Of a DNA stretch of 64,000 bases, positions 1 to 64,000 are shown one piece after another. A model generated the notes under the pieces. The model did no database searches. It had not been told where the DNA came from and worked only from the letters and a program-made list of their open reading frames with translations. Made by a program: the position numbers and the translations under genes. This DNA comes from Jiangella gansuensis DSM 44835 (GTDB lineage: Bacteria > Actinomycetota > Actinomycetes > Jiangellales > Jiangellaceae): the NCBI RefSeq assembly GCF_000515395.1, contig NZ_KI911782.1, positions 2,726,606-2,790,605 of the forward strand. Reading direction: 5' to 3'. Each line of letters starts with the position of its first letter. The first letter of the stretch is position 1.

Positions 1-2439
1 CTCGCCCCACTGCTGATCAGTGCGTCCGCGCAGGCGGACCACGACGGTCCGATCGGCCCGGTCAACGGCGGCTTCGAGGAGCCGGCCGGCGACAGCATCC
101 CCGGCTGGACGCAGCGGGGCGGCTCGGTCGGCGGCTCCACCGTGGTCGACGACCCGGTGTTCACGGGCGAGCAGAGCGTGCGGTTCGACGATCCCGAGGA
201 CACGGCCTCGTACGGCCTGATGAGCGACCCGATGCCGGTCGAGGCCGGGCACACGTACCAACTGTCGGCGCAGGCCTACGTCGAGCAGGGCGCGCCCACC
301 CTGTACGTCTACTTCTACGACGCGGCCGGCAGCCAGCTCGACGTCGAGTTCACCCACTTCACCAGCCAGCCGACCGGCTCTTGGGCGCCGCTCAGCGTCG
401 ACGCCACCGCCCCGGAAGGCGCCACGAGCGCGGCCGTGTACATCTACTCCACCATCGCCCGCGTCTCGACGTTCTACGTGGACGACGTACAACTGCGCCA
501 CCTCCTGGCGCCCCTGCAGATCGAGGACCTCGGGCCGGCGTTCTACAGCCCGAACGTCCGGCTGGCCGACGTCGACGTCCTGTCCGACGGAACACCGGTG
601 GGGTACGTGTTCTCCGACGGCGAGCCGGTGAGCTTCAACGTGGTCGATCTGCGCACCGGGACCATGCTGGACAGCCACGACATGGACGGATACTCGATCG
701 CGGCGTCGATCGAGATCGCGCCGGATGACACGGTCTACTTCAGTGTCCGCGGACCGAACGACGGAACGCTGTGGACGTACGACCCGCACACCCAGCAGGT
801 GCGGAAGCTGGCCTCGCGGATCGCGGGGGAGAACCTCCTGCGCACGCTCGTGCTCGACGGCGACGTGCTCTACGGCAGTACCTATCCGAACGCCAAGGTC
901 TACTCGTACGACACGCTCGACGGCGGGATCCGCGACTACGGCAGCGTCGTCGACGACGGGTCCGCGTATGCGTGGGGCCTCGACCTCGTCGACGACGCAC
1001 TGTGGGTCGGAACCGGGGCCACCCCTCATCTCATGGAGGTCGACCCGGTCAGCGGTGCCGTCACCGAACGCGCCCTGCCCGCCGGTGTCGCGGAGACCGC
1101 CGACTTCGTCAACCGCGTGGAGCGCCACGGCGACGTCGTGTTCATCAGCTACTCGCCGGCCGGCGCGGGCGGCGACAACACCGCCGTCTACGACCTGGCG
1201 GCGCAGGAGTGGCTGCCGGGCCTCGAGGGCGGCGCCGGCTCCTGGACCGAGGATGCCGCCGGCGGCCTCGTCTACTACGTCAGCGGCGACACGATCCGGG
1301 CGTACGACATCGCCGCGCGGCAGTCGGTCTCCATCGGCTGGGAGGACGGTCCCCTGGTGAACGAGCTGGAGGGCACCACCGACCTCGCGCTCGTCGAGCT
1401 CGGCACCGCAGAGTTCCCCGGCACCACCCTCGTCGGCGTCCGTGTGGACGGCGCCATCTGGCGCTACGACCTGGAGTCGGGCATCGGCGACGTCGTGCGC
1501 AGCGAGATCGTCGGCGCCCCGGCTACGGTCCACTCCCTGGGCATCGGCGGCGACGGCGCGGTCTATGTCGGCGCGTACCTCAGCGCGGGCGTGATGGCCC
1601 GGGTGGACGAGTCCGGCGTCCAGCAGCTGTCCGGTCCCAAGCAGGCCGACAGCATCATCGCGCACCGTGAGCGGACCGTGGTCGGTGTGTATCCCGGAGC
1701 CGAGTTCTACGTCGGCCACTCCCGCCGGCCGTGGGAGTGGGAGTGGGGCCGGAACCCGAAGCACCTCTTCGGCCTCGGCCGAGGTGAGACGGGCCAGGAC
1801 CGCCCGATGGCGATGACGGCGGCCCGCGAGTACGTCGCCGCGGGGACGGTCCCGAACTACGGCGAGCTGGGCGGGGCGCTCACCCTGTTCAACCCGGCCA
1901 CCGGCACGTACGAGAGCCACCGCAATGTAGTGCCGGACCAGAGCGTGACCGCGCTGGCCTACCGGGACGGGCTCGTCTACGGCGGCACGAGCATCCACGG
2001 CGGTCTCTCGTCGGAACCGACCCGGACGGAGGCGGAGCTGTTCGTCTGGGACATCCGCGCGGGCGAACTCGTCGAGTCGTCGGTCGTGGTCCCGGAAGCC
2101 GAGGTGATCCACGCTCTGACGTTCGACGACGCCGGCCGGCTCTGGGGCCTCGCCGACAACGGCGTCGTCTTCGAGTACGACCCGGCGACCCGTGAGGTGG
2201 TCCGGTCGGTGCGGACGCCGGCGACGTCCAGCAACATCTGGGGCCGCCTCAGTGAGCTGTACCAGCACCCCGGCGACGGTCACATCTACGGCAATGCGAA
2301 CGGCCGCCTGTTCCGCCTCGACCCGCGGACCCTCGAGTTCGTGACGCTGATCGCCTCGGGCGCCCGGCACTCCGTCCTCGGCGAGGACGGCGCCATCTAC
2401 GTCGCGGACGAGACGAACATCTTCCGCTACACGCCCTGA
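1..2439 (+). CDS. secreted beta-propeller protein with N-terminal CBM-like domain (5' end cut by window edge)
   Basis: The reading frame is open from base 1, so the true start lies outside the window; the first visible residues (LAPLLISASAQA) look like the end of a signal peptide with an AxA cleavage site. Residues about 20-165 resemble a carbohydrate-binding jelly-roll module: NGGFEEPAGD near the start and FYVDDVQLRH at the end are the usual edges of such modules. The remaining ~640 residues are a WD/PQQ-like repeat propeller with recurring YxYD, GTYPNAK, GxDGxxYVGAYL and QSVTALAYRDGLVYGGT blocks. It is a paralogue of the next gene and of the minus-strand gene ending at 6875, but lacks their C-terminal repeat tail. 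Substrate and catalytic activity are unknown; a binding protein or a propeller-fold lyase are both possible. Confidence 0.8.
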   Translation, partial: LAPLLISASAQADHDGPIGPVNGGFEEPAGDSIPGWTQRGGSVGGSTVVDDPVFTGEQSVRFDDPEDTASYGLMSDPMPVEAGHTYQLSAQAYVEQGAPTLYVYFYDAAGSQLDVEFTHFTSQPTGSWAPLSVDATAPEGATSAAVYIYSTIARVSTFYVDDVQLRHLLAPLQIEDLGPAFYSPNVRLADVDVLSDGTPVGYVFSDGEPVSFNVVDLRTGTMLDSHDMDGYSIAASIEIAPDDTVYFSVRGPNDGTLWTYDPHTQQVRKLASRIAGENLLRTLVLDGDVLYGSTYPNAKVYSYDTLDGGIRDYGSVVDDGSAYAWGLDLVDDALWVGTGATPHLMEVDPVSGAVTERALPAGVAETADFVNRVERHGDVVFISYSPAGAGGDNTAVYDLAAQEWLPGLEGGAGSWTEDAAGGLVYYVSGDTIRAYDIAARQSVSIGWEDGPLVNELEGTTDLALVELGTAEFPGTTLVGVRVDGAIWRYDLESGIGDVVRSEIVGAPATVHSLGIGGDGAVYVGAYLSAGVMARVDESGVQQLSGPKQADSIIAHRERTVVGVYPGAEFYVGHSRRPWEWEWGRNPKHLFGLGRGETGQDRPMAMTAAREYVAAGTVPNYGELGGALTLFNPATGTYESHRNVVPDQSVTALAYRDGLVYGGTSIHGGLSSEPTRTEAELFVWDIRAGELVESSVVVPEAEVIHALTFDDAGRLWGLADNGVVFEYDPATREVVRSVRTPATSSNIWGRLSELYQHPGDGHIYGNANGRLFRLDPRTLEFVTLIASGARHSVLGEDGAIYVADETNIFRYTP

Positions 2440-2467
2440 CACCGACTGTCACCACGAAGGGAGCACC

Positions 2468-4900
2468 ATGGCTGCATCCACCACCAGGCGCCGCGCCGGC
2501 GTCCTGGTCTCGGCGGTGGCGGTACTCGCCGGTCTGCTGGGCGTGACGAACCCCGCGCAGGCCCTGGACGGCGGCTCGACCGCGGAGCCCGCCGGCCAGC
2601 CGGTCATCGAGGAGCTCGGCCCGGCGATCTTGTCGGTCAACGTCCGCAACGCGCACTTCGGCACGGTCGACGGGAGAGCCGTCGCGTACGCGATCTCCAA
2701 CGGCAACCCCGCGACGTTCAGCATGGTCGATGTGACGACCGGCGAGAGCCTGTTCGCGGCGGAGCTCGAGGACACCACCGTGGGCGGCTGGATCACCACG
2801 TCCCCGGACGGCACGGTCTACTTCACCGCCCGCCATCCGCGGCCGGCCGGCCTCTACTCGTTCGACCCGCGGACGCGCGACCTGGACGAGATCGCCGACG
2901 CCGTCGCGGGGGAGCGGGTGCTCTACGGCGGGAGCTTCACCGACGACGGCACGCTCGTCTTCGGCACCTACCCGAACGCGAAGGTCGTGTCGTACACGCC
3001 GTCGACGGGTGAGTTCCGCGACTACGGCAGCCAGACCGACGACGCGGACTACGTCTTCTCCCTCGGCATCGTCGACGGCGAGATCTGGGCCGGCACCGGT
3101 CCCGTCCCGTACCTGTATGCGATCGACCCGGACACCGGCGACCGGCGGGAGATCACCGTCCCGGATCACCTGATGACCAACACCCAGTGGTTCATCGGGA
3201 TCGAGCAGCGTGCGGGCTCGGTGCTCGTCCGGCTGTCACCGCGAGGGAACTACGACACGGCGGTGCTCGACCTGGCCACCGGCGAGTGGGACGACGAGGT
3301 CATCACCTCCGTGGGCGGGTCGGCGCCGACCCGGCTCGACGCGGCCGGCCGGACCTACGTCCTGGCCGGTGGGACCGACCTGATCGGCTACGACACCGGC
3401 ACCGGCGCAGTGGTGGAGACCGGCTTCGCCGGAACGGACGTCGCCGCCGCACTGGCCGCGCAGGTGAACACGTACGGCATCGACGTGATGACCCTGCCGG
3501 GGTCGGACGAGCAGAGCGTGGTGGGCCTCAGCACCGACGGTGACCTCTGGACGTACGGGCTGTCCAGCGGCGACGCGACCATCCAGCGGGCCGACATCGC
3601 GGCAACGCCGGCGGAGGCGCACGGGCTGGGGGTCGGGCCCGACGGCAACGCGTACATCGGCGCGTACCTGTCGAGCGGCTCCATGACCCGGGTCGACCAG
3701 GACACGCTCGAACTCACGCCGCTGCGCGGACCGAAGCAGGCCGATGCGATCGCCACGCACGGCGACCAGCTCGTCGTGACCTCGTATCCCGGGGCGGTCG
3801 TGCACGCGGGCGATCCGGCCGAAGCGTGGGAGTGGGGGACGAACCCCGCGCACGTGCTGACGATCGGCCGCGGCGAGCCGCACTTCCAGGACCGCATCAA
3901 CGGCGTGGTGTCGATCGGCGACCGGCTCGCCCTCGGCACCGTGCCGGACTACGGCCAGCTCGGCGGCGCGCTGACGCTCCTGGACACCGAGACAGGCGAG
4001 TACGAGGTGCATCGCGACGTGGTCGAGGACCAGAGCGTGATCTCGCTGGCGTACCGCGACGGTCTCGTCTACGGCGGTACGGCGATCAGCGGCGGCCTGT
4101 CGTCCACGCCCACCGCGGCACGCGCCCAGTTGTTCGTCTGGGACGTCGCCGCGGGTGAGGTCGTGTGGCAGGGCGACGTCACCGAAGGGGCGGGCTACGT
4201 GGCCGGGCTCAGCTGGGGGCCGGACGGGCTGCTGGTCGGCGGCACGTCCGACGGGGCGCTGTTCGAGTTCGACCCGCGGCGCCGCGAGGTCACCAGGACG
4301 GTCCAGGTGTTCCCCGCCGGCGACGGCAACCGGACGTCCTGGGGGTACGCCACGAAGACCCTCTGGGACGAGGCCACCGGCACGTACCTGACGACCAACA
4401 ACGGGCACCTGTACCAGGTGGACCGCGCGACGGGCACCGTGTCCGCGCTCGCCGAGATGGAGCAGGTCACCAGGGACGGTTCGGGCAACTACATCGCCGT
4501 CGACCAGACCCACGCGTACCGCATCGACCTGGAGCCGCTGGTGTGCGACCGCACCATCACCGGCCAGCACAGCGGCCCGGTGACCGTCACCGACGGCACC
4601 ATCTGCCTGTCCGGGGCCGAGGTCGACGGGCCGGTCCGCGTCCGCGGCGGTGCGTCGGTCGTCGTCGACGCCACCGAGCTCACCGGACCGTTCCATGCCA
4701 CCGGGGCGACCGACGTCATCGTCCGGAACAGCCGGGTGACCGGTCCGGTGTCGATCGTGGGGAGCACGGGCGACGTGGTCGTCAGCGGCACGACCGTCGT
4801 CGGCCCGCTGGACTGCTTCGACAACGACACCGAGCCCGACGACGAGGGTGTTCCGAACGACGTGCACGGTCCGACGGCCGGACAGTGCGCCGGCATGTGA
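2468..4900 (+). CDS. secreted beta-propeller protein with C-terminal beta-helix-like tail
   Basis: This 810-residue protein starts at an ATG preceded by GAAGGGAG and has a signal peptide with an RRR n-region, a hydrophobic stretch and an AQA cleavage site near residue 36. Residues ~45-690 form the same propeller as the upstream gene (shared YPNAK, WEWG, GTVPDYG, QSVISLAYRDGLVYGGT, AQLFVWD segments). Unlike that paralogue it has no CBM-like module, but it ends in ~115 residues beginning CDRTITGQHSGP in which GPV/GPL units recur every 15-20 residues, suggesting a small right-handed beta-helix, closing with GQCAGM. The gap to the upstream gene is 28 bp, so the two are probably co-transcribed. 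Known family function: none that I can name; export and glycan binding are inferred. Confidence 0.82.
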   Translation: MAASTTRRRAGVLVSAVAVLAGLLGVTNPAQALDGGSTAEPAGQPVIEELGPAILSVNVRNAHFGTVDGRAVAYAISNGNPATFSMVDVTTGESLFAAELEDTTVGGWITTSPDGTVYFTARHPRPAGLYSFDPRTRDLDEIADAVAGERVLYGGSFTDDGTLVFGTYPNAKVVSYTPSTGEFRDYGSQTDDADYVFSLGIVDGEIWAGTGPVPYLYAIDPDTGDRREITVPDHLMTNTQWFIGIEQRAGSVLVRLSPRGNYDTAVLDLATGEWDDEVITSVGGSAPTRLDAAGRTYVLAGGTDLIGYDTGTGAVVETGFAGTDVAAALAAQVNTYGIDVMTLPGSDEQSVVGLSTDGDLWTYGLSSGDATIQRADIAATPAEAHGLGVGPDGNAYIGAYLSSGSMTRVDQDTLELTPLRGPKQADAIATHGDQLVVTSYPGAVVHAGDPAEAWEWGTNPAHVLTIGRGEPHFQDRINGVVSIGDRLALGTVPDYGQLGGALTLLDTETGEYEVHRDVVEDQSVISLAYRDGLVYGGTAISGGLSSTPTAARAQLFVWDVAAGEVVWQGDVTEGAGYVAGLSWGPDGLLVGGTSDGALFEFDPRRREVTRTVQVFPAGDGNRTSWGYATKTLWDEATGTYLTTNNGHLYQVDRATGTVSALAEMEQVTRDGSGNYIAVDQTHAYRIDLEPLVCDRTITGQHSGPVTVTDGTICLSGAEVDGPVRVRGGASVVVDATELTGPFHATGATDVIVRNSRVTGPVSIVGSTGDVVVSGTTVVGPLDCFDNDTEPDDEGVPNDVHGPTAGQCAGM

Positions 4901-4912
4901 GGGAGCCGACGC

Positions 4913-5854
4913 GTGAATGACACCGACCAGGGGGATCCCGGCCGGGCCTGGTGGACCGGCTGGCTGGGCGCCGTCCCGGATCCCTCCGGCGGGTTCGAGG
5001 TGGGCGCCGCCGCGGCACGCGGCGGCGCCCGGCGGTGCCCGATCCGGCTGATGTCGTACGGCACCACCATCGAGGCCGTGCTGTTCGCGCCCGATGTCCC
5101 CGGCCCGCTGCCCGCGGTCGTCGTCCCCTTCTACGACGTCGGCAGCGTCTTCGGCGAACGGACCCCGCGCACCGAGGGCTGGACCGACGAACGGCGACGC
5201 GCCCGCGCCTACGGAAACCACCTGGTGGCCAGGGGTGTAGCGGTGCTCGCGGTGCCGTGGTGGTTCGAGCAGGTGGCCGACCGGGCCGCGTCGGCGACGT
5301 CACTGCACGAGCGGTACGGGCCGGCCGCGGCCAGGCATGAGGCGACCCTGCCGATGACCGGCCTCGGGCGGAGCCTGGGCGACCTGATGCTCGCCGTCGA
5401 CGCGTTGCTCTCGGTGCCGTGGGTCGATCCCGCTCGCGTCGGCGCGTTCGGGCACTCCCTCGGCGCCAAGCTGGCGCTGCACCTGGCCGCCCTGGACGTG
5501 CGGATCGGCGCGGCGGTCGCCCACGAGCCCGGCCTCGGGTTCGCCCACTCCAACTGGTCCGACCCGTGGTATCTGGGCACCCGGATCCCGGCCGGCCGCG
5601 ACCAGCACGAGCTCCTGGGCCTGATCGGCCGGCGACCGTTCCTGCTGGCCGGCGGGGGTGCCTCCGACGGCGGGCACAACGAGCACCTCGTGGAGCGAGC
5701 GCGGCTGGCGGGCGGCGCCGCCGGACTCGAGACGCTGTACCACGACAGCGGCCACGACCATCCGATCCATGTTCTCGTCGCCTGCTACGCGTGGCTCACG
5801 GCCCGTCTCGCCGCCGGCGACGCCCTACTGCCCGAGAGGAAGCCGTTCACATGA
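4913..5854 (+). CDS. alpha/beta hydrolase, dienelactone-hydrolase/acyl-esterase type
   Basis: A 313-residue cytoplasmic-looking protein (no signal peptide) starting at GTG 12 bp after the propeller stop, with GGGAG as ribosome site. The nucleophile elbow GHSLGAK puts the catalytic serine at about residue 182, and HDSGHDHPIH near residue 277-286 supplies the likely catalytic histidine. The N-terminal YGTTIEAVLFAPDVPGPLPAVV segment is the usual first strands of the fold. The order propeller-propeller-esterase-dehydrogenase suggests de-esterification of a sugar or lignin-derived compound released outside the cell; the substrate is inference. Its stop overlaps the next start (ATGA), so translation is coupled. 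Confidence 0.8.
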   Translation: MNDTDQGDPGRAWWTGWLGAVPDPSGGFEVGAAAARGGARRCPIRLMSYGTTIEAVLFAPDVPGPLPAVVVPFYDVGSVFGERTPRTEGWTDERRRARAYGNHLVARGVAVLAVPWWFEQVADRAASATSLHERYGPAAARHEATLPMTGLGRSLGDLMLAVDALLSVPWVDPARVGAFGHSLGAKLALHLAALDVRIGAAVAHEPGLGFAHSNWSDPWYLGTRIPAGRDQHELLGLIGRRPFLLAGGGASDGGHNEHLVERARLAGGAAGLETLYHDSGHDHPIHVLVACYAWLTARLAAGDALLPERKPFT

Positions 5855-6855
5855 CCGACCTGAAGGTCTACGTCGCGATCCGGCCCGATGAGTTCGACAC
5901 GCTCTACAGCCCGCAGGCGCAGGACCGGTTGCGTTCGCTGGCCGCGGTCGACGTCGCCGCCGGCGACGGCCGGGCCGTCCTGCCCGCCGACGTGGCGGCC
6001 GGCTACGACGTGATCGTCACCTCCTGGAGCACCGCGCCGTTCGATCCGCGGACCGTCCGCGGGCCGCGGCTGCGGCTGGCCGCCCACACCGCGGGCTCCG
6101 TTCGTGGCCTGTTCCCGCGGGCGATGCTCGAGAACGGCCTTCGGGTAACCCAGGGTGGCGCCGCGGCAATGGCGCCCGCGGTCGCCGAGCTGGCCGTGAC
6201 CCTGACGCTGGCGCTGCTTCGCAACCTGCACCGCCATGACCGGGAGCTGTGGACCAGCCGTGACTGGGCGACGGCTCGGCAGCCCGTGCTCGGCCGGTCC
6301 CTGGCGGAGCGCCGGGTCGGGGTCGTCGGGCTCAGCCGGGTCGGGTGGCGATACGTGTCGATGGTGCGTGGGCTGGGGGTCGAGACGGTGCACGCGTACG
6401 ACCCGTACGCCGACCCCACAGCCGCCGCGGACGCCGGCGTCGAGCTGGCCGGCCTGGACGACCTCTTCGCGACCTGCGACGTCGTGGCCGTCCACGCGCC
6501 GTCGACCGACGAGACCCGGCACCTGGTCGGGGCCCGGCAGCTGGCCGCGCTGGCCGACGGCTCGATCCTCGTCAACACCGCGCGGTCCTGGAGCGTGGAC
6601 CAGGATGCCCTGCTGCGTGAGGTCCGCTCCGGCCGCATCCTCGCCGGCCTCGACGTCTTCGACGAGGAACCGCTGCCCGCCGACAGCGGGTTCCTGGGCC
6701 TGCCCAACGTCATCGTCACCCCCCACGTGGCCGGCGGCACGGTCGAGGCGCGGCGCCAGCAGGGCGCCATCGTGGTCGACGAACTGGCCCGGTTCGCCGC
6801 CGGTGACGCCCTGCTGCACGAGGTGACCCTCGGCGCCTACGACCGGCTCGCCTGA
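5851..6855 (+). CDS. D-2-hydroxyacid dehydrogenase family, NAD(P)-binding
   Basis: The start is ATG 5851, overlapping the hydrolase stop by 4 bases; in-frame codons upstream are a shadow of the hydrolase. The 334 residues show the D-isomer-specific 2-hydroxyacid dehydrogenase layout: a flanking catalytic domain, then the Rossmann segment RRVGVVGLSRVGW (a GxSxxG variant of the usual GxGxxG), DPYAD as cofactor-specificity loop, SILVNTAR, GLDVFDEEPLP with the catalytic Glu, and TPHVAGGT with the catalytic His. The active-site Arg lies in the NTAR segment. The enzyme would reduce or oxidise a 2-keto/2-hydroxy acid, fitting sugar-acid catabolism. It is the last gene of the plus-strand operon and converges on the third propeller gene 19 bp downstream. 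Confidence 0.85.
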   Translation: MTDLKVYVAIRPDEFDTLYSPQAQDRLRSLAAVDVAAGDGRAVLPADVAAGYDVIVTSWSTAPFDPRTVRGPRLRLAAHTAGSVRGLFPRAMLENGLRVTQGGAAAMAPAVAELAVTLTLALLRNLHRHDRELWTSRDWATARQPVLGRSLAERRVGVVGLSRVGWRYVSMVRGLGVETVHAYDPYADPTAAADAGVELAGLDDLFATCDVVAVHAPSTDETRHLVGARQLAALADGSILVNTARSWSVDQDALLREVRSGRILAGLDVFDEEPLPADSGFLGLPNVIVTPHVAGGTVEARRQQGAIVVDELARFAAGDALLHEVTLGAYDRLA

Positions 6856-6874
6856 GCCCGGCTCGCCGACCCCG

Positions 6875-9800
6875 TCACAGGCCGGCGCACTGACCCGTGC
6901 GTGGGCCGGTGACGGTGTTCGGCGTTCCGTCGTCGGTGGGCGCCGGAACGTTCCCGGAACACGCGAGCGGGCCGGCGACGGTGTTGGAGCTCAGCACCGG
7001 AGGCTCGCTCGTGGCGTTGTCCGTGACCGACACCGGACCGCCGAGGCGGTTCCCGATGACGGTGACGGACGAGGTCGTGCCGGTGACGTCCACCGGTCCG
7101 AGGACGGTCGTGTCCGTCACGGTGAGCGACGCCGCGCCAACGGAACGGAGCGGACCGTCGAGCTGCGAGCCGGCGACGACGAGCGCCGCCCCCGCCCCGA
7201 CCGTGACCGGTCCGGTGACGGTGGCGTCGTCGACGCACGTGGTGCCGTCGGTGACGGTCAGGGGACCGTCGTGGGTGCCGGTGATCTCGTGGTCGCAGCG
7301 CACCGGGTCGGGAACGTCGTACTTGTACAGGTGGACACCGTGGGCGAAGAGAACGTCACCGTTGGCGTCGACGTTCGCGTAGTTGCCCACGCCGTTGACC
7401 AGCAGGGTGTATTCCATCGTGTCGGGGTCGATGCGGAACAGCGACGACCGGTTGGTGCCGTAGACGTTGCCGTCGGCGCCGGTCTTCAGGTAGGCGAACG
7501 CCCAGACGGTGCTGGAGCCGTACCGGGCGCGGAGTAGCTTCTCGGAGTAGACGATCTCCTCTGCGGCGGGGTCGTACTTGAACACGGTGTCCTCGGAGAC
7601 GCCCCAGATGAGCCCGTCCGGTCCGACCATCAGTCCGGTCACGCCCTCGTCGCCGGCCACCGGGACGAAGTCGTGCACCTTCTGGCCGGTGTCGGGGTCG
7701 AAGACGACGAAGTGCGCCTCGGTCTGCGTCGACGGGGGAGCGCCCAGCCCGCCGTCGAGCGTGGTCCCCACGTACAGCAGCCCGTCGTGGTACAGGACGG
7801 AGATCACCGACTGCTCCTCGACGATCTCGGTCGTGAAGACGGTCTTCGTGCTGGTGGCGAAGTCGTACATCGTGACCGCGCCTTGATGGGTGCCGTAGTA
7901 CGGGACCGTGCCCATGAAGACCCGATCGTTCGCCTCGTCGTAGTCCATCGCGAACGGGCGGTCCTGGTCCTCGGCCTTGAGGTCGAAGATCTGCCGCGGC
8001 GCCGCGCCGGTGGCCGGGTCGTACTCCATGAGCCGGCCGTTGCCGTAGGTGCCGAGCAGCATCTTCCCGTCCCGGACAGCCGACGACTCGTACTGGCCGG
8101 ATTGCAGGGTCGTGCCGATCTCGCCGGTGACCGAATCGAACGGGGTGAGTCCGACCATGTAGCCGGAGGCGTACATCGAGTCCGGCCCGGTGAGGATCTT
8201 CTGCACCGTCACCGGATTGGCGAAGTCGACCGTGTGCAGCTCGGAGCGGCCGGTGGTCGGGTTCATCAGCACGCTCCCGCCCTGGGTGGCGGCGAGCATG
8301 CTGTAGCCCGGCCACTCCGGGTCGTCGAGCTGGATCCAGCGGCTGTCGTTGAGATAGGTGTTCGTCTTGATGCCGAGGTCGCGCGTGGTCGCGGTGGCCG
8401 AGTCGTACTCCCAGAAGTTCGTCCCGAAGCCGAAGATGAACTTTCCTGGCGCGTCCGGCCGTGCCGATACGTGGTAGCCGAACGCCTCGCGGCCCTGGCC
8501 CTTCCAGTACTCGACCGTGTCGTCGGGCCGCAGCACGATCAGCTCGCTGGAGACGGTGCGGGCGAACAGCCGGTCACCGGTGAACGTGAACGTGTTGACG
8601 AACGTCTCGTCGAGGAAGCCGGGCGCGTTCTCCTCGGTGATCAGGGCGGTCTTCGTTCCGTCGGGCCCGAGCTTGTAGATCTGCGCCCGGGTCCCGCCCA
8701 CACCCACGTAGAGATTGTCGCGGTCGAAGTCGTATGCCAGGGCGCGGACGTAGGCCTGGGTCGGGTCGACCGCGCCGAGGTTGGTGATGGAGTCGTCGGC
8801 CGGGTCGTACAGATACAGATATCCCTTCGGATATGCGCCGATGTACATCGTGCCGTTCGGGCCGGCGGTCATCGTGATGGGGTAGCCGTCGCCCGGGCTG
8901 TCGGGGTTGATGTGGCCGAGATCGGTCACCTGCTTCGTGGCGGGGTCGTAGCGCCACAGCTTGTAGTCGTGGTTGGTGCCGATGTAGACCCTGCCGTCGG
9001 TGGCCTTCCTGATCTCGAAGTTCCCCTCGGCTCCGGCCAGCGGTAATGCGCGGATGACCTCGCCGGTGTTGGCGTCGGCGACGACGAGCGTGCACGGGTT
9101 GTCGGTGTCCGCGTGGCCCCGGTAGGCACCGTAGGTGACGGCCCTGCCGTCCTCCTCGCCGAGGACTGAGTTCGTGGTGATCTTGCTGGTGACCGGCGTG
9201 CCGAGGTGTGAGATCCGCGGGTTCTGCGCCACGACCTCCTCCGGCGTCGGGTTGGACAGCCGGGGCGGCTCGATCTCCCCGGCCGCCACCGACACGGTGT
9301 CCACGTGGCCGCTGCCCATGCCGGTGGTGGCGGCGTAGAGGACGACGGTGCCGGTGGCCGCGGCGTCGGGGGCGGTCGCGGAGACCGAGACCGGCACCCA
9401 GGAACCGTCCGTCTCCGGCTGCCAGGCGGACACGTTCGTGAGCCGGTTGCCGTCGGCGTCGTAGTAGCGCAGGTAGATCCCGAGGTCGTCGCGCTGGACG
9501 TTCATCATCGCCGCGGCCGTGTACGCGCGCCGGGGGTCCACCTCGAAGGGCGCGCTCTCCACGCCGACGGAGTAGGTGGCCGAGTCGTCGACGAGCGCCA
9601 GGCTGTGCGCGCCGTCGTGAGCGACGGCGTCCGTGACCTGGAAGGAGGTGCCTGGGCGGGCGGCCGCGAGGGGAGCCCAGCCCGGGATGCCGTCGTCGCC
9701 GGCGACCTCCTCGAAGGACGGGTTCACCAGGACGGGGTCGGGCGCGACGGCGTCGCGGGTCTGCGCGGCGGGCGCCGGCGCCGCCGCCGCGGCCAGCATC

Positions 9801-9892
9801 ATGGCGGCTGCGCCGGCCACGGCCGCCGGCATCGTCAAACGCCGCCGGATGGGCGTGCGGCGTGGATCTCGGTCGATGTGCGCGGTGATCAT
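6875..9892 (-). CDS. large secreted protein: CBM-like domain, beta-propeller and beta-helix-like tail
   Basis: The chosen start is ATG 9892 because AGGGAGG lies 5 bases upstream; a further upstream in-frame start would run into the operator pair. The 1005-residue product has a signal peptide (RRRLTMPAAVAGAAAMM... ending APAAQ), a jelly-roll-like module (NPSFEEVAGDDGIPGW to about residue 195), a ~650-residue propeller (YLYDPADDSITNLG, MGTVPYYG, EEQSVISVLYHDGLLYVGT) and the same C-terminal GPV-repeat tail as the 2468 gene (CDHEITGTHDGP to GQCAGL). It therefore combines modules that are split between the two plus-strand paralogues. Two LacI-type operators lie 68-95 bp upstream. Function unknown; secretion and glycan contact are inferred. 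Confidence 0.82.
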   Translation of the reverse strand: MITAHIDRDPRRTPIRRRLTMPAAVAGAAAMMLAAAAAPAPAAQTRDAVAPDPVLVNPSFEEVAGDDGIPGWAPLAAARPGTSFQVTDAVAHDGAHSLALVDDSATYSVGVESAPFEVDPRRAYTAAAMMNVQRDDLGIYLRYYDADGNRLTNVSAWQPETDGSWVPVSVSATAPDAAATGTVVLYAATTGMGSGHVDTVSVAAGEIEPPRLSNPTPEEVVAQNPRISHLGTPVTSKITTNSVLGEEDGRAVTYGAYRGHADTDNPCTLVVADANTGEVIRALPLAGAEGNFEIRKATDGRVYIGTNHDYKLWRYDPATKQVTDLGHINPDSPGDGYPITMTAGPNGTMYIGAYPKGYLYLYDPADDSITNLGAVDPTQAYVRALAYDFDRDNLYVGVGGTRAQIYKLGPDGTKTALITEENAPGFLDETFVNTFTFTGDRLFARTVSSELIVLRPDDTVEYWKGQGREAFGYHVSARPDAPGKFIFGFGTNFWEYDSATATTRDLGIKTNTYLNDSRWIQLDDPEWPGYSMLAATQGGSVLMNPTTGRSELHTVDFANPVTVQKILTGPDSMYASGYMVGLTPFDSVTGEIGTTLQSGQYESSAVRDGKMLLGTYGNGRLMEYDPATGAAPRQIFDLKAEDQDRPFAMDYDEANDRVFMGTVPYYGTHQGAVTMYDFATSTKTVFTTEIVEEQSVISVLYHDGLLYVGTTLDGGLGAPPSTQTEAHFVVFDPDTGQKVHDFVPVAGDEGVTGLMVGPDGLIWGVSEDTVFKYDPAAEEIVYSEKLLRARYGSSTVWAFAYLKTGADGNVYGTNRSSLFRIDPDTMEYTLLVNGVGNYANVDANGDVLFAHGVHLYKYDVPDPVRCDHEITGTHDGPLTVTDGTTCVDDATVTGPVTVGAGAALVVAGSQLDGPLRSVGAASLTVTDTTVLGPVDVTGTTSSVTVIGNRLGGPVSVTDNATSEPPVLSSNTVAGPLACSGNVPAPTDDGTPNTVTGPRTGQCAGL

Positions 9893-9959
9893 TCCGACCT
9901 CCCTGAAGCGGACGGGACCGGGCACCGCCCGACGCGAGGAGCGTCGATGCCTCCGCACC

Positions 9960-9987
9960 TGCAACCGGTGGCATGCAAGCGGTTGCA
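9960..9987. promoter_or_regulatory. tandem LacI-family operators upstream of the third propeller gene
   Basis: Two abutting 14-mers fit the LacI-family consensus TGnAAnCGnTnnCA: TGCAACCGGTGGCA (9960-9973) and TGCAAGCGGTTGCA (9974-9987), the second a perfect 5-bp-arm palindrome. A similar site lies at 14115, next to a LacI-family gene. A further inverted repeat, GGTTGC-AG-GCAACC, covers 9981-9994. The pair sits where a promoter for the gene starting at 9892 would be. Confidence 0.72.
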
Positions 9988-10016
9988 GGCAACCTAGTGG
10001 CGCCCTCCGGGCGCCG

Positions 10017-11516
10017 TCAAGGGTGTGTCACTGCCCCCGATGCCGGGATCAGGTCGAAATCGACGGTGAAGGTGTAGCCCCACGGCAGACGCGCGCCGGA
10101 CACGGTCCAGGCGGCCAGGGCATCGACCCCGCCGGCCCAGGTGCCGAGGTCACGGGTGATCCGCTCGTGGACCGCGGGGAGTTCGTCGAGCGGAGGATCG
10201 AGCAGGCCACGCTCGCGCGCCTCGTCCTGGATGCGGCGGCGCACGACGGGGAGGTAGTGCCCGTCCTCGACGATCTTGCGGGCGAGGAACCGCCGGCGCT
10301 CGGCCGCGGCGGCCGGGGCATCGCACAGCCGCGCGGACACGCCGGCCGCCAGCGTGGTGCCGATCGTGTTGCCCGCGGTGTTCCACCCTCCGTATGCGGC
10401 GAGCCGGCCCAGCAGGCCCCGGCTGTCCAGGAGCTCGACCAGGCGCGGGTCGCCGCCGTTGGCGTAGTGGACGTCGGCCAGGGCCACCGGGCGACCGGCG
10501 GCCAGCAACCGCTCCACCTCGTCGGCCACAGGACCCGGAGGGGACCCGGCGGCGAGGTCCGGCGGGTTCGACACCCAGTCGCCGGGAGCGGCCGCCGGCG
10601 GATGGACCACGAGCACCAGGTCGGCCTCGTCCGGCTCGCTCACCTGGACGCCGCCCACCGCCCGGATCTGGTTGGCCAGGCCCACGCGAACCGGTCGATC
10701 CTCGTACGGCGCGATGCGGTCGAGGCCGGCCACCTCCGGGCACACGACGGCGACTCGCGGGCGGACCCCGGCAGCCTCGGCCGCGACCCGGGCGACCAGG
10801 ACGCTCGGCACCTCGTCGGCACCCGGATACATCAGCACGGGCACGCCGAGCCGGTCGGCCCACTGGCCGAGCAGCCGCCGTTCCGCCGCCGGGAGACCAC
10901 GCGGGGCGGTGTCGTCGGACGAGATCACGAGCGTGTCGAACACGCCGTCGGCGGCCAGGTCGAGGGCCGCCAGATTGACGACGTGGTTGCGGTTGCGACG
11001 CTTGACCATGTCGCGGACATACCCGTCGGGCACCTGAGCGCGAGCCGCGGCGACCGCGTCCGGCTCGGCCTCGCCGAGCGACGCCTCGTCCCAGAGCCGG
11101 GACAGCGTTCCCAACCGCTCTCCGTGGGTGGCCCAGTACGCCGGCTCCTGGCGCGAGCGTCCCGGGTTGTCGTACGTGGGCAGCCGGGTCACGACGCTGT
11201 ACGCCGTGACCGGGACGCCGAGATCGCGCAGCGCGTCGAGCCGGGCGACGACGTCGGCCATCCGGTCGTCGGTGTTGCGGGACGGGATCAGGCCGCCGTG
11301 GGCGAGCAGCTCCAGTGATACGACCAGGTGGTCCACGTCGGCGGCGACCTCCCGCAGCCAGCCGGCCAGGGCCGCGGTGTCCGCGGGTGTCCGGAACGAC
11401 GGCATCGCCTCGTCCGGCGGCGTCAGGACGTCGACGCCCGCGCAGCGGCCGATCGTCACCGCGTAGCCGCGGGTGTTCGGTCGTTCGTCAGGTGGGAGCA
11501 GGGCGATACGCATCAC
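10017..11516 (-). CDS. DUF4127 family protein
   Basis: This 499-residue protein (GTG 11516; ATG 11513 is an equally possible start, both behind GAGAGG) matches what is known of DUF4127: the N-terminal LLPPDERPNTRGY signature, HLVVSLELLAHGGLIPSRN, VTAYSVVTRLPTYD, VKRRNRNHVVNLAALDL, and an AYGGWNTAGNTIGTTLA segment in the second half. Family length is about 500 residues, so it looks complete. No biochemical role is established for DUF4127 that I can name; conserved Asp/Glu/Arg/Asn clusters suggest an enzyme active site. It follows the enolase-superfamily gene by 34 bp and is probably in the LacI-controlled epimerase operon, which gives a rare contextual clue to its job. Confidence 0.82.
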   Translation of the reverse strand: MMRIALLPPDERPNTRGYAVTIGRCAGVDVLTPPDEAMPSFRTPADTAALAGWLREVAADVDHLVVSLELLAHGGLIPSRNTDDRMADVVARLDALRDLGVPVTAYSVVTRLPTYDNPGRSRQEPAYWATHGERLGTLSRLWDEASLGEAEPDAVAAARAQVPDGYVRDMVKRRNRNHVVNLAALDLAADGVFDTLVISSDDTAPRGLPAAERRLLGQWADRLGVPVLMYPGADEVPSVLVARVAAEAAGVRPRVAVVCPEVAGLDRIAPYEDRPVRVGLANQIRAVGGVQVSEPDEADLVLVVHPPAAAPGDWVSNPPDLAAGSPPGPVADEVERLLAAGRPVALADVHYANGGDPRLVELLDSRGLLGRLAAYGGWNTAGNTIGTTLAAGVSARLCDAPAAAAERRRFLARKIVEDGHYLPVVRRRIQDEARERGLLDPPLDELPAVHERITRDLGTWAGGVDALAAWTVSGARLPWGYTFTVDFDLIPASGAVTHP

Positions 11517-11550
11517 GGGGCGACCTCTCGCTAGCGGGATGGGCAGCGTC

Positions 11551-12876
11551 TCAGTAGAGACCGGGCTGCGACGGAGGCGGCACCGTCACCCCGCCGTCGC
11601 GGACGGTCGTCAGATCCGGCCAGACGCCGCCGAGCGCCTGGTTGGCCGCCGGCGCGTACTGGCGGCTGTTGTACTCCAGGTGGGGCGAGGGCAGGTCGAG
11701 CAGGCTGACCAGGCGGGCGGAGTGGACGAACGCCAGGTCCACGGCGGTGAGGTCCTGCACGGTCACGTAGAGCCCCGCCGCCTTCGCGACGGCATGGGCG
11801 AGCAGGGCAGCGCTGTGGCCTTTGCCGGCCTTGATGGCCACACCACTCCAGCCGCGCTCCCGCAGACCGTGGACGGCGCGCGGATCGACCAACCCCTCGT
11901 CCATGACGACCGGGGCGAGGCGTCCGACGCGGGTGAGGCCGTCCGGGTCCGGCGTGGCGTCCCGCGGCACCGGCTGCTCGACGTAGGCGAGCGCTCGGCG
12001 TGCGGCCGGGGCGGATCGCTCGAGCACATCGAGCAGCCGGAACACGTCGGCCGCGCTCTCATACCCCTCGTTGGGATCGACGGCGAGGGCGACATCGACC
12101 CCCAGGCCATGGCCCAGCCGCCAGACAGCCTCGATGCGCCGGGCGTCGTCGTCCACGTCCGCCCCGCGTACCTTGACCTTCAGGTGACGTACGCCGTCCG
12201 CGCCGAGCCACTCGCGCAGCGAGCGCTCGCCGTCGGCGGTCTCCGCCGGCTCCAGCGGGTCGCCCACGCCGACCACGTGCTGGACCGGCACCCGCGACCG
12301 CGCCGGCACGAGGAAGTCGCCCGGCCAGCGTCCGCTCATCCGGCCGCCGGACACCACGCCGAGGTCGTCGTGCAGGTAGCGGCCCGTGTACATCGTGTGT
12401 GCCGGCCGGCCCGCCGCCCGGGCCCAGCCGTCGTGGACGGCGTTGTCCACGGCGCCGAGTGCCAGGAGCGCGGCCAGGGACGGAACCGGATCGACGCCAC
12501 CGGCTGCCGCGGCGACCTTCGCGGCGGTCTCGGCCAGGGTGGCGTGGGCGTCGAGCCACCGCCGGATCGGGTCGGACGGCGGCGCCGCGCACGCGTCGTC
12601 CGCCAGCCGCGCCGTCAGCGCGCGCAGTACCTGGTCGCGCCGCTCGACGGAGAGTTCGGAGCGCGGCCATGCCCACGGCACCGACAGGATCGTCGCGCCC
12701 CGGCCGGACGCGACGGTCCCGAGCCGGTCGCGCACGTCGACCTCGACCACGGCCATCGTGAACCACGCGATGGTCCGGCCGCTGATCGCGAACGGGCGGC
12801 CGAGCTCGATGGGGGAGAACGTCACCCGCGCGTCGAGCACGTCGACATCGGTGTCGAGCCGCCGCGTGCCGGTCAC
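11551..12876 (-). CDS. enolase-superfamily (mandelate racemase/muconate lactonizing type) enzyme
   Basis: The start is GTG 12876, overlapping the epimerase stop in GTGA; residues before it would be a shadow of that gene. The 441-residue product has an N-terminal capping-type domain followed by a barrel with the expected pieces in order: LKVKV (catalytic Lys on strand 2, near residue 230), VALAVDPNEGY and YVEQPV and VMDEGLVDP (the three metal-binding acidic residues), then AIKAGKGHS and VTVQDLT near the end. Such enzymes abstract a proton alpha to a carboxylate, so a sugar-acid dehydratase or epimerase is likely, matching the dehydrogenase across the locus. The precise subgroup cannot be set without alignment. 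Confidence 0.78.
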   Translation of the reverse strand: MTGTRRLDTDVDVLDARVTFSPIELGRPFAISGRTIAWFTMAVVEVDVRDRLGTVASGRGATILSVPWAWPRSELSVERRDQVLRALTARLADDACAAPPSDPIRRWLDAHATLAETAAKVAAAAGGVDPVPSLAALLALGAVDNAVHDGWARAAGRPAHTMYTGRYLHDDLGVVSGGRMSGRWPGDFLVPARSRVPVQHVVGVGDPLEPAETADGERSLREWLGADGVRHLKVKVRGADVDDDARRIEAVWRLGHGLGVDVALAVDPNEGYESAADVFRLLDVLERSAPAARRALAYVEQPVPRDATPDPDGLTRVGRLAPVVMDEGLVDPRAVHGLRERGWSGVAIKAGKGHSAALLAHAVAKAAGLYVTVQDLTAVDLAFVHSARLVSLLDLPSPHLEYNSRQYAPAANQALGGVWPDLTTVRDGGVTVPPPSQPGLY

Positions 12877-14099
12877 GGCTCGGCCTCCAGCTCGACCAGC
12901 TGCATGAGGTTGCGGGCGATGTGGAACGGGTCCTTCACCGGCAGCGCCACGACCTCGTCGAGCGGCCGGCCCGCCCGGTCCCGGATCTGGATCCACTCGG
13001 TGCCGTCGCCGCGACCCGGGAAGGTGTCGATCGTGTAGGCCCAGATGCGTTCGAACCAGGCGGCGGCGGTCTCACTGCCGTATCGGCGGGCCGCCAGTGC
13101 CGTCGTGTAGGCGGCCTCGGTGTGCACCCACCAGAGCTTGGTGTCCCAAGTACGCAGCACGAGCTGCTCGTACGGGGTGCCGTGGTCCCGGCCGCGCGGC
13201 GCACTCGCACCGTCGCGGTCCGCGTATCGGACCAGCCCGCCGTGCGTCTCGTCCCAGGCCGAAGAACAGAGCGGGCCGACACTGGCCAGCAGGTCCTCGA
13301 CGACGTCGTGGCGGTCGAGCAGCATGGTCGTGTGCAGCGCCACCCACAGGCCCTCGAGCGCGTGTCCGGGCACCCGGTGCCGAGCCACGAGGGTGTCGTC
13401 CTCGCCGGCGTCGAGCGGACGCATCTCCACGAACGTGCCGTCGGTGAGCCGGTGGGCGAGGACGGTCTCGAGAGCCGCGGAGAGCCGGTCACGATCCGGC
13501 GCCCGCAGCCGGCCGAGCCGCTCGAGCGCCTCCGCGTGCACCAGGAGGGTGTTGAGGAGGATCATGCGGGGACCGAAGGCCACGAAGCCCGCCGGGACGT
13601 CGTACGGCGGCGTCGGGGCAGTGCCGTCCGAGATCTCGCGATCGGCCCGCGCGAGTATCGGCTCGGCGAGCTCCAGCCAGTGCCCTTCGCCCGTCGTGGC
13701 GGCCAGTTCGGCCAGGCCCATGACCACGAAGCAGTCGGCGTAGACGCTGCGGGTCTCCCCGTTCGGCCCGGCCGACGGGGCGCCGTCGGTGGTGGTGACG
13801 AAATGGCAGGTCCCGTCGTCGCGGATGGCGTGCTTGGCGAGGAAGTCCGCGCCCGCGCGAGCGTGACCGACGAGAGCGTGCGGGTCGGCGCCGAGCAGGC
13901 CGCGGTCGGCCAGCCGGGCGGCCCGGGCGAGCAGCCAGACGAAGCGGCCCTGCGACCAGGTGTACTTGTCCGTCGACACGAGCGTGCGGCCACGGTTGTC
14001 GAAACAGGTGTGGAATCCGCCGTGCGCCGAGTCGATTCCGCGCTCCAGCCAGAACGGGAGGATGACCGTCTCGAGCTCACGCCGCGCCGTGGTTCGCAT
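12873..14099 (-). CDS. AGE-family sugar epimerase/isomerase
   Basis: ATG 14099 is preferred over the upstream in-frame ATG 14135 because AGAGGGA lies just before it and the longer version would translate through the operator. The 408-residue sequence has the alternating helices of an (alpha/alpha)6 barrel of the N-acylglucosamine 2-epimerase family: FWLERGIDSAHGGFHTCFD at the N-terminus, KYTWSQGRFVWLLARAA, a HALEGLWVALH segment and KLWWVHTEA near the end, which carry the Arg/His residues used for proton transfer. Members interconvert aldoses and ketoses or epimerise C2 (mannose isomerase, cellobiose 2-epimerase). It heads the minus-strand operon (epimerase, enolase-superfamily enzyme, DUF4127) and has a LacI operator 16-29 bp before its start. 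Confidence 0.83.
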   Translation of the reverse strand: MRTTARRELETVILPFWLERGIDSAHGGFHTCFDNRGRTLVSTDKYTWSQGRFVWLLARAARLADRGLLGADPHALVGHARAGADFLAKHAIRDDGTCHFVTTTDGAPSAGPNGETRSVYADCFVVMGLAELAATTGEGHWLELAEPILARADREISDGTAPTPPYDVPAGFVAFGPRMILLNTLLVHAEALERLGRLRAPDRDRLSAALETVLAHRLTDGTFVEMRPLDAGEDDTLVARHRVPGHALEGLWVALHTTMLLDRHDVVEDLLASVGPLCSSAWDETHGGLVRYADRDGASAPRGRDHGTPYEQLVLRTWDTKLWWVHTEAAYTTALAARRYGSETAAAWFERIWAYTIDTFPGRGDGTEWIQIRDRAGRPLDEVVALPVKDPFHIARNLMQLVELEAEP

Positions 14100-14114
14100 C
14101 GTCTTCCCTCTGGT

Positions 14115-14128
14115 CGCAATCGCTTGCA
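14115..14128. promoter_or_regulatory. LacI-family operator between the epimerase operon and the repressor gene
   Basis: CGCAATCGCTTGCA (TGCAAGCGATTGCG on the other strand) fits the same 14-bp consensus as the pair at 9960-9987. It lies in the 70-bp divergent gap between the epimerase start (14099) and the repressor start (14170), so one bound repressor could control both the operon and its own synthesis. Confidence 0.7.
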
Positions 14129-14169
14129 GTGGCAATCCGCGGCTACAGTAGCGCGGGGAGGAGAGATCA

Positions 14170-15180
14170 GTGGCAGGAGATCGGCCGAAGCGGGTGACGA
14201 TCTATTCGATCGCCCGGGAATGCGGCGTGTCGGCGTCGACCGTGTCGCGGGCGTTCACTCGCCCGGAGATCGTCAACGACGACGTGCGCGAGAAGATCCA
14301 CGCCGTGGCCAGGCGTCTGGGGTACCAGCCGAACAAGGCGGCCCGGGGGCTCGCCACCGGCCGGGCCGGCATGATCGGCCTGCTCGTGCCGGACATCACG
14401 AACCCGTTCTTCCCCCCGCTCGTCCGGTCCATCCAGCAGGCGGCCTCGGTGGCCGACTGGTCGGTGCTGCTGGTCGACGCCGACGAGGTCGCCGCGGAGG
14501 AGACGGAACTCGTCGAGCAGGTCAGGAGCCAGGTCGACGGGTTGATCGTCGCCTCGCCGCGTTCGACGGACGCTGACCTGGAGACGACGCTCGGGGACAT
14601 CCCGACCGTGGTCATCAACCGGGTCGTCCCCGGCCGGCCGAGCGTCGTCTGCGACAACACGACGGCGCTGACCGCCGCCGGGCAGCACCTGCGAGAACTC
14701 GGTCATCGGCGGTTCGCGCTGCTGAAGGGGCCGGAGGCGTCGTGGGCGGCTCGGCAGCGATCCGAGGCGATCCGTCAGTGGGCCGCCGACGCCGAGGTCG
14801 ACCTCGTCGAGTCGGGCGACTTCGCCGCGTCGTACGACGGCGGACGCGAGGCGTCGCGCGCGTTCCTGGACAGCGACGCCACCGCGGCGTTCGCGTTCGA
14901 CGACCTCATGGCCTGCGGCGTCCTCGCCGGGCTGGTCGAGGCCGGCAGCTCCGTGCCGGACGACCGCAGCCTGGTCGGGTGCGACGACGTCCTCCTGGCC
15001 CGAACGGTCACGCCCAGCCTCACCACGGTCACCGCGCCGGTCGGTGCTCTCGGCGCGGCAGCCATCGACCTGCTGCGCGAGGCCATCGGTGGCGAGCCCG
15101 CACGCGAGCTGCGCCTCGACGGCACGCTGACATTGCGCGCATCGACGGGCACGGTCCCGGTGGGCGCCGTCCGGGCGTGA
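14170..15180 (+). CDS. LacI/GalR-family transcriptional repressor
   Basis: A 336-residue regulator from GTG 14170 behind GGGGAGGAGAG. Residues ~8-60 are the LacI helix-turn-helix and hinge: TIYSIARECGVSASTVSRAF, then ARRLGYQPNKAARGLATGR. The rest is a periplasmic-binding-protein-like effector domain (IGLLVPDITNPFFPPLVR, RRFALLKGPEASWAARQR, AFAFDDLMACGVLAGL, VGCDDVLLARTVTPSLTTV). Family members are usually released from DNA by a sugar or sugar phosphate. It is divergent from the epimerase operon; the 14-bp sites at 14115 and 9960/9974 are its likely targets. The effector cannot be told from sequence. Confidence 0.92.
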   Translation: MAGDRPKRVTIYSIARECGVSASTVSRAFTRPEIVNDDVREKIHAVARRLGYQPNKAARGLATGRAGMIGLLVPDITNPFFPPLVRSIQQAASVADWSVLLVDADEVAAEETELVEQVRSQVDGLIVASPRSTDADLETTLGDIPTVVINRVVPGRPSVVCDNTTALTAAGQHLRELGHRRFALLKGPEASWAARQRSEAIRQWAADAEVDLVESGDFAASYDGGREASRAFLDSDATAAFAFDDLMACGVLAGLVEAGSSVPDDRSLVGCDDVLLARTVTPSLTTVTAPVGALGAAAIDLLREAIGGEPARELRLDGTLTLRASTGTVPVGAVRA

Positions 15181-15288
15181 CGGCGCCCAGCTGCCCGCGC
15201 CCGTCCGGCGGCAGGCGATCCGGCACGCATCCGGGCTGTGGAACGCGCCGAGCTGGGTACGGACCGGGACAGGAAAGGAGACATCATC

Positions 15289-15531
15289 ATGACGAACCAG
15301 CCTCCGAGCCCCGTCCGCGACAAGGACTACAACCTGGTGACCGTCCTGCAGGCGTCGCTGGAGTACGCCTGGCAGATGGAGACGTACGCCGCCGACGCCG
15401 AGCAGGCCGGCGACCCTGAGCTCGCCGAGTGGTTCCGCAAGATCCAGCACAACAACGTCAAGGCGGGCGAGCAGGGCAAGCAGCTGCTCGCCGCGCGGCT
15501 GGCGGGAAACCGTGAGGGCTCAGCCGGCTAG
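15289..15531 (+). CDS. small conserved actinobacterial protein of unknown function
   Basis: ATG 15289 follows AAAGGAG by 8 bases, giving 80 residues; the longer in-frame version has no such site. The protein is soluble, helical and charged, with the segments SPVRDKDYNLVTVLQASLEY, WQMETYAADAEQAGDPELAEWFRKIQ and KAGEQGKQLLA. I recognise the pattern as a short protein widespread in actinobacteria but know of no assigned function. It stands alone and is followed by a strong GC hairpin. Confidence 0.75.
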   Translation: MTNQPPSPVRDKDYNLVTVLQASLEYAWQMETYAADAEQAGDPELAEWFRKIQHNNVKAGEQGKQLLAARLAGNREGSAG

Positions 15532-15558
15532 GCCCACGCCCCCGCACACCGGCAGGAG

Positions 15559-15586
15559 CCGGCCCCGCCCGCGAGGGCGGGGCCGG
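15559..15586. terminator. 12-bp GC hairpin terminator between convergent genes
   Basis: CCGGCCCCGCCC (15559-15570), the tetraloop GCGA and its exact complement (15575-15586) form a perfect 12-bp stem. There is no T-run, as is common for actinobacterial terminators. It lies between the convergent genes ending at 15531 (plus) and 15606 (minus) and could serve both. Confidence 0.75.
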
Positions 15587-15605
15587 TCCGTCTATCCGGG
15601 TTCGT

Positions 15606-15956
15606 CTATCCGGGGGATGGGCCCTGCCGCGGTTTCGTCGGACTGGTCGGCACACCGTGAGGCGGCGCGTGGGTCGGCGGTCCCTGGCTTCCCGGCCCCA
15701 CCCGCTGCGTGTCCGACGGCGGACTGCTGGCCTGGGGGCCAGGCGGCGGTTCGCCCTGGGCCGGCACGGCACCGGACTCGAGCTCGCTCATCCGCGTGCC
15801 GAGGATCTGCTTGATGTGCGGTCGATCGGCGTGTTCGGATTCGTACTCGAGCAGCCGGCGCACACCACCGACGTCCAGGTGCCGGATCGCGTGCGGAAGG
15901 GTCTCGGCCGACAGATGGTCGTAGTCCTCCACCGGAAGGGTCTCCTCGTGGCCCAC
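15606..15956 (-). CDS. small conserved hypothetical protein with Pro/Ser-rich tail
   Basis: Start GTG 15956 has GGAGG six bases upstream. The first ~60 residues of 116 (GHEETLPVEDYDHLSAETLP, IRHLDVGGVRRLLEYESEH, PHIKQILGTRMSEL) form a conserved helical domain that I recognise from many actinobacterial proteins described only as hypothetical or lipid-droplet-associated-like. The last ~50 residues are low-complexity, rich in Pro, Ser and Gly, and look disordered. It is monocistronic. Function unknown. Confidence 0.7.
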   Translation of the reverse strand: MGHEETLPVEDYDHLSAETLPHAIRHLDVGGVRRLLEYESEHADRPHIKQILGTRMSELESGAVPAQGEPPPGPQASSPPSDTQRVGPGSQGPPTHAPPHGVPTSPTKPRQGPSPG

Positions 15957-16020
15957 GTCGTACCTCCGTTCTCTGGTCGACACCCAGATCGTTACCCGTG
16001 CACCCGGCCGGCACACGGAT

Positions 16021-16701
16021 TCACCTGTCGTCGCGGTCCTGGCGGTGGTCGCCCGCCCCGAGGTGCGCGGTGAACCAGTCGCCGGCCAGTCTGGCGGCGT
16101 CATCGAGTGCGCCGGGTTCCTCGAACAGGTGCGTGGCGCCCGGCACGATCTCCAGTTCGCGCACGCAGTGCATCCGCTGGAAGGCCTCCTGGTTGAGGCC
16201 GATCACCGGCTCGTCCTCGCCGCCGACGATGAGCAGGGTCGGGGCCTCGACGCTGCGGAGTGCGTCACCGGCCAGGTCGGGACGCCCGCCGCGGGAGACG
16301 ACGGCGCTCACACGGACGCCGGAGCCTGCCGCGGCGACCAGGGCCGCAGCGGCGCCGGTACTGGCGCCGAAGTAGCCGAGCGGTAGAACAGCCGTCGAGG
16401 GTTCGCCGGCCAGCCATCGGCTCGCCAGTTCCAGGCGCCCCGCCAGCAGTCCGATGTCAAACCGGTACTCGCCGGTCGCGAGGTCCGCTCGCTCCTCGTC
16501 CTCCGTGAGCAGGTCCGTGAGCAGCGTCGCCAGCCCGCGGCGCTGGAGGGCGCGAGCGACCGAACGGTTGCGCGGACTGTGCCGGCTGCTGCCGCTGCCG
16601 TGGGCGAAGAGCACGGCCCCGTGGGCGTTCTCAGGCACGGTGAGGTCGCCCTCGATCGCGCCGCCGTCCGGGACGGCGACGGTGACCGGCCGCGCGGTCA
16701 T
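16021..16701 (-). CDS. dienelactone-hydrolase-like alpha/beta hydrolase
   Basis: From ATG 16701 the product is 226 residues, a normal length for this small hydrolase family; upstream in-frame codons mostly shadow the divergent transketolase. The oxyanion segment VLFAHGSGSSRHSPRNR, the LLTDLLTEDEERADLATGEY stretch, the elbow LGYFGASTGAAAAL (nucleophile Ser), LIVGGEDEPVIGLNQ (acid) and ATHLFEEPGALDD (His) occur in the expected order. Relatives are often found beside phosphoribosyltransferases, which is not so here. No clear ribosome site was seen, so the start is less certain than the frame. Confidence 0.8.
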   Translation of the reverse strand: MTARPVTVAVPDGGAIEGDLTVPENAHGAVLFAHGSGSSRHSPRNRSVARALQRRGLATLLTDLLTEDEERADLATGEYRFDIGLLAGRLELASRWLAGEPSTAVLPLGYFGASTGAAAALVAAAGSGVRVSAVVSRGGRPDLAGDALRSVEAPTLLIVGGEDEPVIGLNQEAFQRMHCVRELEIVPGATHLFEEPGALDDAARLAGDWFTAHLGAGDHRQDRDDR

Positions 16702-16809
16702 GCGCTGGTCCAGGTGTCGCCAGCACTCATCCGTGGTGCGTACCCGCGCGCCGCCGGGCCAACCCGCGGCAGCCCGCATGCGCCCGGGTTCGCCGGGTAC
16801 CCGCCGGGT

Positions 16810-18663
16810 GTGACTGCTACAGAGCTGAACCATGACCTGGACCTCGCCGAACTCGGCCAGCAGCTGCGGGTCGATGCCGTCCGGTGTTCGGCCGCGTCCG
16901 GCTCGGGTCACCCGACGTCGTCCATGTCGGCCGCTGATCTGATGGGGACCCTGTTCGCCCGGTATCTGCGCTACGACTTCGACGAACCCGGCAACCCGGG
17001 CAACGACCACCTGATCTTCTCCAAGGGCCACGCATCGCCGTTGCTGTATGCGCTGTACAAGGCCGCCGGCGCCATCACGGACGAGGAGCTGCTGACGTTC
17101 CGGCAGGAAGGTAGCCGGCTCGAGGGACACCCGACGCCGCGGCTGCCGTGGGTCGACGTGGCCACCGGGTCGCTCGGCCAGGGCCTCCCGGTCGGCGTCG
17201 GGATCGCCCTGGCGGGCAAGCACCTGGATCGGCTGCCGTACCGGGTGTGGGTGCTGTGCGGGGACAGTGAACTGGCCGAGGGCTCCATGTGGGAGGCGTT
17301 CGAGCACGCCGGACACGAACGGCTGGACAACCTGGTCGCCGTCGTCGACGTCAACCGGCTGGGGCAGCGCGGTCCGACCCGGCACGGCTGGGACACCGCG
17401 GCGTATGCGCGCCGGATCGGTGCGTTCGGCTGGCACACCATCGAGATCGACGGACACGACCTCGCCCAGATCGACCGCGCCTACGACGAGGCCATACGCG
17501 CCGGCCGGCCGACCGCCGTGCTGGCCCGGACGGTCAAGGGTGCCGGCGTGGCCGCCGTCGCCGACCAGGAAGGCAAACACGGCAAGCCGCTGCCGAGCAC
17601 CGACGATGCGATCGCGGAGCTCGGCGGCGTCCGTGACCTCAGGGTGCGGGTGGCCGGCCCGGAGCACGGGTCGGCGCCGCACCGGTTCGGCAGCGCCAGC
17701 GCACTGGAGCGGCCGGCGTTCGAGATCGGGACGCAGGTGGCCCCCCGGGCAGCGTTCGGCGCCGCCCTGGCCGCGTTGGGTACCGCGCGGCCGGAGGTGG
17801 TCGGCCTCGACGGCGAGGTGGCCGACTCCACCCGGATGGAACGCTTCGCGACGGAGCACCCGGAGCGGTTCTTCCAGTGCTACATCGCCGAGCAGCAGCT
17901 GGTGGCCGCCGCCGTCGGTATGCAGGCCCGCGGCTGGATCCCGTACGCCGCGACGTTCGCCGCGTTCTTCACCCGCGCCTACGACTTCATCCGGATGGCG
18001 GCGGTGAGTGGCGCGGATCTACGGCTGGTCGGGTCGCACGCCGGGGTCGCCATCGGACAGGACGGCCCGTCGCAGATGGGCCTGGAGGACATCGCCGCCT
18101 TCCGGGCGGTCCACGGCAGCGCGGTGCTCTACCCGTGCGACGCGAACCAGACGGCCGCGCTGGTGGCCGCGATCTCCGACTATCCCGGAATCGGTTACCT
18201 CCGCACGACGCGCGGCGACCTGCCGGTGATCTACGGTCCGGACGAGGAGTTCACCATCGCCGGCAGCCGGGTGCTGCGCTCGTCCGACGCTGACCAGGTC
18301 ACCCTCGTCGGCGCGGGCGTGACCGTGCACGAGGCCCTGGCCGCGGCGGACGAGCTGCGGGGCGACGGCATCGCCGCCCGGGTCATCGACCTCTACTCGG
18401 TCAAGCCGGTCGACGCGGTGACGCTGCGGGAGGCCGGGCAGGCGACCGGCCGGATCATCACCGTCGAGGACCATTGGGCCGAGGGCGGGCTGGGCGACGC
18501 CGTCCTGGACGTCTTCGCTCACGGTGACGCGGCGCCGACGATCCTCAAACTCGCCGTCCACGGGATGCCGGCCTCGGCGTCGCCCGCCGAGCAGCTGCGC
18601 ACCGCGGGCATCGACCGGACGGCCATCGCTCAGGCCGCCCGTACGCTGCTGGCCGCCCCGTAG
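16810..18663 (+). CDS. tkt: transketolase
   Basis: GTG 16810 gives 617 residues, near the length of the shorter, animal-like transketolase type (about 620) rather than the ~690 of most bacterial enzymes. The N-terminal domain has GSGHPTSSMSAADLMGTLF, SKGHASPLLYAL, ATGSLGQGLPVGVGIAL and the ThDP motif GDSELAEGSMWEA...VVDVN; the pyrimidine-binding domain has RFFQCYIAEQQLVAAAVGMQ with the catalytic Glu and SGADLRLVGSHAGVAIGQDG; the C-terminal domain follows. It moves two-carbon ketol units between sugar phosphates in the pentose phosphate pathway. No transaldolase, zwf or other pathway gene is adjacent, so it may be an accessory copy. Confidence 0.9.
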   Translation: MTATELNHDLDLAELGQQLRVDAVRCSAASGSGHPTSSMSAADLMGTLFARYLRYDFDEPGNPGNDHLIFSKGHASPLLYALYKAAGAITDEELLTFRQEGSRLEGHPTPRLPWVDVATGSLGQGLPVGVGIALAGKHLDRLPYRVWVLCGDSELAEGSMWEAFEHAGHERLDNLVAVVDVNRLGQRGPTRHGWDTAAYARRIGAFGWHTIEIDGHDLAQIDRAYDEAIRAGRPTAVLARTVKGAGVAAVADQEGKHGKPLPSTDDAIAELGGVRDLRVRVAGPEHGSAPHRFGSASALERPAFEIGTQVAPRAAFGAALAALGTARPEVVGLDGEVADSTRMERFATEHPERFFQCYIAEQQLVAAAVGMQARGWIPYAATFAAFFTRAYDFIRMAAVSGADLRLVGSHAGVAIGQDGPSQMGLEDIAAFRAVHGSAVLYPCDANQTAALVAAISDYPGIGYLRTTRGDLPVIYGPDEEFTIAGSRVLRSSDADQVTLVGAGVTVHEALAAADELRGDGIAARVIDLYSVKPVDAVTLREAGQATGRIITVEDHWAEGGLGDAVLDVFAHGDAAPTILKLAVHGMPASASPAEQLRTAGIDRTAIAQAARTLLAAP

Positions 18664-18707
18664 CCGCTGGGCGGCGGGTGCCCCGCTCGGCGCCTCTTCC
18701 CGGGTGT

Positions 18708-18739
18708 TTGAACGATAGTTCTAGTTGTACTACCGTTCA
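18708..18739. promoter_or_regulatory. promoter overlapped by TetR-like inverted repeat, before the MFS exporter
   Basis: TTGAAC (18708-18713) and TACCGT (18731-18736) are separated by 17 bases and make a plausible sigma-70-type promoter. An inverted repeat covers both: TGAACGATAGT (18709-18719) and ACTACCGTTCA (18729-18739), 10 of 11 arm positions complementary with a 9-base spacer. A repressor bound here would block polymerase. No TetR-type gene is adjacent in the window. Confidence 0.65.
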
Positions 18740-18762
18740 GACATCTGCCTGGAGGAGGATCA

Positions 18763-20274
18763 ATGACCCTGACCGCAGCACGTCGTGCCGGAACCCGGGA
18801 ATGGGTGGGCCTGGGCCTGCTGGCCCTACCCACCGTTCTGCTGGGCCTCGACGTCACGGTGCTGTACCTGGTGCTGCCCAGCATGGCGGCCGATCTCGAC
18901 CCGACGGCGACCCAGACGTTGTGGATCATGGACGCGTACGGCTTCTTCATCGCCGGACTGCTGATCGCGATGGGGGCCCTGGGCGACCGGATCGGCCGCC
19001 GCCGGCTGCTGACGATCGGGGTCGCGGCGTTCGCGATGGTCTCGGTGATCGCGGCCTACGCGCCCAGCGCCGAGCTCCTGATCCTGGCTCGCGCGCTGCT
19101 GGGTGTCGCGGGCGCCACGCTCATGCCGTCGACGCTGTCGCTGATCTCCACCATGTTCCGGGACGTGCGGCAGCGCGCGGCGGCCATCGGCGTGTGGGCC
19201 ACGATGTTCGCCCTGGGGATGGCGGCCGGGCCGGTGGTCGGCGGCGCGCTGGTGGACCGGTTCTGGTGGGGAGCGGCGTTCCTGCTGGCCGTGCCGGTCG
19301 CCGTTCTGGTGCTGGCCGGTGCGCGGGTGTTGCTGCCGGAGTACTCCGCGCCCGGGGCCGGGCGGCTCGACCTCATCAGCGTCGCCCTGTCGCTGGGTGC
19401 GATCCTTCCGGTGATCTACGCCGTCAAGCACGCGGCCGACGACGGCTTCGGCCCGCGGACGCTGCTCCTGGTGGTGGCCGGCGGGATCGCCGGGGGCGCG
19501 TTCGTGCGCCGGCAGCGGCGGCTCGCCGCACCGCTGCTGGACGTGACCCTGTTCGCCGACCGTGCGTTTTCAGCCGCCTTGGCGGTTCTCCTGATCGGAC
19601 TGGTAGGCGTCGGCGGCACGATGTACCTGGTCACCCAGTACCTGCAACTGGTCGAAGGACTCTCGCCGGCGGCGGCCGGGCTGTGGATGGGACCGCCGGC
19701 CCTGGCCATGTTCGCCGCGGCGATCGGCGCCCCGATCGTCGCCCGCCGAGTCCGGCCCGCCACCGTCATGGCCGCCACCCTGGCGATGTCCGTGGCCGGA
19801 TACTCGCTGCTGGCCACCGCCGGCGTCGGCGACCCGGTACCGGTCGTGGCCGGGTTCGCCCTGGTCTATCTGGGCCTGGGCGCCATCGCCGCGCTGGGGA
19901 CGGACATCGTCGTCGGGGCCGCTCCGGCGACGCGGTCCGGCTCGGCGGCCGCGATGTCCGAAACCGTCCAGGAGCTCGGCGTCGCCGTCGGTGTCGCGCT
20001 GCTCGGCAGTCTCGCCACCGCGGTGTACCGCAGCCACGTACCCATGCCCGCCGGGACGCCGTCCGACGCGGCCGAGCGGATCGTTGACGGCCTCCCCGGT
20101 GCGCTCGCCGTGGCCGGCGAGGTCCCGCCGAGCGCGATCCAGGCGGCACGTGAGGCCTTCACCACCGGCATCAACGTCGCCTCGCTCGTCGCCGGTGCCG
20201 GCATCGCCGCCGTCACCGTCATCTGCGCGCTCACCCTCCGGCATGTCCGCCCCCTCGGCGAAGACCCGCCGTGA
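18763..20274 (+). CDS. MFS drug exporter, DHA2 (14-TM) family
   Basis: A 503-residue membrane protein starting at ATG 18763 behind GGAGGAGG. About 14 hydrophobic segments are visible. The DHA2 signatures are present: LDVTVLYLVLPSMAADL in TM1 (the D-x-T motif), GDRIGRRRLLTIG in the 2-3 loop, LARALLGVAGATLMPSTLSL in TM5 region, and MSETVQELGVAVGVALLGS late in the protein. Family members export cationic antiseptics and antibiotics with proton antiport (QacA, SmvA). The operator overlapping its promoter suggests induction by its substrate. A strong hairpin follows the stop. Confidence 0.9.
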   Translation: MTLTAARRAGTREWVGLGLLALPTVLLGLDVTVLYLVLPSMAADLDPTATQTLWIMDAYGFFIAGLLIAMGALGDRIGRRRLLTIGVAAFAMVSVIAAYAPSAELLILARALLGVAGATLMPSTLSLISTMFRDVRQRAAAIGVWATMFALGMAAGPVVGGALVDRFWWGAAFLLAVPVAVLVLAGARVLLPEYSAPGAGRLDLISVALSLGAILPVIYAVKHAADDGFGPRTLLLVVAGGIAGGAFVRRQRRLAAPLLDVTLFADRAFSAALAVLLIGLVGVGGTMYLVTQYLQLVEGLSPAAAGLWMGPPALAMFAAAIGAPIVARRVRPATVMAATLAMSVAGYSLLATAGVGDPVPVVAGFALVYLGLGAIAALGTDIVVGAAPATRSGSAAAMSETVQELGVAVGVALLGSLATAVYRSHVPMPAGTPSDAAERIVDGLPGALAVAGEVPPSAIQAAREAFTTGINVASLVAGAGIAAVTVICALTLRHVRPLGEDPP

Positions 20275-20301
20275 CCGGCGCTTCCTCGGTGTCGAGATCC
20301 A

Positions 20302-20343
20302 GGGGGTGACACTGATGCCAAGACGTGCATCAGTGTCACCCCC
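20302..20343. terminator. 17-bp perfect hairpin between convergent genes
   Basis: GGGGGTGACACTGATGC (20302-20318) and its exact reverse complement (20327-20343) flank an 8-base loop. The structure lies in the 106-bp gap between the exporter (ends 20274) and the Asp23-like gene (ends 20381 on the minus strand), and is symmetric enough to end transcription from either side. No T-run follows. Confidence 0.72.
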
Positions 20344-20380
20344 ATCGATCAACGACGACCCGGCCCGCGGTGATCGAGTG

Positions 20381-20866
20381 TCACGGCGGGGTGACGTCGT
20401 CGACCTCCACGGCGACGTCGGCGGCGGTGACCGGCGGCCGGACCGGGCCCAGAACCTCCCGGACGCGGGTGACCACTCGGCGGCGGACCTCGTCGGCGAG
20501 GGGATGGATGCGTTCGGGGTAGCGCACGCTCACCCCGACGGTGATGGCGACCAGCAGGTCGTCGCGGAGATCGAGCCGGGCCCGGGCGAGGCGCACGTCG
20601 GGCAGGTCGTCGACCGCGTCGGCCAGCTGCATCGTCACGACCTGGTCACTGACGTGGACGGTGCCGTCCGGGCTGGCGGCACGCACCGGGCGGGAACGGC
20701 GGGTGGCCGTGAGGACATGGTCGAGGATCCGGCGCGAGGCACCGGCCCATGCCCGGTCGGCGTAGGAGCGCAGCGCGGCCGCCGCCTCGTCGACGATCGC
20801 GGCGTCGGGCTCGCGCGCCGCCCCGCGGTCGCGACCGTCGTTGTCCGGGCTCGGCTTCATCGCCAT
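20381..20866 (-). CDS. Asp23/Gls24-like protein, co-encoded with an ECF sigma factor
   Basis: This 161-residue soluble protein (ATG 20866, with a second possible ATG two codons in) overlaps the 3' end of the sigma gene by 10 bases, so the two form one operon. The middle has VRAASPDGTVHVSDQVVTMQ followed by RARLDLRDDLLVAITVGVSVRY and HPLADEVRRRVVTRVREVLG, the strand-helix pattern of the Asp23/Gls24 fold. Because similar domains are encoded divergently at 21580-24068, it is probably a partner or regulator in the same envelope-stress system. It could be an anti-sigma-like partner, but shows no zinc-binding HxxxCxxC motif or membrane segment; that role is speculation. Confidence 0.65.
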   Translation of the reverse strand: MAMKPSPDNDGRDRGAAREPDAAIVDEAAAALRSYADRAWAGASRRILDHVLTATRRSRPVRAASPDGTVHVSDQVVTMQLADAVDDLPDVRLARARLDLRDDLLVAITVGVSVRYPERIHPLADEVRRRVVTRVREVLGPVRPPVTAADVAVEVDDVTPP

Positions 20867-21417
20867 GGCGCCAACCTTTCCGCGAGTGCGCGTCGGGCAC
20901 GATGCAGCTGACCGCGGACGGCATCCCGTGATGTGTGCATGACCTCGGCGATCTCGTCGTAGGTGAGGCCGTCGATCTCGCGCAACAGCCAGGCCACCCG
21001 CTGGTTCAGCGGCAGCGTGGCCAGCGCCTCGTCCAGCGCCGCGACCAAGGCGTGACCGATCGTCTCATGGGCCGGATCGTCCGGCGCGGGAACCGACTGG
21101 CCCACGCTCAGGTCGCGCGGCTCCGGGCGGCGGCGCCGGCGCAGATTGTGGGCCTTGTTGAGGGTCAGCCGGAACAGCCAGGTCCGCAGGGCCGCGTCGC
21201 CGCGGAAGTCGGCGAGGTTCCGCCACGCCGCGACCAAGGCGTCCTGGACGGCCTCCTCCGCGTCGCCGTCGTCGAACAGCACCCGGCGGGCGAACCGGAA
21301 CATCGCCGGGCCGTGGCGCTCGGCGATGACCGCGAAGCCCTGCCGGTCGCCGAGACCGGCGCGGCGGGCCAACGCCAGGTCGTCCTCACCGGCGAGGCGG
21401 CGCTGTTCCACGGCCAT
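20857..21417 (-). CDS. ECF RNA polymerase sigma factor
   Basis: From ATG 21417 the product is 186 residues. Region 2 is clear (FRFARRVLFDDGDAEEAVQD, ALVAAWRNLADFRGDAALRT, WLFRLTLNKAHNLRRRRR), then a short linker and region 4 (LATLPLNQRVAWLLREIDGL, TYDEIAEVMHTSRDAVRGQL, HRARRALAE). These domains direct polymerase to stress promoters. It is divergent from the Asp23/AmaP operon at 21580 and co-encoded with a small Asp23-like protein, so it likely controls that operon. The divergent gap holds a CRP-type palindrome. Confidence 0.9.
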   Translation of the reverse strand: MAVEQRRLAGEDDLALARRAGLGDRQGFAVIAERHGPAMFRFARRVLFDDGDAEEAVQDALVAAWRNLADFRGDAALRTWLFRLTLNKAHNLRRRRRPEPRDLSVGQSVPAPDDPAHETIGHALVAALDEALATLPLNQRVAWLLREIDGLTYDEIAEVMHTSRDAVRGQLHRARRALAERLAPWR

Positions 21418-21471
21418 GGCACCAGTGTGCGGCGATCTGGTTCTCCTGACGGGCGCCACGGGAGCGCATAG

Positions 21472-21487
21472 TGTGATGGGTATCACA
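21472..21487. promoter_or_regulatory. perfect CRP-type palindrome in the divergent stress-gene promoter region
   Basis: TGTGATGGGTATCACA matches TGTGA-N6-TCACA exactly, the consensus of CRP and of the mycobacterial CRP homologue. It lies 55 bp upstream of the sigma factor start and 93 bp upstream of the Asp23 start, so it could act on either. A chance palindrome cannot be excluded. Confidence 0.55.
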
Positions 21488-21579
21488 TTTCCCGGCCATG
21501 ACGACCGGTCGGGCGGTGGTGTCCAAGGGGGACGGAGCCGGCTCGCCAGAGGCCGGCAGTGATCGACGAGGGAGTCGAC

Positions 21580-22059
21580 ATGGGGGAATCGGAAACGAGG
21601 CCGTTCGGCGGCAGCAACCCGGCGACGGGCGGCAGCAACCCGGGGACGGAGGCGAGCGGCGGCCCGCTCGTCAGCGAAAAGGGACGCACGAGCATCGCCG
21701 ACAGCGTGGTGTCGAAGATCGCCGGAATCTCCGCGCGCGAGGTCGCGGGCGTCTTCGACCTCGGCGGCGGCACGGCCCGCGCGGTGGGAGCACTGCGGGA
21801 GCGGATCCCAGGCTCCCGGACCAACCTGCAGCAGGGTGTGACGGTCGAGGTCGGCGAGCGGCAGACCGCGATCGACGTCGACATCGTGGCCGAGTACGGC
21901 GTCTCCATCGTCGACCTGTCCGACGGTATCCGCCGCAACGTCGTCGCCGCGGTCGAGCGGATGACAGGGCTCCAGGTGACCGAGGTGAACATCAACATCA
22001 ACGACGTGCACCTCGAGGAGGAGGACGACCAGGAGCCGGCGGAGAGCCGGGTCGAATGA
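21580..22059 (+). CDS. Asp23/Gls24 family envelope stress response protein
   Basis: ATG 21580 has GAGGGAG five bases upstream and gives 159 residues. After a Gly/Ser/Asn-rich lead with two GGSNP units, the Asp23 domain runs from GRTSIADSVVSKIAGISARE through VAGVFDLGGGTARAVG, GVTVEVGERQTAIDVDIVAE, YGVSIVDLSDGIRRNVVAAV and TGLQVTEVNININDVHL, which is the classic family pattern. In Firmicutes Asp23 coats the membrane through the AmaP anchor and responds to cell-wall stress. Here it is the first of five genes with 4-base overlaps ending in an AmaP-like gene. Confidence 0.9.
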   Translation: MGESETRPFGGSNPATGGSNPGTEASGGPLVSEKGRTSIADSVVSKIAGISAREVAGVFDLGGGTARAVGALRERIPGSRTNLQQGVTVEVGERQTAIDVDIVAEYGVSIVDLSDGIRRNVVAAVERMTGLQVTEVNININDVHLEEEDDQEPAESRVE

Positions 22060-22397
22060 CCAGCACCGGCGCGGGTGGTGCCGTCGCACGCTCCGGCGAG
22101 CTCGCCGATCACGTCGCCGAGGCGGTCCTGGCCGTCGACGGCGTGACGGACCTGCACGGCGGGTTGTTCGGTGAGATCGGCACCTACCTTCCGGGGCGCC
22201 GGGTACGCGGCGTCCGCCTCGGCCCGGCCGGCTCGGCGCAGGTGCACGTCGTGCTCCGGTGGGGCGTGGACATCCCGCGAACCGCCGGCGCCATTCGACG
22301 GGCCGTCGCGGCGCTGGTGGACGGCCCGGTCGAGGTGACGGTCGAAGACCTCGCCACCGGACCCACCGCCGGCGGTACGAGAGGAAGCGGATCATGA
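22056..22397 (+). CDS. small Asp23/Gls24-related protein
   Basis: A 113-residue protein from ATG 22056, overlapping the previous stop as ATGA. The pattern AEAVLAVDGVTDLHGGLFGE, GSAQVHVVLRWGVDIPRTA, AIRRAVAALVDGPVEVTVED resembles a shortened Asp23/Gls24 domain: conserved Val-rich strands alternating with an amphipathic helix. It has no membrane segment. It probably joins the Asp23-AmaP assembly; no individual function is known to me. Confidence 0.75.
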   Translation: MTSTGAGGAVARSGELADHVAEAVLAVDGVTDLHGGLFGEIGTYLPGRRVRGVRLGPAGSAQVHVVLRWGVDIPRTAGAIRRAVAALVDGPVEVTVEDLATGPTAGGTRGSGS

Positions 22398-22573
22398 ACG
22401 CCACCACCACGGGACTCCTCGTCGGCATCCTGCTGGCGATCGCCGCCACGACCGGGGGACTGGGCGGCTTCCTGCTGGCCGTCATCCTGGGCGTCGTCGG
22501 CCTCGGCGTCGCCGGCCACCTGTCCGGTGAGCTGGATCTGGGCCGCATGTGGCGGGCCCGGGAACGCGAATGA
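22394..22573 (+). CDS. small membrane protein of the Asp23 operon (DUF2273-like)
   Basis: Only 59 residues, starting at ATG 22394 inside the previous stop (ATGA). Nearly all of residues 5-45 is hydrophobic and Gly-rich (TGLLVGILLAIAATTGGLGG, FLLAVILGVVGLGVAGHLSG), which is enough for two short transmembrane helices, followed by a charged tail. In Firmicutes amaP-asp23 operons a DUF2273 protein of this size and layout occupies the same place, so it is likely the equivalent; the match is by position and topology. Confidence 0.7.
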   Translation: MNATTTGLLVGILLAIAATTGGLGGFLLAVILGVVGLGVAGHLSGELDLGRMWRARERE

Positions 22574-23496
22574 CGACGGTCGCGGACGGGACGGGCCTGC
22601 CGGCTCGGCCCGCCGACACGGACGACGCGGCCGGACGGGGCCAGCTGACCATCCACCCCCGGGTGGTCGAACGGATCGCCGAACGTGCCGCCGTCGACGC
22701 CACCGGCCTGCGGGAGCACGCGTCGCGCTGGTCCCTGATCGGCGGCGGCGGACGGTTGCCGAAGGCATCGGCCACAGTTGTCGGCCGGCACACCCGGGTG
22801 GCCGTGACGGCGGCGGCCGCGGCGGACCGGACAGTGGCGGAGGCAGCCGCCGGCGTGCGCGACGGGGTCACCCGCACAGTTCACGACCTGACCGGCCTGG
22901 AGGTCGACGAGGTCGACGTGCACCTGGCGGCCCTGAGCGGAGAGCCACCGCCGGGCCTGGATCCGCTGCCCGCGGCCGCCGCACCACGACGAGGCGGTGC
23001 GGCGCGCCGGGCCGGGATCCTGCTCGCGTTCGTGCTGGTCGCGCTCGGCGCCCTTGCACTGTACGAAGGTATCGTCGCCTTCGGCGCGGTGGACGGACCA
23101 GAACCGGCACGAGACCTGCTGAACCGGCTGGACGGCGCCGAACCGCAGACGTGGCTGATCCCCGCCGGCGTGGTGGTGGCACTGATCGGGCTGTGGCTCG
23201 TGGTGGCGGCGGTACGGCCGCGGCCGCGCCGATCGCTGCCGGTGACCGCCGACACCGGCGTGTACCTGTCCCGGCGCGCCGTCGAGAGCCTCGCCGAGGA
23301 CACCGCGTCCCGGCATCCCGGCGTCGTGAAGGCGTCCGCGCGGGCGAGGCGCTCGAAGGTGGTCGTACGCATCACCACCGACGGTGAGCCCGCAACGCCC
23401 GGCGAGGTGCGCGCCGCACTCGGCGAGCGGCTCGACCGGCTTGCCGACCGGCCGGCCATCCGGGTCCGGGCCCGCCGTGAGGGGGGCGCGTCGTGA
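22570..23496 (+). CDS. Asp23-like membrane protein with C-terminal DUF6286-type domain
   Basis: A 308-residue protein from ATG 22570 (ATGA overlap). Residues ~25-130 are another Asp23-like domain (GQLTIHPRVVERIAERAAVD, ATVVGRHTRVAVTAAAAADR, LTGLEVDEVDVHLAAL). Two transmembrane helices follow (RAGILLAFVLVALGALALYE at ~150-172 and TWLIPAGVVVALIGLWLVVA at ~203-224), then a soluble C-terminal domain (DTGVYLSRRAVESLAEDTAS, HPGVVKASARARRSKVVVRI) of the kind found only in actinobacterial stress operons. It may anchor Asp23 proteins to the membrane. Confidence 0.8.
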   Translation: MTTVADGTGLPARPADTDDAAGRGQLTIHPRVVERIAERAAVDATGLREHASRWSLIGGGGRLPKASATVVGRHTRVAVTAAAAADRTVAEAAAGVRDGVTRTVHDLTGLEVDEVDVHLAALSGEPPPGLDPLPAAAAPRRGGAARRAGILLAFVLVALGALALYEGIVAFGAVDGPEPARDLLNRLDGAEPQTWLIPAGVVVALIGLWLVVAAVRPRPRRSLPVTADTGVYLSRRAVESLAEDTASRHPGVVKASARARRSKVVVRITTDGEPATPGEVRAALGERLDRLADRPAIRVRARREGGAS

Positions 23497-24068
23497 CCCG
23501 GCGGGCGGCCGCCGCGGAGCGGGTGCTCGTCCTGGTGATCGGCCTGCTGCTGGTGGCTGCCGGGGTGGCCGCGGTCGCCTGGCGGGAGGAGTGGTTCCCC
23601 GATCTGATCGGCGGCCCGATGGACACCTCCACGGTGGCCGACCGCACCGACGATGCGTGGTGGCCGTGGGCGCTGTGCGGTGCCGGCGTCCTGCTCATCC
23701 TGTTGGGCCTGTGGTGGTGGCGCGTGCACCTGCGCCGCGACACCGAGCGGCAGCTGCGGTTGGCCGGGTCCGGCCGCGGCGGCCGGCTGACGGCGGACAC
23801 CGGGGCCATCGTCGACTCGGCCGCCGCGGCGCTCGACGCGGTACCGGGCCTGACGTACCGGCAGGGCCGGCTGCGGCGCGAACGCGGCGGGCACGTCGTC
23901 GAGGTGACGGCCGCCGCCGACCCCGGCGCCCAGTTGGCCGACGCCGCCGTCGCGGCGGAACGGGCCGCCGTGGCCGTCCGGGCCCACCTCGGCACGGAGG
24001 CGACGGCGGGGTTCCGGCTGCTGGTGGTCGCCGCCCGGCGCCGAACACAACCGACCCGCGTGCGCTGA
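23493..24068 (+). CDS. amaP: alkaline shock response membrane anchor protein, AmaP-like
   Basis: The start GTG 23493 overlaps the previous stop as GTGA. The 191 residues begin with a membrane helix (VLVLVIGLLLVAAGVAAVAW), an external loop, and a second helix (WWPWALCGAGVLLILLGLWW), followed by a soluble Asp23-like domain (DTGAIVDSAAAALDAVPGLT, HVVEVTAAADPGAQLADAAV). Two N-terminal helices plus a small cytoplasmic domain is the AmaP layout, the anchor for Asp23. It is the last gene of the operon and converges on the methyltransferase gene across a long inverted repeat. Confidence 0.75.
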   Translation: MTRRAAAAERVLVLVIGLLLVAAGVAAVAWREEWFPDLIGGPMDTSTVADRTDDAWWPWALCGAGVLLILLGLWWWRVHLRRDTERQLRLAGSGRGGRLTADTGAIVDSAAAALDAVPGLTYRQGRLRRERGGHVVEVTAAADPGAQLADAAVAAERAAVAVRAHLGTEATAGFRLLVVAARRRTQPTRVR

Positions 24069-24094
24069 GCCGGACCACTCGCTCCGCCCATCCG

Positions 24095-24170
24095 CCGTTG
24101 ATCTTGGAGTTCGCGCGGAATCAACCGGACAAAGCGGGCGCAGTTACTGCGTAAACTCCAAGATCAACGG
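24095..24170. repeat. 17-bp inverted repeat with 42-base loop between convergent genes
   Basis: CCGTTGATCTTGGAGTT (24095-24111) is repeated exactly in inverse at 24154-24170. The element fills the gap between amaP and the methyltransferase. The arms are less GC-rich than the surroundings, and the loop is long for a simple terminator, so a dispersed intergenic palindromic element (MITE or REP-like) is as likely as a bidirectional terminator. Confidence 0.6.
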
Positions 24171-24179
24171 GATTGCGCG

Positions 24180-24937
24180 TCACACGGCCCGGCCCGTGAT
24201 CAGGAACTGCAGCTGCACCTCGTGTCCCTCGGCCACGCCGTAGCGCCGGTCGAGGTCGAGGATCCGGGTCAGCGGCGTGACCACCACGTCGGTGAAGCCG
24301 GCCGCACGGACCGCGGCCGCGGACTCGTCGATGCTGGTCGCCTCGGCCAACGGCAGCAGCGACAGCACATCGCGGTCGTACAGGTCGCCCAGGCCGGGCT
24401 GCCGCTCGAGCGGGGTGGCGGAATCGCCGGAGACCGGCGCGTGAATGCCGGTGGGGAACCAGGTGCTGTCGACGGCGGCGAGCAGGCCGCCCGGCCGGAG
24501 CAGCGCACGCCAGTTGCGCAGTGCCACCTCTGGCGTGCGCAGTGTCCACAGCAGGTACCGGTTGGTGACGACGTCGAAGCTGGCGGGCGGGAACTCGGGC
24601 GCGACCGCGTCGCCGAGCCGCAGTTCGGGCGGGTTCGGCAGCGCCGCCGCCTTCTCCCGCGCCTTGTCCAGCATGCCGTCGGCCAGGTCGGTGCCGACGA
24701 CGTCGTAGCCGAGCTCGGCCAGGAGCACCGAGACGTGGCCGGTGCCGGTCCCGACGTCCAGCACGCGGGCCGGCGGCGCGGGCAGGGCGCGCTGCCAGAC
24801 GTCGATCCAGCCGGCCCGGATGTCGGCGTTGCCGATCTGCTTCAGGTGATGCGCGTCGTAGGAGTCGGCGCGCTCGCTCCAGTACCGGTTGATGTTGGCC
24901 TGGGCGGCCACGGGGGCGGGCCGGTGCGTGGTGTCGG

Positions 24938-24941
<4 letters not shown>
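24180..24941 (-). CDS. class I SAM-dependent methyltransferase
   Basis: A 253-residue protein with the SAM-binding motif I ARVLDVGTGTGHVSVLLAEL, motif II-like VVGTDLADGMLDKAREKA, and LRNWRALLRPGGLLAAVDST. The N-terminal INRYWSERADSYDAHHLKQ fits the UbiE/small-molecule methyltransferase group. Its start overlaps the upstream ATPase stop by 4 bases, so it is the last gene of the importer operon. It may modify the imported ligand or a metallophore; the ligand is unknown. Confidence 0.82.
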
Positions 24942-25722
<781 letters not shown>

Positions 25723-25726
<4 letters not shown>

Positions 25727-26733
25727 CGGCCGGTGCCGAACCGCTCGGCGATACGCTCCAGGCCGTCGATGGACAGCGGCGTGGGCGGCTCGGTGAAGTT
25801 GAACAGCTGCACCAGGATGTCGTCGTTCTGCACCGCGCGCAGTCCCTCGGCGCCGGGGAGACTGAGCACGGCGTTCTTCACCGCGTCCGGGTCGCCGTCG
25901 ACGTGGAGCAGGACGAGCACGTCGGGGTCGGCGGCGATGATCTGCTCGAGCGTCACCTCGAACACCCGCTCGTCGACGTCGGCGAATACGTTGGTGAACC
26001 CGGCGGCCTCCAACTGCGGGTGCGCCATGCTCCGATTGCCGTACGCGTAGCCGCTGCCGCCGCCGACGGTGGGGAAGAGGACGGCGGCGGTGCGTTCGGG
26101 TGCGCCCTCGACCGAGGCTTCGACGGCCTCGACCCGGTCCCGCAGCTCGGACACCAGCTCGCCGGCCGCCTCGGCCCGGTCGAAGATCTGGCCCATCGAC
26201 TCGATCTGCTCGTAGACGTCGTCGAACGTCGTGGCCTCGACGCCGTTGGGGCAGTACACCGGCTGCACCAGGGCGTTGATGCCGACGCCGGCCAGGCCCT
26301 CCCGCGTGATGCCATCGGGCAGGCCGATGACCAGGTCCGGCTGCTGGGCGATGATGACCTCCTGCGAGATCTGCAGGTGGCCGCTCTCGTCCACGTCCTC
26401 GCCGAGCGACTCGATGCCGGCGATCGCTTCGTTGGTGGCGTCGTCGTAGTACTCCGCGGGGAACGCCCCGGCCCGCAGCACCGCCGCGTCCAGGACGCCC
26501 AGTCCGTGCAGGACGGTGACCGGGGCGCTCTCCAGCATCACCACCCGCTCCGGCGGGGCGTCGAACGTGACGTCGACACCACAGTTCTGGACGGTGAGCG
26601 GATAGGTCGTACCGCCGCCGGCGGCGTCCACGGTGGCGCCGGCATCGCTCGTGTCGTCGGCGGTGCCGGCGGCGTCGGCGCCGCACGCGGCGGCCAGCAG
26701 GGCGAGCGCGACGACGGGCGGCAGGTATCGCAT
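25723..26733 (-). CDS. ABC transporter substrate-binding lipoprotein, FecB/BtuF type
   Basis: The 336 residues begin with a lipoprotein signal peptide ending LLAAACGA (lipidated Cys17), then a spacer rich in Asp, Ala and Gly, and a helical-backbone binding domain (TFDAPPERVVMLESAPVTVL, EVIIAQQPDLVIGLPDGITR, LEQIIAADPDVLVLLHVDGD). This class III fold binds siderophores, haem, cobalamin or related cofactors. A similar group imports a precursor of coenzyme F420; the sequence alone does not decide. It overlaps the ATPase start by 4 bases and lies 18 bp after the permease. Confidence 0.87.
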
Positions 26734-26751
26734 CAGATCTCCTCGAACGGG

Positions 26752-27846
26752 TCAGGACCCGGCGGCGTGGAAGCGCCGGACCAGGAGCAGCAGGAACGGC
26801 GCGCCGACGAGGGCGGTGATGATGCCGATGGGCAGCTCTCGCGGCGCCAGGACGGTCCGGGCGGCGACGTCGGCCCACACCAGGAAGATCGCCCCGATGA
26901 GCGCGGCCACCGGAACCACCCGGCCGTGCGCGGCGCCCACGAAGCGCCGCGCGATGTGCGGGATGACCAGGCCGACGAAGCCGATGCCGCCGGCGGCCGC
27001 GACGACCGCGCCGACGCACAGCGACACCACCAGCAGCAGCTGCACCCGGAACCGGGTGGGCGGGACGCCGAGGGTGTGCGCGGTCTCGTCGCCGATGGCG
27101 AGCGCGTCCAGCCGCCGGCTCCACACCATCAGCGCCGCCACCGTCAGGCACACGATCGCGACGACGAGGGCCAGCGGCGCGGACCAGCGGGCCAGACCGA
27201 GCGAGCCGAGCAGCCAGAACAGGACCGACCGGGCGCCTTCGGCCGAGTCGGAGGCGAAGATCAGGAAGCTGGTGGCCGCGTAGAGGGCGTAGCCGACGGC
27301 GACCCCGGCCATGAGCAACCGCAATGAGGTGATGCGGCCGCCGGCCCGGGCCACCACGAACACCGCGGCGGAGGCGCCCAGCGCGCCGAGGAACGCGCTG
27401 ACCGACAACGCGTTCTCACCGAACCCGGCGCCCAGCCCGAACAGGATGGCCGCCGCGGCGCCGGTGGACGCCCCGGAGGTCACGCCGAGGAGGTAGGGGT
27501 CCGCGAGCAGGTTGCGCACCATGGCCTGCAGCGCCACCCCGCAGACCGCGAGCGCCGCGCCCACGACCACACCGAGCACGACCCGCGGCAGCCGTACCTG
27601 CCAGACGATGGAGTCCTCCGCCGTCGTCCAGGTGACCTCGGCCGGCCAGCCGGCGATGTGGTGGGTGACGATGCGCGCCACCGTGGCCGGCGAGATGGAC
27701 ACCGCGCCGAGCCCCACCGCGAGCACCACGGTGACCAGCAGGCCGGCGGACAGCCCGCCGATCCACAGCGCCGTGCGCCGCCGCTGGGCTCCCTGACCGA
27801 GGTCGTCGTCCGGCAGCTCGGTCAGGTCGATGGCCGTGACGCTCAC
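26752..27846 (-). CDS. ABC transporter permease, FecCD/BtuC family
   Basis: A 364-residue membrane protein starting at GTG 27846 behind GGGAGG. It has about ten hydrophobic helices and the family landmarks RLPRVVLGVVVGAALAVCGV, QAMVRNLLADPYLLGVTSGA, AIGDETAHTLGVPPTRFR (the ATPase-contact loop) and AAGGIGFVGLVIPHIARRFV. A single permease gene implies a homodimer. It is the first gene of the importer operon (permease, binding protein, ATPase, methyltransferase), with two palindromic operators 38-80 bp upstream. Confidence 0.9.
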   Translation of the reverse strand: MSVTAIDLTELPDDDLGQGAQRRRTALWIGGLSAGLLVTVVLAVGLGAVSISPATVARIVTHHIAGWPAEVTWTTAEDSIVWQVRLPRVVLGVVVGAALAVCGVALQAMVRNLLADPYLLGVTSGASTGAAAAILFGLGAGFGENALSVSAFLGALGASAAVFVVARAGGRITSLRLLMAGVAVGYALYAATSFLIFASDSAEGARSVLFWLLGSLGLARWSAPLALVVAIVCLTVAALMVWSRRLDALAIGDETAHTLGVPPTRFRVQLLLVVSLCVGAVVAAAGGIGFVGLVIPHIARRFVGAAHGRVVPVAALIGAIFLVWADVAARTVLAPRELPIGIITALVGAPFLLLLVRRFHAAGS

Positions 27847-27884
27847 GATCTCCGCCTCCCTCGCCGGCTCCGTGGGGCTCGTAC

Positions 27885-27924
27885 ATGCGACACGGTCGCG
27901 TCAACAGATGCGACCTTGTCGCAT
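27885..27924. promoter_or_regulatory. two tandem 17-bp palindromes before the importer operon
   Basis: ATGCGACACGGTCGCGT (27885-27901, one arm mismatch) and ATGCGACCTTGTCGCAT (27908-27924, perfect; extends to 27906-27926) share the pattern ATGCGAC-N3-GTCGCAT with centres 23 bp apart. They lie where the permease promoter should be. I cannot match the motif to DtxR, Fur, Zur or Nur consensus sites, so the regulator is unknown, and none is encoded next to it. Confidence 0.62.
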
Positions 27925-28150
27925 CTTGCCGGATCCGGCACGAACGGACAACGGGGTGCGCGGGTGGAGCGCAAAGGTTCAGAACGCCGTCATCTGGGCG
28001 TCCAGGACAGTTCGCCACCGGGACGTCGCGGAGTTCGGCCGCGCGGCCGTGCGTGGCCCGGGGAGCGTCGCCCTCGCCGATGGCTTCATCCGACGGTGCT
28101 CGGGCGTGGCCGTCAGGTGGCGCGGGGCGACGAGCCATTATCGTGGTGGG

Positions 28151-29771
28151 GTGAGCCGCAGGCCGCGCTGGCGGCGCTCGTTCCGCGACGGCGACGGCCT
28201 CGGCGCCGGGGAGCGTGCGGTCCGCGAGTCCGGAGCCATCGACGTCCACGTCGTCACCCGCGAGCGAGCACGGCCGGGTCCGCTGCTGCGCCGGGCGGAG
28301 TTGCTCGGCCGCAGCAGGCGCGCCGCCGGCTGGGCGCTGGCCGTGCTCGGCCCGGTCGCGCTGGCCGCGATCCTGGTGTCCTTCCGCGACCTGCGCGAGC
28401 TGCCGAGCGACCTGAGCTGTTCCTCGCACTCACCGTGGGGGTGGCACTGCTGGGCGGGTTGTGGCCGGCGGTGACCGTCGCGGTCTTCGGCAGCCTGCTG
28501 CTCAACTGGTACCTCACGCCGCCCTACCACACGCTGACCATCGCCGACCCGGAGAACGCCCTCGCGCTGGCGATCTTCATCCTGGTCGGTGTCGGCGTCG
28601 CCTCCGTCGTCGACCTGGCCGCACGGCGCACCCTGCAGGCGGCGCGCAGCAGCGCGGAGGCCGACACCCTCTCCGCTCTCGCCGGCAGCGTGCTGCGCGG
28701 CGAGGACACCGTCGTGCCGATCTTGGAACAGATGCGCGAACGTTTCGGCATGGAGTCCGTCACCCTGCTGGAGCGCGACGGCGGCGGCCGTGGAGCCTGG
28801 CGGCCCGTCGCGCATGCCGGCGACCCCGCGTGCCGCGGGCCCGGAGACGGCACCTCGGAGGTGATGGTCTCCGAGACGCTGACGCTGGGCCTGCGCGGAC
28901 CGGTGCTCGACGCCGGCTACCGGCGGGTCCTGGAGGCGTTCGCCGCCCAGGCGGCGGTGGTGCTCGACCGGCAGCGGCTGCGGCAACGGGCCGCGGAGGC
29001 GCGCCAGCTGGAGGAGGGCGAGGCCATCCGCACCGCCCTTCTCGCGGCCGTCTCGCACGACCTGCGCACCCCGCTCGCCGCCATCAAGGCGGGCGTCACC
29101 AGCCTGCGCCAGGACGATGTCGAGTGGAGCCCCGCCGACGAGGCCGCGTTGCTGGCCACGGTGGGCGAGGCCACCGACACGCTGGAGCGGCTGATCGACA
29201 ACCTGCTCGACCTGTCCCGGCTGGAGACCCGGACGGTGCATCCGGTGCCGCGACCGGTGAGCCTCGACGAGATCGTCCCGCGCGCCGTCGCCGGCGTACC
29301 GCCGGGCAGCGTCGTGCTGGACATCCCGGAATCGCTGCCGCTGCTGGTCACCGACGCCGGCCTGGTGGAGCGGGCGATGGCCAACGTGGTGGAGAACGCG
29401 GTCAAGTACTCACCGCACGGCGCCGAGGTGACCGTGTCCGCGGCACTCGTACCGGCGCTGGGACCCGGTGCCGGCCACGTCGTGGAGGTGCGGGTGGTCG
29501 ATCGCGGCCCCGGCGTGTCCGACGAGGACAAGGCGACGATGTTCCTGCCGTTCCAGCGCCTCGGCGACTCCCGGCCGGCACGAGTGGCCGGAACGCCCGG
29601 CGTGGGCGCCGGCGTCGGTCTGGGTCTCGCCGTCGCCCGCGGCTTCGTAGACGCCGTCGGCGGAACCCTCACCGCGGACGACACCCCCGGCGGCGGGCTG
29701 ACCATGGTGGTGCGCCTGCCCGTCGCCGCGATGCCCGCCACCCCCGCACCGGACCGGGTCGAGGAGACCGC

Positions 29772-29775
<4 letters not shown>
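28151..29775 (+). pseudogene. kdpD: kdpD-like sensor histidine kinase, N-terminally truncated and frameshifted
   Basis: The frame from GTG 28151 encodes the end of the KdpD universal-stress domain (SRRPRWRRSF...AVRESGAIDVHVVTRE) and a first membrane helix up to RDLRELPSDL, then runs off frame near 28414. The continuation ELFLALTVGVALLGGLWPA is read in the -1 frame and stays open to 29775: membrane segment with NWYLTPPYHTLTIADPENAL, a GAF-like region, the H-box SHDLRTPLAAIKAGV, the N-box VVENAVKYSP and the G-boxes DRGPGVSDED and GVGLGLAVARGFVDAVGG. One missing G would restore the frame. Intact KdpD has some 350 more N-terminal residues, absent here. A shortened kinase could still be made from an internal GTG; sequencing error is possible for the shift but not for the truncation. 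Confidence 0.75.
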
Positions 29776-30473
<698 letters not shown>

Positions 30474-31385
30474 GGACGTCGTGGACGGAGGCGGGTGGTG
30501 TTCCGGTCAGCCGGGCCACCTCGTCGGACACGGCGCCCCAGCGCTGGTGGCGTACCGACTCCAGCATGGTGCTGTAGGCGTGCGCCCACCAGGAGGTCTC
30601 ACCCGCCCGGGCGAGTGCGGCCGTGTAGTCGGCCGGGTCGACGTCGATGTACTCGAGCCGATCGCCCCGGGCCGCCGACATCGCGGCCGCAATCGCCGGT
30701 ACGTCGAGGGCCGACGGTCCGGTGATGTCGTGGCGGCGGCCAGTGGGACCGGCCAGCGCGAGCGCGGCCAGCGACCGTGCGACGTCGGTGCGCGAGACCA
30801 GCGAGAGGCGCCCGTCGCCGGCGGGCAGCCGCAGCTGACCGCGATCGACGGCACCCTCGGCCAGCCGCAGGAAGAACTCGGTGTAGATCGACGCTCGGGC
30901 GACGGAGACCGCGCAACCGCTGGACGCCAGCAACCGCTCGGTGTGCCCGTTGGTGACGGCGTAGCAGAACGGTGACTCCACGTCGACGTCCAGGCCGCTG
31001 AGGACGACGACATGCCCGACTCCGCAGTCGGCGGCGGCCTGCACGACATTCACGTGGTGCAGCATCACGGTGGCGGCGTGGCCGTCGCTGGAGACGAAGA
31101 CCAGGGTGTCGACGCCGTCCAGCGCGGCCCGCAGGGTCGCCGGGTCGGCGTAGTCGGCGGGCGCGACGAGGACGCGGGGCGGGGGAGACCATCGGGTGGC
31201 CGGCCGGACCAGCGCCACGACGTCGTGTTCGGGGTACGCGGCCAGCTGCGTCGCGACCTGGCCGCCCACAGTGCCGCTCGCTCCGGTCACCGCGATCCGC
31301 ATGCCCGTCTCACCTCCACGAGAAGGAACCACCTCGGCGGTCAGCGTGGCACAACCCGCTGGTGGTCAGATCGCGCCCCGGTGGA

Positions 31386-32582
31386 TCAGGCGGACCAGTT
31401 GAGCCGCTCGTGCAGGATGGCGCGTTCGGCCGGGTTGGCGGTGAGCTCGAGGGCACGCGCGTCGGCGCCGCGGGCGTCGTCGGGACGGCCGAGTGCACGC
31501 AGCAGGTCCGCACGGGTCGCGTGGTAGAGGTGGTACGCGTCGAGAGGGTCGGCCAGAGCATCCAGCTCGGCCAGCGCGGCGGGCGGCCCGGCCGTGTAGC
31601 GCAGCGCGACGGCTCGGTGCAGGCGGGTGACCGGCGACGGAGCGACGTGCAGGAGCATGTCGTAGAGCAGCACGATCTGCTTCCAGTCGGTGTCCTCCCA
31701 ACGCGGCGCCTCGGCATGGCAGGCCACGATCGCCGCCTGTAGCTGGTACGGGCCGGGGCGGTGCTGACGGGCGGCTCGCGCGAGCAGCCGGGCCGCGTCG
31801 CCGATCGCGGCGTGGTCCCAGCGCGATCGGTCCTGGTCCCGCAGCAGCACGATGTCGCCGGCGGCGTCGAACCGGGCGGCGCCGCGGGCACGGTGCAAGC
31901 GGATCAGCGCGAGCAGGCCGGCCACCTCCGGCTCGTCCGGGGCCAGCTCGTGCAACAGGGCCGCCAGCCATTCGGCGTCGTCGACGAGGCGCTCGGAGTG
32001 AATGGAATCCGCGGTGGACAGGTAACCCTCGTTGAGCATCAGGTACACGACCGAGAGCACCTCCGTCAGGCGGTCGTGCAGGTCCGCCGCGGCGGGCAGG
32101 CGATACGGGATGCCGGCGTCGGTGATCTTGCGCTTGGCGCGGGTGATCCGCTGCGCCACGGTCGCCTCCGGCACCAGGAAGGCCCCGGCGATCTGCGCCG
32201 TCGTGAGCCCGCAGACCACCCGCAGGGTCAGCGCGATCTGGGCGGCGCGGGGGAGCGAAGGGTGGCAGCAGGTGAAGATGAGCCGGAGGCGTTCGTCCGG
32301 CTCGGGCTGCACCGGCCACTGCACCTGAGCGAGCTTGGCGCGGTAGGTGCTCTCGCGCCGCAGGATATCCAGGCCGCGCCGGCGCGCGACGGTGAACAGC
32401 CACGCCTCGGGCCGCTCGGGAATGCCCTCGGCAGGCCAGCGTTCGAGGGCTTTCACGACGGCGTCCTGCACCAGGTCCTCGGCGGTGGCGAAGTCACCGA
32501 TGAGCCGGACCAGCGCGCCGGCGAGCCGGCCCGCGTGCTCACGCACCACGCGGGTCAGCTCGGCATGCGACGGGTGGGTCAC
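31386..32582 (-). CDS. ECF sigma factor with long C-terminal extension, ECF42 type
   Basis: GTG 32582, five bases after the DGPF gene and with GGAGG inside it, gives 398 residues. Regions 2 and 4 occupy the first ~170 residues (LIGDFATAEDLVQDAVVKAL, PEAWLFTVARRRGLDILRRE, ALTLRVVCGLTTAQIAGAFL, VPEATVAQRITRAKRKI). The remaining ~230 residues are a helical, TPR-like extension (MLNEGYLSTADSIHSERLVD, AAIVACHAEAPRWEDTDWKQ, YDMLLHVAPSPVTRLHRAVA). ECF42 sigma factors are known for this extension and for linkage to DGPF (YCII) genes, exactly as here. No anti-sigma gene is present; the extension is thought to set activity. Confidence 0.88.
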   Translation of the reverse strand: MTHPSHAELTRVVREHAGRLAGALVRLIGDFATAEDLVQDAVVKALERWPAEGIPERPEAWLFTVARRRGLDILRRESTYRAKLAQVQWPVQPEPDERLRLIFTCCHPSLPRAAQIALTLRVVCGLTTAQIAGAFLVPEATVAQRITRAKRKITDAGIPYRLPAAADLHDRLTEVLSVVYLMLNEGYLSTADSIHSERLVDDAEWLAALLHELAPDEPEVAGLLALIRLHRARGAARFDAAGDIVLLRDQDRSRWDHAAIGDAARLLARAARQHRPGPYQLQAAIVACHAEAPRWEDTDWKQIVLLYDMLLHVAPSPVTRLHRAVALRYTAGPPAALAELDALADPLDAYHLYHATRADLLRALGRPDDARGADARALELTANPAERAILHERLNWSA

Positions 32583-32587
32583 TGCCG

Positions 32588-32929
32588 TCAGGCCTCCAGC
32601 GGCCGGATCTCGACCACCGGGCAACCCGGCCAGGTGCGGGCCATCCGCAGCGCCTCGTCGAGATCGGCGACATCGACCTCGACGTACCCGCTGACTACCT
32701 CCTTGCCCTCGACGAACGGGCCGTCGGTGACGATCGGCTCGGGCGCGTCGAGCCGGACCGTGGTGGCCGTGTGCGGGCCTTGGAGCTTGCTGCCGCCGCG
32801 GATGACGCCCGCGTGTTCGGCCATCCAGGCGTTCACCCGGCCGTAGGCGCGGTCGCGGTCGGCTTGCGACATCGACTCGAGCTCGGCCGAGAACCCCTCG
32901 GTGTCGACGAACAACAGCACGTACTTCAT
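32588..32929 (-). CDS. YCII/DGPF-domain protein
   Basis: A 113-residue protein from ATG 32929 with the family hallmark VTDGPFVEGKEVVSGYVEVD and the typical start MKYVLLFVDTEGFSAEL. DGPF proteins are small ferredoxin-like-fold proteins repeatedly encoded with ECF42 sigma factors; their biochemistry is not settled. It lies between the VOC protein gene (3-bp gap) and the sigma factor gene (5-bp gap), so all three form an operon. Confidence 0.88.
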   Translation of the reverse strand: MKYVLLFVDTEGFSAELESMSQADRDRAYGRVNAWMAEHAGVIRGGSKLQGPHTATTVRLDAPEPIVTDGPFVEGKEVVSGYVEVDVADLDEALRMARTWPGCPVVEIRPLEA

Positions 32930-32932
32930 CGC

Positions 32933-33421
32933 TCAGGCTCCCTGGTTCAGGTTCTGCAGCTCGGCCAACCGCCGTGCCAGTTCCGGCGGCGGCACGTCCT
33001 CGACGTGCGTCGCGATGGTCCAGCCATGACCGTACGGGTCGACGACGAAGCCGTCGCGGTCACCGTAGAACTGGTCCTGCGGCGGCCGCCGCAGCGCCGC
33101 ACCCCGTTCGACCGCCCGTGTGACGACCGCGTCGACGTCCTCGACGTAGATGAACAGGAACGACGGCGAACCGGGGAGCCCCCCGGATGGCGGCGCCTGG
33201 GTGCCCATGCCCGGGGACTCGTCCTCGACGATGACCACCGAGTCGCCGATGACGATCTCGGCGTGTGCGACGGTTCCGTCCGGGCCCGGGAAGCGCATCC
33301 GCTCGATGGCGCCGAACACGTCGGCGTAGAACCGCAGTGCTTCGGCCGCGTCGCTGACCACGAGGCACGGTGTGACCCGGCGGTAGGTGTCCGGGATCGG
33401 CTGGGGCGTGGTCGACGTCAT
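32933..33421 (-). CDS. VOC-family (glyoxalase/PhnB-like) protein
   Basis: The 162 residues show one betaalphabetabetabeta repeat pair: VTPCLVVSDAAEALRFYADV, FGAIERMRFPGPDGTVAHAE, then FLFIYVEDVDAVVTRAVERG and FYGDRDGFVVDPYGHGWTIA. The last is the standard metal-site or substrate-site strand with a Glu/His replaced in part, so catalytic metal binding is uncertain. Such proteins include antibiotic-resistance and dioxygenase relatives. As the first gene of the ECF42 operon it is probably part of the same stress response. Confidence 0.85.
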   Translation of the reverse strand: MTSTTPQPIPDTYRRVTPCLVVSDAAEALRFYADVFGAIERMRFPGPDGTVAHAEIVIGDSVVIVEDESPGMGTQAPPSGGLPGSPSFLFIYVEDVDAVVTRAVERGAALRRPPQDQFYGDRDGFVVDPYGHGWTIATHVEDVPPPELARRLAELQNLNQGA

Positions 33422-33568
33422 GGGTCGTCCTCCTCATCGTGGGAACCTGCTTCTACTCTCCTGACGATCGGGCCGCCGGCCGATACGACACGTCGACCAC
33501 GGCGAGACCGCCCGCATCGCCTGACCCGGTATATTCGTGCAGGTTCGACGGCTGGGGGAGGTAGCGCG

Positions 33569-34255
33569 ATGGCGGTGACCGACCTCGCGATCGAGAAGAT
33601 CAAGCAGATGATCCTCAGCGGTGAGCTGAAGCCGGGCGACCGGCTGCCGCGCGAGGCCGACCTCGCCGAGCGGCTGGGACTGTCCCGTAGCTCGCTGCGT
33701 GAGGCCGTGCGGGCGCTGACCCTCATCCACGTCCTCGACGTGCGGCAGGGCGACGGCACCTACGTCACGAGCCTGTCGCCGGACCTGCTGCTCGACGCGA
33801 TGGCGTTCGTCATCGACTTCCACGGCGACGACACCGTCCTGCAGTTCTTCGAGGTCAGGCGCATCATCGAGCCGGCCGCCGCGTCGATGGCCGCGCAACG
33901 CATGTCCGAGGAGGCGGTCGACAAGCTCGCTGAGGTGATGTCCGGGATCCGCCCGGAGACCGACATCGAGGAGTTCGTCGCCGCGGACCTGGAGTTCCAC
34001 CGGCAGGTCGCCGACGGTTCCGGGAACCCCGTGCTCGCTTCACTGGTCGAGAGCATGTCCGGCCCCACGCACCGGGCTCGGGTGTGGCGTGGTGTCACGC
34101 AGGAGTCGGCAGTGGCCCGGTCGCTGGCCGAGCACGACGCGATCGTCCGCGCCATCCGGGCGCGGGAGCCGGAGGTCGCCCGCTCGTGGGCCACGGTCCA
34201 CGTCGCCGGCGTCGAGCAGTGGCTCAGGGAGGCGTTGATTCTCCCGGAGGGGTGA
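33569..34255 (+). CDS. GntR-family transcriptional regulator, FadR subgroup
   Basis: ATG 33569 is preceded by GGGGGAGG; the long open frame upstream is a shadow. The 228 residues start with a winged helix-turn-helix (IKQMILSGELKPGDRLPREA, DLAERLGLSRSSLREAVRAL, VRQGDGTYVTSL) and continue with an all-helical FCD ligand domain containing the metal-ligand pattern D-x3-H near AADLEFHRQVADGSGN and H residues in SLAEHDAIVRAIRARE. FadR-type regulators sense organic acids such as lactate, pyruvate or gluconate. A TATATT -10-like element lies at 33530-33535. No catabolic gene is adjacent, so its target is unclear. Confidence 0.88.
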   Translation: MAVTDLAIEKIKQMILSGELKPGDRLPREADLAERLGLSRSSLREAVRALTLIHVLDVRQGDGTYVTSLSPDLLLDAMAFVIDFHGDDTVLQFFEVRRIIEPAAASMAAQRMSEEAVDKLAEVMSGIRPETDIEEFVAADLEFHRQVADGSGNPVLASLVESMSGPTHRARVWRGVTQESAVARSLAEHDAIVRAIRAREPEVARSWATVHVAGVEQWLREALILPEG

Positions 34256-34292
34256 CGGCCCGCGGCACCGGGCGGGTGCGAGAATCGGGGCC

Positions 34293-35009
34293 GTGTGCGG
34301 ACGGTACGTGGTCGACGCGTCGATCGAGGATCTCATGGACGAGTTCGCCGCGGTCGCCGGAGCCGGTGCGTCGGACCTCGGCCCGTCGTTCAACGTCGCA
34401 CCCACCGACCGGGTACCGATCGTCCTGGAGCGCACCGACCAGCCGCCCGAGGCCGGCCGGCAGCTGCATCCGGCGCGTTGGGGACTGGTGCCGCCCTGGG
34501 CGAAGGACACCGCCGGTGGCGCGAAGATGATCAACGCCCGGTTGGAGACCGCCGCCGGCAAACCGGCCTATCGCGGCCCGTTCGCTCGCCGCCGCTGCGT
34601 TGTACCGGCCAGCGGCTACTACGAATGGCAGCGCGGTGCCGGCGGGAGGAAACAGCCGTTCTACATCCACCCGCGCGACGGGGTGGTGGCGATGGCTGGG
34701 CTGTTCGAGTGGTGGCGCGACGACCGGTTGCCGCCGGACCACCCGGACCGGTGGGTGCTGTCGGCGAGCGTCCTGACCACCGCCCCCGCCGAGCACCTGG
34801 CCCATATCCACGACCGGATGCCGGTGATGCTCACGCGTGACCAGCTGGCCGGTTGGCTCGACCGCGGCCACGACGACACCGTCGCGCTGGCCGAGCTCGC
34901 CCGGGCCGGCACCGCCGAGGTCGCCGCCACGTTGACGGCGCGGCCGGTCGGGCCCGGGGTGGGCAACGTCCGCAACAACCACCCCGACCTGATTGCGGCA
35001 CCGCCCTGA
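34293..35009 (+). CDS. yedK: SOS response-associated peptidase (SRAP), YedK/HMCES family
   Basis: GTG 34293 is fixed by the invariant Cys2 that follows it: the product starts M-CGRYVVD, and the free N-terminal Cys after Met removal is the residue that crosslinks to abasic sites in single-stranded DNA. Other family landmarks are SFNVAPTDRVPIVL, RWGLVPPWAK, INARLETAAGKPAYR, RRCVVPASGYYEW (active-site Glu near residue 111) and HIHDRMPVML (active-site His near residue 173). It shields abasic sites during replication. Length 238 is normal. It stands alone. Confidence 0.93.
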   Translation: MCGRYVVDASIEDLMDEFAAVAGAGASDLGPSFNVAPTDRVPIVLERTDQPPEAGRQLHPARWGLVPPWAKDTAGGAKMINARLETAAGKPAYRGPFARRRCVVPASGYYEWQRGAGGRKQPFYIHPRDGVVAMAGLFEWWRDDRLPPDHPDRWVLSASVLTTAPAEHLAHIHDRMPVMLTRDQLAGWLDRGHDDTVALAELARAGTAEVAATLTARPVGPGVGNVRNNHPDLIAAPP

Positions 35010-35016
35010 CCGGCGG

Positions 35017-35235
35017 CTACGGGAACGCGTCCTGCTCGAGGTCGGCGATCAGCTCGTCGAGCCAGCCGATGATCGCCTCCCGCTGCCGGCCGGCGGCGAT
35101 GCCGCGTTCACCTGCGTAGTCGCCGTACGCGGCCGCCAGGCCCACGACGTCCAGGTCCAGTTCGAGACTGAGCTGAGCCTCGTATCGGCCGTGCCCCGCC
35201 GGCCAGTTCCGCTCGGCTGCTCGATCTTCCGTCAC
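35017..35235 (-). CDS. small hypothetical acidic protein
   Basis: A 72-residue open frame from GTG 35235 with a weak GGAGG upstream. It is acidic and amphipathic (QLSLELDLDVVGLAAAYGDY, REAIIGWLDELIADLEQDAFP), with codon third positions biased to G/C like its neighbours, which supports coding. It converges closely (7 bp) on the SRAP gene. I do not recognise a family. Confidence 0.5.
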   Translation of the reverse strand: MTEDRAAERNWPAGHGRYEAQLSLELDLDVVGLAAAYGDYAGERGIAAGRQREAIIGWLDELIADLEQDAFP

Positions 35236-35469
35236 CCGAGAACCCCTCCGCTGTCAGCGCCTTCGCCGCCTTCGTCCGGTCTCAGGGAGGCGGCCCGTGC
35301 GTGCCGTACCCCCTGCGCCCGAATCGATGCCTGCGGCCGCGACACCGGCCGCGATCGTCTGCCGGCGGACGCGACGGGCGGCACGCCGGGCCGTACGCCG
35401 GAATCATCCGGTTCGGCTAGGGTGAGCCTCCGCTTGTATCGTCGGTCAGCCGAGTTCTGGAGGCGTTAG
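35236..35469. other. gene-free 234-bp stretch before the PhoD-like gene
   Basis: No convincing open frame was found here on either strand. A run resembling a DtxR box at about 35408 was examined and rejected as too divergent. The PhoD-like ribosome site lies at its right end. Confidence 0.5.
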
Positions 35470-37098
35470 GTGCCCAGCTCCATCGTCCTGGGGCCGATGC
35501 TGCGCCACGTCGGCCGGGAGTCGGCGCTGGTCTGGGTGGAGACCAGCCGGCCGGCCACCGTGCGCGTCCTCGACGCCGAGGCGCGCACGTTCACCGTCCA
35601 CGGCCACCATTACGCCCTGGTCGAGGTCGACGGCCTCGAGCCGGGGACGTCCACGCCGTACACCGTCGACGTCGACGGCGAGCCCGCCTGGCCGGAACCG
35701 GACGGCCCCTTCCCGCAGCCGGTCATCCGTACCCGCGACGACGGTCCGGTGCGGATGGTCTTCGGTTCGTGCCGGATGAGCGTCCCGCATGACGACCGGC
35801 ACAACCGCGTCTACGGCACCGATGCGCTGCGTGCTCTCGCGCTGGGGCTGGCCGTGGCCGGTGAGGCGGAGCGGCCGGACGGGCTGATCCTGCTCGGCGA
35901 CCAGGTGTACGCCGACGAGACGTCACCGGCGATGCGGGAGTTCATCAGCGCCCGGCGCGACCCACGGCAGGCGCCGGGAACCGAGGTGGCCGACTTCGAG
36001 GAGTATGCCCACCTGTACCGGCTGGCGTGGAGCGACCCCGCGGTGCGCTGGCTGCTGTCCACCGTCCCCGCTGCGATGATCTTCGACGACCACGACATCC
36101 GCGACGACTGGAACACCTCCCAGGCGTGGCGTGAGCGCATGGCCCGTGAGCCCTGGTGGCGCCGGCGCATCACCGGTGGCATCGCGGCGTATTGGCTGTA
36201 CCAGCACGTCGGGAACCTGTCACCGGCAGAACTGGCCGCGGACCCGGTGCTCGCCGCCGTCCGGGCGGCCGACGGCGACGCCGGCGAGGTGGTCGACGAG
36301 TTCGCCTGGACGGCCGACCAGGATCCCGCGTCGTACCGCTGGAGCTTCACCCGCGACATCGGCCCGGCCCGGCTGGTCATGATCGACTCCCGCTGCGGCC
36401 GGATGCTCGACCCGGGTCGGCGCACCATTGTCGACGACGCCGAATGGGAATGGATCGCCGAGCAGGTCCGCGACACCGAGCACGTCGACCACCTGCTCAT
36501 CGGCACGTCGCTGCCGTACCTCCTGCCGCGCGGCCTGCACGACCTCGAGGCCTGGAACGAGGCCACCGCAGCCGGCGCCTGGGGCCGCCGGTTCGCCGCC
36601 GCCGCGGAGACCCTGCGCCAGGCGGTGGATCTCGAGCACTGGGCGGCCTTCGGGACGTCGTTCCGGGCGATGGCCGACCTCGTCACCGAGGTGGCCACCG
36701 GGCCCGACGAGCGCCGGCCGCGCACCATCAGCTTCCTGTCCGGTGACGTCCACTACTCCTACGCGGCCGAACTGCGGTACCCCGGTCGCGGTGAGACCAC
36801 CAGCCGGGTGCATCAACTCGTGTGTTCTCCGGTGCGCAACCCACTGAGCACCACCCTGCGCTACCTCAACGGCGCAGCGGCCTTCGCCGTCGCCCGCCTG
36901 GTGGGGTCGGCGCTGGTGAAGTTCGCCCGGGTACCGCGGTCGCCCGTCGCCTGGTCCATCGAGGCCGGCCCGCGCTTCGACAACGCCCTGGCCACCCTCG
37001 AACTCGCCGACGGCGCCGCCCGGGTCCGCTGGCACACCGGGCGGGTCGGCGACGACGGCGTGGCCACCCGCCGGGAGATCCTCGCTGCTGAACTCTGA
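35470..37098 (+). CDS. PhoD-like alkaline phosphatase/phosphodiesterase
   Basis: GTG 35470 is preceded by GGAGG. The 542-residue protein has an N-terminal fibronectin-like strand region (ALVWVETSRPATVRVLDA, YALVEVDGLEPGTSTPYTVD) and a metallophosphatase core: RMVFGSCRMS, GLILLGDQVYADE (metal Asp), MIFDDHDIRDDW (metal Asp and His), LVMIDSRCGR, HLLIGTSLPYLLP and FLSGDVHYSYAAEL (metal His). Unlike secreted PhoD it shows no Tat signal peptide, so it is probably cytoplasmic; such proteins act on phosphodiesters or unknown esters. Confidence 0.87.
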   Translation: MPSSIVLGPMLRHVGRESALVWVETSRPATVRVLDAEARTFTVHGHHYALVEVDGLEPGTSTPYTVDVDGEPAWPEPDGPFPQPVIRTRDDGPVRMVFGSCRMSVPHDDRHNRVYGTDALRALALGLAVAGEAERPDGLILLGDQVYADETSPAMREFISARRDPRQAPGTEVADFEEYAHLYRLAWSDPAVRWLLSTVPAAMIFDDHDIRDDWNTSQAWRERMAREPWWRRRITGGIAAYWLYQHVGNLSPAELAADPVLAAVRAADGDAGEVVDEFAWTADQDPASYRWSFTRDIGPARLVMIDSRCGRMLDPGRRTIVDDAEWEWIAEQVRDTEHVDHLLIGTSLPYLLPRGLHDLEAWNEATAAGAWGRRFAAAAETLRQAVDLEHWAAFGTSFRAMADLVTEVATGPDERRPRTISFLSGDVHYSYAAELRYPGRGETTSRVHQLVCSPVRNPLSTTLRYLNGAAAFAVARLVGSALVKFARVPRSPVAWSIEAGPRFDNALATLELADGAARVRWHTGRVGDDGVATRREILAAEL

Positions 37099-37114
37099 GC
37101 AGGTCAGAGGCGGG

Positions 37115-38038
37115 TCAGGGCGGCGGTGCGATCACCCGGGCCGCGTGGTGCAGGACCGTCCACGACCGGTCGGCCTCGAGCATCGACAGCTCGCCGTCGG
37201 CGTTGACGGGGACCGGCTCGTCGGCCGTCACCGTCACGGCGTGCCCGCGCGCCTCGACGACGTCGTGGCGCTCCGGATGCCGGCCGCGGACCAACGCCAC
37301 CGCGAAGCCCAGCCGGGCGCGCCAACCGGTCGAGAACGACACGACGACGTCGGCCTGCCCGTCGTCGGGGTGGGCGGACGGAGCCACCCGGGCACCCCCG
37401 CCGACGGTGACGCCGTTGCCGAGCGCCGCCATGAGAACCCGCCGTCCGCCGCCGGCCACGACCCGGCCGTCGACCGCCACCCGCAGCCGCCAGCCGCGTG
37501 CGGAGGCTCCTGCGACCGCGCTCCCCACCGGGTAGGCCAGCTTCCCCAGCCGCGGCTTGAGCGGGACCGCCCGTCGCCCGGCCTCGGCTCCCACGCCCAG
37601 GTGGACGGCGTTGACGACGACGCCGCCGGTGTCGTCGACCAGGACGTCCAGGTCGCTCGGCTGCCCGTCGAGCACCGCCTTGGCCGCCTCGGCCGGGTCC
37701 AGTGGCAGCCGCAGCGTCCGGGCCAGGTCGTTGCCGGTGCCCATGGGCACGATGCCGAACTCGAACGGACGCTCACGGGCACCCGCCTCGGCGCCGGAAC
37801 CGCCCAGCCGGCCGAGCCGGTGCGCCGCCGCGATGAGCGCGTGCACGGAGCCGTCGCCGCCGAGGATCACCGGCAGCCGGTCGCCGAGCCCGCCCAGGAC
37901 GGCGGCCAGCTCAGCCGGGTCGCGCGTCTCGGCGACTTCCACCCGCGCGCCGGAGCGCAGCACGTCCAGGGCAGAGCGCGTCGCGCCGTCGCCCGTGCCG
38001 CCGGCCCGGCCGTTGGTGATGACGAGCAGGTCCTTCAC
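37115..38038 (-). CDS. diacylglycerol kinase-family lipid kinase
   Basis: GTG 38038, behind GGAGGGC, gives 307 residues. The catalytic domain has LLVITNGRAGGTGDGATRSA, VILGGDGSVHALIAAAHRLG (the GGDGT-type ATP-binding loop, here GGDGS) and FGIVPMGTGNDLARTLRLPL. The C-terminal beta domain continues with VVVNAVHLGVGAEAGRRAVP and VTVTADEPVPVNADGELSML. Family members phosphorylate diacylglycerol, sphingoid bases or related lipids. It ends 16 bp from the convergent PhoD-like gene. Confidence 0.88.
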   Translation of the reverse strand: MKDLLVITNGRAGGTGDGATRSALDVLRSGARVEVAETRDPAELAAVLGGLGDRLPVILGGDGSVHALIAAAHRLGRLGGSGAEAGARERPFEFGIVPMGTGNDLARTLRLPLDPAEAAKAVLDGQPSDLDVLVDDTGGVVVNAVHLGVGAEAGRRAVPLKPRLGKLAYPVGSAVAGASARGWRLRVAVDGRVVAGGGRRVLMAALGNGVTVGGGARVAPSAHPDDGQADVVVSFSTGWRARLGFAVALVRGRHPERHDVVEARGHAVTVTADEPVPVNADGELSMLEADRSWTVLHHAARVIAPPP

Positions 38039-38190
38039 GCGCCCTCCACTCGGTGTCGGCTCCCATTCTGCCCGTGATCGCCGGGCCCAGGTGAGCCGGC
38101 CGGTTTCTGTCAGAACGGCCGGTTCCTGCAAGCCGAGCCAGGGGTGGGCGGCCGACCATGGCGCTCCCGATACCCGACCGAGGGAGGACC

Positions 38191-39177
38191 ATGACCGTCG
38201 ATCCCACGTCCGAACACCGGCCGGCCGCCACCCCGGCGGGCGACCTGCTCATGCGGGAGATCCCGGGTACCGGCGAGCGGCTTCCGGCACTCGGCCTGGG
38301 CATGTTCATGACGTTCGACGTGCTGCCGGGAGCGCCCCGAGCGCACCTGCGCGAGGTCGTCGAGCGGTACTGGACCGGCGGCGGGCGCGTCTTCGACGTG
38401 TCGCCGCTGTACGGCAACTCCGAGCACGTACCCGGCGACATCATGACCGACCTGGGCATCACCGACCAGGCGTTCATCGCCAACAAGCTCTGGACGACCG
38501 GGGACTTCCTGAGCGACCGCCGCGACGCCGAACGCGCGCTGGAGCGGTCGCTGAACAACCTGTGGCGCGAGCGCTTCGACCTGATGCAGGTGCACAGGCT
38601 CACCAACGCGGAGATGAACGTCGCCATCCTGCGCTCCTGGAAGGAGGCAGGCCGCATCCGCTACGTCGGCGTCACCCACCACGTCACGCACTACTTTCCG
38701 GCTCTGGAAGCGTGGATCCGCACCGGCAACGTCGACGTCGTGCAGGTGCGGTACTCGATCTTCCGCCGGGACGCCGAGCGCCGCGTCCTCCCGGCCGCGG
38801 CCGACCACAGCACGGCGGTCCTGGCGCACATGACGCTGGAGAAGGACCGGCTGCACCGTGTCGTGGGCAACCGGCCGTTGCCCCGGTTCGCCATCCGTGA
38901 CCTCGGCTGCGACACGTGGGCCCAGTACTTCCTCAAGTACGTGCTGTCGCATCCGGCGGTCACCTGCGCGGTGGTGGCGACCCGCGACCCCGACCACATC
39001 GACGACGACCTCGGCGCCCTGACCGGTCCGCTGCCCGACGCCGAAACGCGCCGCGCCATGGTCGAGCACCTGGAACGGCTGCGCGGGTTCTCCGCCATCG
39101 ACAGCGTCGGCTGGTACCCGGACAAGACATTCGACGGCCGGGTGCAATTGTCCGGCGGGGAACACCTGTTCGCCTGA
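38191..39177 (+). CDS. aldo/keto reductase
   Basis: ATG 38191 is directly preceded by GGGAGGACC and gives 328 residues. The catalytic tetrad is in place: Asp and Tyr in VFDVSPLYGNSE, Lys in FIANKLWTT, and His in LMQVHRLT. The C-terminal cofactor segment is present in weaker form (AVVATRDPDHIDDDL). The protein has no signal peptide. It likely reduces a carbonyl compound with NADPH; the substrate is unknown. It is monocistronic and followed by a repeat-bearing intergenic stretch. Confidence 0.87.
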   Translation: MTVDPTSEHRPAATPAGDLLMREIPGTGERLPALGLGMFMTFDVLPGAPRAHLREVVERYWTGGGRVFDVSPLYGNSEHVPGDIMTDLGITDQAFIANKLWTTGDFLSDRRDAERALERSLNNLWRERFDLMQVHRLTNAEMNVAILRSWKEAGRIRYVGVTHHVTHYFPALEAWIRTGNVDVVQVRYSIFRRDAERRVLPAAADHSTAVLAHMTLEKDRLHRVVGNRPLPRFAIRDLGCDTWAQYFLKYVLSHPAVTCAVVATRDPDHIDDDLGALTGPLPDAETRRAMVEHLERLRGFSAIDSVGWYPDKTFDGRVQLSGGEHLFA

Positions 39178-39202
39178 CTGCGCCCGGTGCCCTCGGCGGG
39201 AG

Positions 39203-39366
39203 CGATCAGGTGACCGATCACGCCGCATTGCCGCGTCGAGGTCAGCTGATCCTTTCGGGTCCACAAGCTGGAGACGATCAGGTGCCCGATTCGCGCCGCC
39301 CACGGGTGCGATCGTCATCTGATCGCCGCCACGGAACCGATCAGGTGACACACCGACGATCAGGTG
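39203..39366. repeat. cluster of short GATCAGGTG-type repeats in a 283-bp intergenic gap
   Basis: CGATCAGGTG occurs exactly at 39203, 39275, 39338 and 39357, and inverted near-copies lie at 39244 (CAGCTGATCC) and 39316 (CATCTGATCG). Each of the first two direct copies is followed 41 bp later by an inverted one. The units fill the gap between the aldo/keto reductase and the ATP-grasp gene. No open reading frame is convincing there. Confidence 0.6.
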
Positions 39367-39460
39367 GAGACCCAGCGGCACTCCGCGGTATCCGGCGGTG
39401 TCAGGCGCGACCGGTATCGTCGGGGCTGTCTCGCTTCGCCGCCCTGGAAGGAACACCGCG

Positions 39461-40327
39461 ATGCCGCAAGTCGCGCTGGTCACCTGCGCCGAGCTACCCG
39501 ACCTCGACCCTGACGACCAGCTGCTGTTGCCGCCGCTCGCGGCCCGCGGTGTCGAGGCCGTGCCGGCGGTGTGGGACGACCCGGCCGTCGACTGGGCCGG
39601 GTTCGACCTCGTCGTCGTGCGCAATCCATGGGACTACGCGCGCCGGCGCGACGAGTTCCTGGCGTGGGCGCGGTCGGTGCCCAGGCTGGCCAACCCGGTC
39701 AAGATCATCGAATGGAACACCGACAAGCGGTATCTGCGCGACCTCGCCACCGCCGGTGTCCCCGTCGTGCCCACCACCTGGCTGGAGCCGGGGGGCGTCG
39801 TCGAGCTTCCCGAGGCGGGGGAGTACGTCCTGAAGCCCGCGGTGAGTGCCGGGTCCGCCGACACCGGCCGGTACCGGCTCTCCGACCCGGCAGAGCGCCG
39901 GCTGGCCGAGGAGCTCGCGGCGCGGTTGCTCGGCCGGGGCGCCACCGTCATGCTCCAGCCGTATCTGAGCGCCGTCGACACCGCCGGGGAGACGGCGCTG
40001 CTGCACTTCGACGGCGTCTACAGCCACGCCATCCGCAAGGGCCCGATGCTCGACGGGCCGTACCGGGGCGACGACGGCGAGCTGTTCCGTGCCGAGCAGA
40101 TCGACCCGCGGGTGCCGGCGGCGGCCGAGCGCGAGCTGGCCCGGGCGGCCCTCGACGTCGTCCCCGGGAGCCACCAGGACCTCCTGTACGCGCGGGTCGA
40201 CGTCATCCCGGGAGCCGACGGCACGCCCGTGGTGCTGGAGGTGGAGCTGACCGAGCCGAGTGTGTTCCTCGCCCACGCCGACGGCGCGGCCGGACGGCTG
40301 GCGGACGCGATCGTGGCTCGCCTGTAG
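39461..40327 (+). CDS. ATP-grasp domain protein (RimK/glutathione synthetase-like)
   Basis: ATG 39461, with GGAAGGAA upstream, gives 288 residues. The ATP-grasp fold is suggested by [48 protein letters not shown] (ATP-binding strand and loop), [28 protein letters not shown] and the metal-binding [14 protein letters not shown]. Such enzymes join a carboxylate to an amine or thiol through an acyl phosphate. No partner gene sits beside it, so it is an orphan ligase of unknown substrate. Confidence 0.83.
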
Positions 40328-40380
40328 CGGGTAGCATCGGGCGCGTTCGTCAACCACCCCGTCACTTCCGAGGAGCAGTC

Positions 40381-42354
40381 GTGTCCGAACAGATCCGCAT
40401 CGTCGTCGCCGGCAGCGAGCGACAGGTCGATGCGGGCACGACGGCGGCGGACCTGTTCGCCGACCAGTCCACGGTGATAGCCGCCCGGGTCGGCGACACG
40501 CTGGTCGACCTCGCCCGCGTGCTGGCCGACGGCGACGACGTCGAGCCTGTCGCCATCGACTCGCGCGACGGCCGCGACATCCTGCGCCACTCGACGGCCC
40601 ATGTCATGGCCCAGGCCGTGCAGGAGCTGTACCCGCAGGCCAAGCTCGGCATCGGCCCGCCGGTCGAGAACGGCTTCTACTACGACTTCGACGTCGCCGA
40701 GCCGTTCACACCCGATGACCTGAAGAGCATCGAGAAGAAGATGCAGCAGATCGTCAAGGAGCGGCAGTCGTTCGTGCGCCGCCCGGTCAGCGACGACGAC
40801 GCCCGCGCCGAGCTGGCCGGCGAGCCGTACAAGCTCGAGCTCATCGGCCTGAAGGGCGGCGGCGCGGAAGCGGCGGCGGAAGGCGCGTCGGCCGAGGTCG
40901 GCGCCGGCGAGCTGACCATCTACGACAACGTGAAGCCCGACGGGGAGCTGGCCTGGAAGGACCTCTGCCGCGGCCCGCACCTGCCGACCACCCGCGCCAT
41001 CCCGGCGTTCAAGCTGATGCGCGTGGCCGCCGCGTACTGGCGGGGCAGCGAGAAGAACCCGCAGCTGCAGCGCATCTACGGCACCGCCTGGGAGAGCCGT
41101 GAGGCGCTCAAGGACTACCTCGACCGGCTGGCCGAGGCCGAGCGACGCGACCACCGCAAGCTGGGCCGCGAGCTCGACCTGTTCAGCTTCCCGGACGAGC
41201 TCGGCTCCGGCCTGCCGGTGTTCCACCCCAAGGGCGGCGTCATCAAGCGGGAGATGGAGGACTACGTCCGCCGCCGGCACCTGGAAGAGGGTTTCGAGTA
41301 CGTCGGCACCCCGCACGTCTCCAAGCAGGGCCTGTTCGAGACCTCCGGGCACCTGCCGTACTACGCCGACGGCATGTTCCCGCCCATGGAACTGGAGGGC
41401 AGCTCCTACTACCTCAAGGCCATGAACTGCCCGATGCACAACCTCATCTACCGCTCGCGGGGCCGTTCGTACCGGGAGCTACCGCTGCGGCTGTTCGAGT
41501 TCGGCTCGGTGTACCGCTACGAGAAGTCCGGCGTGGTGCACGGCCTGACCCGGGTGCGGGGGATGACGCAGGACGACTCGCACTCCTACGTCACGCAGGA
41601 GCAGGCCGCCGACGAGATCAAACACCTGCTGGACTTCGTGCTCGGCCTGCTGAAGGACTTCGGGCTGGACGACTACTACCTCGAGCTGTCCACCCGCGAC
41701 CCCGGCTCGGACAAGTTCATCGGCACCGACGAGCAGTGGGAGCAGGCGACCCGCACGCTCGAAGAGGTCGGGAAGGCGTCCGGCCTCGAGCTGGTGCCCG
41801 ACCCGGGCGGCGCCGCCTATTACGGCCCCAAGATCTCGGTGCAGACCCGCGACGCCATCGGCCGCACCTGGCAGATGTCGACCATCCAGCTCGACTTCAA
41901 CCAGCCGGCCCGGTTCGAGCTGGAGTACCAGGCCGCCGACGGGTCCCGGCAGCAGCCGGTCATGATCCACTCGGCGAAGTTCGGTTCCATCGAGCGGTTC
42001 ATCGGCGTGCTGACCGAGCACTACGCCGGCGCGTTCCCGCCTTGGCTTGCCCCCGTCCAGGCGGTCGGCATCCCGATCGCCGACGAGCACGTGCCGCACC
42101 TGGAGAAGGTCGCTGCCGTGCTGGCCGAGCAGGGGGTGCGCGTCGAGGTCGACCGCTCCGACGACCGCATGCAGAAGAAGATCCGCACCGCGCAGAAGCA
42201 GAAGATCCCCTTCATGCTCATCGCCGGCGACGACGACGTCGCCAAGGACGCGGTCTCCTTCCGCTACCGCGACGGCAGCCAGAAGAACGGGGTACCCGTC
42301 CAGGAGGCCGTGGCCGAGATCGTCGACGCGGTACGCCGTCGCGTCCAGGTCTAA
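40381..42354 (+). CDS. thrS: threonyl-tRNA synthetase
   Basis: GTG 40381 behind GAGGAG gives 657 residues, the normal length. Domains in order: TGS (residues ~1-65), editing domain with [20 protein letters not shown] and the [12 protein letters not shown] segment, catalytic class II core with motif 1 region, zinc-ligand Cys in [51 protein letters not shown] and [17 protein letters not shown], and a C-terminal anticodon-binding domain ([32 protein letters not shown]). It charges tRNA-Thr. No T-box-like leader was seen in the 53-bp gap upstream. Confidence 0.97.
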
Positions 42355-42380
42355 GGTCTGACGCCTGAATCCCCAGGTCA

Positions 42381-42412
42381 GGACATGCACATGCTAATGT
42401 ATGTGCATGTCC
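42381..42412. promoter_or_regulatory. inverted-repeat operator of the first toxin-antitoxin pair
   Basis: GGACATGCACAT (42381-42392) and its exact complement ATGTGCATGTCC (42401-42412) flank an 8-base spacer that contains TAATGT (42395-42400), a good -10 element. The repeat covers the antitoxin start codons, as expected for autorepression by a ribbon-helix-helix antitoxin. With this -10 the transcript would begin at or just before the ATG at 42407 and be leaderless. Confidence 0.72.
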
Positions 42413-42655
42413 ATGACCCATCGCCTGCAGATCCTCCTGGACGAGGAGAGGCACCGGCGCGTCATCGCTGTAGCAGCGTCGCGACACGTCTCGGTGGCGA
42501 CGGTCATCCGCGAGGCCATCGACCGCGGGCTGCCCACCACCGGGCGCCCGCGGGAAGAGGCGGCGTCTCGGTTCCTCGCGGCGGAGCCGATGGACGTTCC
42601 CGAGGTGGACGAGCTGCTGGACGAGCTCGACCAGCTACGGGGCCGGCGCGGGTGA
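42407..42655 (+). CDS. ribbon-helix-helix antitoxin (VapB/CopG-like)
   Basis: ATGs at 42401, 42407 and 42413 are in frame; 42407 or 42413 fit best with the promoter spacing. The ~82 residues start with a beta strand and two helices (HRLQILLDEERHRRVIAVAA, RHVSVATVIREAIDRGL), the classic RHH DNA-binding fold, followed by an acidic tail (MDVPEVDELLDELDQLRG) that would wrap the toxin. It overlaps the PIN toxin by 4 bases (GTGA). Confidence 0.87.
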   Translation: MSMTHRLQILLDEERHRRVIAVAASRHVSVATVIREAIDRGLPTTGRPREEAASRFLAAEPMDVPEVDELLDELDQLRGRRG

Positions 42656-43083
42656 TCGTCGTCGACACGACGGTGCTCGTCTATGCGGTGGGCACCGAGC
42701 ACCCGTATCGCGAACCATGCCGGTCGCTGGTCCAGGCGGTGCGCGACGGGCGGGTGCGCGCGACCACCACGGTGGAGGTCGTGCAGGAGTTCACACACGT
42801 CCGAGCGCGCCGCCGAGGGCGCGAGGACGCCGCGTCGCTGGCCCTGGACGTCGTCGACACGTTCTCACCGCTGCTGCGCGTCGACGAGAACGACCTACGC
42901 ACCGGCATCGCGATCTACCGGAGCTCCGGCCGGCTGGGCAGTTTCGAGGCGATCCTGGCCGCGACCGCTGTGAACGCGGGCGCCGACGGCCTCGTCTCGG
43001 CGGACAAGGCGTTCGGAGACGTTGCCGGCCTCCGGCACGTCGTTCCGGACATCGACGCCGTGCAGGCCTTGATCGGAGGATGA
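42652..43083 (+). CDS. PIN-domain ribonuclease toxin, VapC-like
   Basis: The GTG 42652 start gives 143 residues. PIN-domain acidic residues are visible: Asp5 in IVVDTTVLVYAVG, Glu46 in VEVVQEFTHVR, then FEAILAATAVNAG with Glu98 where most family members have Asp, and Asp117 in SADKAF. VapC toxins cut tRNA or rRNA when freed from antitoxin. The pair sits between thrS and the HIT gene, which are usually neighbours in actinobacteria, so it is an insertion into a conserved block. Confidence 0.87.
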   Translation: MIVVDTTVLVYAVGTEHPYREPCRSLVQAVRDGRVRATTTVEVVQEFTHVRARRRGREDAASLALDVVDTFSPLLRVDENDLRTGIAIYRSSGRLGSFEAILAATAVNAGADGLVSADKAFGDVAGLRHVVPDIDAVQALIGG

Positions 43084-43086
43084 GCG

Positions 43087-43596
43087 GTGCCCGAGACCGA
43101 CCGCCTGGAGCGGCTATGGACGCCGTACCGGATGGCGTACATCAACCGTGAGCCCGGCAACGGGGTTGACGGCGACGGCTGCCCGCTCTGCGAGATCCCG
43201 ACGCTGTCCGACGAGGACGGGCTGATCCTGCGGCGTGGGCGGACGGCCTACGCGGTGCTGAACCTGCACCCGTACAACCCCGGCCATCTCATGGTGGTTC
43301 CGTACCGGCACACCGGCGAGTTCGAGACGCTCACCGACGACGAGTCGCGCGAGCTCACCTCGATGACGCAGGAAGCCGTCCGGGCGGTCCGCGCCGCGTC
43401 CAGCCCGCACGGCTTCAACGTCGGCCTCAACCTCGGCGGCGTGGCCGGCGGTTCGCTGTCGGCCCACCTGCACCAGCACGTGGTACCGCGGTGGAACGGC
43501 GACGCCAACTTCATGACGGTGCTCGACAACACGAAGATCATGCCGCAGCTGCTGGCCGACACCCGGACGTTGCTCGCCGCCGCCTGGCCGCGCTGA
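43087..43596 (+). CDS. HIT-family nucleotide hydrolase/phosphorylase
   Basis: From GTG 43087, behind GGAGG, the 169 residues have a CPLCEI zinc-like pair, LNLHPYNPGHLMVVPYRH and the histidine triad HLHQHVVPRW (His127, 129, 131). Related actinobacterial proteins phosphorylyse or hydrolyse AP4A and other AMP-linked compounds. In many actinobacteria it lies right after thrS and before pgsA; here toxin-antitoxin and other genes separate them. The gene's last codons form the first of three tandem 21-bp repeats. Confidence 0.92.
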   Translation: MPETDRLERLWTPYRMAYINREPGNGVDGDGCPLCEIPTLSDEDGLILRRGRTAYAVLNLHPYNPGHLMVVPYRHTGEFETLTDDESRELTSMTQEAVRAVRAASSPHGFNVGLNLGGVAGGSLSAHLHQHVVPRWNGDANFMTVLDNTKIMPQLLADTRTLLAAAWPR

Positions 43597-43647
43597 CCCG
43601 ACCTCTGGCCGTGTTGACCCGACCTCTGGCCGCGCTGACCCGGCGCC
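43585..43647 (+). repeat. three 21-bp tandem repeats across the HIT stop codon
   Basis: Units start at 43585, 43606 and 43627, each beginning TGGCCG(C/T)G(C/T)TGACCC. The first contains the HIT stop codon, the second differs by two bases, and the third diverges in its last five bases. Slippage-type duplication of the gene's 3' end explains this. Confidence 0.8.
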
Positions 43648-43683
43648 GGCCGGGCGCCGGCGGCACCGATAAGGTCGGCCGCG

Positions 43684-45177
43684 ATGAGCGACGCCGAACC
43701 GACGCCCCCGCCCAGCTCTTCCGGCTCCGAGCCCGCCGCCGCTGACCCGCCGCAGGTCGAGGACGAGCTGATCACCACCCAGCACGTCCTCGACACCCCG
43801 GACGGCCCGCTGCACTACACGGCCAAGGCTGGCCGGGTGGTCCTGTGGGAGGACAAGGTCGAGGACGGGGTGTGGAAGGGCCGCCGCCCCCGCGCCCAGG
43901 TCGGCCTGACGGCGTACACCCTCGACGACGCCGAACCCGGTAGCCGGCCGGTGACCTTCGCCTTCAACGGCGGGCCGGGCTCGGCGAGCGTGTGGCTGCA
44001 CTTGGGCTTACTCGGCCCGCGCCGCGTCGTCATGGGCGACGTCGGCGCCCTGGCCCCGCCTCCTTACGCGCTCGCCGACAATCCGGAGTCCCTGCTCACC
44101 GTCAGCGATCTGGTGTTCATCGACCCGGTCTCCACCGGCCGTTCGCGGGTGGTGGACGGCGAGAAGGCAGGCGACTTCCACGGGTTCACCGCCGACATCG
44201 AGTCCGTCGGCGAGATCATCCGCCAGTGGATCACGGCCGAGGGCCGCTGGCTGTCGCCGAAGCTGCTGGCGGGGGAGTCGTACGGCACCACCCGCGCCGC
44301 CGCGCTCGCCCAGCACCTGCAGAGCACCGGCATGTACCTCAACGGGCTCATGCTCATCTCGTGCGTCCTCAACTTCGGCGTGCACGACTTCAAGGAGGGC
44401 AACGACCACGCCTATGCGCGGTTCCTGCCGTTCTACGCCGCCACCGCGCACTACCACGGCAAACACCCGGGCCGGGAGCTCACCGACGTCGTCGCCGAAG
44501 CCGAGGCCTACGCCGCGCGCGACTACCTGTACGTGCTGGCCCGTGGCTCCCGGCTGAGCCCGCAGGAGCGCGCCGACGCCGTCGCCACCCTCGCCCGCCT
44601 GACCGGGATCAGCGAAGACTACGTCTCCCGCGCGGACCTGCGCCTCGAGCACTGGCGCTACTTCACCGAGCTGCGGCGCGACGACGCCCTGACGATCGGG
44701 CGCCTCGACTCCCGCTTCACCGGCCCGGCCGCCAGCCAGATCGCCGAGGGGATGGACTCCGACCCGTCCATGGACGCGATCCTCGGGCCATACGCGACCG
44801 CGTACCAGCACTACGTGCGCGCCGAGCTCGGCGTCGAGGACACCTCGCCGTTCCACGTGTTCGGCCCGGACGTCATCGGGAAGTGGAGCTACAAGGAGTT
44901 CGAGAACGCGTCGGTGTCCGTGCTCGACCGTCTCTCCCGGGCGATGCGGCAGAACCCGCACCTGCTCGTGCACACCGCGTTCGGCTACTACGACGGCGCC
45001 ACCCCGTTCTCGTGCGCCGAGGACGACCTCGCGCACGTTCGCATCCCGGCCGAGCTGCAGGGCAACATCGAGCGGCGCTACTACGAGGCCGGACACATGA
45101 TGTACGTGCACGAGCCCAGCCGGCTGCGGCAGAGCGCCGACCTGGCCGACTTCGTGCACCGAGCCACCGGAGCCTGA
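43684..45177 (+). CDS. S10-family serine carboxypeptidase-like protein
   Basis: The 497 residues start at ATG 43684 and begin with a Pro/Ser-rich stretch without a signal peptide. The S10 fold is clear: TFAFNGGPGSASVWLHLGLL (oxyanion hole), VFIDPVSTGRSRVV, LLAGESYGTTRAAALAQHLQ with nucleophile Ser199, FGYYDGATPF with the catalytic Asp, and YYEAGHMMYVHEPSRL with the catalytic His. Members remove C-terminal residues, best at acid pH. It is one of the genes inserted between HIT and pgsA. Confidence 0.9.
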   Translation: MSDAEPTPPPSSSGSEPAAADPPQVEDELITTQHVLDTPDGPLHYTAKAGRVVLWEDKVEDGVWKGRRPRAQVGLTAYTLDDAEPGSRPVTFAFNGGPGSASVWLHLGLLGPRRVVMGDVGALAPPPYALADNPESLLTVSDLVFIDPVSTGRSRVVDGEKAGDFHGFTADIESVGEIIRQWITAEGRWLSPKLLAGESYGTTRAAALAQHLQSTGMYLNGLMLISCVLNFGVHDFKEGNDHAYARFLPFYAATAHYHGKHPGRELTDVVAEAEAYAARDYLYVLARGSRLSPQERADAVATLARLTGISEDYVSRADLRLEHWRYFTELRRDDALTIGRLDSRFTGPAASQIAEGMDSDPSMDAILGPYATAYQHYVRAELGVEDTSPFHVFGPDVIGKWSYKEFENASVSVLDRLSRAMRQNPHLLVHTAFGYYDGATPFSCAEDDLAHVRIPAELQGNIERRYYEAGHMMYVHEPSRLRQSADLADFVHRATGA

Positions 45178-45200
45178 CCTGGTCCGACGCCCGGACGGCC

Positions 45201-45590
45201 TCAGGCGACCAGGTCCAGATCGGTCTGCGGGAAGTCGTCGCCGACGCAGAGCAACGGCCGGCCGCTGACGGCAGCGACCGCGTACGTCAGGCAGTCCCCG
45301 AAGTTCAGTGCCGCCGGATGCCGGCCCTTGCCATATCTGAGGTAGGCGCCGACGGCGACCGGCCAGTGCGCGCCGGTGACCTCGACAGGTCGTAGCCCGG
45401 CCTCGGTGACGAACCGGCCCAGCAGGCTCGAACCGGACGGCCCCAGCCGCGCCGCGAGCACGATGCCGGTCTCCACCAGGGTGGGAACGCCAATGCCCAC
45501 GTCGGCCGCGTCGACGAGATGATCGAGCAGGAGCTCGTGATTGGGTTCGCCGAGCAGGATCGACACCACCGCGGAACTGTCGACGATCAC
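45201..45590 (-). CDS. vapC: PIN-domain ribonuclease toxin, VapC
   Basis: A 129-residue protein from GTG 45590 overlapping the antitoxin stop. All four PIN acidic residues are present: Asp4 (IVDSSAVVSILL), Glu40 (PTLVETGIV), Asp99 (LNFGDCLTYAVA) and Asp118 (CVGDDFPQTD). This is the standard VapC ribonuclease pattern with the NFGDC motif. The gene lies convergent with the S10 peptidase (23-bp gap). Confidence 0.93.
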   Translation of the reverse strand: MIVDSSAVVSILLGEPNHELLLDHLVDAADVGIGVPTLVETGIVLAARLGPSGSSLLGRFVTEAGLRPVEVTGAHWPVAVGAYLRYGKGRHPAALNFGDCLTYAVAAVSGRPLLCVGDDFPQTDLDLVA

Positions 45591-45859
45591 ACGCCCTCCG
45601 CCCCGATACCGAGGATCTCCTCACGCTGCTGCTTCGTGGGGGCATGGCCACGGATCTCGACGGGTATCTGCGGCCACACCTCGTCGACCAGGAAGCGCTG
45701 GAGGCGCTGCCGGCGGTCGGCGGCGACCCTGGCCGCCAGCACCCTTGCGAGCCGATCCTCCAAGGCACTGCGAATCGCGCCGGTCTTGGTGTCCTGCGTC
45801 AGTGCGGCCAGCTCCGCGGCGAGCCGTTCCGTCGTCGGGTCCTTGATGTTCAGCGCCAT
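45587..45859 (-). CDS. vapB: VapB-type antitoxin (Rv0623-like)
   Basis: ATG 45859 gives 90 residues starting MALNIKDPTTERLAAELAAL, the well-known pattern of the Rv0623-type VapB antitoxins, followed by TKTGAIRSALEDRLARVLAA. The C-terminal half (RRQRLQRFLVDEVWPQIPVE) would bind toxin. It overlaps the toxin gene by four bases and lies 32 bp downstream of the EF-G-like gene on the same strand. Confidence 0.9.
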   Translation of the reverse strand: MALNIKDPTTERLAAELAALTQDTKTGAIRSALEDRLARVLAARVAADRRQRLQRFLVDEVWPQIPVEIRGHAPTKQQREEILGIGAEGV

Positions 45860-45886
45860 GGTGTAAGGGTACCTTCGATGGTGTAA
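45858..45886. promoter_or_regulatory. direct repeats before the VapBC pair
   Basis: ATGGTGTAA occurs at 45858-45866 and 45878-45886, exactly 20 bp (two helical turns) apart, around a near-palindromic AAGGGTACCTT. In the antitoxin sense this reads TTACACCAT twice, the second copy ending in the start codon. It is a good candidate operator for autoregulation. Confidence 0.5.
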
Positions 45887-45891
45887 CGGCA

Positions 45892-48033
45892 TCAATCCTT
45901 CGCGGCCGAGAGGATCTTCGCGGCGAGGTTGTGCGGCATCGGGTCGTACCGGGCGTAGGTGCGGGTGAACGTGCCGGTGCCGTGGCTCATCGCCCGCAGG
46001 TCGATCGCGTAGCGCACGATCTCGGTCTGCGGCACCTCGGCGCGCACCACCGTGCGACCCTGGCCGACCGCCTCCGTACCCAGCACCCGGCCACGGCGCC
46101 CGGCCAGGTCGCCCATCACCGCGCCCACGTAGTCGTCGGGCACCATGACCGAGATCTCGTCGACGGGCTCCAGCAGGTTCACCCCGGCAGCCGCGGCGGC
46201 CTCCTTCAACGCCAGCCCGCCGGCGGTCTGGAACGCCATGTCGGAGGAGTCGACGCTGTGCGCCTTGCCGTCGAACAACGTCACCTTGATGTCGACCATC
46301 GGATAGGCCGCGGCGGTCGTGCCGCGCTCCATCTGAGCCCGCACGCCCTTCTCGACCGACGGGATGAACTGCCGGGGGACGGCGCCACCGACGACCCTGT
46401 CGACGAACTCGAAGCCGGAGCCTTCGGGCAGCGGTTCCACCTCGATCTCGCAGACGGCATACTGCCCGTGGCCGCCGGTCTGCTTCACGTGCCGGCCGCG
46501 GGCGGTGGCCTTGCCTGCCAGCGTCTCACGCAACGGCACCCGCAGCCCCACCTGCTCGACGTGCACGCCGTAGCGCGAGCCGAGCCGGTCCAGCAGCAGG
46601 TCCGCGTGGGCCTCGCCCATGGTCCAGAGCACCAACTGGTGGGTCTCGGGGTTGTTCTCGACCCGCAGGGTCGGGTCCTCGGCCACCAGCCGGGACAATC
46701 CCTGCGCGAGCTTGTCCTCGTCGGCCTTGGCCGCCGGCACGATGGCCACCGGCAGCAGTGGCTCGGGCATGGACCACGGCCGCATCAGCAGCGGGTTGTC
46801 CTTGTCCGAGAGGGTGTCGCCGGTCTCGGCCCGCGACAGCTTCGCGACGGCGACGAGGTCACCCGCGTGTGCCTCGCTCACCGGCCGCAGCGTCTTGCCC
46901 AGCGGGCAGGAAAGCGACCCGACGCGTTCGTCCTCGTCGTGCTCCTCGTGGCCGCGGTCGGCCAGGAAATGGCCGGACACGTGCACGGTGGCGTCCGGGC
47001 GCAGCGTTCCGGAGAACATCCGCACCAGACTGACCCGGCCGACATAAGGATCAGACGTCGTCTTGACCACCTCGGCCAGCAGCGGCCCGGCCGGGTCGGC
47101 GCCGATCTCGCGCCCCAGCGGGGCACCATCGACCGTCGTCACCTCGGGCAACGGATGCTCGGCGGGGGACGGGAACGCGCCGGACATGACCTCCAGCAGT
47201 TCCTGGGTGCCCAGGCCGGTGGCCGCGCAGACGGGGATGACGGGGTGGAACGATCCGCGCGCGACCGCCCGTTCGAGGTCGTCGACCAGCACCTTCATCT
47301 CGATGACCTCGCCGGCGAGGTAGCGGTCCATGAGCGATTCGTCCTCGGACTCCTCGATGATCCCCTCGATCAGCTCACCGCGGGCGTCCTCGAGCGGGCC
47401 GGCTTCGTCGCCGGACGGGTCGCGCTCGGACCGAACGCCGTCGGCGTAGGTGAACACCCGGCCACTGAGCAGGCCGATCAGGCCGTCGGAGCCGGTCGGC
47501 AGATAGAGCGGCAGCACCTTCTCGCCGAATCCGTCGCGGCAGGCGGCGAGGGTCGCGGCGTAGTCGGCACGCGGGTGGTCGAGCTTCGTCAGGACAACGG
47601 CGCGCGGCATCCCGACCGCGTCGCATTCCGCCCACAGCATCCGGGTGGTGCCGTCGATCGGCTCGGCCGCGGAGACCACGAACAGCGCGCAGTCCGCCGC
47701 GCGCAGCCCGGCCCGCAGGTCACCGACGAAGTCCGCGTAGCCGGGCGTGTCCAATAGGTTGATCTTGACCTGCTGGTGCATCAGCGGCGCCAGCGCCAGC
47801 CCCACCGAGCGCTGCTGGCGGATCTCGGTGTCGTCGTGGTCGCACACCGTGGTGCCGTCCTCGACGCGTCCGGGCCGGTGGATCGTCCCGGATGCGACGA
47901 GGAGGGCCTCGACGAGTGTGGTCTTGCCAGCACCGGTGTGGCCGACGAGGACGACGTTGCGCACGTCCACCCCGCCGGCCGGTGGTGTGCCGCCGGCCTC
48001 GGTGGCGTCTACTGCCTGGTGTCGTGTCGCCAT
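45892..48033 (-). CDS. elongation factor G-like GTPase (EF-G2 type)
   Basis: ATG 48033, with AGGAGG upstream, gives 713 residues. The G domain has P-loop GHTGAGKTT (31-39), INLLDTPGYADFVGDLRAGL and TKLDHP in place of the canonical NKxD. Later EF-G domains are visible: a beta-barrel region with VGRVSLVRMFSGTLRPDATV, domain III (LRVENNPETHQLVLWTMGEA), domain IV (GGHGQYAVCEIEVEPLPEGS) and domain V (VPDDYVGAVMGDLAGRRGRV). Actinobacteria carry such second EF-G proteins beside the true fusA; their role in translation is unclear. It is divergent from pgsA. Confidence 0.92.
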   Translation of the reverse strand: MATRHQAVDATEAGGTPPAGGVDVRNVVLVGHTGAGKTTLVEALLVASGTIHRPGRVEDGTTVCDHDDTEIRQQRSVGLALAPLMHQQVKINLLDTPGYADFVGDLRAGLRAADCALFVVSAAEPIDGTTRMLWAECDAVGMPRAVVLTKLDHPRADYAATLAACRDGFGEKVLPLYLPTGSDGLIGLLSGRVFTYADGVRSERDPSGDEAGPLEDARGELIEGIIEESEDESLMDRYLAGEVIEMKVLVDDLERAVARGSFHPVIPVCAATGLGTQELLEVMSGAFPSPAEHPLPEVTTVDGAPLGREIGADPAGPLLAEVVKTTSDPYVGRVSLVRMFSGTLRPDATVHVSGHFLADRGHEEHDEDERVGSLSCPLGKTLRPVSEAHAGDLVAVAKLSRAETGDTLSDKDNPLLMRPWSMPEPLLPVAIVPAAKADEDKLAQGLSRLVAEDPTLRVENNPETHQLVLWTMGEAHADLLLDRLGSRYGVHVEQVGLRVPLRETLAGKATARGRHVKQTGGHGQYAVCEIEVEPLPEGSGFEFVDRVVGGAVPRQFIPSVEKGVRAQMERGTTAAAYPMVDIKVTLFDGKAHSVDSSDMAFQTAGGLALKEAAAAAGVNLLEPVDEISVMVPDDYVGAVMGDLAGRRGRVLGTEAVGQGRTVVRAEVPQTEIVRYAIDLRAMSHGTGTFTRTYARYDPMPHNLAAKILSAAKD

Positions 48034-48251
48034 GCGCCAGCCTCCTGCCTCGCAGGGCGACGCCGCCGGCGGTTCGAGCGCCTCGTTGCGCCGCCGCTTT
48101 CGGGTTGGGAACACGATGTGGTGATGGCCACTTTGGTGCGCGAAGCGTGGATGCGCAAGGCCCTCGGCACCAACATCAGTAGCATGGCGGCGCCGGGTGC
48201 TGTTCGTACAGCCAACCGGTCGCGGACACCTCGGAGCCGAACGGACGGGCG

Positions 48252-48863
48252 ATGCTCGACAAGTACACGCGGGTTTACACCACTCGCATCCTCACACCGG
48301 CCGCGCGCGGCCTGTTGCGGCTGGGCCTCACCCCGGACGCGGTGACGGTGATCGGCACGCTCGGCGTGGTCGCCGGCGCAGTCGCGTTCTACCCGCGCGG
48401 CGAGTTCCTGTGGGGGACGCTGTTCATCACCGCGTTCGTCTTCTTCGACAACATCGACGGCATCATGGCCCGGTTGAAGGGGCGCAAGAGCGGCTGGGGC
48501 GCGTTCCTCGACTCCACCCTCGACCGATTCGGCGACGCCGCCATCTTCGGCGGCCTGGCCATGTGGTTCGCCGGCGACGGCGACAGCCTGCGAATGACCG
48601 CGCTGCTGATCACGTGCCTCACCCTCGGGGCCGTCGTCTCCTACGCCAAGGCGCGCGCCGAGAGCCTCGGCTACACGGCCGGCGGCGGCATCGCCGAGCG
48701 GGCCGACCGGCTGGTCGCCATCCTCGTCGTCACCGGCCTGGTCGGCCTGCTCGACCTGCCCGTCGCCGTGCTCGAGGTCCTACTCTGGCTGTTGGCGGCA
48801 GCGAGCGCGTGGACGGTGTGGCACCGCGTTCGCGAGGTCAGGCGGCAGGCGGCACGGGAGTGA
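48252..48863 (+). CDS. pgsA: CDP-alcohol phosphatidyltransferase (phosphatidylinositol phosphate synthase type)
   Basis: The 203-residue membrane protein carries the full CDP-alcohol motif D-x2-DG-x2-AR-x8-9-G-x3-D-x3-D: Asp66, Asp69, Asp87 and Asp91 in FFDNIDGIMARLKGRKSG and FLDSTLDRFGD. About six membrane helices surround it. Its position before a PIM acyltransferase and PimA indicates it makes the phosphatidylinositol (phosphate) on which PIM synthesis begins. It overlaps the next gene by four bases. Confidence 0.93.
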   Translation: MLDKYTRVYTTRILTPAARGLLRLGLTPDAVTVIGTLGVVAGAVAFYPRGEFLWGTLFITAFVFFDNIDGIMARLKGRKSGWGAFLDSTLDRFGDAAIFGGLAMWFAGDGDSLRMTALLITCLTLGAVVSYAKARAESLGYTAGGGIAERADRLVAILVVTGLVGLLDLPVAVLEVLLWLLAAASAWTVWHRVREVRRQAARE

Positions 48864-49786
48864 GCGCATTCAGCGAGCAGCGGCAGCTGTGGCTGTACAG
48901 CACCGGCTGGACGGCCGTGCAGAACATGCCGGAGCGCGCGGCCTACCGCTCCTTCCGCGCCATCGCCGACCTGTCCTGGCGCCGGCGCAGCCCGTCGGTG
49001 CGGCGGCTCGAACTGAACCTGGCCCGGGTGGGCAAGTACGAGCCAGAGGAACTGCGCGAACTGACCCGGCTCGGCGCCCGCTCCTACATGCGGTACTGGT
49101 GCGACGCCTTCCGGATGTCGGAATGGAGCCACGAGCGCATCATCGAGCGGGTCCGCGTCGTCAACGAGGACCGCTTCCGGTCGGCCATGGCCTCCGGTCG
49201 GGGCGTCGTCGTGGCGCTACCGCACATGGGCAACTGGGACTGGGCCGGCGCCTGGGCCTGCCTCACCGGTGCGCCGCTCGCCACCGTCGCCGAGCGGCTG
49301 CGGCCGGAGAAGCTCTACGAGCGGTTCGTCACCTACCGCGAGGCCCTGGGCATGACCGTGCACCCCCTTGGCGGCAACGGCGTCATGTCGGACCTGGCCG
49401 AACACCTGCGCCGGGGCGGGCTGGTGTGCCTGCCGGCCGAACGCGACCTGTCCCGCCGCGGCGTGCCGGTCACGCTCTTCGGCGAGCCGACCCGGATGCC
49501 GGCCGGCAGCGCCATGCTCGCGCTGCGCACCGGCGCCGCGCTGCTCCCGGCCACGCTGGCGTACGAGGGCCGCGAGCCCGACCACTCCTTGGCCGTCACG
49601 TTCCACGAGGAGATCGAGGTGCCGGAAGAACGCGGTGACCGCCTGGCCACGATGACCCAGCGCATCGCCGACGCGTTCGAGACGGGCATCGCCCGCAACC
49701 CCGAGGACTGGCACATGACCCAGCGCATGTTCCTCGCCGACCTCGACGCCGACGACCCGCGCCGAGCACAGCCGGTGCTGCCATGA
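48860..49786 (+). CDS. phosphatidylinositol mannoside acyltransferase
   Basis: GTG 48860 sits inside the pgsA stop (GTGA) and gives 308 residues. The LpxL/HtrB-like acyltransferase fold is shown by VVVALPHMGNWDWAGAWACL (catalytic His and Asp of H-x4-D), VAERLRPEKLYERFVTYREA, LGGNGVMSDLAEHLRRGGLV, CLPAERDLSRRGVPVTLFGE and AMLALRTGAALLPATL. In mycobacteria the equivalent enzyme adds palmitate to the mannose of PIM at the inner face of the membrane. The gene order pgsA-acyltransferase-pimA matches mycobacteria. Confidence 0.93.
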   Translation: MSAFSEQRQLWLYSTGWTAVQNMPERAAYRSFRAIADLSWRRRSPSVRRLELNLARVGKYEPEELRELTRLGARSYMRYWCDAFRMSEWSHERIIERVRVVNEDRFRSAMASGRGVVVALPHMGNWDWAGAWACLTGAPLATVAERLRPEKLYERFVTYREALGMTVHPLGGNGVMSDLAEHLRRGGLVCLPAERDLSRRGVPVTLFGEPTRMPAGSAMLALRTGAALLPATLAYEGREPDHSLAVTFHEEIEVPEERGDRLATMTQRIADAFETGIARNPEDWHMTQRMFLADLDADDPRRAQPVLP

Positions 49787-50928
49787 AGGTCGGCATCGCC
49801 TGCCCGTACTCCTGGGACGTCCCCGGCGGCGTCCAGGTGCACATCCGCGACTTCACGGAGGAGCTGACCCGGCGCGGGCACACCGTCTCCGTGCTGGCAC
49901 CCGGCGACGACGATGACGACCTGCCGCCGTACGTTGTCACCGTCGGACGGCCGGTGTCCGTCCCGTACAACGGCTCCGTCGCCCGGGTGGCGTTCGGGCC
50001 CCGCATCGCCGCGCGGGTGCGCCGCTGGCTGCTGGACAACGAGTTCGACGTCGTCCACGTCCACGAACCGGCGTCACTGAGCCTCGGGCTCATCACCACC
50101 CTGTGGGCGGAGGTGCCCCTGGTCGCCACGTCGCACTCCGCGATGCGCCGGTCGCGCGCCATGAGTGCCGCGCAGGGCATCCTGAAGTCGGCGTTCGAGA
50201 AGTTCACCGCCCACATCGCGGTGTCCGAAGAAGCCCGCCGCACGGTCGTCCAGCACCTCGGCGGCGACGCCGTGCTGATCCCGAACGGGCTGTACGTCGA
50301 CCGGTTCGCCGTCCCACCGCGGCCGGAGTGGCTCTCCGCCGACGGCACACTGTCCTTCCTCGGCCGCCTGGACGAGCCACGCAAGGGCCTGCAGGTCCTG
50401 CTCGAGGCCTGGCCGGTCGTCCACGACGCCTTCCCGGAAGCGCGCCTGCTGGTCGCCGGGCGGGGCGAGATCGACGAGATCCGCCGCGGCATCGACCCGC
50501 GCCATCGCGACGCCGTCCAGTTCCTCGGCGGCGTCAGCGACGAGGACAAGGCCGCCATGCTCGCCAGCAGCGACATCTACGTCGCACCGCACATCGGCGG
50601 GGAGTCGTTCGGCATCGTGCTCGCCGAGGCCATGGCCGCCGGCGCGCCGGTCCTGGCCAGCGAGCTGGAAGCATTCCGGACGGTGCTCGACGGCGGCCGG
50701 CTCGGCGCGCTGGTCCCCGTCGGCGACTCCAAGGCGCTGGCCGCCGAGGCCATCGCGATGCTCGGCGACGACGAGCGGCGGCAGCGCTACCGCCAGGCCG
50801 CCGCGGCCGGGGTGCGGCGCTACGACTGGTCCCGCGTCACGGAGGAGATCCTGGCCATCTACGAGATGGCCATCGCGGTGGGCGCCGGCGGCGCCGACCG
50901 GCACACCTTCCGGCTGCCTCGGTTGTGA
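49783..50928 (+). CDS. pimA: phosphatidylinositol alpha-mannosyltransferase
   Basis: The start ATG 49783 overlaps the acyltransferase stop (ATGA); length 381. It is a GT4-family GT-B glycosyltransferase: KVGIACPYSWDVPGGVQVHI (the GGVQ-H signature), VVHVHEPASLSLGLITT, VATSHSAMRRSR, FLGRLDEPRKGLQVLLEAWP and the donor-site APHIGGESFGIVLAEAMAAG with its E-x7-E pair. PimA transfers the first mannose from GDP-mannose to inositol of phosphatidylinositol. Confidence 0.95.
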   Translation: MKVGIACPYSWDVPGGVQVHIRDFTEELTRRGHTVSVLAPGDDDDDLPPYVVTVGRPVSVPYNGSVARVAFGPRIAARVRRWLLDNEFDVVHVHEPASLSLGLITTLWAEVPLVATSHSAMRRSRAMSAAQGILKSAFEKFTAHIAVSEEARRTVVQHLGGDAVLIPNGLYVDRFAVPPRPEWLSADGTLSFLGRLDEPRKGLQVLLEAWPVVHDAFPEARLLVAGRGEIDEIRRGIDPRHRDAVQFLGGVSDEDKAAMLASSDIYVAPHIGGESFGIVLAEAMAAGAPVLASELEAFRTVLDGGRLGALVPVGDSKALAAEAIAMLGDDERRQRYRQAAAAGVRRYDWSRVTEEILAIYEMAIAVGAGGADRHTFRLPRL

Positions 50929-50942
50929 GGGGAACTGACCTC

Positions 50943-51479
50943 GTGCAATGGGTGTTCATCACGATCGCGGTGCTGGCCGCGCTCGGCGTCTACCTGTCCT
51001 GGACCGCCGGCCGGCTCGACCGCCGGCACGCCCGCCTCGACGCCTCCCGCGCCGTCCTCGACGCAGAGTTCCTGCGCCGCTCCGGGTCGGTTCTCGACAT
51101 CGCCACCGCCGGCCTGCTCGACCCCGCGACCTCGGTTGTGCTGGCCGATGCCGCCTCGCGCGCCCGCACCGCCGACGACACCGAGCGCTACCAGGCCGAG
51201 AGCGACCTCACCGCTGTCCTGGTGGCGGCCCTGGACGACCCTGACGACCTCGTGCCGCTGCGCGACGACCCGGCCGCCGCGGCCGCCTTCGACGAGCTGG
51301 CGATGGCCTGCCGCCGTGCCGCACACGCCCGGCGTTTCCACAACGAGCTGGTCCGCGGCGCCATTCGGCTGCGCCGCAAGGCACTGGTGCGCTGGCTGCG
51401 GCTGGCCGGGTACGCGCCGATGCCCGAGACCGTCGAGCTGGACGACCGCGTCCCACCCGGCCTGGCCACCGCCGGCTGA
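50943..51479 (+). CDS. conserved membrane-anchored protein of the PIM operon
   Basis: GTG 50943 follows GAGGGG and gives 178 residues. One N-terminal membrane helix (WVFITIAVLAALGVYLSWTA) is followed by a charged, helical cytoplasmic part (RLDRRHARLDASRAVLDAEF, ESDLTAVLVAALDDPDDLVP, RRFHNELVRGAIRLRRKALV). The family is found after pimA in many actinobacteria but has no assigned function that I know. It lies 14 bp after pimA and is probably co-transcribed. Confidence 0.82.
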   Translation: MQWVFITIAVLAALGVYLSWTAGRLDRRHARLDASRAVLDAEFLRRSGSVLDIATAGLLDPATSVVLADAASRARTADDTERYQAESDLTAVLVAALDDPDDLVPLRDDPAAAAAFDELAMACRRAAHARRFHNELVRGAIRLRRKALVRWLRLAGYAPMPETVELDDRVPPGLATAG

Positions 51480-51657
51480 CCGGGGCGTCGGAGGCCGGCA
51501 CACGTCCGCCGGCCCCAAATGATCACGTTGCGTTGGGGTCTTCCCACGTCACCAGGAAAACTTGCCTGTGGCGACGGCATGTCGCCTCGGGTGGGGCCGG
51601 TCGCCGAAACGCGTCCCGCGCGCCGGCGTTCGAGTGTGTCAGGCGCGAGGACGTACC

Positions 51658-52602
51658 ATGGACGTGACCACCACCCTGTCGAGTCGCGAGGTTGCAGCAG
51701 CAGTGTCCGAAGAGACGCAGTCCACTGTCGGTACCGCCCGGGTCAAGCGCGGCATGGCCGAGATGCTCAAGGGTGGTGTGATCATGGACGTGGTCACCCC
51801 GGAGCAGGCGCGCATCGCCGAAGACGCCGGAGCCGTCGCCGTCATGGCGCTCGAGCGGGTGCCGGCCGACATCCGCGCCCAAGGCGGCGTGGCCCGCATG
51901 AGCGACCCCGACCTCATCGACGGCATCATCGACGCGGTGTCCATCCCGGTCATGGCGAAGGCGCGTATCGGGCACTTCGTCGAGGCGCAGGTCCTGCAGA
52001 GCCTCGGCGTCGACTACATCGACGAGTCCGAGGTGCTCACCCCGGCCGACTACGAGCACCACATCGACAAGTGGCAGTTCACCGTGCCGTTCGTGTGCGG
52101 CGCCACCAACCTCGGCGAGGCGCTGCGGCGCATCACCGAGGGCGCGGCCATGATCCGGTCGAAGGGCGAGGCCGGCACCGGCGACGTCTCCAACGCCACC
52201 ACCCACATGCGCCAGCTGCGCGACCAGATCACCCGGCTTGCGTCGCTGCCGGAGGACGAGCTGTACGTCGCGGCCAAGGAGCTGCAGGCTCCGTACGAGC
52301 TGGTCCGCGAGGTCGCGCAGGCGGGCAAGCTCCCGGTGGTGCTGTTCACCGCCGGCGGCATCGCCACCCCGGCTGACGCGGCCATGATGATGCAGCTCGG
52401 CGCCGAGGGCGTCTTCGTCGGTTCCGGCATCTTCAAGTCCGGCGACCCTGCCCGCCGGGCCGAGGCCATCGTCAAGGCCACCACGTTCTACAACGACCCG
52501 GACACGCTGGCGAAGGTGTCGCGTGGCCTCGGTGAGGCGATGGTGGGCATCAACGTCGCCGACGTGCCCGAGCCGCACCGGCTGGCCGAGCGCGGCTGGT
52601 GA
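51658..52602 (+). CDS. pdxS: pyridoxal 5'-phosphate synthase, synthase subunit
   Basis: ATG 51658 is chosen because GAGGAC precedes it and the 314-residue length fits the family; an upstream ATG at 51562 would add a non-conserved lead. The TIM barrel is nearly invariant: [56 protein letters not shown] with the imine-forming Lys101, [14 protein letters not shown], and [12 protein letters not shown] with the second lysine. With PdxT it makes PLP from ribose 5-phosphate, glyceraldehyde 3-phosphate and glutamine-derived ammonia. Confidence 0.97.
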
Positions 52603-52612
52603 CCACCGGCCG

Positions 52613-53152
52613 GTGACCAGGCCGACGGAGCACAGCTCCGATCTGGGGGAGTGGCGCGACGACGACGGCGTCTGGTTCCGCCGGGCAGCGCGCGTCATCG
52701 CGGTGGACGACACCGGGCGGGTGCTGATGATGCGCGGTGTCGACCCCGCCGACCCGGGCCACGTCTGGTGGATCACCCCCGGCGGCGGGCTGGAACCGGA
52801 CGAGGACGAGCGGGCCGGCGCGGTGCGCGAGCTGTTCGAGGAGACCGGCGTCCGGCTCACGGCGCCCGACCTGGCCGGCCCGGTCGCGGTGCGCAGCGCC
52901 ACCTTCAGCTTCATGGGCCGCCCGTACCGGCAGGACGAGGTGCTCTTCTTCGCCCGGCTCCGCGGTACGGCCGAACAGCTGGTCACCACCGGCTGGACCC
53001 CGGTCGAGCAGGCGTCGGTCACCGAGTTGCGCTGGTGCATCCCGGACGAACTGGCGACCGTGGGGGAACCGGTCTACCCGCCGGCGCTGCCGGACCTCGT
53101 GCGCGGTCTGCTGGCCGCCGGCTGGGACGGCACGGCGCCCACCGTCGACTGA
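52613..53152 (+). CDS. NUDIX hydrolase
   Basis: GTG 52613, ten bases after pdxS, gives 179 residues. The Nudix box is clear: GGGLEPDEDERAGAVRELFE followed by ETG (GX5EX7REUXEEXG with small changes). The surrounding strands (AARVIAVDDTGRVLMMRGVD, YRQDEVLFFARLRG) match the fold. It hydrolyses a nucleoside diphosphate linked to another group; the substrate is not predictable. It sits between pdxS and pdxT, which are usually adjacent, so it may be an insertion or a PLP-metabolism accessory. Confidence 0.9.
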   Translation: MTRPTEHSSDLGEWRDDDGVWFRRAARVIAVDDTGRVLMMRGVDPADPGHVWWITPGGGLEPDEDERAGAVRELFEETGVRLTAPDLAGPVAVRSATFSFMGRPYRQDEVLFFARLRGTAEQLVTTGWTPVEQASVTELRWCIPDELATVGEPVYPPALPDLVRGLLAAGWDGTAPTVD

Positions 53153-53203
53153 CACCGCGGCCGGTAAAATCGAACCACACCCATACTGACGAGAGGTTCA
53201 CCC

Positions 53204-53812
53204 GTGCCCCAGCCCACCGTGGGGGTCCTGGCCCTGCAGGGCGACGTCCGCGAGCACCAGCGCGTGCTGACCGAGCTCGGTGCCGGCACCGTGGCCGTGC
53301 GCACGCCGGAGGAGCTCGACCGCGTCGACGCCCTGGTCGTGCCGGGCGGCGAGTCCACCACCATGTGGCGGCTGGCGCGCAGCTTCGGACTGCTCGAACC
53401 GCTGCGCCGGCGCATCGCCGCCGGCCTGCCCGCCTACGGCTCCTGCGCCGGCATGATCATGCTGGCCGACCGGATCGAGGGCGGCGTCGCCGGTCAAGAG
53501 ACGGTCGGCGGCATGGACATCACGGTGCGGCGCAACGCGTTCGGCCGTCAGGTCGACTCGTTCGAGGCCGACCTCGACTTCCCGGCGCTCGGTACGGCCG
53601 TGCCACCATTTCGGGCCGTGTTCATCCGGGCGCCCTGGGTCGAGAAGGTCGGCGACGGCGTCGATGTGCTCGCGCGGGTGGCGTCGGGCGCGAGCGCGGG
53701 TAGGATCGTCGCGGTCCGTCAGGGGCCGTTGCTGGCCACGTCGTTCCACCCGGAACTGACGGCCGACGCGCGGGTGCACGCGCTCTTCCTCGACATCGTG
53801 AAGGAGGCTTGA
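53204..53812 (+). CDS. pdxT: pyridoxal 5'-phosphate synthase, glutaminase subunit
   Basis: A 202-residue class I glutamine amidotransferase from GTG 53204. Landmarks: [36 protein letters not shown], the nucleophile Cys in [13 protein letters not shown], and the His/Glu pair in [17 protein letters not shown]. It feeds ammonia to PdxS. A TAAAAT -10-like sequence at 53165-53170 suggests it may also have its own promoter, separate from pdxS. Confidence 0.96.
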
Positions 53813-53817
53813 GGGCC

Positions 53818-54579
53818 ATGTCCGGCCACTCCAAGTGGGCGACCACGAAACACAAGAAGGCTCTGGTCGACGCCAAGCGGGGCAAGCTCTTCGCGAAGCT
53901 GATCAAGAACGTGGAGGTGGCGGCCCGCACCGGCGGCGGCGACCCCGCGGGTAACCCGACGCTCTACGACGCCATCCAGAAGGCGAAGAAGTCGTCGGTC
54001 CCCAATGACAACATCGACCGCGCCGTCAAGCGCGGCTCGGGCGCCGAGGGCGGCGGGGCCGAGTACCAGACCATCATGTACGAGGGCTACGGCCCCAACG
54101 GCGTCGCCGTGCTCATCGAGTGCCTCACCGACAACCGAAACCGTGCGGCGTCGGAGGTACGCGTCGCCATGACCCGCAACGGCGGTTCCATGGCCGACCC
54201 CGGCTCGGTGTCGTACATGTTCGACCGCAAGGGCGTCATCGTCGTGCCGAAGGCGCAGGACGGCCGCAGTGTCACCGAGGACGACCTGCTCGAGGTCGTG
54301 CTCGACGCCGGCGCCGAGGAGGTCGAGGACCTCGGCGAGTCCTTCGAGATCCGCAGCGAGGCATCGGACCTGGTGGACGTACGGACCGCGATCCAGCAGG
54401 CCGGGCTCGACTACGACTCCGCGGACTCCTCGTTCGTCCCGTCGGTCAACGTGCCGCTGGACGAGGACGGCGCCCGGAAGATCTTCCGGCTCATCGACGC
54501 CCTCGAGGACAGCGACGACGTGCAGAACGTGTGGGCCAACTTCGACGTCTCCGACGACGTCATGGAGGCAGTCGGCTGA
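53818..54579 (+). CDS. yebC: YebC/PmpR-family DNA-binding regulator or translation factor
   Basis: ATG 53818, with the start [20 protein letters not shown], gives 253 residues, which is standard for the family. Segments [40 protein letters not shown] and [20 protein letters not shown] are highly conserved. YebC proteins act in transcription control and in relieving ribosome stalling at proline runs. It precedes ruvC, as usual, but its 3' end is duplicated downstream. Confidence 0.96.
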
Positions 54580-54724
54580 GCGGCGGCCGGAGGTACGACG
54601 AGCGCCAGCGAGTTGTGCCGGAGGTCGCGGCGAGGCCGAGGCCGACCCGGCGGATGGAGGCAGTCGGCTGAGCGGCGGCCGGAGGTACGACGAGCGCCAG
54701 CGAGTTGTGCCGGAGGTCGCGGCG
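54562..54724 (+). repeat. 71-bp exact direct repeat duplicating the yebC 3' end
   Basis: Bases 54562-54632 and 54654-54724 are identical over 71 bp, with 21 bp between them (period 92). The first copy includes the last yebC codons and stop (ATGGAGGCAGTCGGCTGA); the second reproduces them as orphan codons in the yebC-ruvC gap. The core GACGAGCGCCAGCGAG...GGAGGTCGCGG looks like an intergenic repeat unit rather than coding DNA. Confidence 0.88.
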
Positions 54725-54822
54725 GCCCAGGCTGTCGCCTGACGCCCGGCGCGTCTGTCCGGGGTGACCAAGCCGCTGCCGGTAGGGTCGGCACCGAACT
54801 GGTGTTCGGCGGAGGGTGGTCC

Positions 54823-55347
54823 ATGCGGGTTCTCGGGGTCGATCCGGGTCTGACGCGGTGTGGCCTCGGCGTGGTGGACGGCACGCCCGGCCGGCCGCTG
54901 AGCCTTGTCGCCGTCGACGTCGTGCGTACCTCGGCCGACGCGTCGCTGGGCGACCGCCTGCTCGCCATCGAACGGGTGATCGAGGAGTGGCTGGACCGGC
55001 TGGCACCCGACACCGTCGCCGTCGAGCGCGTGTTCAGCCAGCACAACGTCCGCACGGTCATGGGCACCGCGCAGGCCAGCGGGGTGGCGGCGCTGGTGGC
55101 CGCGCGCCGGGGCATCCCGGTCGTCACCCACACGCCCAGCGAGGTGAAGGCTGCGGTGAGCGGCAGCGGCCGCGCCGACAAGGCGCAGGTCGCGGCCATG
55201 GTCACCCGGCTGCTGCGGTTGGACGCGGCACCCAAGCCGGCCGACGCGAGCGATGCGCTGGCCTTGGCCATCTGCCAGGTGTGGCGCGGTTCCGCGCAGC
55301 GCCGGCTCGATGCCGCGGTCGCCGCGGCGGGAAGGGGTCGACGGTGA
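54823..55347 (+). CDS. ruvC: Holliday junction resolvase RuvC
   Basis: ATG 54823, behind GGAGGG, gives 174 residues. The catalytic acidic residues are visible in [20 protein letters not shown] (Asp7), [20 protein letters not shown] (Glu) and [14 protein letters not shown] (C-terminal Asp pair). It cuts Holliday junctions symmetrically during recombination repair. It overlaps ruvA by 4 bases. Confidence 0.97.
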
Positions 55348-55955
55348 TCGCGTTCGTCCGGGGTCAGGTGGCGGTGCTGCGCCCCACCGAGACGGTGCTC
55401 GACGTCGGCGGCATCGGCCTGGCGCTGCATTGCACGCCGGCCACCACGTCGTCGCTGCGGCTGGGCGAGGTGGCGCAGCTGGCGGCCAGCCTGGTGGTGC
55501 GCGAGGAGTCGCTGACGCTGTACGGGTTCGCCGACGACGACGAACGCGCGGTGTTCGAGCTGCTGCAGACCGCCAGCGGGGTCGGGCCGCGCCTGGCGCA
55601 GGCGATGCTGTCGGTGCATTCGCCGGATGACCTGCGCCGTGCCGTGGCCACCGAGGACCTCGCGGCGCTGACGAAGGTGCCCGGCATCGGGAAGAAGGGC
55701 GCTCAGCGCATCGTCATCGAGCTGAAGGACAAGCTCGGCGCCGCCGCCGTCGGCTCGGTGCCGCGGGCGGGCCAGCCGCAGCCGGCGGCCGTGGCGGGTG
55801 ACTGGCAGACGCAGGTGCACGAGGCCCTGCTGGGGCTCGGCTGGTCGTCGCGGGAGGCGGACCGGGCGGTCGAGACGGTCGCCCCGCAGGCCGACGGTGA
55901 GCCGGATGTCGCCACGCTGTTGAAGTCCGCGCTGCGCACGCTGGCCAAGACATGA
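55344..55955 (+). CDS. ruvA: Holliday junction branch-migration protein RuvA
   Basis: GTG 55344 overlaps the ruvC stop (GTGA); 203 residues. It has the N-terminal OB-fold ([40 protein letters not shown]), two helix-hairpin-helix motifs ([38 protein letters not shown]) and the C-terminal RuvB-binding domain ([20 protein letters not shown]). A RuvA tetramer holds the junction flat for RuvB. Confidence 0.97.
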
Positions 55956-57034
55956 GCGTCCCGTCCGACGACGAACCCGTCACCCGGCTGGTGGGCGGCG
56001 ACGCCGACCACGAGGAGCGGGCCGCCGAGGCCGCGCTGCGCCCGCGCACCCTGGCGGAATTCGTCGGGCAGGAACGCCTGCGTGAACAGCTCTCGCTGGT
56101 ACTCGATGCCGCCAAGGCCCGCGGCCGCAGCGCCGACCACATCCTGCTGTCCGGTCCGCCCGGCCTGGGCAAGACCACGCTCGCGATGATCGTCGCCGCC
56201 GAGATGGGCGTGCCCCTGCGCATCACCAGCGGCCCGGCCATCCAGCACGCCGGTGATCTCGCGGCCATTCTGTCCTCGGTGTCCGAGGGCGACGTGCTGT
56301 TCTTCGACGAGATCCACCGGATGGCCCGGCCGGCGGAGGAGATGCTGTACACCGCCATGGAGGACTTCCGGGTCGACGTCGTGGTCGGCAAGGGCCCCGG
56401 CGCCACCGCGATTCCGCTGGAACTGCCGCCGTTCACGCTCGTCGGCGCCACGACCAGGACCGGCCTGCTGCCCGGCCCGCTGCGCGACCGGTTCGGCTTC
56501 ACCGGCCACCTGGAGCTGTACGAGCCGTCCGAGCTGGAGCAGGTGCTGGTGCGCTCGGCCGGGCTGCTGGATGTCGAGCTGCGCCCGGACGGCTACCGCG
56601 AGATCGCCGGGCGGTGCCGGGGAACTCCCCGGATCGCCAACCGGCTGCTGCGCCGGGTCCGCGACTTCGCCGAGGTACGGGCCGATGGCGTCGTCACCGG
56701 CGACGTCGCTCGCGCGGCCCTGAAGGTGTTCGCGGTCGACGAGCTTGGATTGGATCGTCTGGACCGCGCAGTATTGACCGCGCTGTGCCGCAACTTCGGC
56801 GGCGGTCCGGTGGGCCTGGGCACACTGGCCGTTGCCGTCGGCGAGGAGCGCGAGACCGTCGAGGAGGTCGCGGAACCGTTCCTGGTCCGCGCCGGCCTGC
56901 TGGCCCGGACCCCGCGCGGGCGCGTCGCCACCCCGGCCGCGTGGGCACACCTGGGGCTGGCTATGCCGCGTGACATCCCCTTCACCGGCGGCCTCGGCGA
57001 ACCCGACCTGTTCTCTGCGGCCGACGAGGCCTAA
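55952..57034 (+). CDS. ruvB: Holliday junction helicase RuvB
   Basis: ATG 55952 overlaps the ruvA stop (ATGA); 360 residues. It has the typical N-terminus ([20 protein letters not shown]), Walker [16 protein letters not shown], Walker [11 protein letters not shown], sensor [20 protein letters not shown], sensor [20 protein letters not shown] and a C-terminal winged helix ([20 protein letters not shown]). It drives branch migration using ATP. Confidence 0.98.
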
Positions 57035-57144
57035 GCTAGACCCTTCTGCCAGGTAAACTCGAAGTTGCGGCGGGCCATCGGGGCCGCTGACACGTGTTGC
57101 GGTACCCGCGGCGGGGCCGCTGGGAAAGGAAGCTCGACACTCAC

Positions 57145-57489
57145 ATGGAAGCACTGCTGCTCCCGATCATGCTGATCGCTGTGTTCTACTTCCTGCTCAT
57201 CCGGCCGCAGCAGCGGCAGCGGAAGCAGATGGCGGAGCTTCAGCAGTCGGTCGCGCCCGGCACCAAGGTCATGACCACGGCCGGTCTCATCGCCACCGTC
57301 GTCGAGATCGACGACGACGAGGTGGTGCTCGAGGTCGCGCCCGGGGTCCACAGCCGCTACGTCCGCCGCGCCATCGTCAACGTCATCCAGTCCGAGGAGT
57401 CGAAGCCGGCGTCGGCCGACGACGAGGCCGTGCGTCACGAGCCGGTGCCGCAGGCCGAGGACCGCACCAACGGCGACGACAACCGCTGA
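57145..57489 (+). CDS. yajC: preprotein translocase subunit YajC
   Basis: ATG 57145 is chosen because the conserved single membrane helix begins right after it (ALLLPIMLIAVFYFLLIRPQ); the upstream in-frame ATG adds only Arg-rich codons. 114 residues. The RPQQRQRKQMAELQQSVAPG and TKVMTTAGLIATVVEID segments are the family pattern. YajC assists SecDF. In most actinobacteria secD and secF follow directly, but here apt follows after 55 bp. Confidence 0.94.
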   Translation: MEALLLPIMLIAVFYFLLIRPQQRQRKQMAELQQSVAPGTKVMTTAGLIATVVEIDDDEVVLEVAPGVHSRYVRRAIVNVIQSEESKPASADDEAVRHEPVPQAEDRTNGDDNR

Positions 57490-57544
57490 GGCGCCGCGCG
57501 GGCCGTCAGGTCCGCCGCTCCCGCCGGCACGGTAACCTCCACCC

Positions 57545-58078
57545 GTGACCATCGCCGATTCCGACCGCGATCTGCTGCTCTCGCGCATCAGGGACGTCCC
57601 CGACTGGCCCGAGCCGGGCGTGGTGTTCAAGGACATCACGCCGCTGCTGCGCGACCCGGCCGCGTTCAGCACCACCACCGAGCTCCTCGCGGGCGTCGGC
57701 GGCGAGGGGGTGGACGTCGTCGTCGGCATCGAGGCGCGCGGGTTCATCCTCGGCGCGCCGGTGGCGCACCGTCTGGGTGCCGGGTTCGTGCCCATCCGCA
57801 AGGAGGGCAAGCTGCCCTGGGAGACCACGGCGGCCAGCTACCAGCTCGAGTACGGCGAGGCCACCATCGAGGTGCACCGCGACGCGTTCGCGCCGGGGGA
57901 GCGGGTCCTCATCGTCGACGATGTGCTCGCCACCGGCGGCACGGTGCGGGCCACCGTCGACCTCGTCCGCGGCGCCGGTGCGGACGTCGTCGGCGTCGGG
58001 GTGCTGATGGAACTGGGCTTCCTCAGGGGACGCGACAAGTTGCCCGACGTCAGGGTGGAATCGCTGCTCGTCATCTGA
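57545..58078 (+). CDS. apt: adenine phosphoribosyltransferase
   Basis: From GTG 57545 the 177 residues match Apt throughout: IRDVPDWPEPGVVFKDITPL, VVVGIEARGFILGAPVAHRL, VPIRKEGKLPW and the PRPP-binding loop VLIVDDVLATGGTVRATVDL. It salvages adenine to AMP. It normally lies between secF and rel in this phylum. Confidence 0.96.
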   Translation: MTIADSDRDLLLSRIRDVPDWPEPGVVFKDITPLLRDPAAFSTTTELLAGVGGEGVDVVVGIEARGFILGAPVAHRLGAGFVPIRKEGKLPWETTAASYQLEYGEATIEVHRDAFAPGERVLIVDDVLATGGTVRATVDLVRGAGADVVGVGVLMELGFLRGRDKLPDVRVESLLVI

Positions 58079-58171
58079 CCACCGCCGGCCGCCGTCTCGC
58101 GGGATGGTTACCCGCGAGGAACACTCCGTGTCTAGACTGTGTTGTCTCCTTCACGGGATGAAAGGGGGCCT

Positions 58172-60478
<2,307 letters not shown>

Positions 60479-60484
60479 CCCTCG

Positions 60485-61756
60485 TCAGCTGGTGAACTCC
60501 TCCAGCGCCTGCTGAGCCTGCTCGAGCCACGAACGCCGGGCCGCGATCGCCTCCTCGGCCTCACGCAGCTTGCGCTCGTTGCCGGCCTCACGCGCCTTCG
60601 TCGCCTTGGCCTCCAGGTCGGCGATGGACGTCTCCAACTGGGCGACGGTGGCCTCGGCGCGGGCCCGGGCCTCCGGGTTGGACCGCTGCCACTCCGCCTG
60701 CTCGGCCTCGCGGATGGCGTCCTCGACCCGGCGCATCCGGCCCTCGACCGAACGCATGGCGTCGCGGGGGACGTGGCCGGCCTCTTCCCACCGGTCCTGC
60801 AACGCCCGCAGCGCCTGCCGGGCCGCCTTCCAGTCGGTGACCGGCAGCAGCGCCTCGGCCTCGACCAGGATGGACTCCTTGACCTTGAGGTTTGCCTGCT
60901 GCTCGTCGTCGCGGCGGGCCTGGTTCTCCGACCGGGCGCCGAAGAACGTGTCCTGCGCGGCCCGGAACCTCTTCCACAGGCTGTCCTCGACACCGCGCGG
61001 CGCCGGGCCGGCGGCCTTCCACTGCGCCATGAGCTCGCGGTAGCGGCGCGACGTGGCGCCCCAGTCGGTGGAGGTGCTCAGCTCCTCGGCCTCCACGAGG
61101 ATCCGTTCCTTGATCACGCGGGCTTCGTCGCGCCGCTCGGCCAGCTCGGCGAAGTGCGCCTTGCGCCGGCGCGTGTAGTGCGTGCGGGCGGAGGAGAACC
61201 GGCGCCACAGCTCGTCGTCGGTGCTGCGGTCCAGTCGCGGCAGCGACTTCCACTCCTCGAGCAGCCCCCGCAGGGTGTCCGCGCCACCCCGCCAGTCGTT
61301 GCTCTCGGCGATGGCCTCGGCCTGGTCCGCGATCTGCTCCTTGCGCCCGCGTGCCTCCTCCTGGGCCTTGGCCCGCGCGGCGCGGCGCTCGGCGCGACGT
61401 TCGGCGATCCGGGCCTCGATGGCGTCGAGGCGGGACGCCAGCGCGTCGAGGTCACCGATCGCATGGGCGTCGGCGAGCTGCTCGCGTACGCGCGAGACAC
61501 CCTGCGCGGTGTCGTCGGGCGCGGCGGCCCCGGACTCCAGCCGCTGCTCGAGCAGATCGACCTGGACGACGAGGTCGTCGTACTTGCGGGTGAAGAAGGC
61601 CAGCGCTTCCTCCGGCTTGCCGACCTGCCACGATCCGATACTGCGTTCGCCGGACGCCGTGCGTACGAAGACCTCCCCGGTGTCGTCGACGCGGCCCCAA
61701 TCGTTGGCGGCGACGGTGGCGGGCGTGGGCTCAGGGCTACCAGTGGTGTTGGTCAC
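60485..61756 (-). CDS. DUF349 protein with repeated helical units
   Basis: GTG 61756 gives 423 residues; longer upstream frames shadow the cyclophilin gene. Three to four DUF349 repeats are evident, each a charged helical unit with a W-x2-L/G core: AIAESNDWRGGADTLRGLLE, ELSTSTDWGATSRRYRELMA, ALLPVTDWKAARQALRALQD. The C-terminal part is a long coiled coil (ARAEATVAQLETSIADLEAK). The family is common after rel in actinobacteria and has no firmly known role. It converges on rel, which ends 6 bp away. Confidence 0.9.
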   Translation of the reverse strand: MTNTTGSPEPTPATVAANDWGRVDDTGEVFVRTASGERSIGSWQVGKPEEALAFFTRKYDDLVVQVDLLEQRLESGAAAPDDTAQGVSRVREQLADAHAIGDLDALASRLDAIEARIAERRAERRAARAKAQEEARGRKEQIADQAEAIAESNDWRGGADTLRGLLEEWKSLPRLDRSTDDELWRRFSSARTHYTRRRKAHFAELAERRDEARVIKERILVEAEELSTSTDWGATSRRYRELMAQWKAAGPAPRGVEDSLWKRFRAAQDTFFGARSENQARRDDEQQANLKVKESILVEAEALLPVTDWKAARQALRALQDRWEEAGHVPRDAMRSVEGRMRRVEDAIREAEQAEWQRSNPEARARAEATVAQLETSIADLEAKATKAREAGNERKLREAEEAIAARRSWLEQAQQALEEFTS

Positions 61757-61773
61757 GGTGTCCTCATCCGGTG

Positions 61774-62571
61774 TCAGGCAGCGGTCGTGACGGTGTCGAG
61801 GGTGACGGGGTGAAGCGGCGCGCCGTCCTCGAGTCCATTGTCGGTGCCGTCGGCCGCGATTCCAGTGATCACGTCCAGACCGGTGGTGATCTGGCCGAAA
61901 ACTGTGTAGTTGGGTGGGAGCTCGGAGTCGGCATACACCAGGAAGAACTGGCTGCCGTTGGTGTCGGCTCCGGAGTTCGCCATCGCCACGGTACCGGCGG
62001 GGTAGGTGGCGCCGTCGGTGTTCTCGTTGTCGAACTCGTAGCCGGGCCCGCCGGAGCCGGTGCCGGTGGGGTCGCCGCACTGCAGGACCTTCAGGCTCTC
62101 GGACGTCGTGAGCCGGTGGCACGTCGTGCCGTCGAAGTAGCCGGCGCTGGCGAGGTGGGCCAGCGAGTTGACGGTGCACGGCGCGGCGGCGTCGAGCTGG
62201 ACAGTCACCGGCGAGCCGTTCAGCGTCAACGTGGCCGTGCCCGGCAGCGTCGCGGCGTCGACGGGAACGGCCGGCGTGCCGAGGTCGGGCACTGCGGAGG
62301 TGCCGCTGGCGCGGTACTCGCAGCTGCCGGGTTCCGGGGCCTGCGTCGCCTCCGGATCGGAGTCGCTGCTGGCGGCGACGGTGTCGTCACCACCGCCGAA
62401 CACGCCGGAGAAGTAGAGCGTGCCGGTCACCAGCGCGGCGACGGCCAGGACCGCCGCGACGGCCAGCCCGCCCGTGCGGCGGCGCTTGGCCTGCTCGGCC
62501 CGCCGGGCCTGCTGACGCTCGTGCCTTTGCCGCGCGAGCTCACGCCGACGCTGCTTGGCGCTCTGGGCCAC
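61774..62571 (-). CDS. membrane-anchored cyclophilin-type peptidyl-prolyl isomerase
   Basis: GTG 62571 behind GGAGGG gives 265 residues. A basic, Gln/Arg-rich N-terminus (SAKQRRRELARQRHERQQAR) precedes one membrane helix (GGLAVAAVLAVAALVTGTLY), then an acidic linker and a cyclophilin domain: NSLAHLASAGYFDGTTCHRL, LQCGDPTGTGSGGPGYEFDN, YPAGTVAMANSGADTNGSQF and NYTVFGQITTGLDVI. It would speed proline isomerisation of exported proteins. It lies 17 bp upstream of the DUF349 gene on the same strand. Confidence 0.93.
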   Translation of the reverse strand: MAQSAKQRRRELARQRHERQQARRAEQAKRRRTGGLAVAAVLAVAALVTGTLYFSGVFGGGDDTVAASSDSDPEATQAPEPGSCEYRASGTSAVPDLGTPAVPVDAATLPGTATLTLNGSPVTVQLDAAAPCTVNSLAHLASAGYFDGTTCHRLTTSESLKVLQCGDPTGTGSGGPGYEFDNENTDGATYPAGTVAMANSGADTNGSQFFLVYADSELPPNYTVFGQITTGLDVITGIAADGTDNGLEDGAPLHPVTLDTVTTAA

Positions 62572-62726
62572 CTGCCATCCCTCCCGCTCGCTCCCGACGA
62601 GACAAGGGGAGCGCCAGGCGCGCGCCCCCCGGTCCACAGTGCTGTGCGGAGACAGTCTAGGCAGTACAGCGCCGGAATCAGATAACGAGTTCGCGGCGAT
62701 GATGGGGCCGCCGGTAGCCTGCCGGA

Positions 62727-63401
62727 GTGCTCCTCCTCGCCATCGCCGCTCCCGTCCTCGGCACCAACTGCTACATCGTGGCGCCCGACGACGCCGACGA
62801 GTGTCTGCTCGTCGATCCCGGCATCGGCGTGGTCGAGCAGGTCGAGAAGGTCCTCGACGAGCGCGGTCTGCGCCCGGCCGGTGTGTTGGTCACCCACGGC
62901 CACCTGGACCACACCTTCTCCCTGTCGCCGCTGTGCCAGCCCCGCGACCTGCCCGTCTACCTGCACGAACGCGATGTGTACCGGCTCTCGGACCCACTGG
63001 GGTCGCTCGGCCCCCAGCTCGCCTCGCAGTTCGCCGGCCTGGCCGCCGGCTGGGTGGTGCCACGCGACGTCCGGCCGTTCGACGGGGCCGAGGCCGCCGT
63101 CACCGTCGCCGGCGTCGAGCTGCGGGCCATCCACGCCCCAGGCCATACCGAGGGGTCGACGCTGTACCACGTTCCGGGCGCCGACCTCTGCTTCACCGGG
63201 GACGTTCTGTTCGCCGGCACCATCGGGCGTACCGATCTGCCCGGCGGCGACGACGCGCTGATGCTCGAGACCCGGCGGTGGCTGGCCTCGTCCGCCGCGG
63301 CCGGCGGGCTGCCGGACACCACCACCGTCCTGCCCGGGCACGGCGAGGCGTCGACGCTGGGGCAGGAGCGTGCCACCAACCCGTATCTCCGAGGACTCTG
63401 A
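62727..63401 (+). CDS. MBL-fold metallo-hydrolase (glyoxalase II-like)
   Basis: GTG 62727 gives 224 residues. Metal-binding motifs in order: THGHLDHTFS (HxHxDH), APGHTEGSTLY, CFTGDVLFAGTIGRTDLPGG (bridging Asp) and LPGHGEASTLGQERATNPYL. The fold matches hydroxyacylglutathione hydrolase-like proteins, which hydrolyse thioesters. It lies between the divergent cyclophilin gene and hisS, its usual place in actinobacteria. Confidence 0.93.
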   Translation: MLLLAIAAPVLGTNCYIVAPDDADECLLVDPGIGVVEQVEKVLDERGLRPAGVLVTHGHLDHTFSLSPLCQPRDLPVYLHERDVYRLSDPLGSLGPQLASQFAGLAAGWVVPRDVRPFDGAEAAVTVAGVELRAIHAPGHTEGSTLYHVPGADLCFTGDVLFAGTIGRTDLPGGDDALMLETRRWLASSAAAGGLPDTTTVLPGHGEASTLGQERATNPYLRGL

Positions 63402-64000
63402 GTGAATCAACCGATCTTCCGTGCCCCGCGGGGCACCTTCGACCTGGTGCCGCCGCGCGGCGAGGCGATGCTGGCGGTGCGCGAAGCGATGGCCGCACCG
63501 TTGCGCGGTGCCGGCTACGGCTACGTCGAGACGCCCAGCTTCGAGGAGACCAGCCTGTTCGCCCGCGGCGTGGGCGAGTCGACCGACATCGTCACGAAGG
63601 AGATGTACTCCTTCACCACCCGTGGTGGCGACGACGTCACCCTGCGGCCGGAGGGGACGGCACCGGTCCTGCGCGCGGTGCTCGAGAACGGCCTGCACCG
63701 CGGCGCGCTGCCGGTCAAGCTCTGGTACTCCGGCTCCTACTACCGCTACGAACGTCCGCAGAAGGGCCGTTACCGGCACTTCTCCCAGGTGGGCGCCGAG
63801 ATCCTCGGCACCGAGGACCCGGCCAGCGACGCCGAGCTCATCGTGCTGGCGGTCGACGCCTACCGCGCGCTGGGACTGACCGGGGTGCGGGTCCTGGTCA
63901 ACTCACTGGGCTCGAACGAGTCGCGCCCGGCCTATCGGGCGGCGCTGCAGGAGTACCTGCGCACGCTCGACATCGACGACGACACCCGACGACGCGTCGA
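63402..64000 (+). CDS. hisS: histidyl-tRNA synthetase, 5' part
   Basis: GTG 63402 starts at the base after the MBL stop and the frame runs off the window; ~199 residues are visible. They show class II synthetase features: [39 protein letters not shown] (motif 1/2 region with [11 protein letters not shown]), [21 protein letters not shown] (the HisRS motif 2) and [18 protein letters not shown]. It charges tRNA-His. Confidence 0.95.

Follow-up and report, generated by a model that had tools for sequence, protein, structure and literature searches.

In Gammaproteobacteria, the use of N-acetylglucosamine is under LacI-family control by the LacI-type NagR. In Bifidobacterium, a NagR of the ROK family controls nagA-nagB, according to the part of PMC4746261 that treats this regulator. 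The portion of Ravcheev et al. 2014 (PMC4052901) on local sugar regulons of the LacI family describes even palindromes with a central CG, autoregulation, and transport and catabolic targets, with sites mostly 140 to 30 bp before the starts. We analyzed a window of 64,000 nucleotides from the soil actinobacterium Jiangella gansuensis DSM 44835, beginning at genome position 2726606, together with its surroundings and related loci. We propose, with a probability of about 0.92, that this locus is a local, autoregulated and substrate-induced LacI regulon with seven operators and about 20 genes, whose substrate is probably a glycan with an N-acetylated amino sugar. The locus resembles the LacI-family local regulons in its palindrome type, autoregulation, target classes and most site distances. 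It differs from them in general in that a single block of about 20 genes carries seven operators, by an operator distance below 30 bp (15 bp once here, and several in relatives), and by including four propeller-type proteins, a DUF4127 protein and four Gfo/Idh/MocA enzymes. It may resemble the Bifidobacterium system, as presented there, in actinobacterial nagA-nagB control, but the regulator is LacI-type instead of ROK. With the gammaproteobacterial NagR it shares the LacI family and would share the control of N-acetylglucosamine use. The proposed circuit belongs to a well-known general kind. The site motif string was found in no paper of the open-access literature searched, and none of the Jiangella and LacI papers there is on this regulon by title.

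Three candidate operators lie in the window, none with an assigned strand. TGCAACCGGTGGCA (9960..9973; one mismatch to TGCAANCGNTTGCA) and TGCAAGCGGTTGCA (9974..9987; perfect) directly abut each other, 67 bp and 81 bp upstream of propeller gene 3, respectively. CGCAATCGCTTGCA (14115..14128; one mismatch) lies between the AGE and LacI genes, 15 bp upstream of the AGE start and 41 bp upstream of the LacI start, and is presumed to be autoregulatory. An earlier note had described these three operators, with two in tandem before propeller gene 3 and one between the repressor and the epimerase, and its coordinates were confirmed. It had also fitted all three to a looser consensus, TGnAAnCGnTnnCA, the third with one mismatch on one strand; the third site in fact departs from TGnAAnCGnTnnCA by one base on either strand. 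In the window, TGnAAnCGnTnnCA has three strand-matches against 0.06 expected, and TGCAANCGNTTGCA with up to two mismatches has three matches against 0.92 expected, which is nothing special.

The rarity of the 14-mer in the whole genome depends on the pattern. The loose TGnAAnCGnTnnCA occurs at 18 places with 23 strand-matches, hardly more than the 22 of its reversed control, so it is not specific on its own and was rejected as a regulon marker. In contrast, perfect copies of the tight TGCAANCGNTTGCA number only five in 5.59 Mb, and a single block of 22.9 kb (genome 2713662-2736592), which overlaps the window, holds all of them. The earlier note had named a 14-mer common throughout the genome as refuting the regulon; the loose pattern fails this check and the tight one passes it. 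By our own rough estimate, five out of five random sites would land this close together with a chance of ~1e-9. With up to one mismatch, TGCAANCGNTTGCA is found at 11 places, seven of them inside the block; with up to two mismatches, it is found at 63 places, compared to 275 for the reversed control. Sites had also been anticipated before the missing 5' promoter of the plus-strand operon, and two perfect copies are indeed located just upstream of the window start: one at genome 2726467, 50 bp upstream of the first propeller gene, and one at genome 2726344, 30 bp upstream of a divergent transporter operon. In total, the block has seven predicted operators in five intergenic regions ahead of about 20 genes. 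The earlier note's local regulon, in which one LacI repressor ties a secreted protein to intracellular enzymes, is supported by clustering, repressor co-occurrence and conserved placement, and its extent has grown from three sites to seven.

The genes of the proposed regulon encode four propeller-type proteins, a sugar ABC transporter, four Gfo/Idh/MocA dehydrogenases, an SDR, a DHDPS-like and a NagB-like protein, an esterase, a 2-hydroxyacid dehydrogenase, DUF4127, enolase-superfamily and AGE-like proteins and the repressor itself. On the plus strand of the window, propeller-type protein 1 (1..2439; CBM_4_9), whose gene begins at genome 2726531, 75 bp ahead of the window, is followed by propeller-type protein 2 (2468..4900), an esterase-like alpha/beta hydrolase (AXE1/DLH; 4913..5854; PF05448, 8.8e-6) and a D-2-hydroxyacid dehydrogenase (5851..6855; PF02826, 4e-49). 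The model of propeller-type protein 2 (pLDDT 82.8) matches YncE (VIA Z 30.1, rmsd 2.5, 281 aligned), which supports a predicted propeller fold, a fold that does not indicate a single function. Propeller-type protein 3 (6875..9892, minus strand) shares 30% identity with protein 2, the one modelled, and has a signal-peptide-like N-terminus and a CBM_4_9-like region (E 2.1e-4, under Pfam's cut-off). Also on the minus strand are the DUF4127 protein (10017..11513; PF13552, 3.2e-120), an enolase-superfamily (MR_MLE_C) protein (11551..12879, with a provisional start codon; PF13378, 3.1e-14) and an AGE-family N-acylglucosamine 2-epimerase-like protein (12873..14099; PF07221, 4.2e-22; PDB 1fp3, 5.5e-34). 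The best VIA match of the DUF4127 model (pLDDT 80.0) is a ribose-binding protein (Z 9.6 over 131 residues, rmsd 4.2), and Foldseek gave no TM-score above 0.31 among the 50 matches listed. The name DUF4127 is absent from the papers of the open-access literature searched.

The repressor (14170..15180, plus strand, 336 aa) has the LacI/GalR architecture, with Pfam LacI (PF00356; 4.6e-13; 49.2 bits, cut-off 27) and Peripla_BP_3 (PF13377; 2.9e-28; 99.5 bits, cut-off 26.5). None of the 18 listed NCBIfam models for named LacI equivalogs scored over its cut-off, the best being NF047341 (214.1 vs 382), and the 17 repressor orthologues form one clade (support 100/100). The helix VSASTVSRA and the hinge AARGLATGR contain the TVSR arginine and the hinge leucine. 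According to the part of PMC2978694 that deals with this relation, these residues are expected to go with an operator that has G at NT-6 and CG at its centre. We found G at position 2 in 80/81 sites and a CG centre in 81/81, counts that add little because the search pattern, itself derived from the earlier note's sites, fixes these letters apart from the one mismatch allowed.

The sites go with this repressor throughout the bacterial family. We compared 22 family genomes, 12 with and 10 without a repressor orthologue. All of the 12 carriers have at least two perfect sites; nine of the 10 others have no perfect site and one has one site (Fisher p 1.5e-6, phylogeny ignored). Outside the family, the exact site is found with orthologues in Kribbella, Microbacterium and Georgenia, and two Nonomuraea orthologues go with a one-base variant. 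Within 10 kb, a perfect site is present in three of five named orthologue loci and a site with no more than one mismatch in all five, while the 75 named paralogue loci (LacI ≤43%) gave one and eight, respectively (counted by hand from the table).

These data bear on the alternative that a different LacI-family protein encoded in this genome is the main binder, or that two paralogues share the sites. The genome has five further LacI proteins at E≤1e-40, and the paralogue at 3454383 has nearby sites with a nearly identical half-site. Cross-talk with a 42% paralogue is possible because near-identical sites lie nearby (TGCAAGCGATTGTC here, TGCAAGCGGTTGTG in relatives). The nagB2-nagA2 operon (near genome 3458450-3460500), with a one-mismatch site at 3460515, was considered as a target in trans, by which a NagA would have joined the regulon, and rejected. 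It was assigned to a LacI paralogue because the paralogue is nearby and because TGCAAGCGGTTGTG is present in the nagB2-nagA2 promoter in six of the eight loci examined, three from genomes without this LacI. However, the perfect sites track the orthologue of the adjacent LacI and not the paralogue, and the genus-mates G010, G011 and G013 possess the paralogue with nagA2 but no perfect TGCAANCGNTTGCA. We consider a paralogue as main or shared binder improbable, and retain the adjacent repressor.

Far less credible is the reading of the sites as cre boxes, bound by a global regulator of the CcpA type in catabolite control. The cre consensus resembles TGnAAnCGnTnnCA, which fits it, and the repressor scores 175.5 bits with the NCBIfam ccpA model TIGR01481. 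However, this score is far below the cut-off of 442.35, which argues against CcpA orthology, and the perfect sites are confined to one block instead of being spread over the genome and are lacking in nine of the 10 family genomes without this LacI.

The placement of the sites in relatives returns us to the local LacI regulon. The relatives' LacI loci (346 kb, 11 genomes) contain 19 perfect sites and 32 with up to one mismatch, against Markov expectations of 0.0 and 0.4; 59 same-letter control palindromes gave no perfect match and at most seven with up to one mismatch in the same 346 kb. In the fetched regions, 56 of the 59 perfect sites fall between 300 bp upstream of a regulon-gene homologue and 30 bp inside it, intervals that cover 11.5% of the sequence, and all 22 one-mismatch sites are likewise placed, three only via genes added to the list. 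The three perfect sites without a recognised regulon gene downstream are G014 1406578, G018:C8 161375 and G020:C11 61265. One counted perfect site (G017:C34) depends on a homologue of just 31%. Two further perfect sites (G017:C1 597500 and G018:C5 181521), with surroundings outside the fetched regions, are beside other LacI genes. The same genes are preceded by sites in differing arrangements and on differing contigs, even where they are scattered. In genomes G014, G012 and G005, the abutting pair recurs in the same 14-bp register as TGCAACCGGTGGCA/TGCAAGCGGTTGCA, and AGCAATCGCTTGCA occupies the position equivalent to CGCAATCGCTTGCA. The AGE/LacI site is one base off consensus in each of the four carriers from the same genus, which may make autoregulation weak. 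Sites, clustering, co-occurrence with the repressor and conservation before the same genes were all obtained by computation, and because related bacteria carry these sites ahead of the corresponding genes, the local control circuit is very probably real. That the sites are chance palindromes or local repeats without a regulatory role, for which one could cite that only one of the three window sites is perfect and that the window count with up to two mismatches is near expectation, is in effect refuted by the counts in relatives, by the co-occurrence with the repressor in the family and by the recurrence of the sites before the same genes across arrangements and contigs.

We infer repressor binding, the sense of regulation, co-transcription, secretion, the inducer and the substrate as follows. 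A repressor dimer would bind TGCAANCGNTTGCA (mostly TGCAACCG[CA]TTGCA) at all seven operators, which are spread over five intergenic regions; the 28 kb block that holds them (genome 2713662-2741785) has its right part inside the window. With distances of 15 to 86 bp to the start codons downstream, the operators seem to overlap either the core promoter or the transcription start; therefore, bound repressor would block RNA polymerase. The substrate or a metabolite would bind to the sugar-binding domain and cause the repressor to release DNA, leading to joint induction of eight putative transcription units (about 20 genes) for the secreted-looking propeller-type proteins, the transporter and the catabolic enzymes. 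A fixed -35 box right before all operators was rejected, since only 13 of the 53 site orientations have one 4-10 bp upstream (random places, 3.2%). More frequent is a TAnnnT hexamer between -24 and -6, with 31 of the 53 orientations against 13 in the mirror window downstream and 11 for the reversed hexamer (1.6% at random places). The 53 orientations represent 45 distinct sites, hand-picked from the sites known then. Our proposal is therefore limited to an overlap with the core promoter or start.

The gene content points to a likely substrate, a glycan or oligosaccharide with an N-acetylated amino sugar. The pointers are the NagB-like (94.9 bits vs 236.9, the TIGR00502 cut-off) and AGE-like genes in the block and NagA-like genes in three relatives' loci (175, 203.8 and 211 bits vs a cut-off of 225.65). 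The block itself has no NagA; two over the cut-off are encoded elsewhere in the genome. A wider reading, which we hold tentatively and at somewhat less than even odds, is that Actinomycetota have here a catabolic regulon not described before, which serves the use of an N-acetylamino-sugar glycan and is governed by one LacI clade with its own operator, with genes sometimes on several contigs. If so, the glycan would be captured or acted on by the secreted propeller-type proteins and the DUF4127 protein, and its breakdown would follow a non-standard oxidative route via the four Gfo/Idh/MocA dehydrogenases, the SDR and the DHDPS-like and NagB/NagA-like enzymes. The regulon provides a functional context for the poorly annotated DUF4127 protein, propeller-type proteins and four sugar dehydrogenases, whose role is testable since growth on the right glycan should induce them all together.

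A sister LacI clade from the same bacterial family (L036, L044), on a sister branch of the tree, shares the half-site TGCAA. Its helix is VSISTVSRA and its sites are TGCAAGCGCTTGCA, in which both strands have G next to the centre, while for the present clade at least one strand has C there in 58/59 perfect sites of the fetched regions. Recognition-helix position 15 and the base beside the central CG both change between the two clades, providing a natural case of LacI specificity. Away from the block, the site at genome 4283737 is TGCAACCGGTGGCA ahead of a DUF4838 gene. The remaining two off-cluster one-mismatch sites, at 2423393 and 2452755, are AACGTT-centred, and the latter is beside a LacI paralogue.

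We found all three LacI-type operators that the earlier note had proposed, two before propeller gene 3 and one between the LacI-family repressor gene (lacI, window 14170-15180, +) and the AGE operon. The genome of Jiangella gansuensis DSM 44835 is a single contig of 5,585,780 bases that contains the window at 2726606-2790605. The looser consensus of that note, TGnAAnCGnTnnCA, occurs in it at 18 places, 6 of them within a gene block of about 28 kb (genome 2713662-2741785), and gives 23 strand-matches, compared with 22 for a reversed control. The tight 14-bp palindrome TGCAANCGNTTGCA (the perfect site) has five places, all at 2713662-2736592. The earlier note had named occurrence of the 14-mer throughout the genome as evidence against a local regulon; this holds for TGnAAnCGnTnnCA, but not for TGCAANCGNTTGCA. 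Sites with up to one mismatch number 11 genome-wide, and the seven inside the block are the five perfect sites plus one-mismatch sites at 2736565 and 2740720 (window 9960 and 14115). Two mismatches to TGCAANCGNTTGCA give 63 places, compared with 275 for the reversed control, and therefore only the perfect and one-mismatch classes were used.

The block was delimited by extracting and annotating the 30 kb upstream of the window. It contains about 20 genes in eight transcription units, with seven candidate operators spread over five intergenic regions; the grouping of the genes into operons is inferred from spacing and overlaps. Measured to the start codon, the operator at 2713662 lies 43 bp upstream of the SDR, DHDPS-like and NagB-like genes, and that at 2718562 occupies the gap between two divergent Gfo/Idh/MocA pairs, whose starts are 49 and 86 bp away. 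Just before the window, where the earlier note had suggested searching for sites upstream of the plus-strand operon, are the operators at 2726344, 30 bp upstream of a solute-binding protein gene followed by two permease genes and a propeller-type gene, and at 2726467, 50 bp upstream of the genes for propeller 1, propeller 2, an esterase and a 2-hydroxyacid dehydrogenase. The operators at 2736565 and 2736579 are 67 and 81 bp upstream of propeller 3, and that at 2740720 is 15 bp upstream of the AGE, enolase-superfamily and DUF4127 genes and 41 bp upstream of lacI. The Gfo-pair operator forms part of a longer palindrome, TTGACCTGCAACCGATTGCAGGTCAA (2718556-2718581; L020:6951-6976), with TTGACC adjoining on each strand. 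Outside the block, TGCAACCGGTGGCA recurs just once among the genome's pattern matches, at 4283737 (L023:3238), about 174 bp upstream of a DUF4838 gene and with a DHDPS-family gene farther away on the opposite side. A two-mismatch site, TGTAATCGCTCGCA, at 2697356 (L019:751) lies about 180 bp upstream of an RraA-like gene belonging to another sugar cluster (SBP, permease-like, GH4 and BadF-type ATPases).

Local sugar regulons of the LacI type are well known, as PMC4052901 describes. What is uncommon here is the breadth of the regulon and the uncharacterised genes that it brings together. LacI reached no cut-off of the named LacI equivalog models in a profile search, and the operator motif string had no match in the open-access literature searched.

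A protein search identified LacI orthologues in 12 of 22 family genomes, including DSM 44835; the other 11 share 57-84% identity with LacI, and the next matches drop to 43%. At least five more occur in named genomes beyond the family (Kribbella pittospori, a Microbacterium MAG, a Georgenia MAG and two Nonomuraea). The 17 orthologues group in a single clade (support 100/100) when placed in a tree with 30 selected paralogues, 47 proteins in all. In the LacI surroundings of the 11 relatives (346 kb), 19 perfect sites occur, rising to 32 when one mismatch is allowed, compared with 0.0 and 0.4 expected from first-order Markov sequences; 59 control palindromes gave no perfect site there and, with up to one mismatch, a mean of 0.54 and a maximum of 7.

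Across the 12 orthologue-carrying genomes there are 53 perfect sites, 2 to 9 per genome. Nine of the ten family genomes lacking an orthologue, two of the ten being incomplete assemblies (75% and 81%), have none, and the tenth has a single site beside its own LacI paralogue. The reversed control has 12 places across all 22 genomes. Around paralogues (hand tallies), perfect sites occur within 10 kb at 1 of 75 named loci (LacI at most 43%) and at 2 of 18 family-genome loci of about 4 kb, and sites with up to one mismatch at 8 and 3 loci, respectively. In the four same-genus carriers, including DSM 44835, all 21 perfect sites are upstream of lacI, none farther away than 39 kb, whereas in carriers of other genera several are on contigs separate from lacI.

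We examined the gene context of 59 perfect sites, comprising 51 of the 53 in-family sites and 8 from named orthologue loci. All but three (56/59) fall in a window reaching from 300 bp upstream to 30 bp into a regulon-gene homologue (at least 100 bits), and such gene-start windows make up 11.5% of the fetched sequence. The gene list comprised 20 cluster proteins plus seven added ones (two NagA-like, SIS, ceramidase-like, DUF4838, a second DHDPS and mannitol-dehydrogenase-like), partly selected for nearness to sites; only one perfect site (Microbacterium 1231) and 3 of 22 one-mismatch sites (G002:C83 3750 and both Nonomuraea 11007) depend on the added genes. On other contigs, the Gfo3-Gfo4 pair has a site upstream in seven loci; further sites precede Gfo2, HADH (followed by the enolase-superfamily gene), propeller genes and NagB-NagA. 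This recurrence of the same operator before the same genes in a changed layout is the strongest evidence for a regulon and against a local accident, as judged from sequence.

The recognition helix of LacI, VSASTVSRA, belongs to the TVSR class of Camas et al. (PMC2978694). That paper associates arginine at position 20 with G at NT-6 and a hinge leucine with the central CG; it links NT-5 and NT-4 to residues 15 and 16. The orthologues have AS, SS, GS or AA at residues 15 and 16, and the operator has CA at NT-5/NT-4. Many paralogues with AS and a different residue 55 have no such site nearby. The Nonomuraea orthologues have AA, with V at hinge position 55, and one half-site altered to TGAAA. The Microbacterium orthologue likewise has AA, yet retains TGCAA, and residues 15 and 16 are thus insufficient to account for the altered half-site. 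The sister LacI clade (L036, L044) has IS with the site TGCAAGCGCTTGCA; its Ile at helix position 15 makes it a natural test case for the residue that recognises the base next to the central CG.

In DSM 44835, the SDR operator is flanked by TTGGCT-N17-TATCCT and the propeller-1 operator by TTGACG-N17-TACGGT, each with a hexamer spacing of 17 bp. A TAnnnT hexamer lies 6-24 bp upstream of the operator in 31 of 53 site orientations, compared with 13 for the mirror window and 11 for the reversed hexamer, and in 22 of 53 the 40 bp downstream include a ribosome-site-like stretch and a start codon. On the simplest reading, LacI would repress by covering the promoter or the transcription start. The abutting pair before propeller 3 (window 9960-9987), with centres 14 bp apart, retains its register in three other family genomes (G014, G012, G005), making four species. 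This spacing may be too tight for two ordinary dimers side by side, and the pair might serve as a duplicated target instead of binding cooperatively.

A confident structure prediction for propeller protein 2 (pLDDT 82.8) resembles seven-bladed propellers (YncE, Z 30.1, rmsd 2.5, 281 aligned). The remaining three share 30-40% identity with this protein and are classed as propeller-type on that homology. These proteins are putatively secreted, given N-termini that were judged by eye to be signal-peptide-like, and CBM_4_9 hits in two of them.

An N-acetylated amino sugar is the somewhat favoured substrate, considering the AGE-like protein (5.5e-34 against PDB 1fp3), the NagB-like protein (1e-26 against PDB 2ri0) and the NagA-like proteins in relatives' loci, three of which, at 175, 203.8 and 211 bits, fall short of the 225.65-bit cut-off, with further homologues present. 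Within 10 kb, the cluster members of the Nonomuraea loci are NagB-, AGE- and LacI-like only, the AGE match in one being a short fragment. Annotation of the block in DSM 44835 revealed no NagA; elsewhere, its genome has two NagA genes above the cut-off and two weaker ones. In three same-genus relatives (L175, L176, L177), a NagA-like gene directly follows NagB in the SDR-DHDPS-NagB operon. The corresponding place in DSM 44835 (L020:4979-5040) has only about 60 bp after NagB. A second amino-sugar cluster in this genome (3454383-3460530; L158, L160; L178-L184) encodes a LacI paralogue (42%) and nagB2-nagA2. The nagB2-nagA2 promoter carries TGCAAGCGGTTGTG in six same-genus loci (eight loci examined) and TGCAATCGCGTGCA in DSM 44835, and its half-site is nearly that of the LacI regulon.
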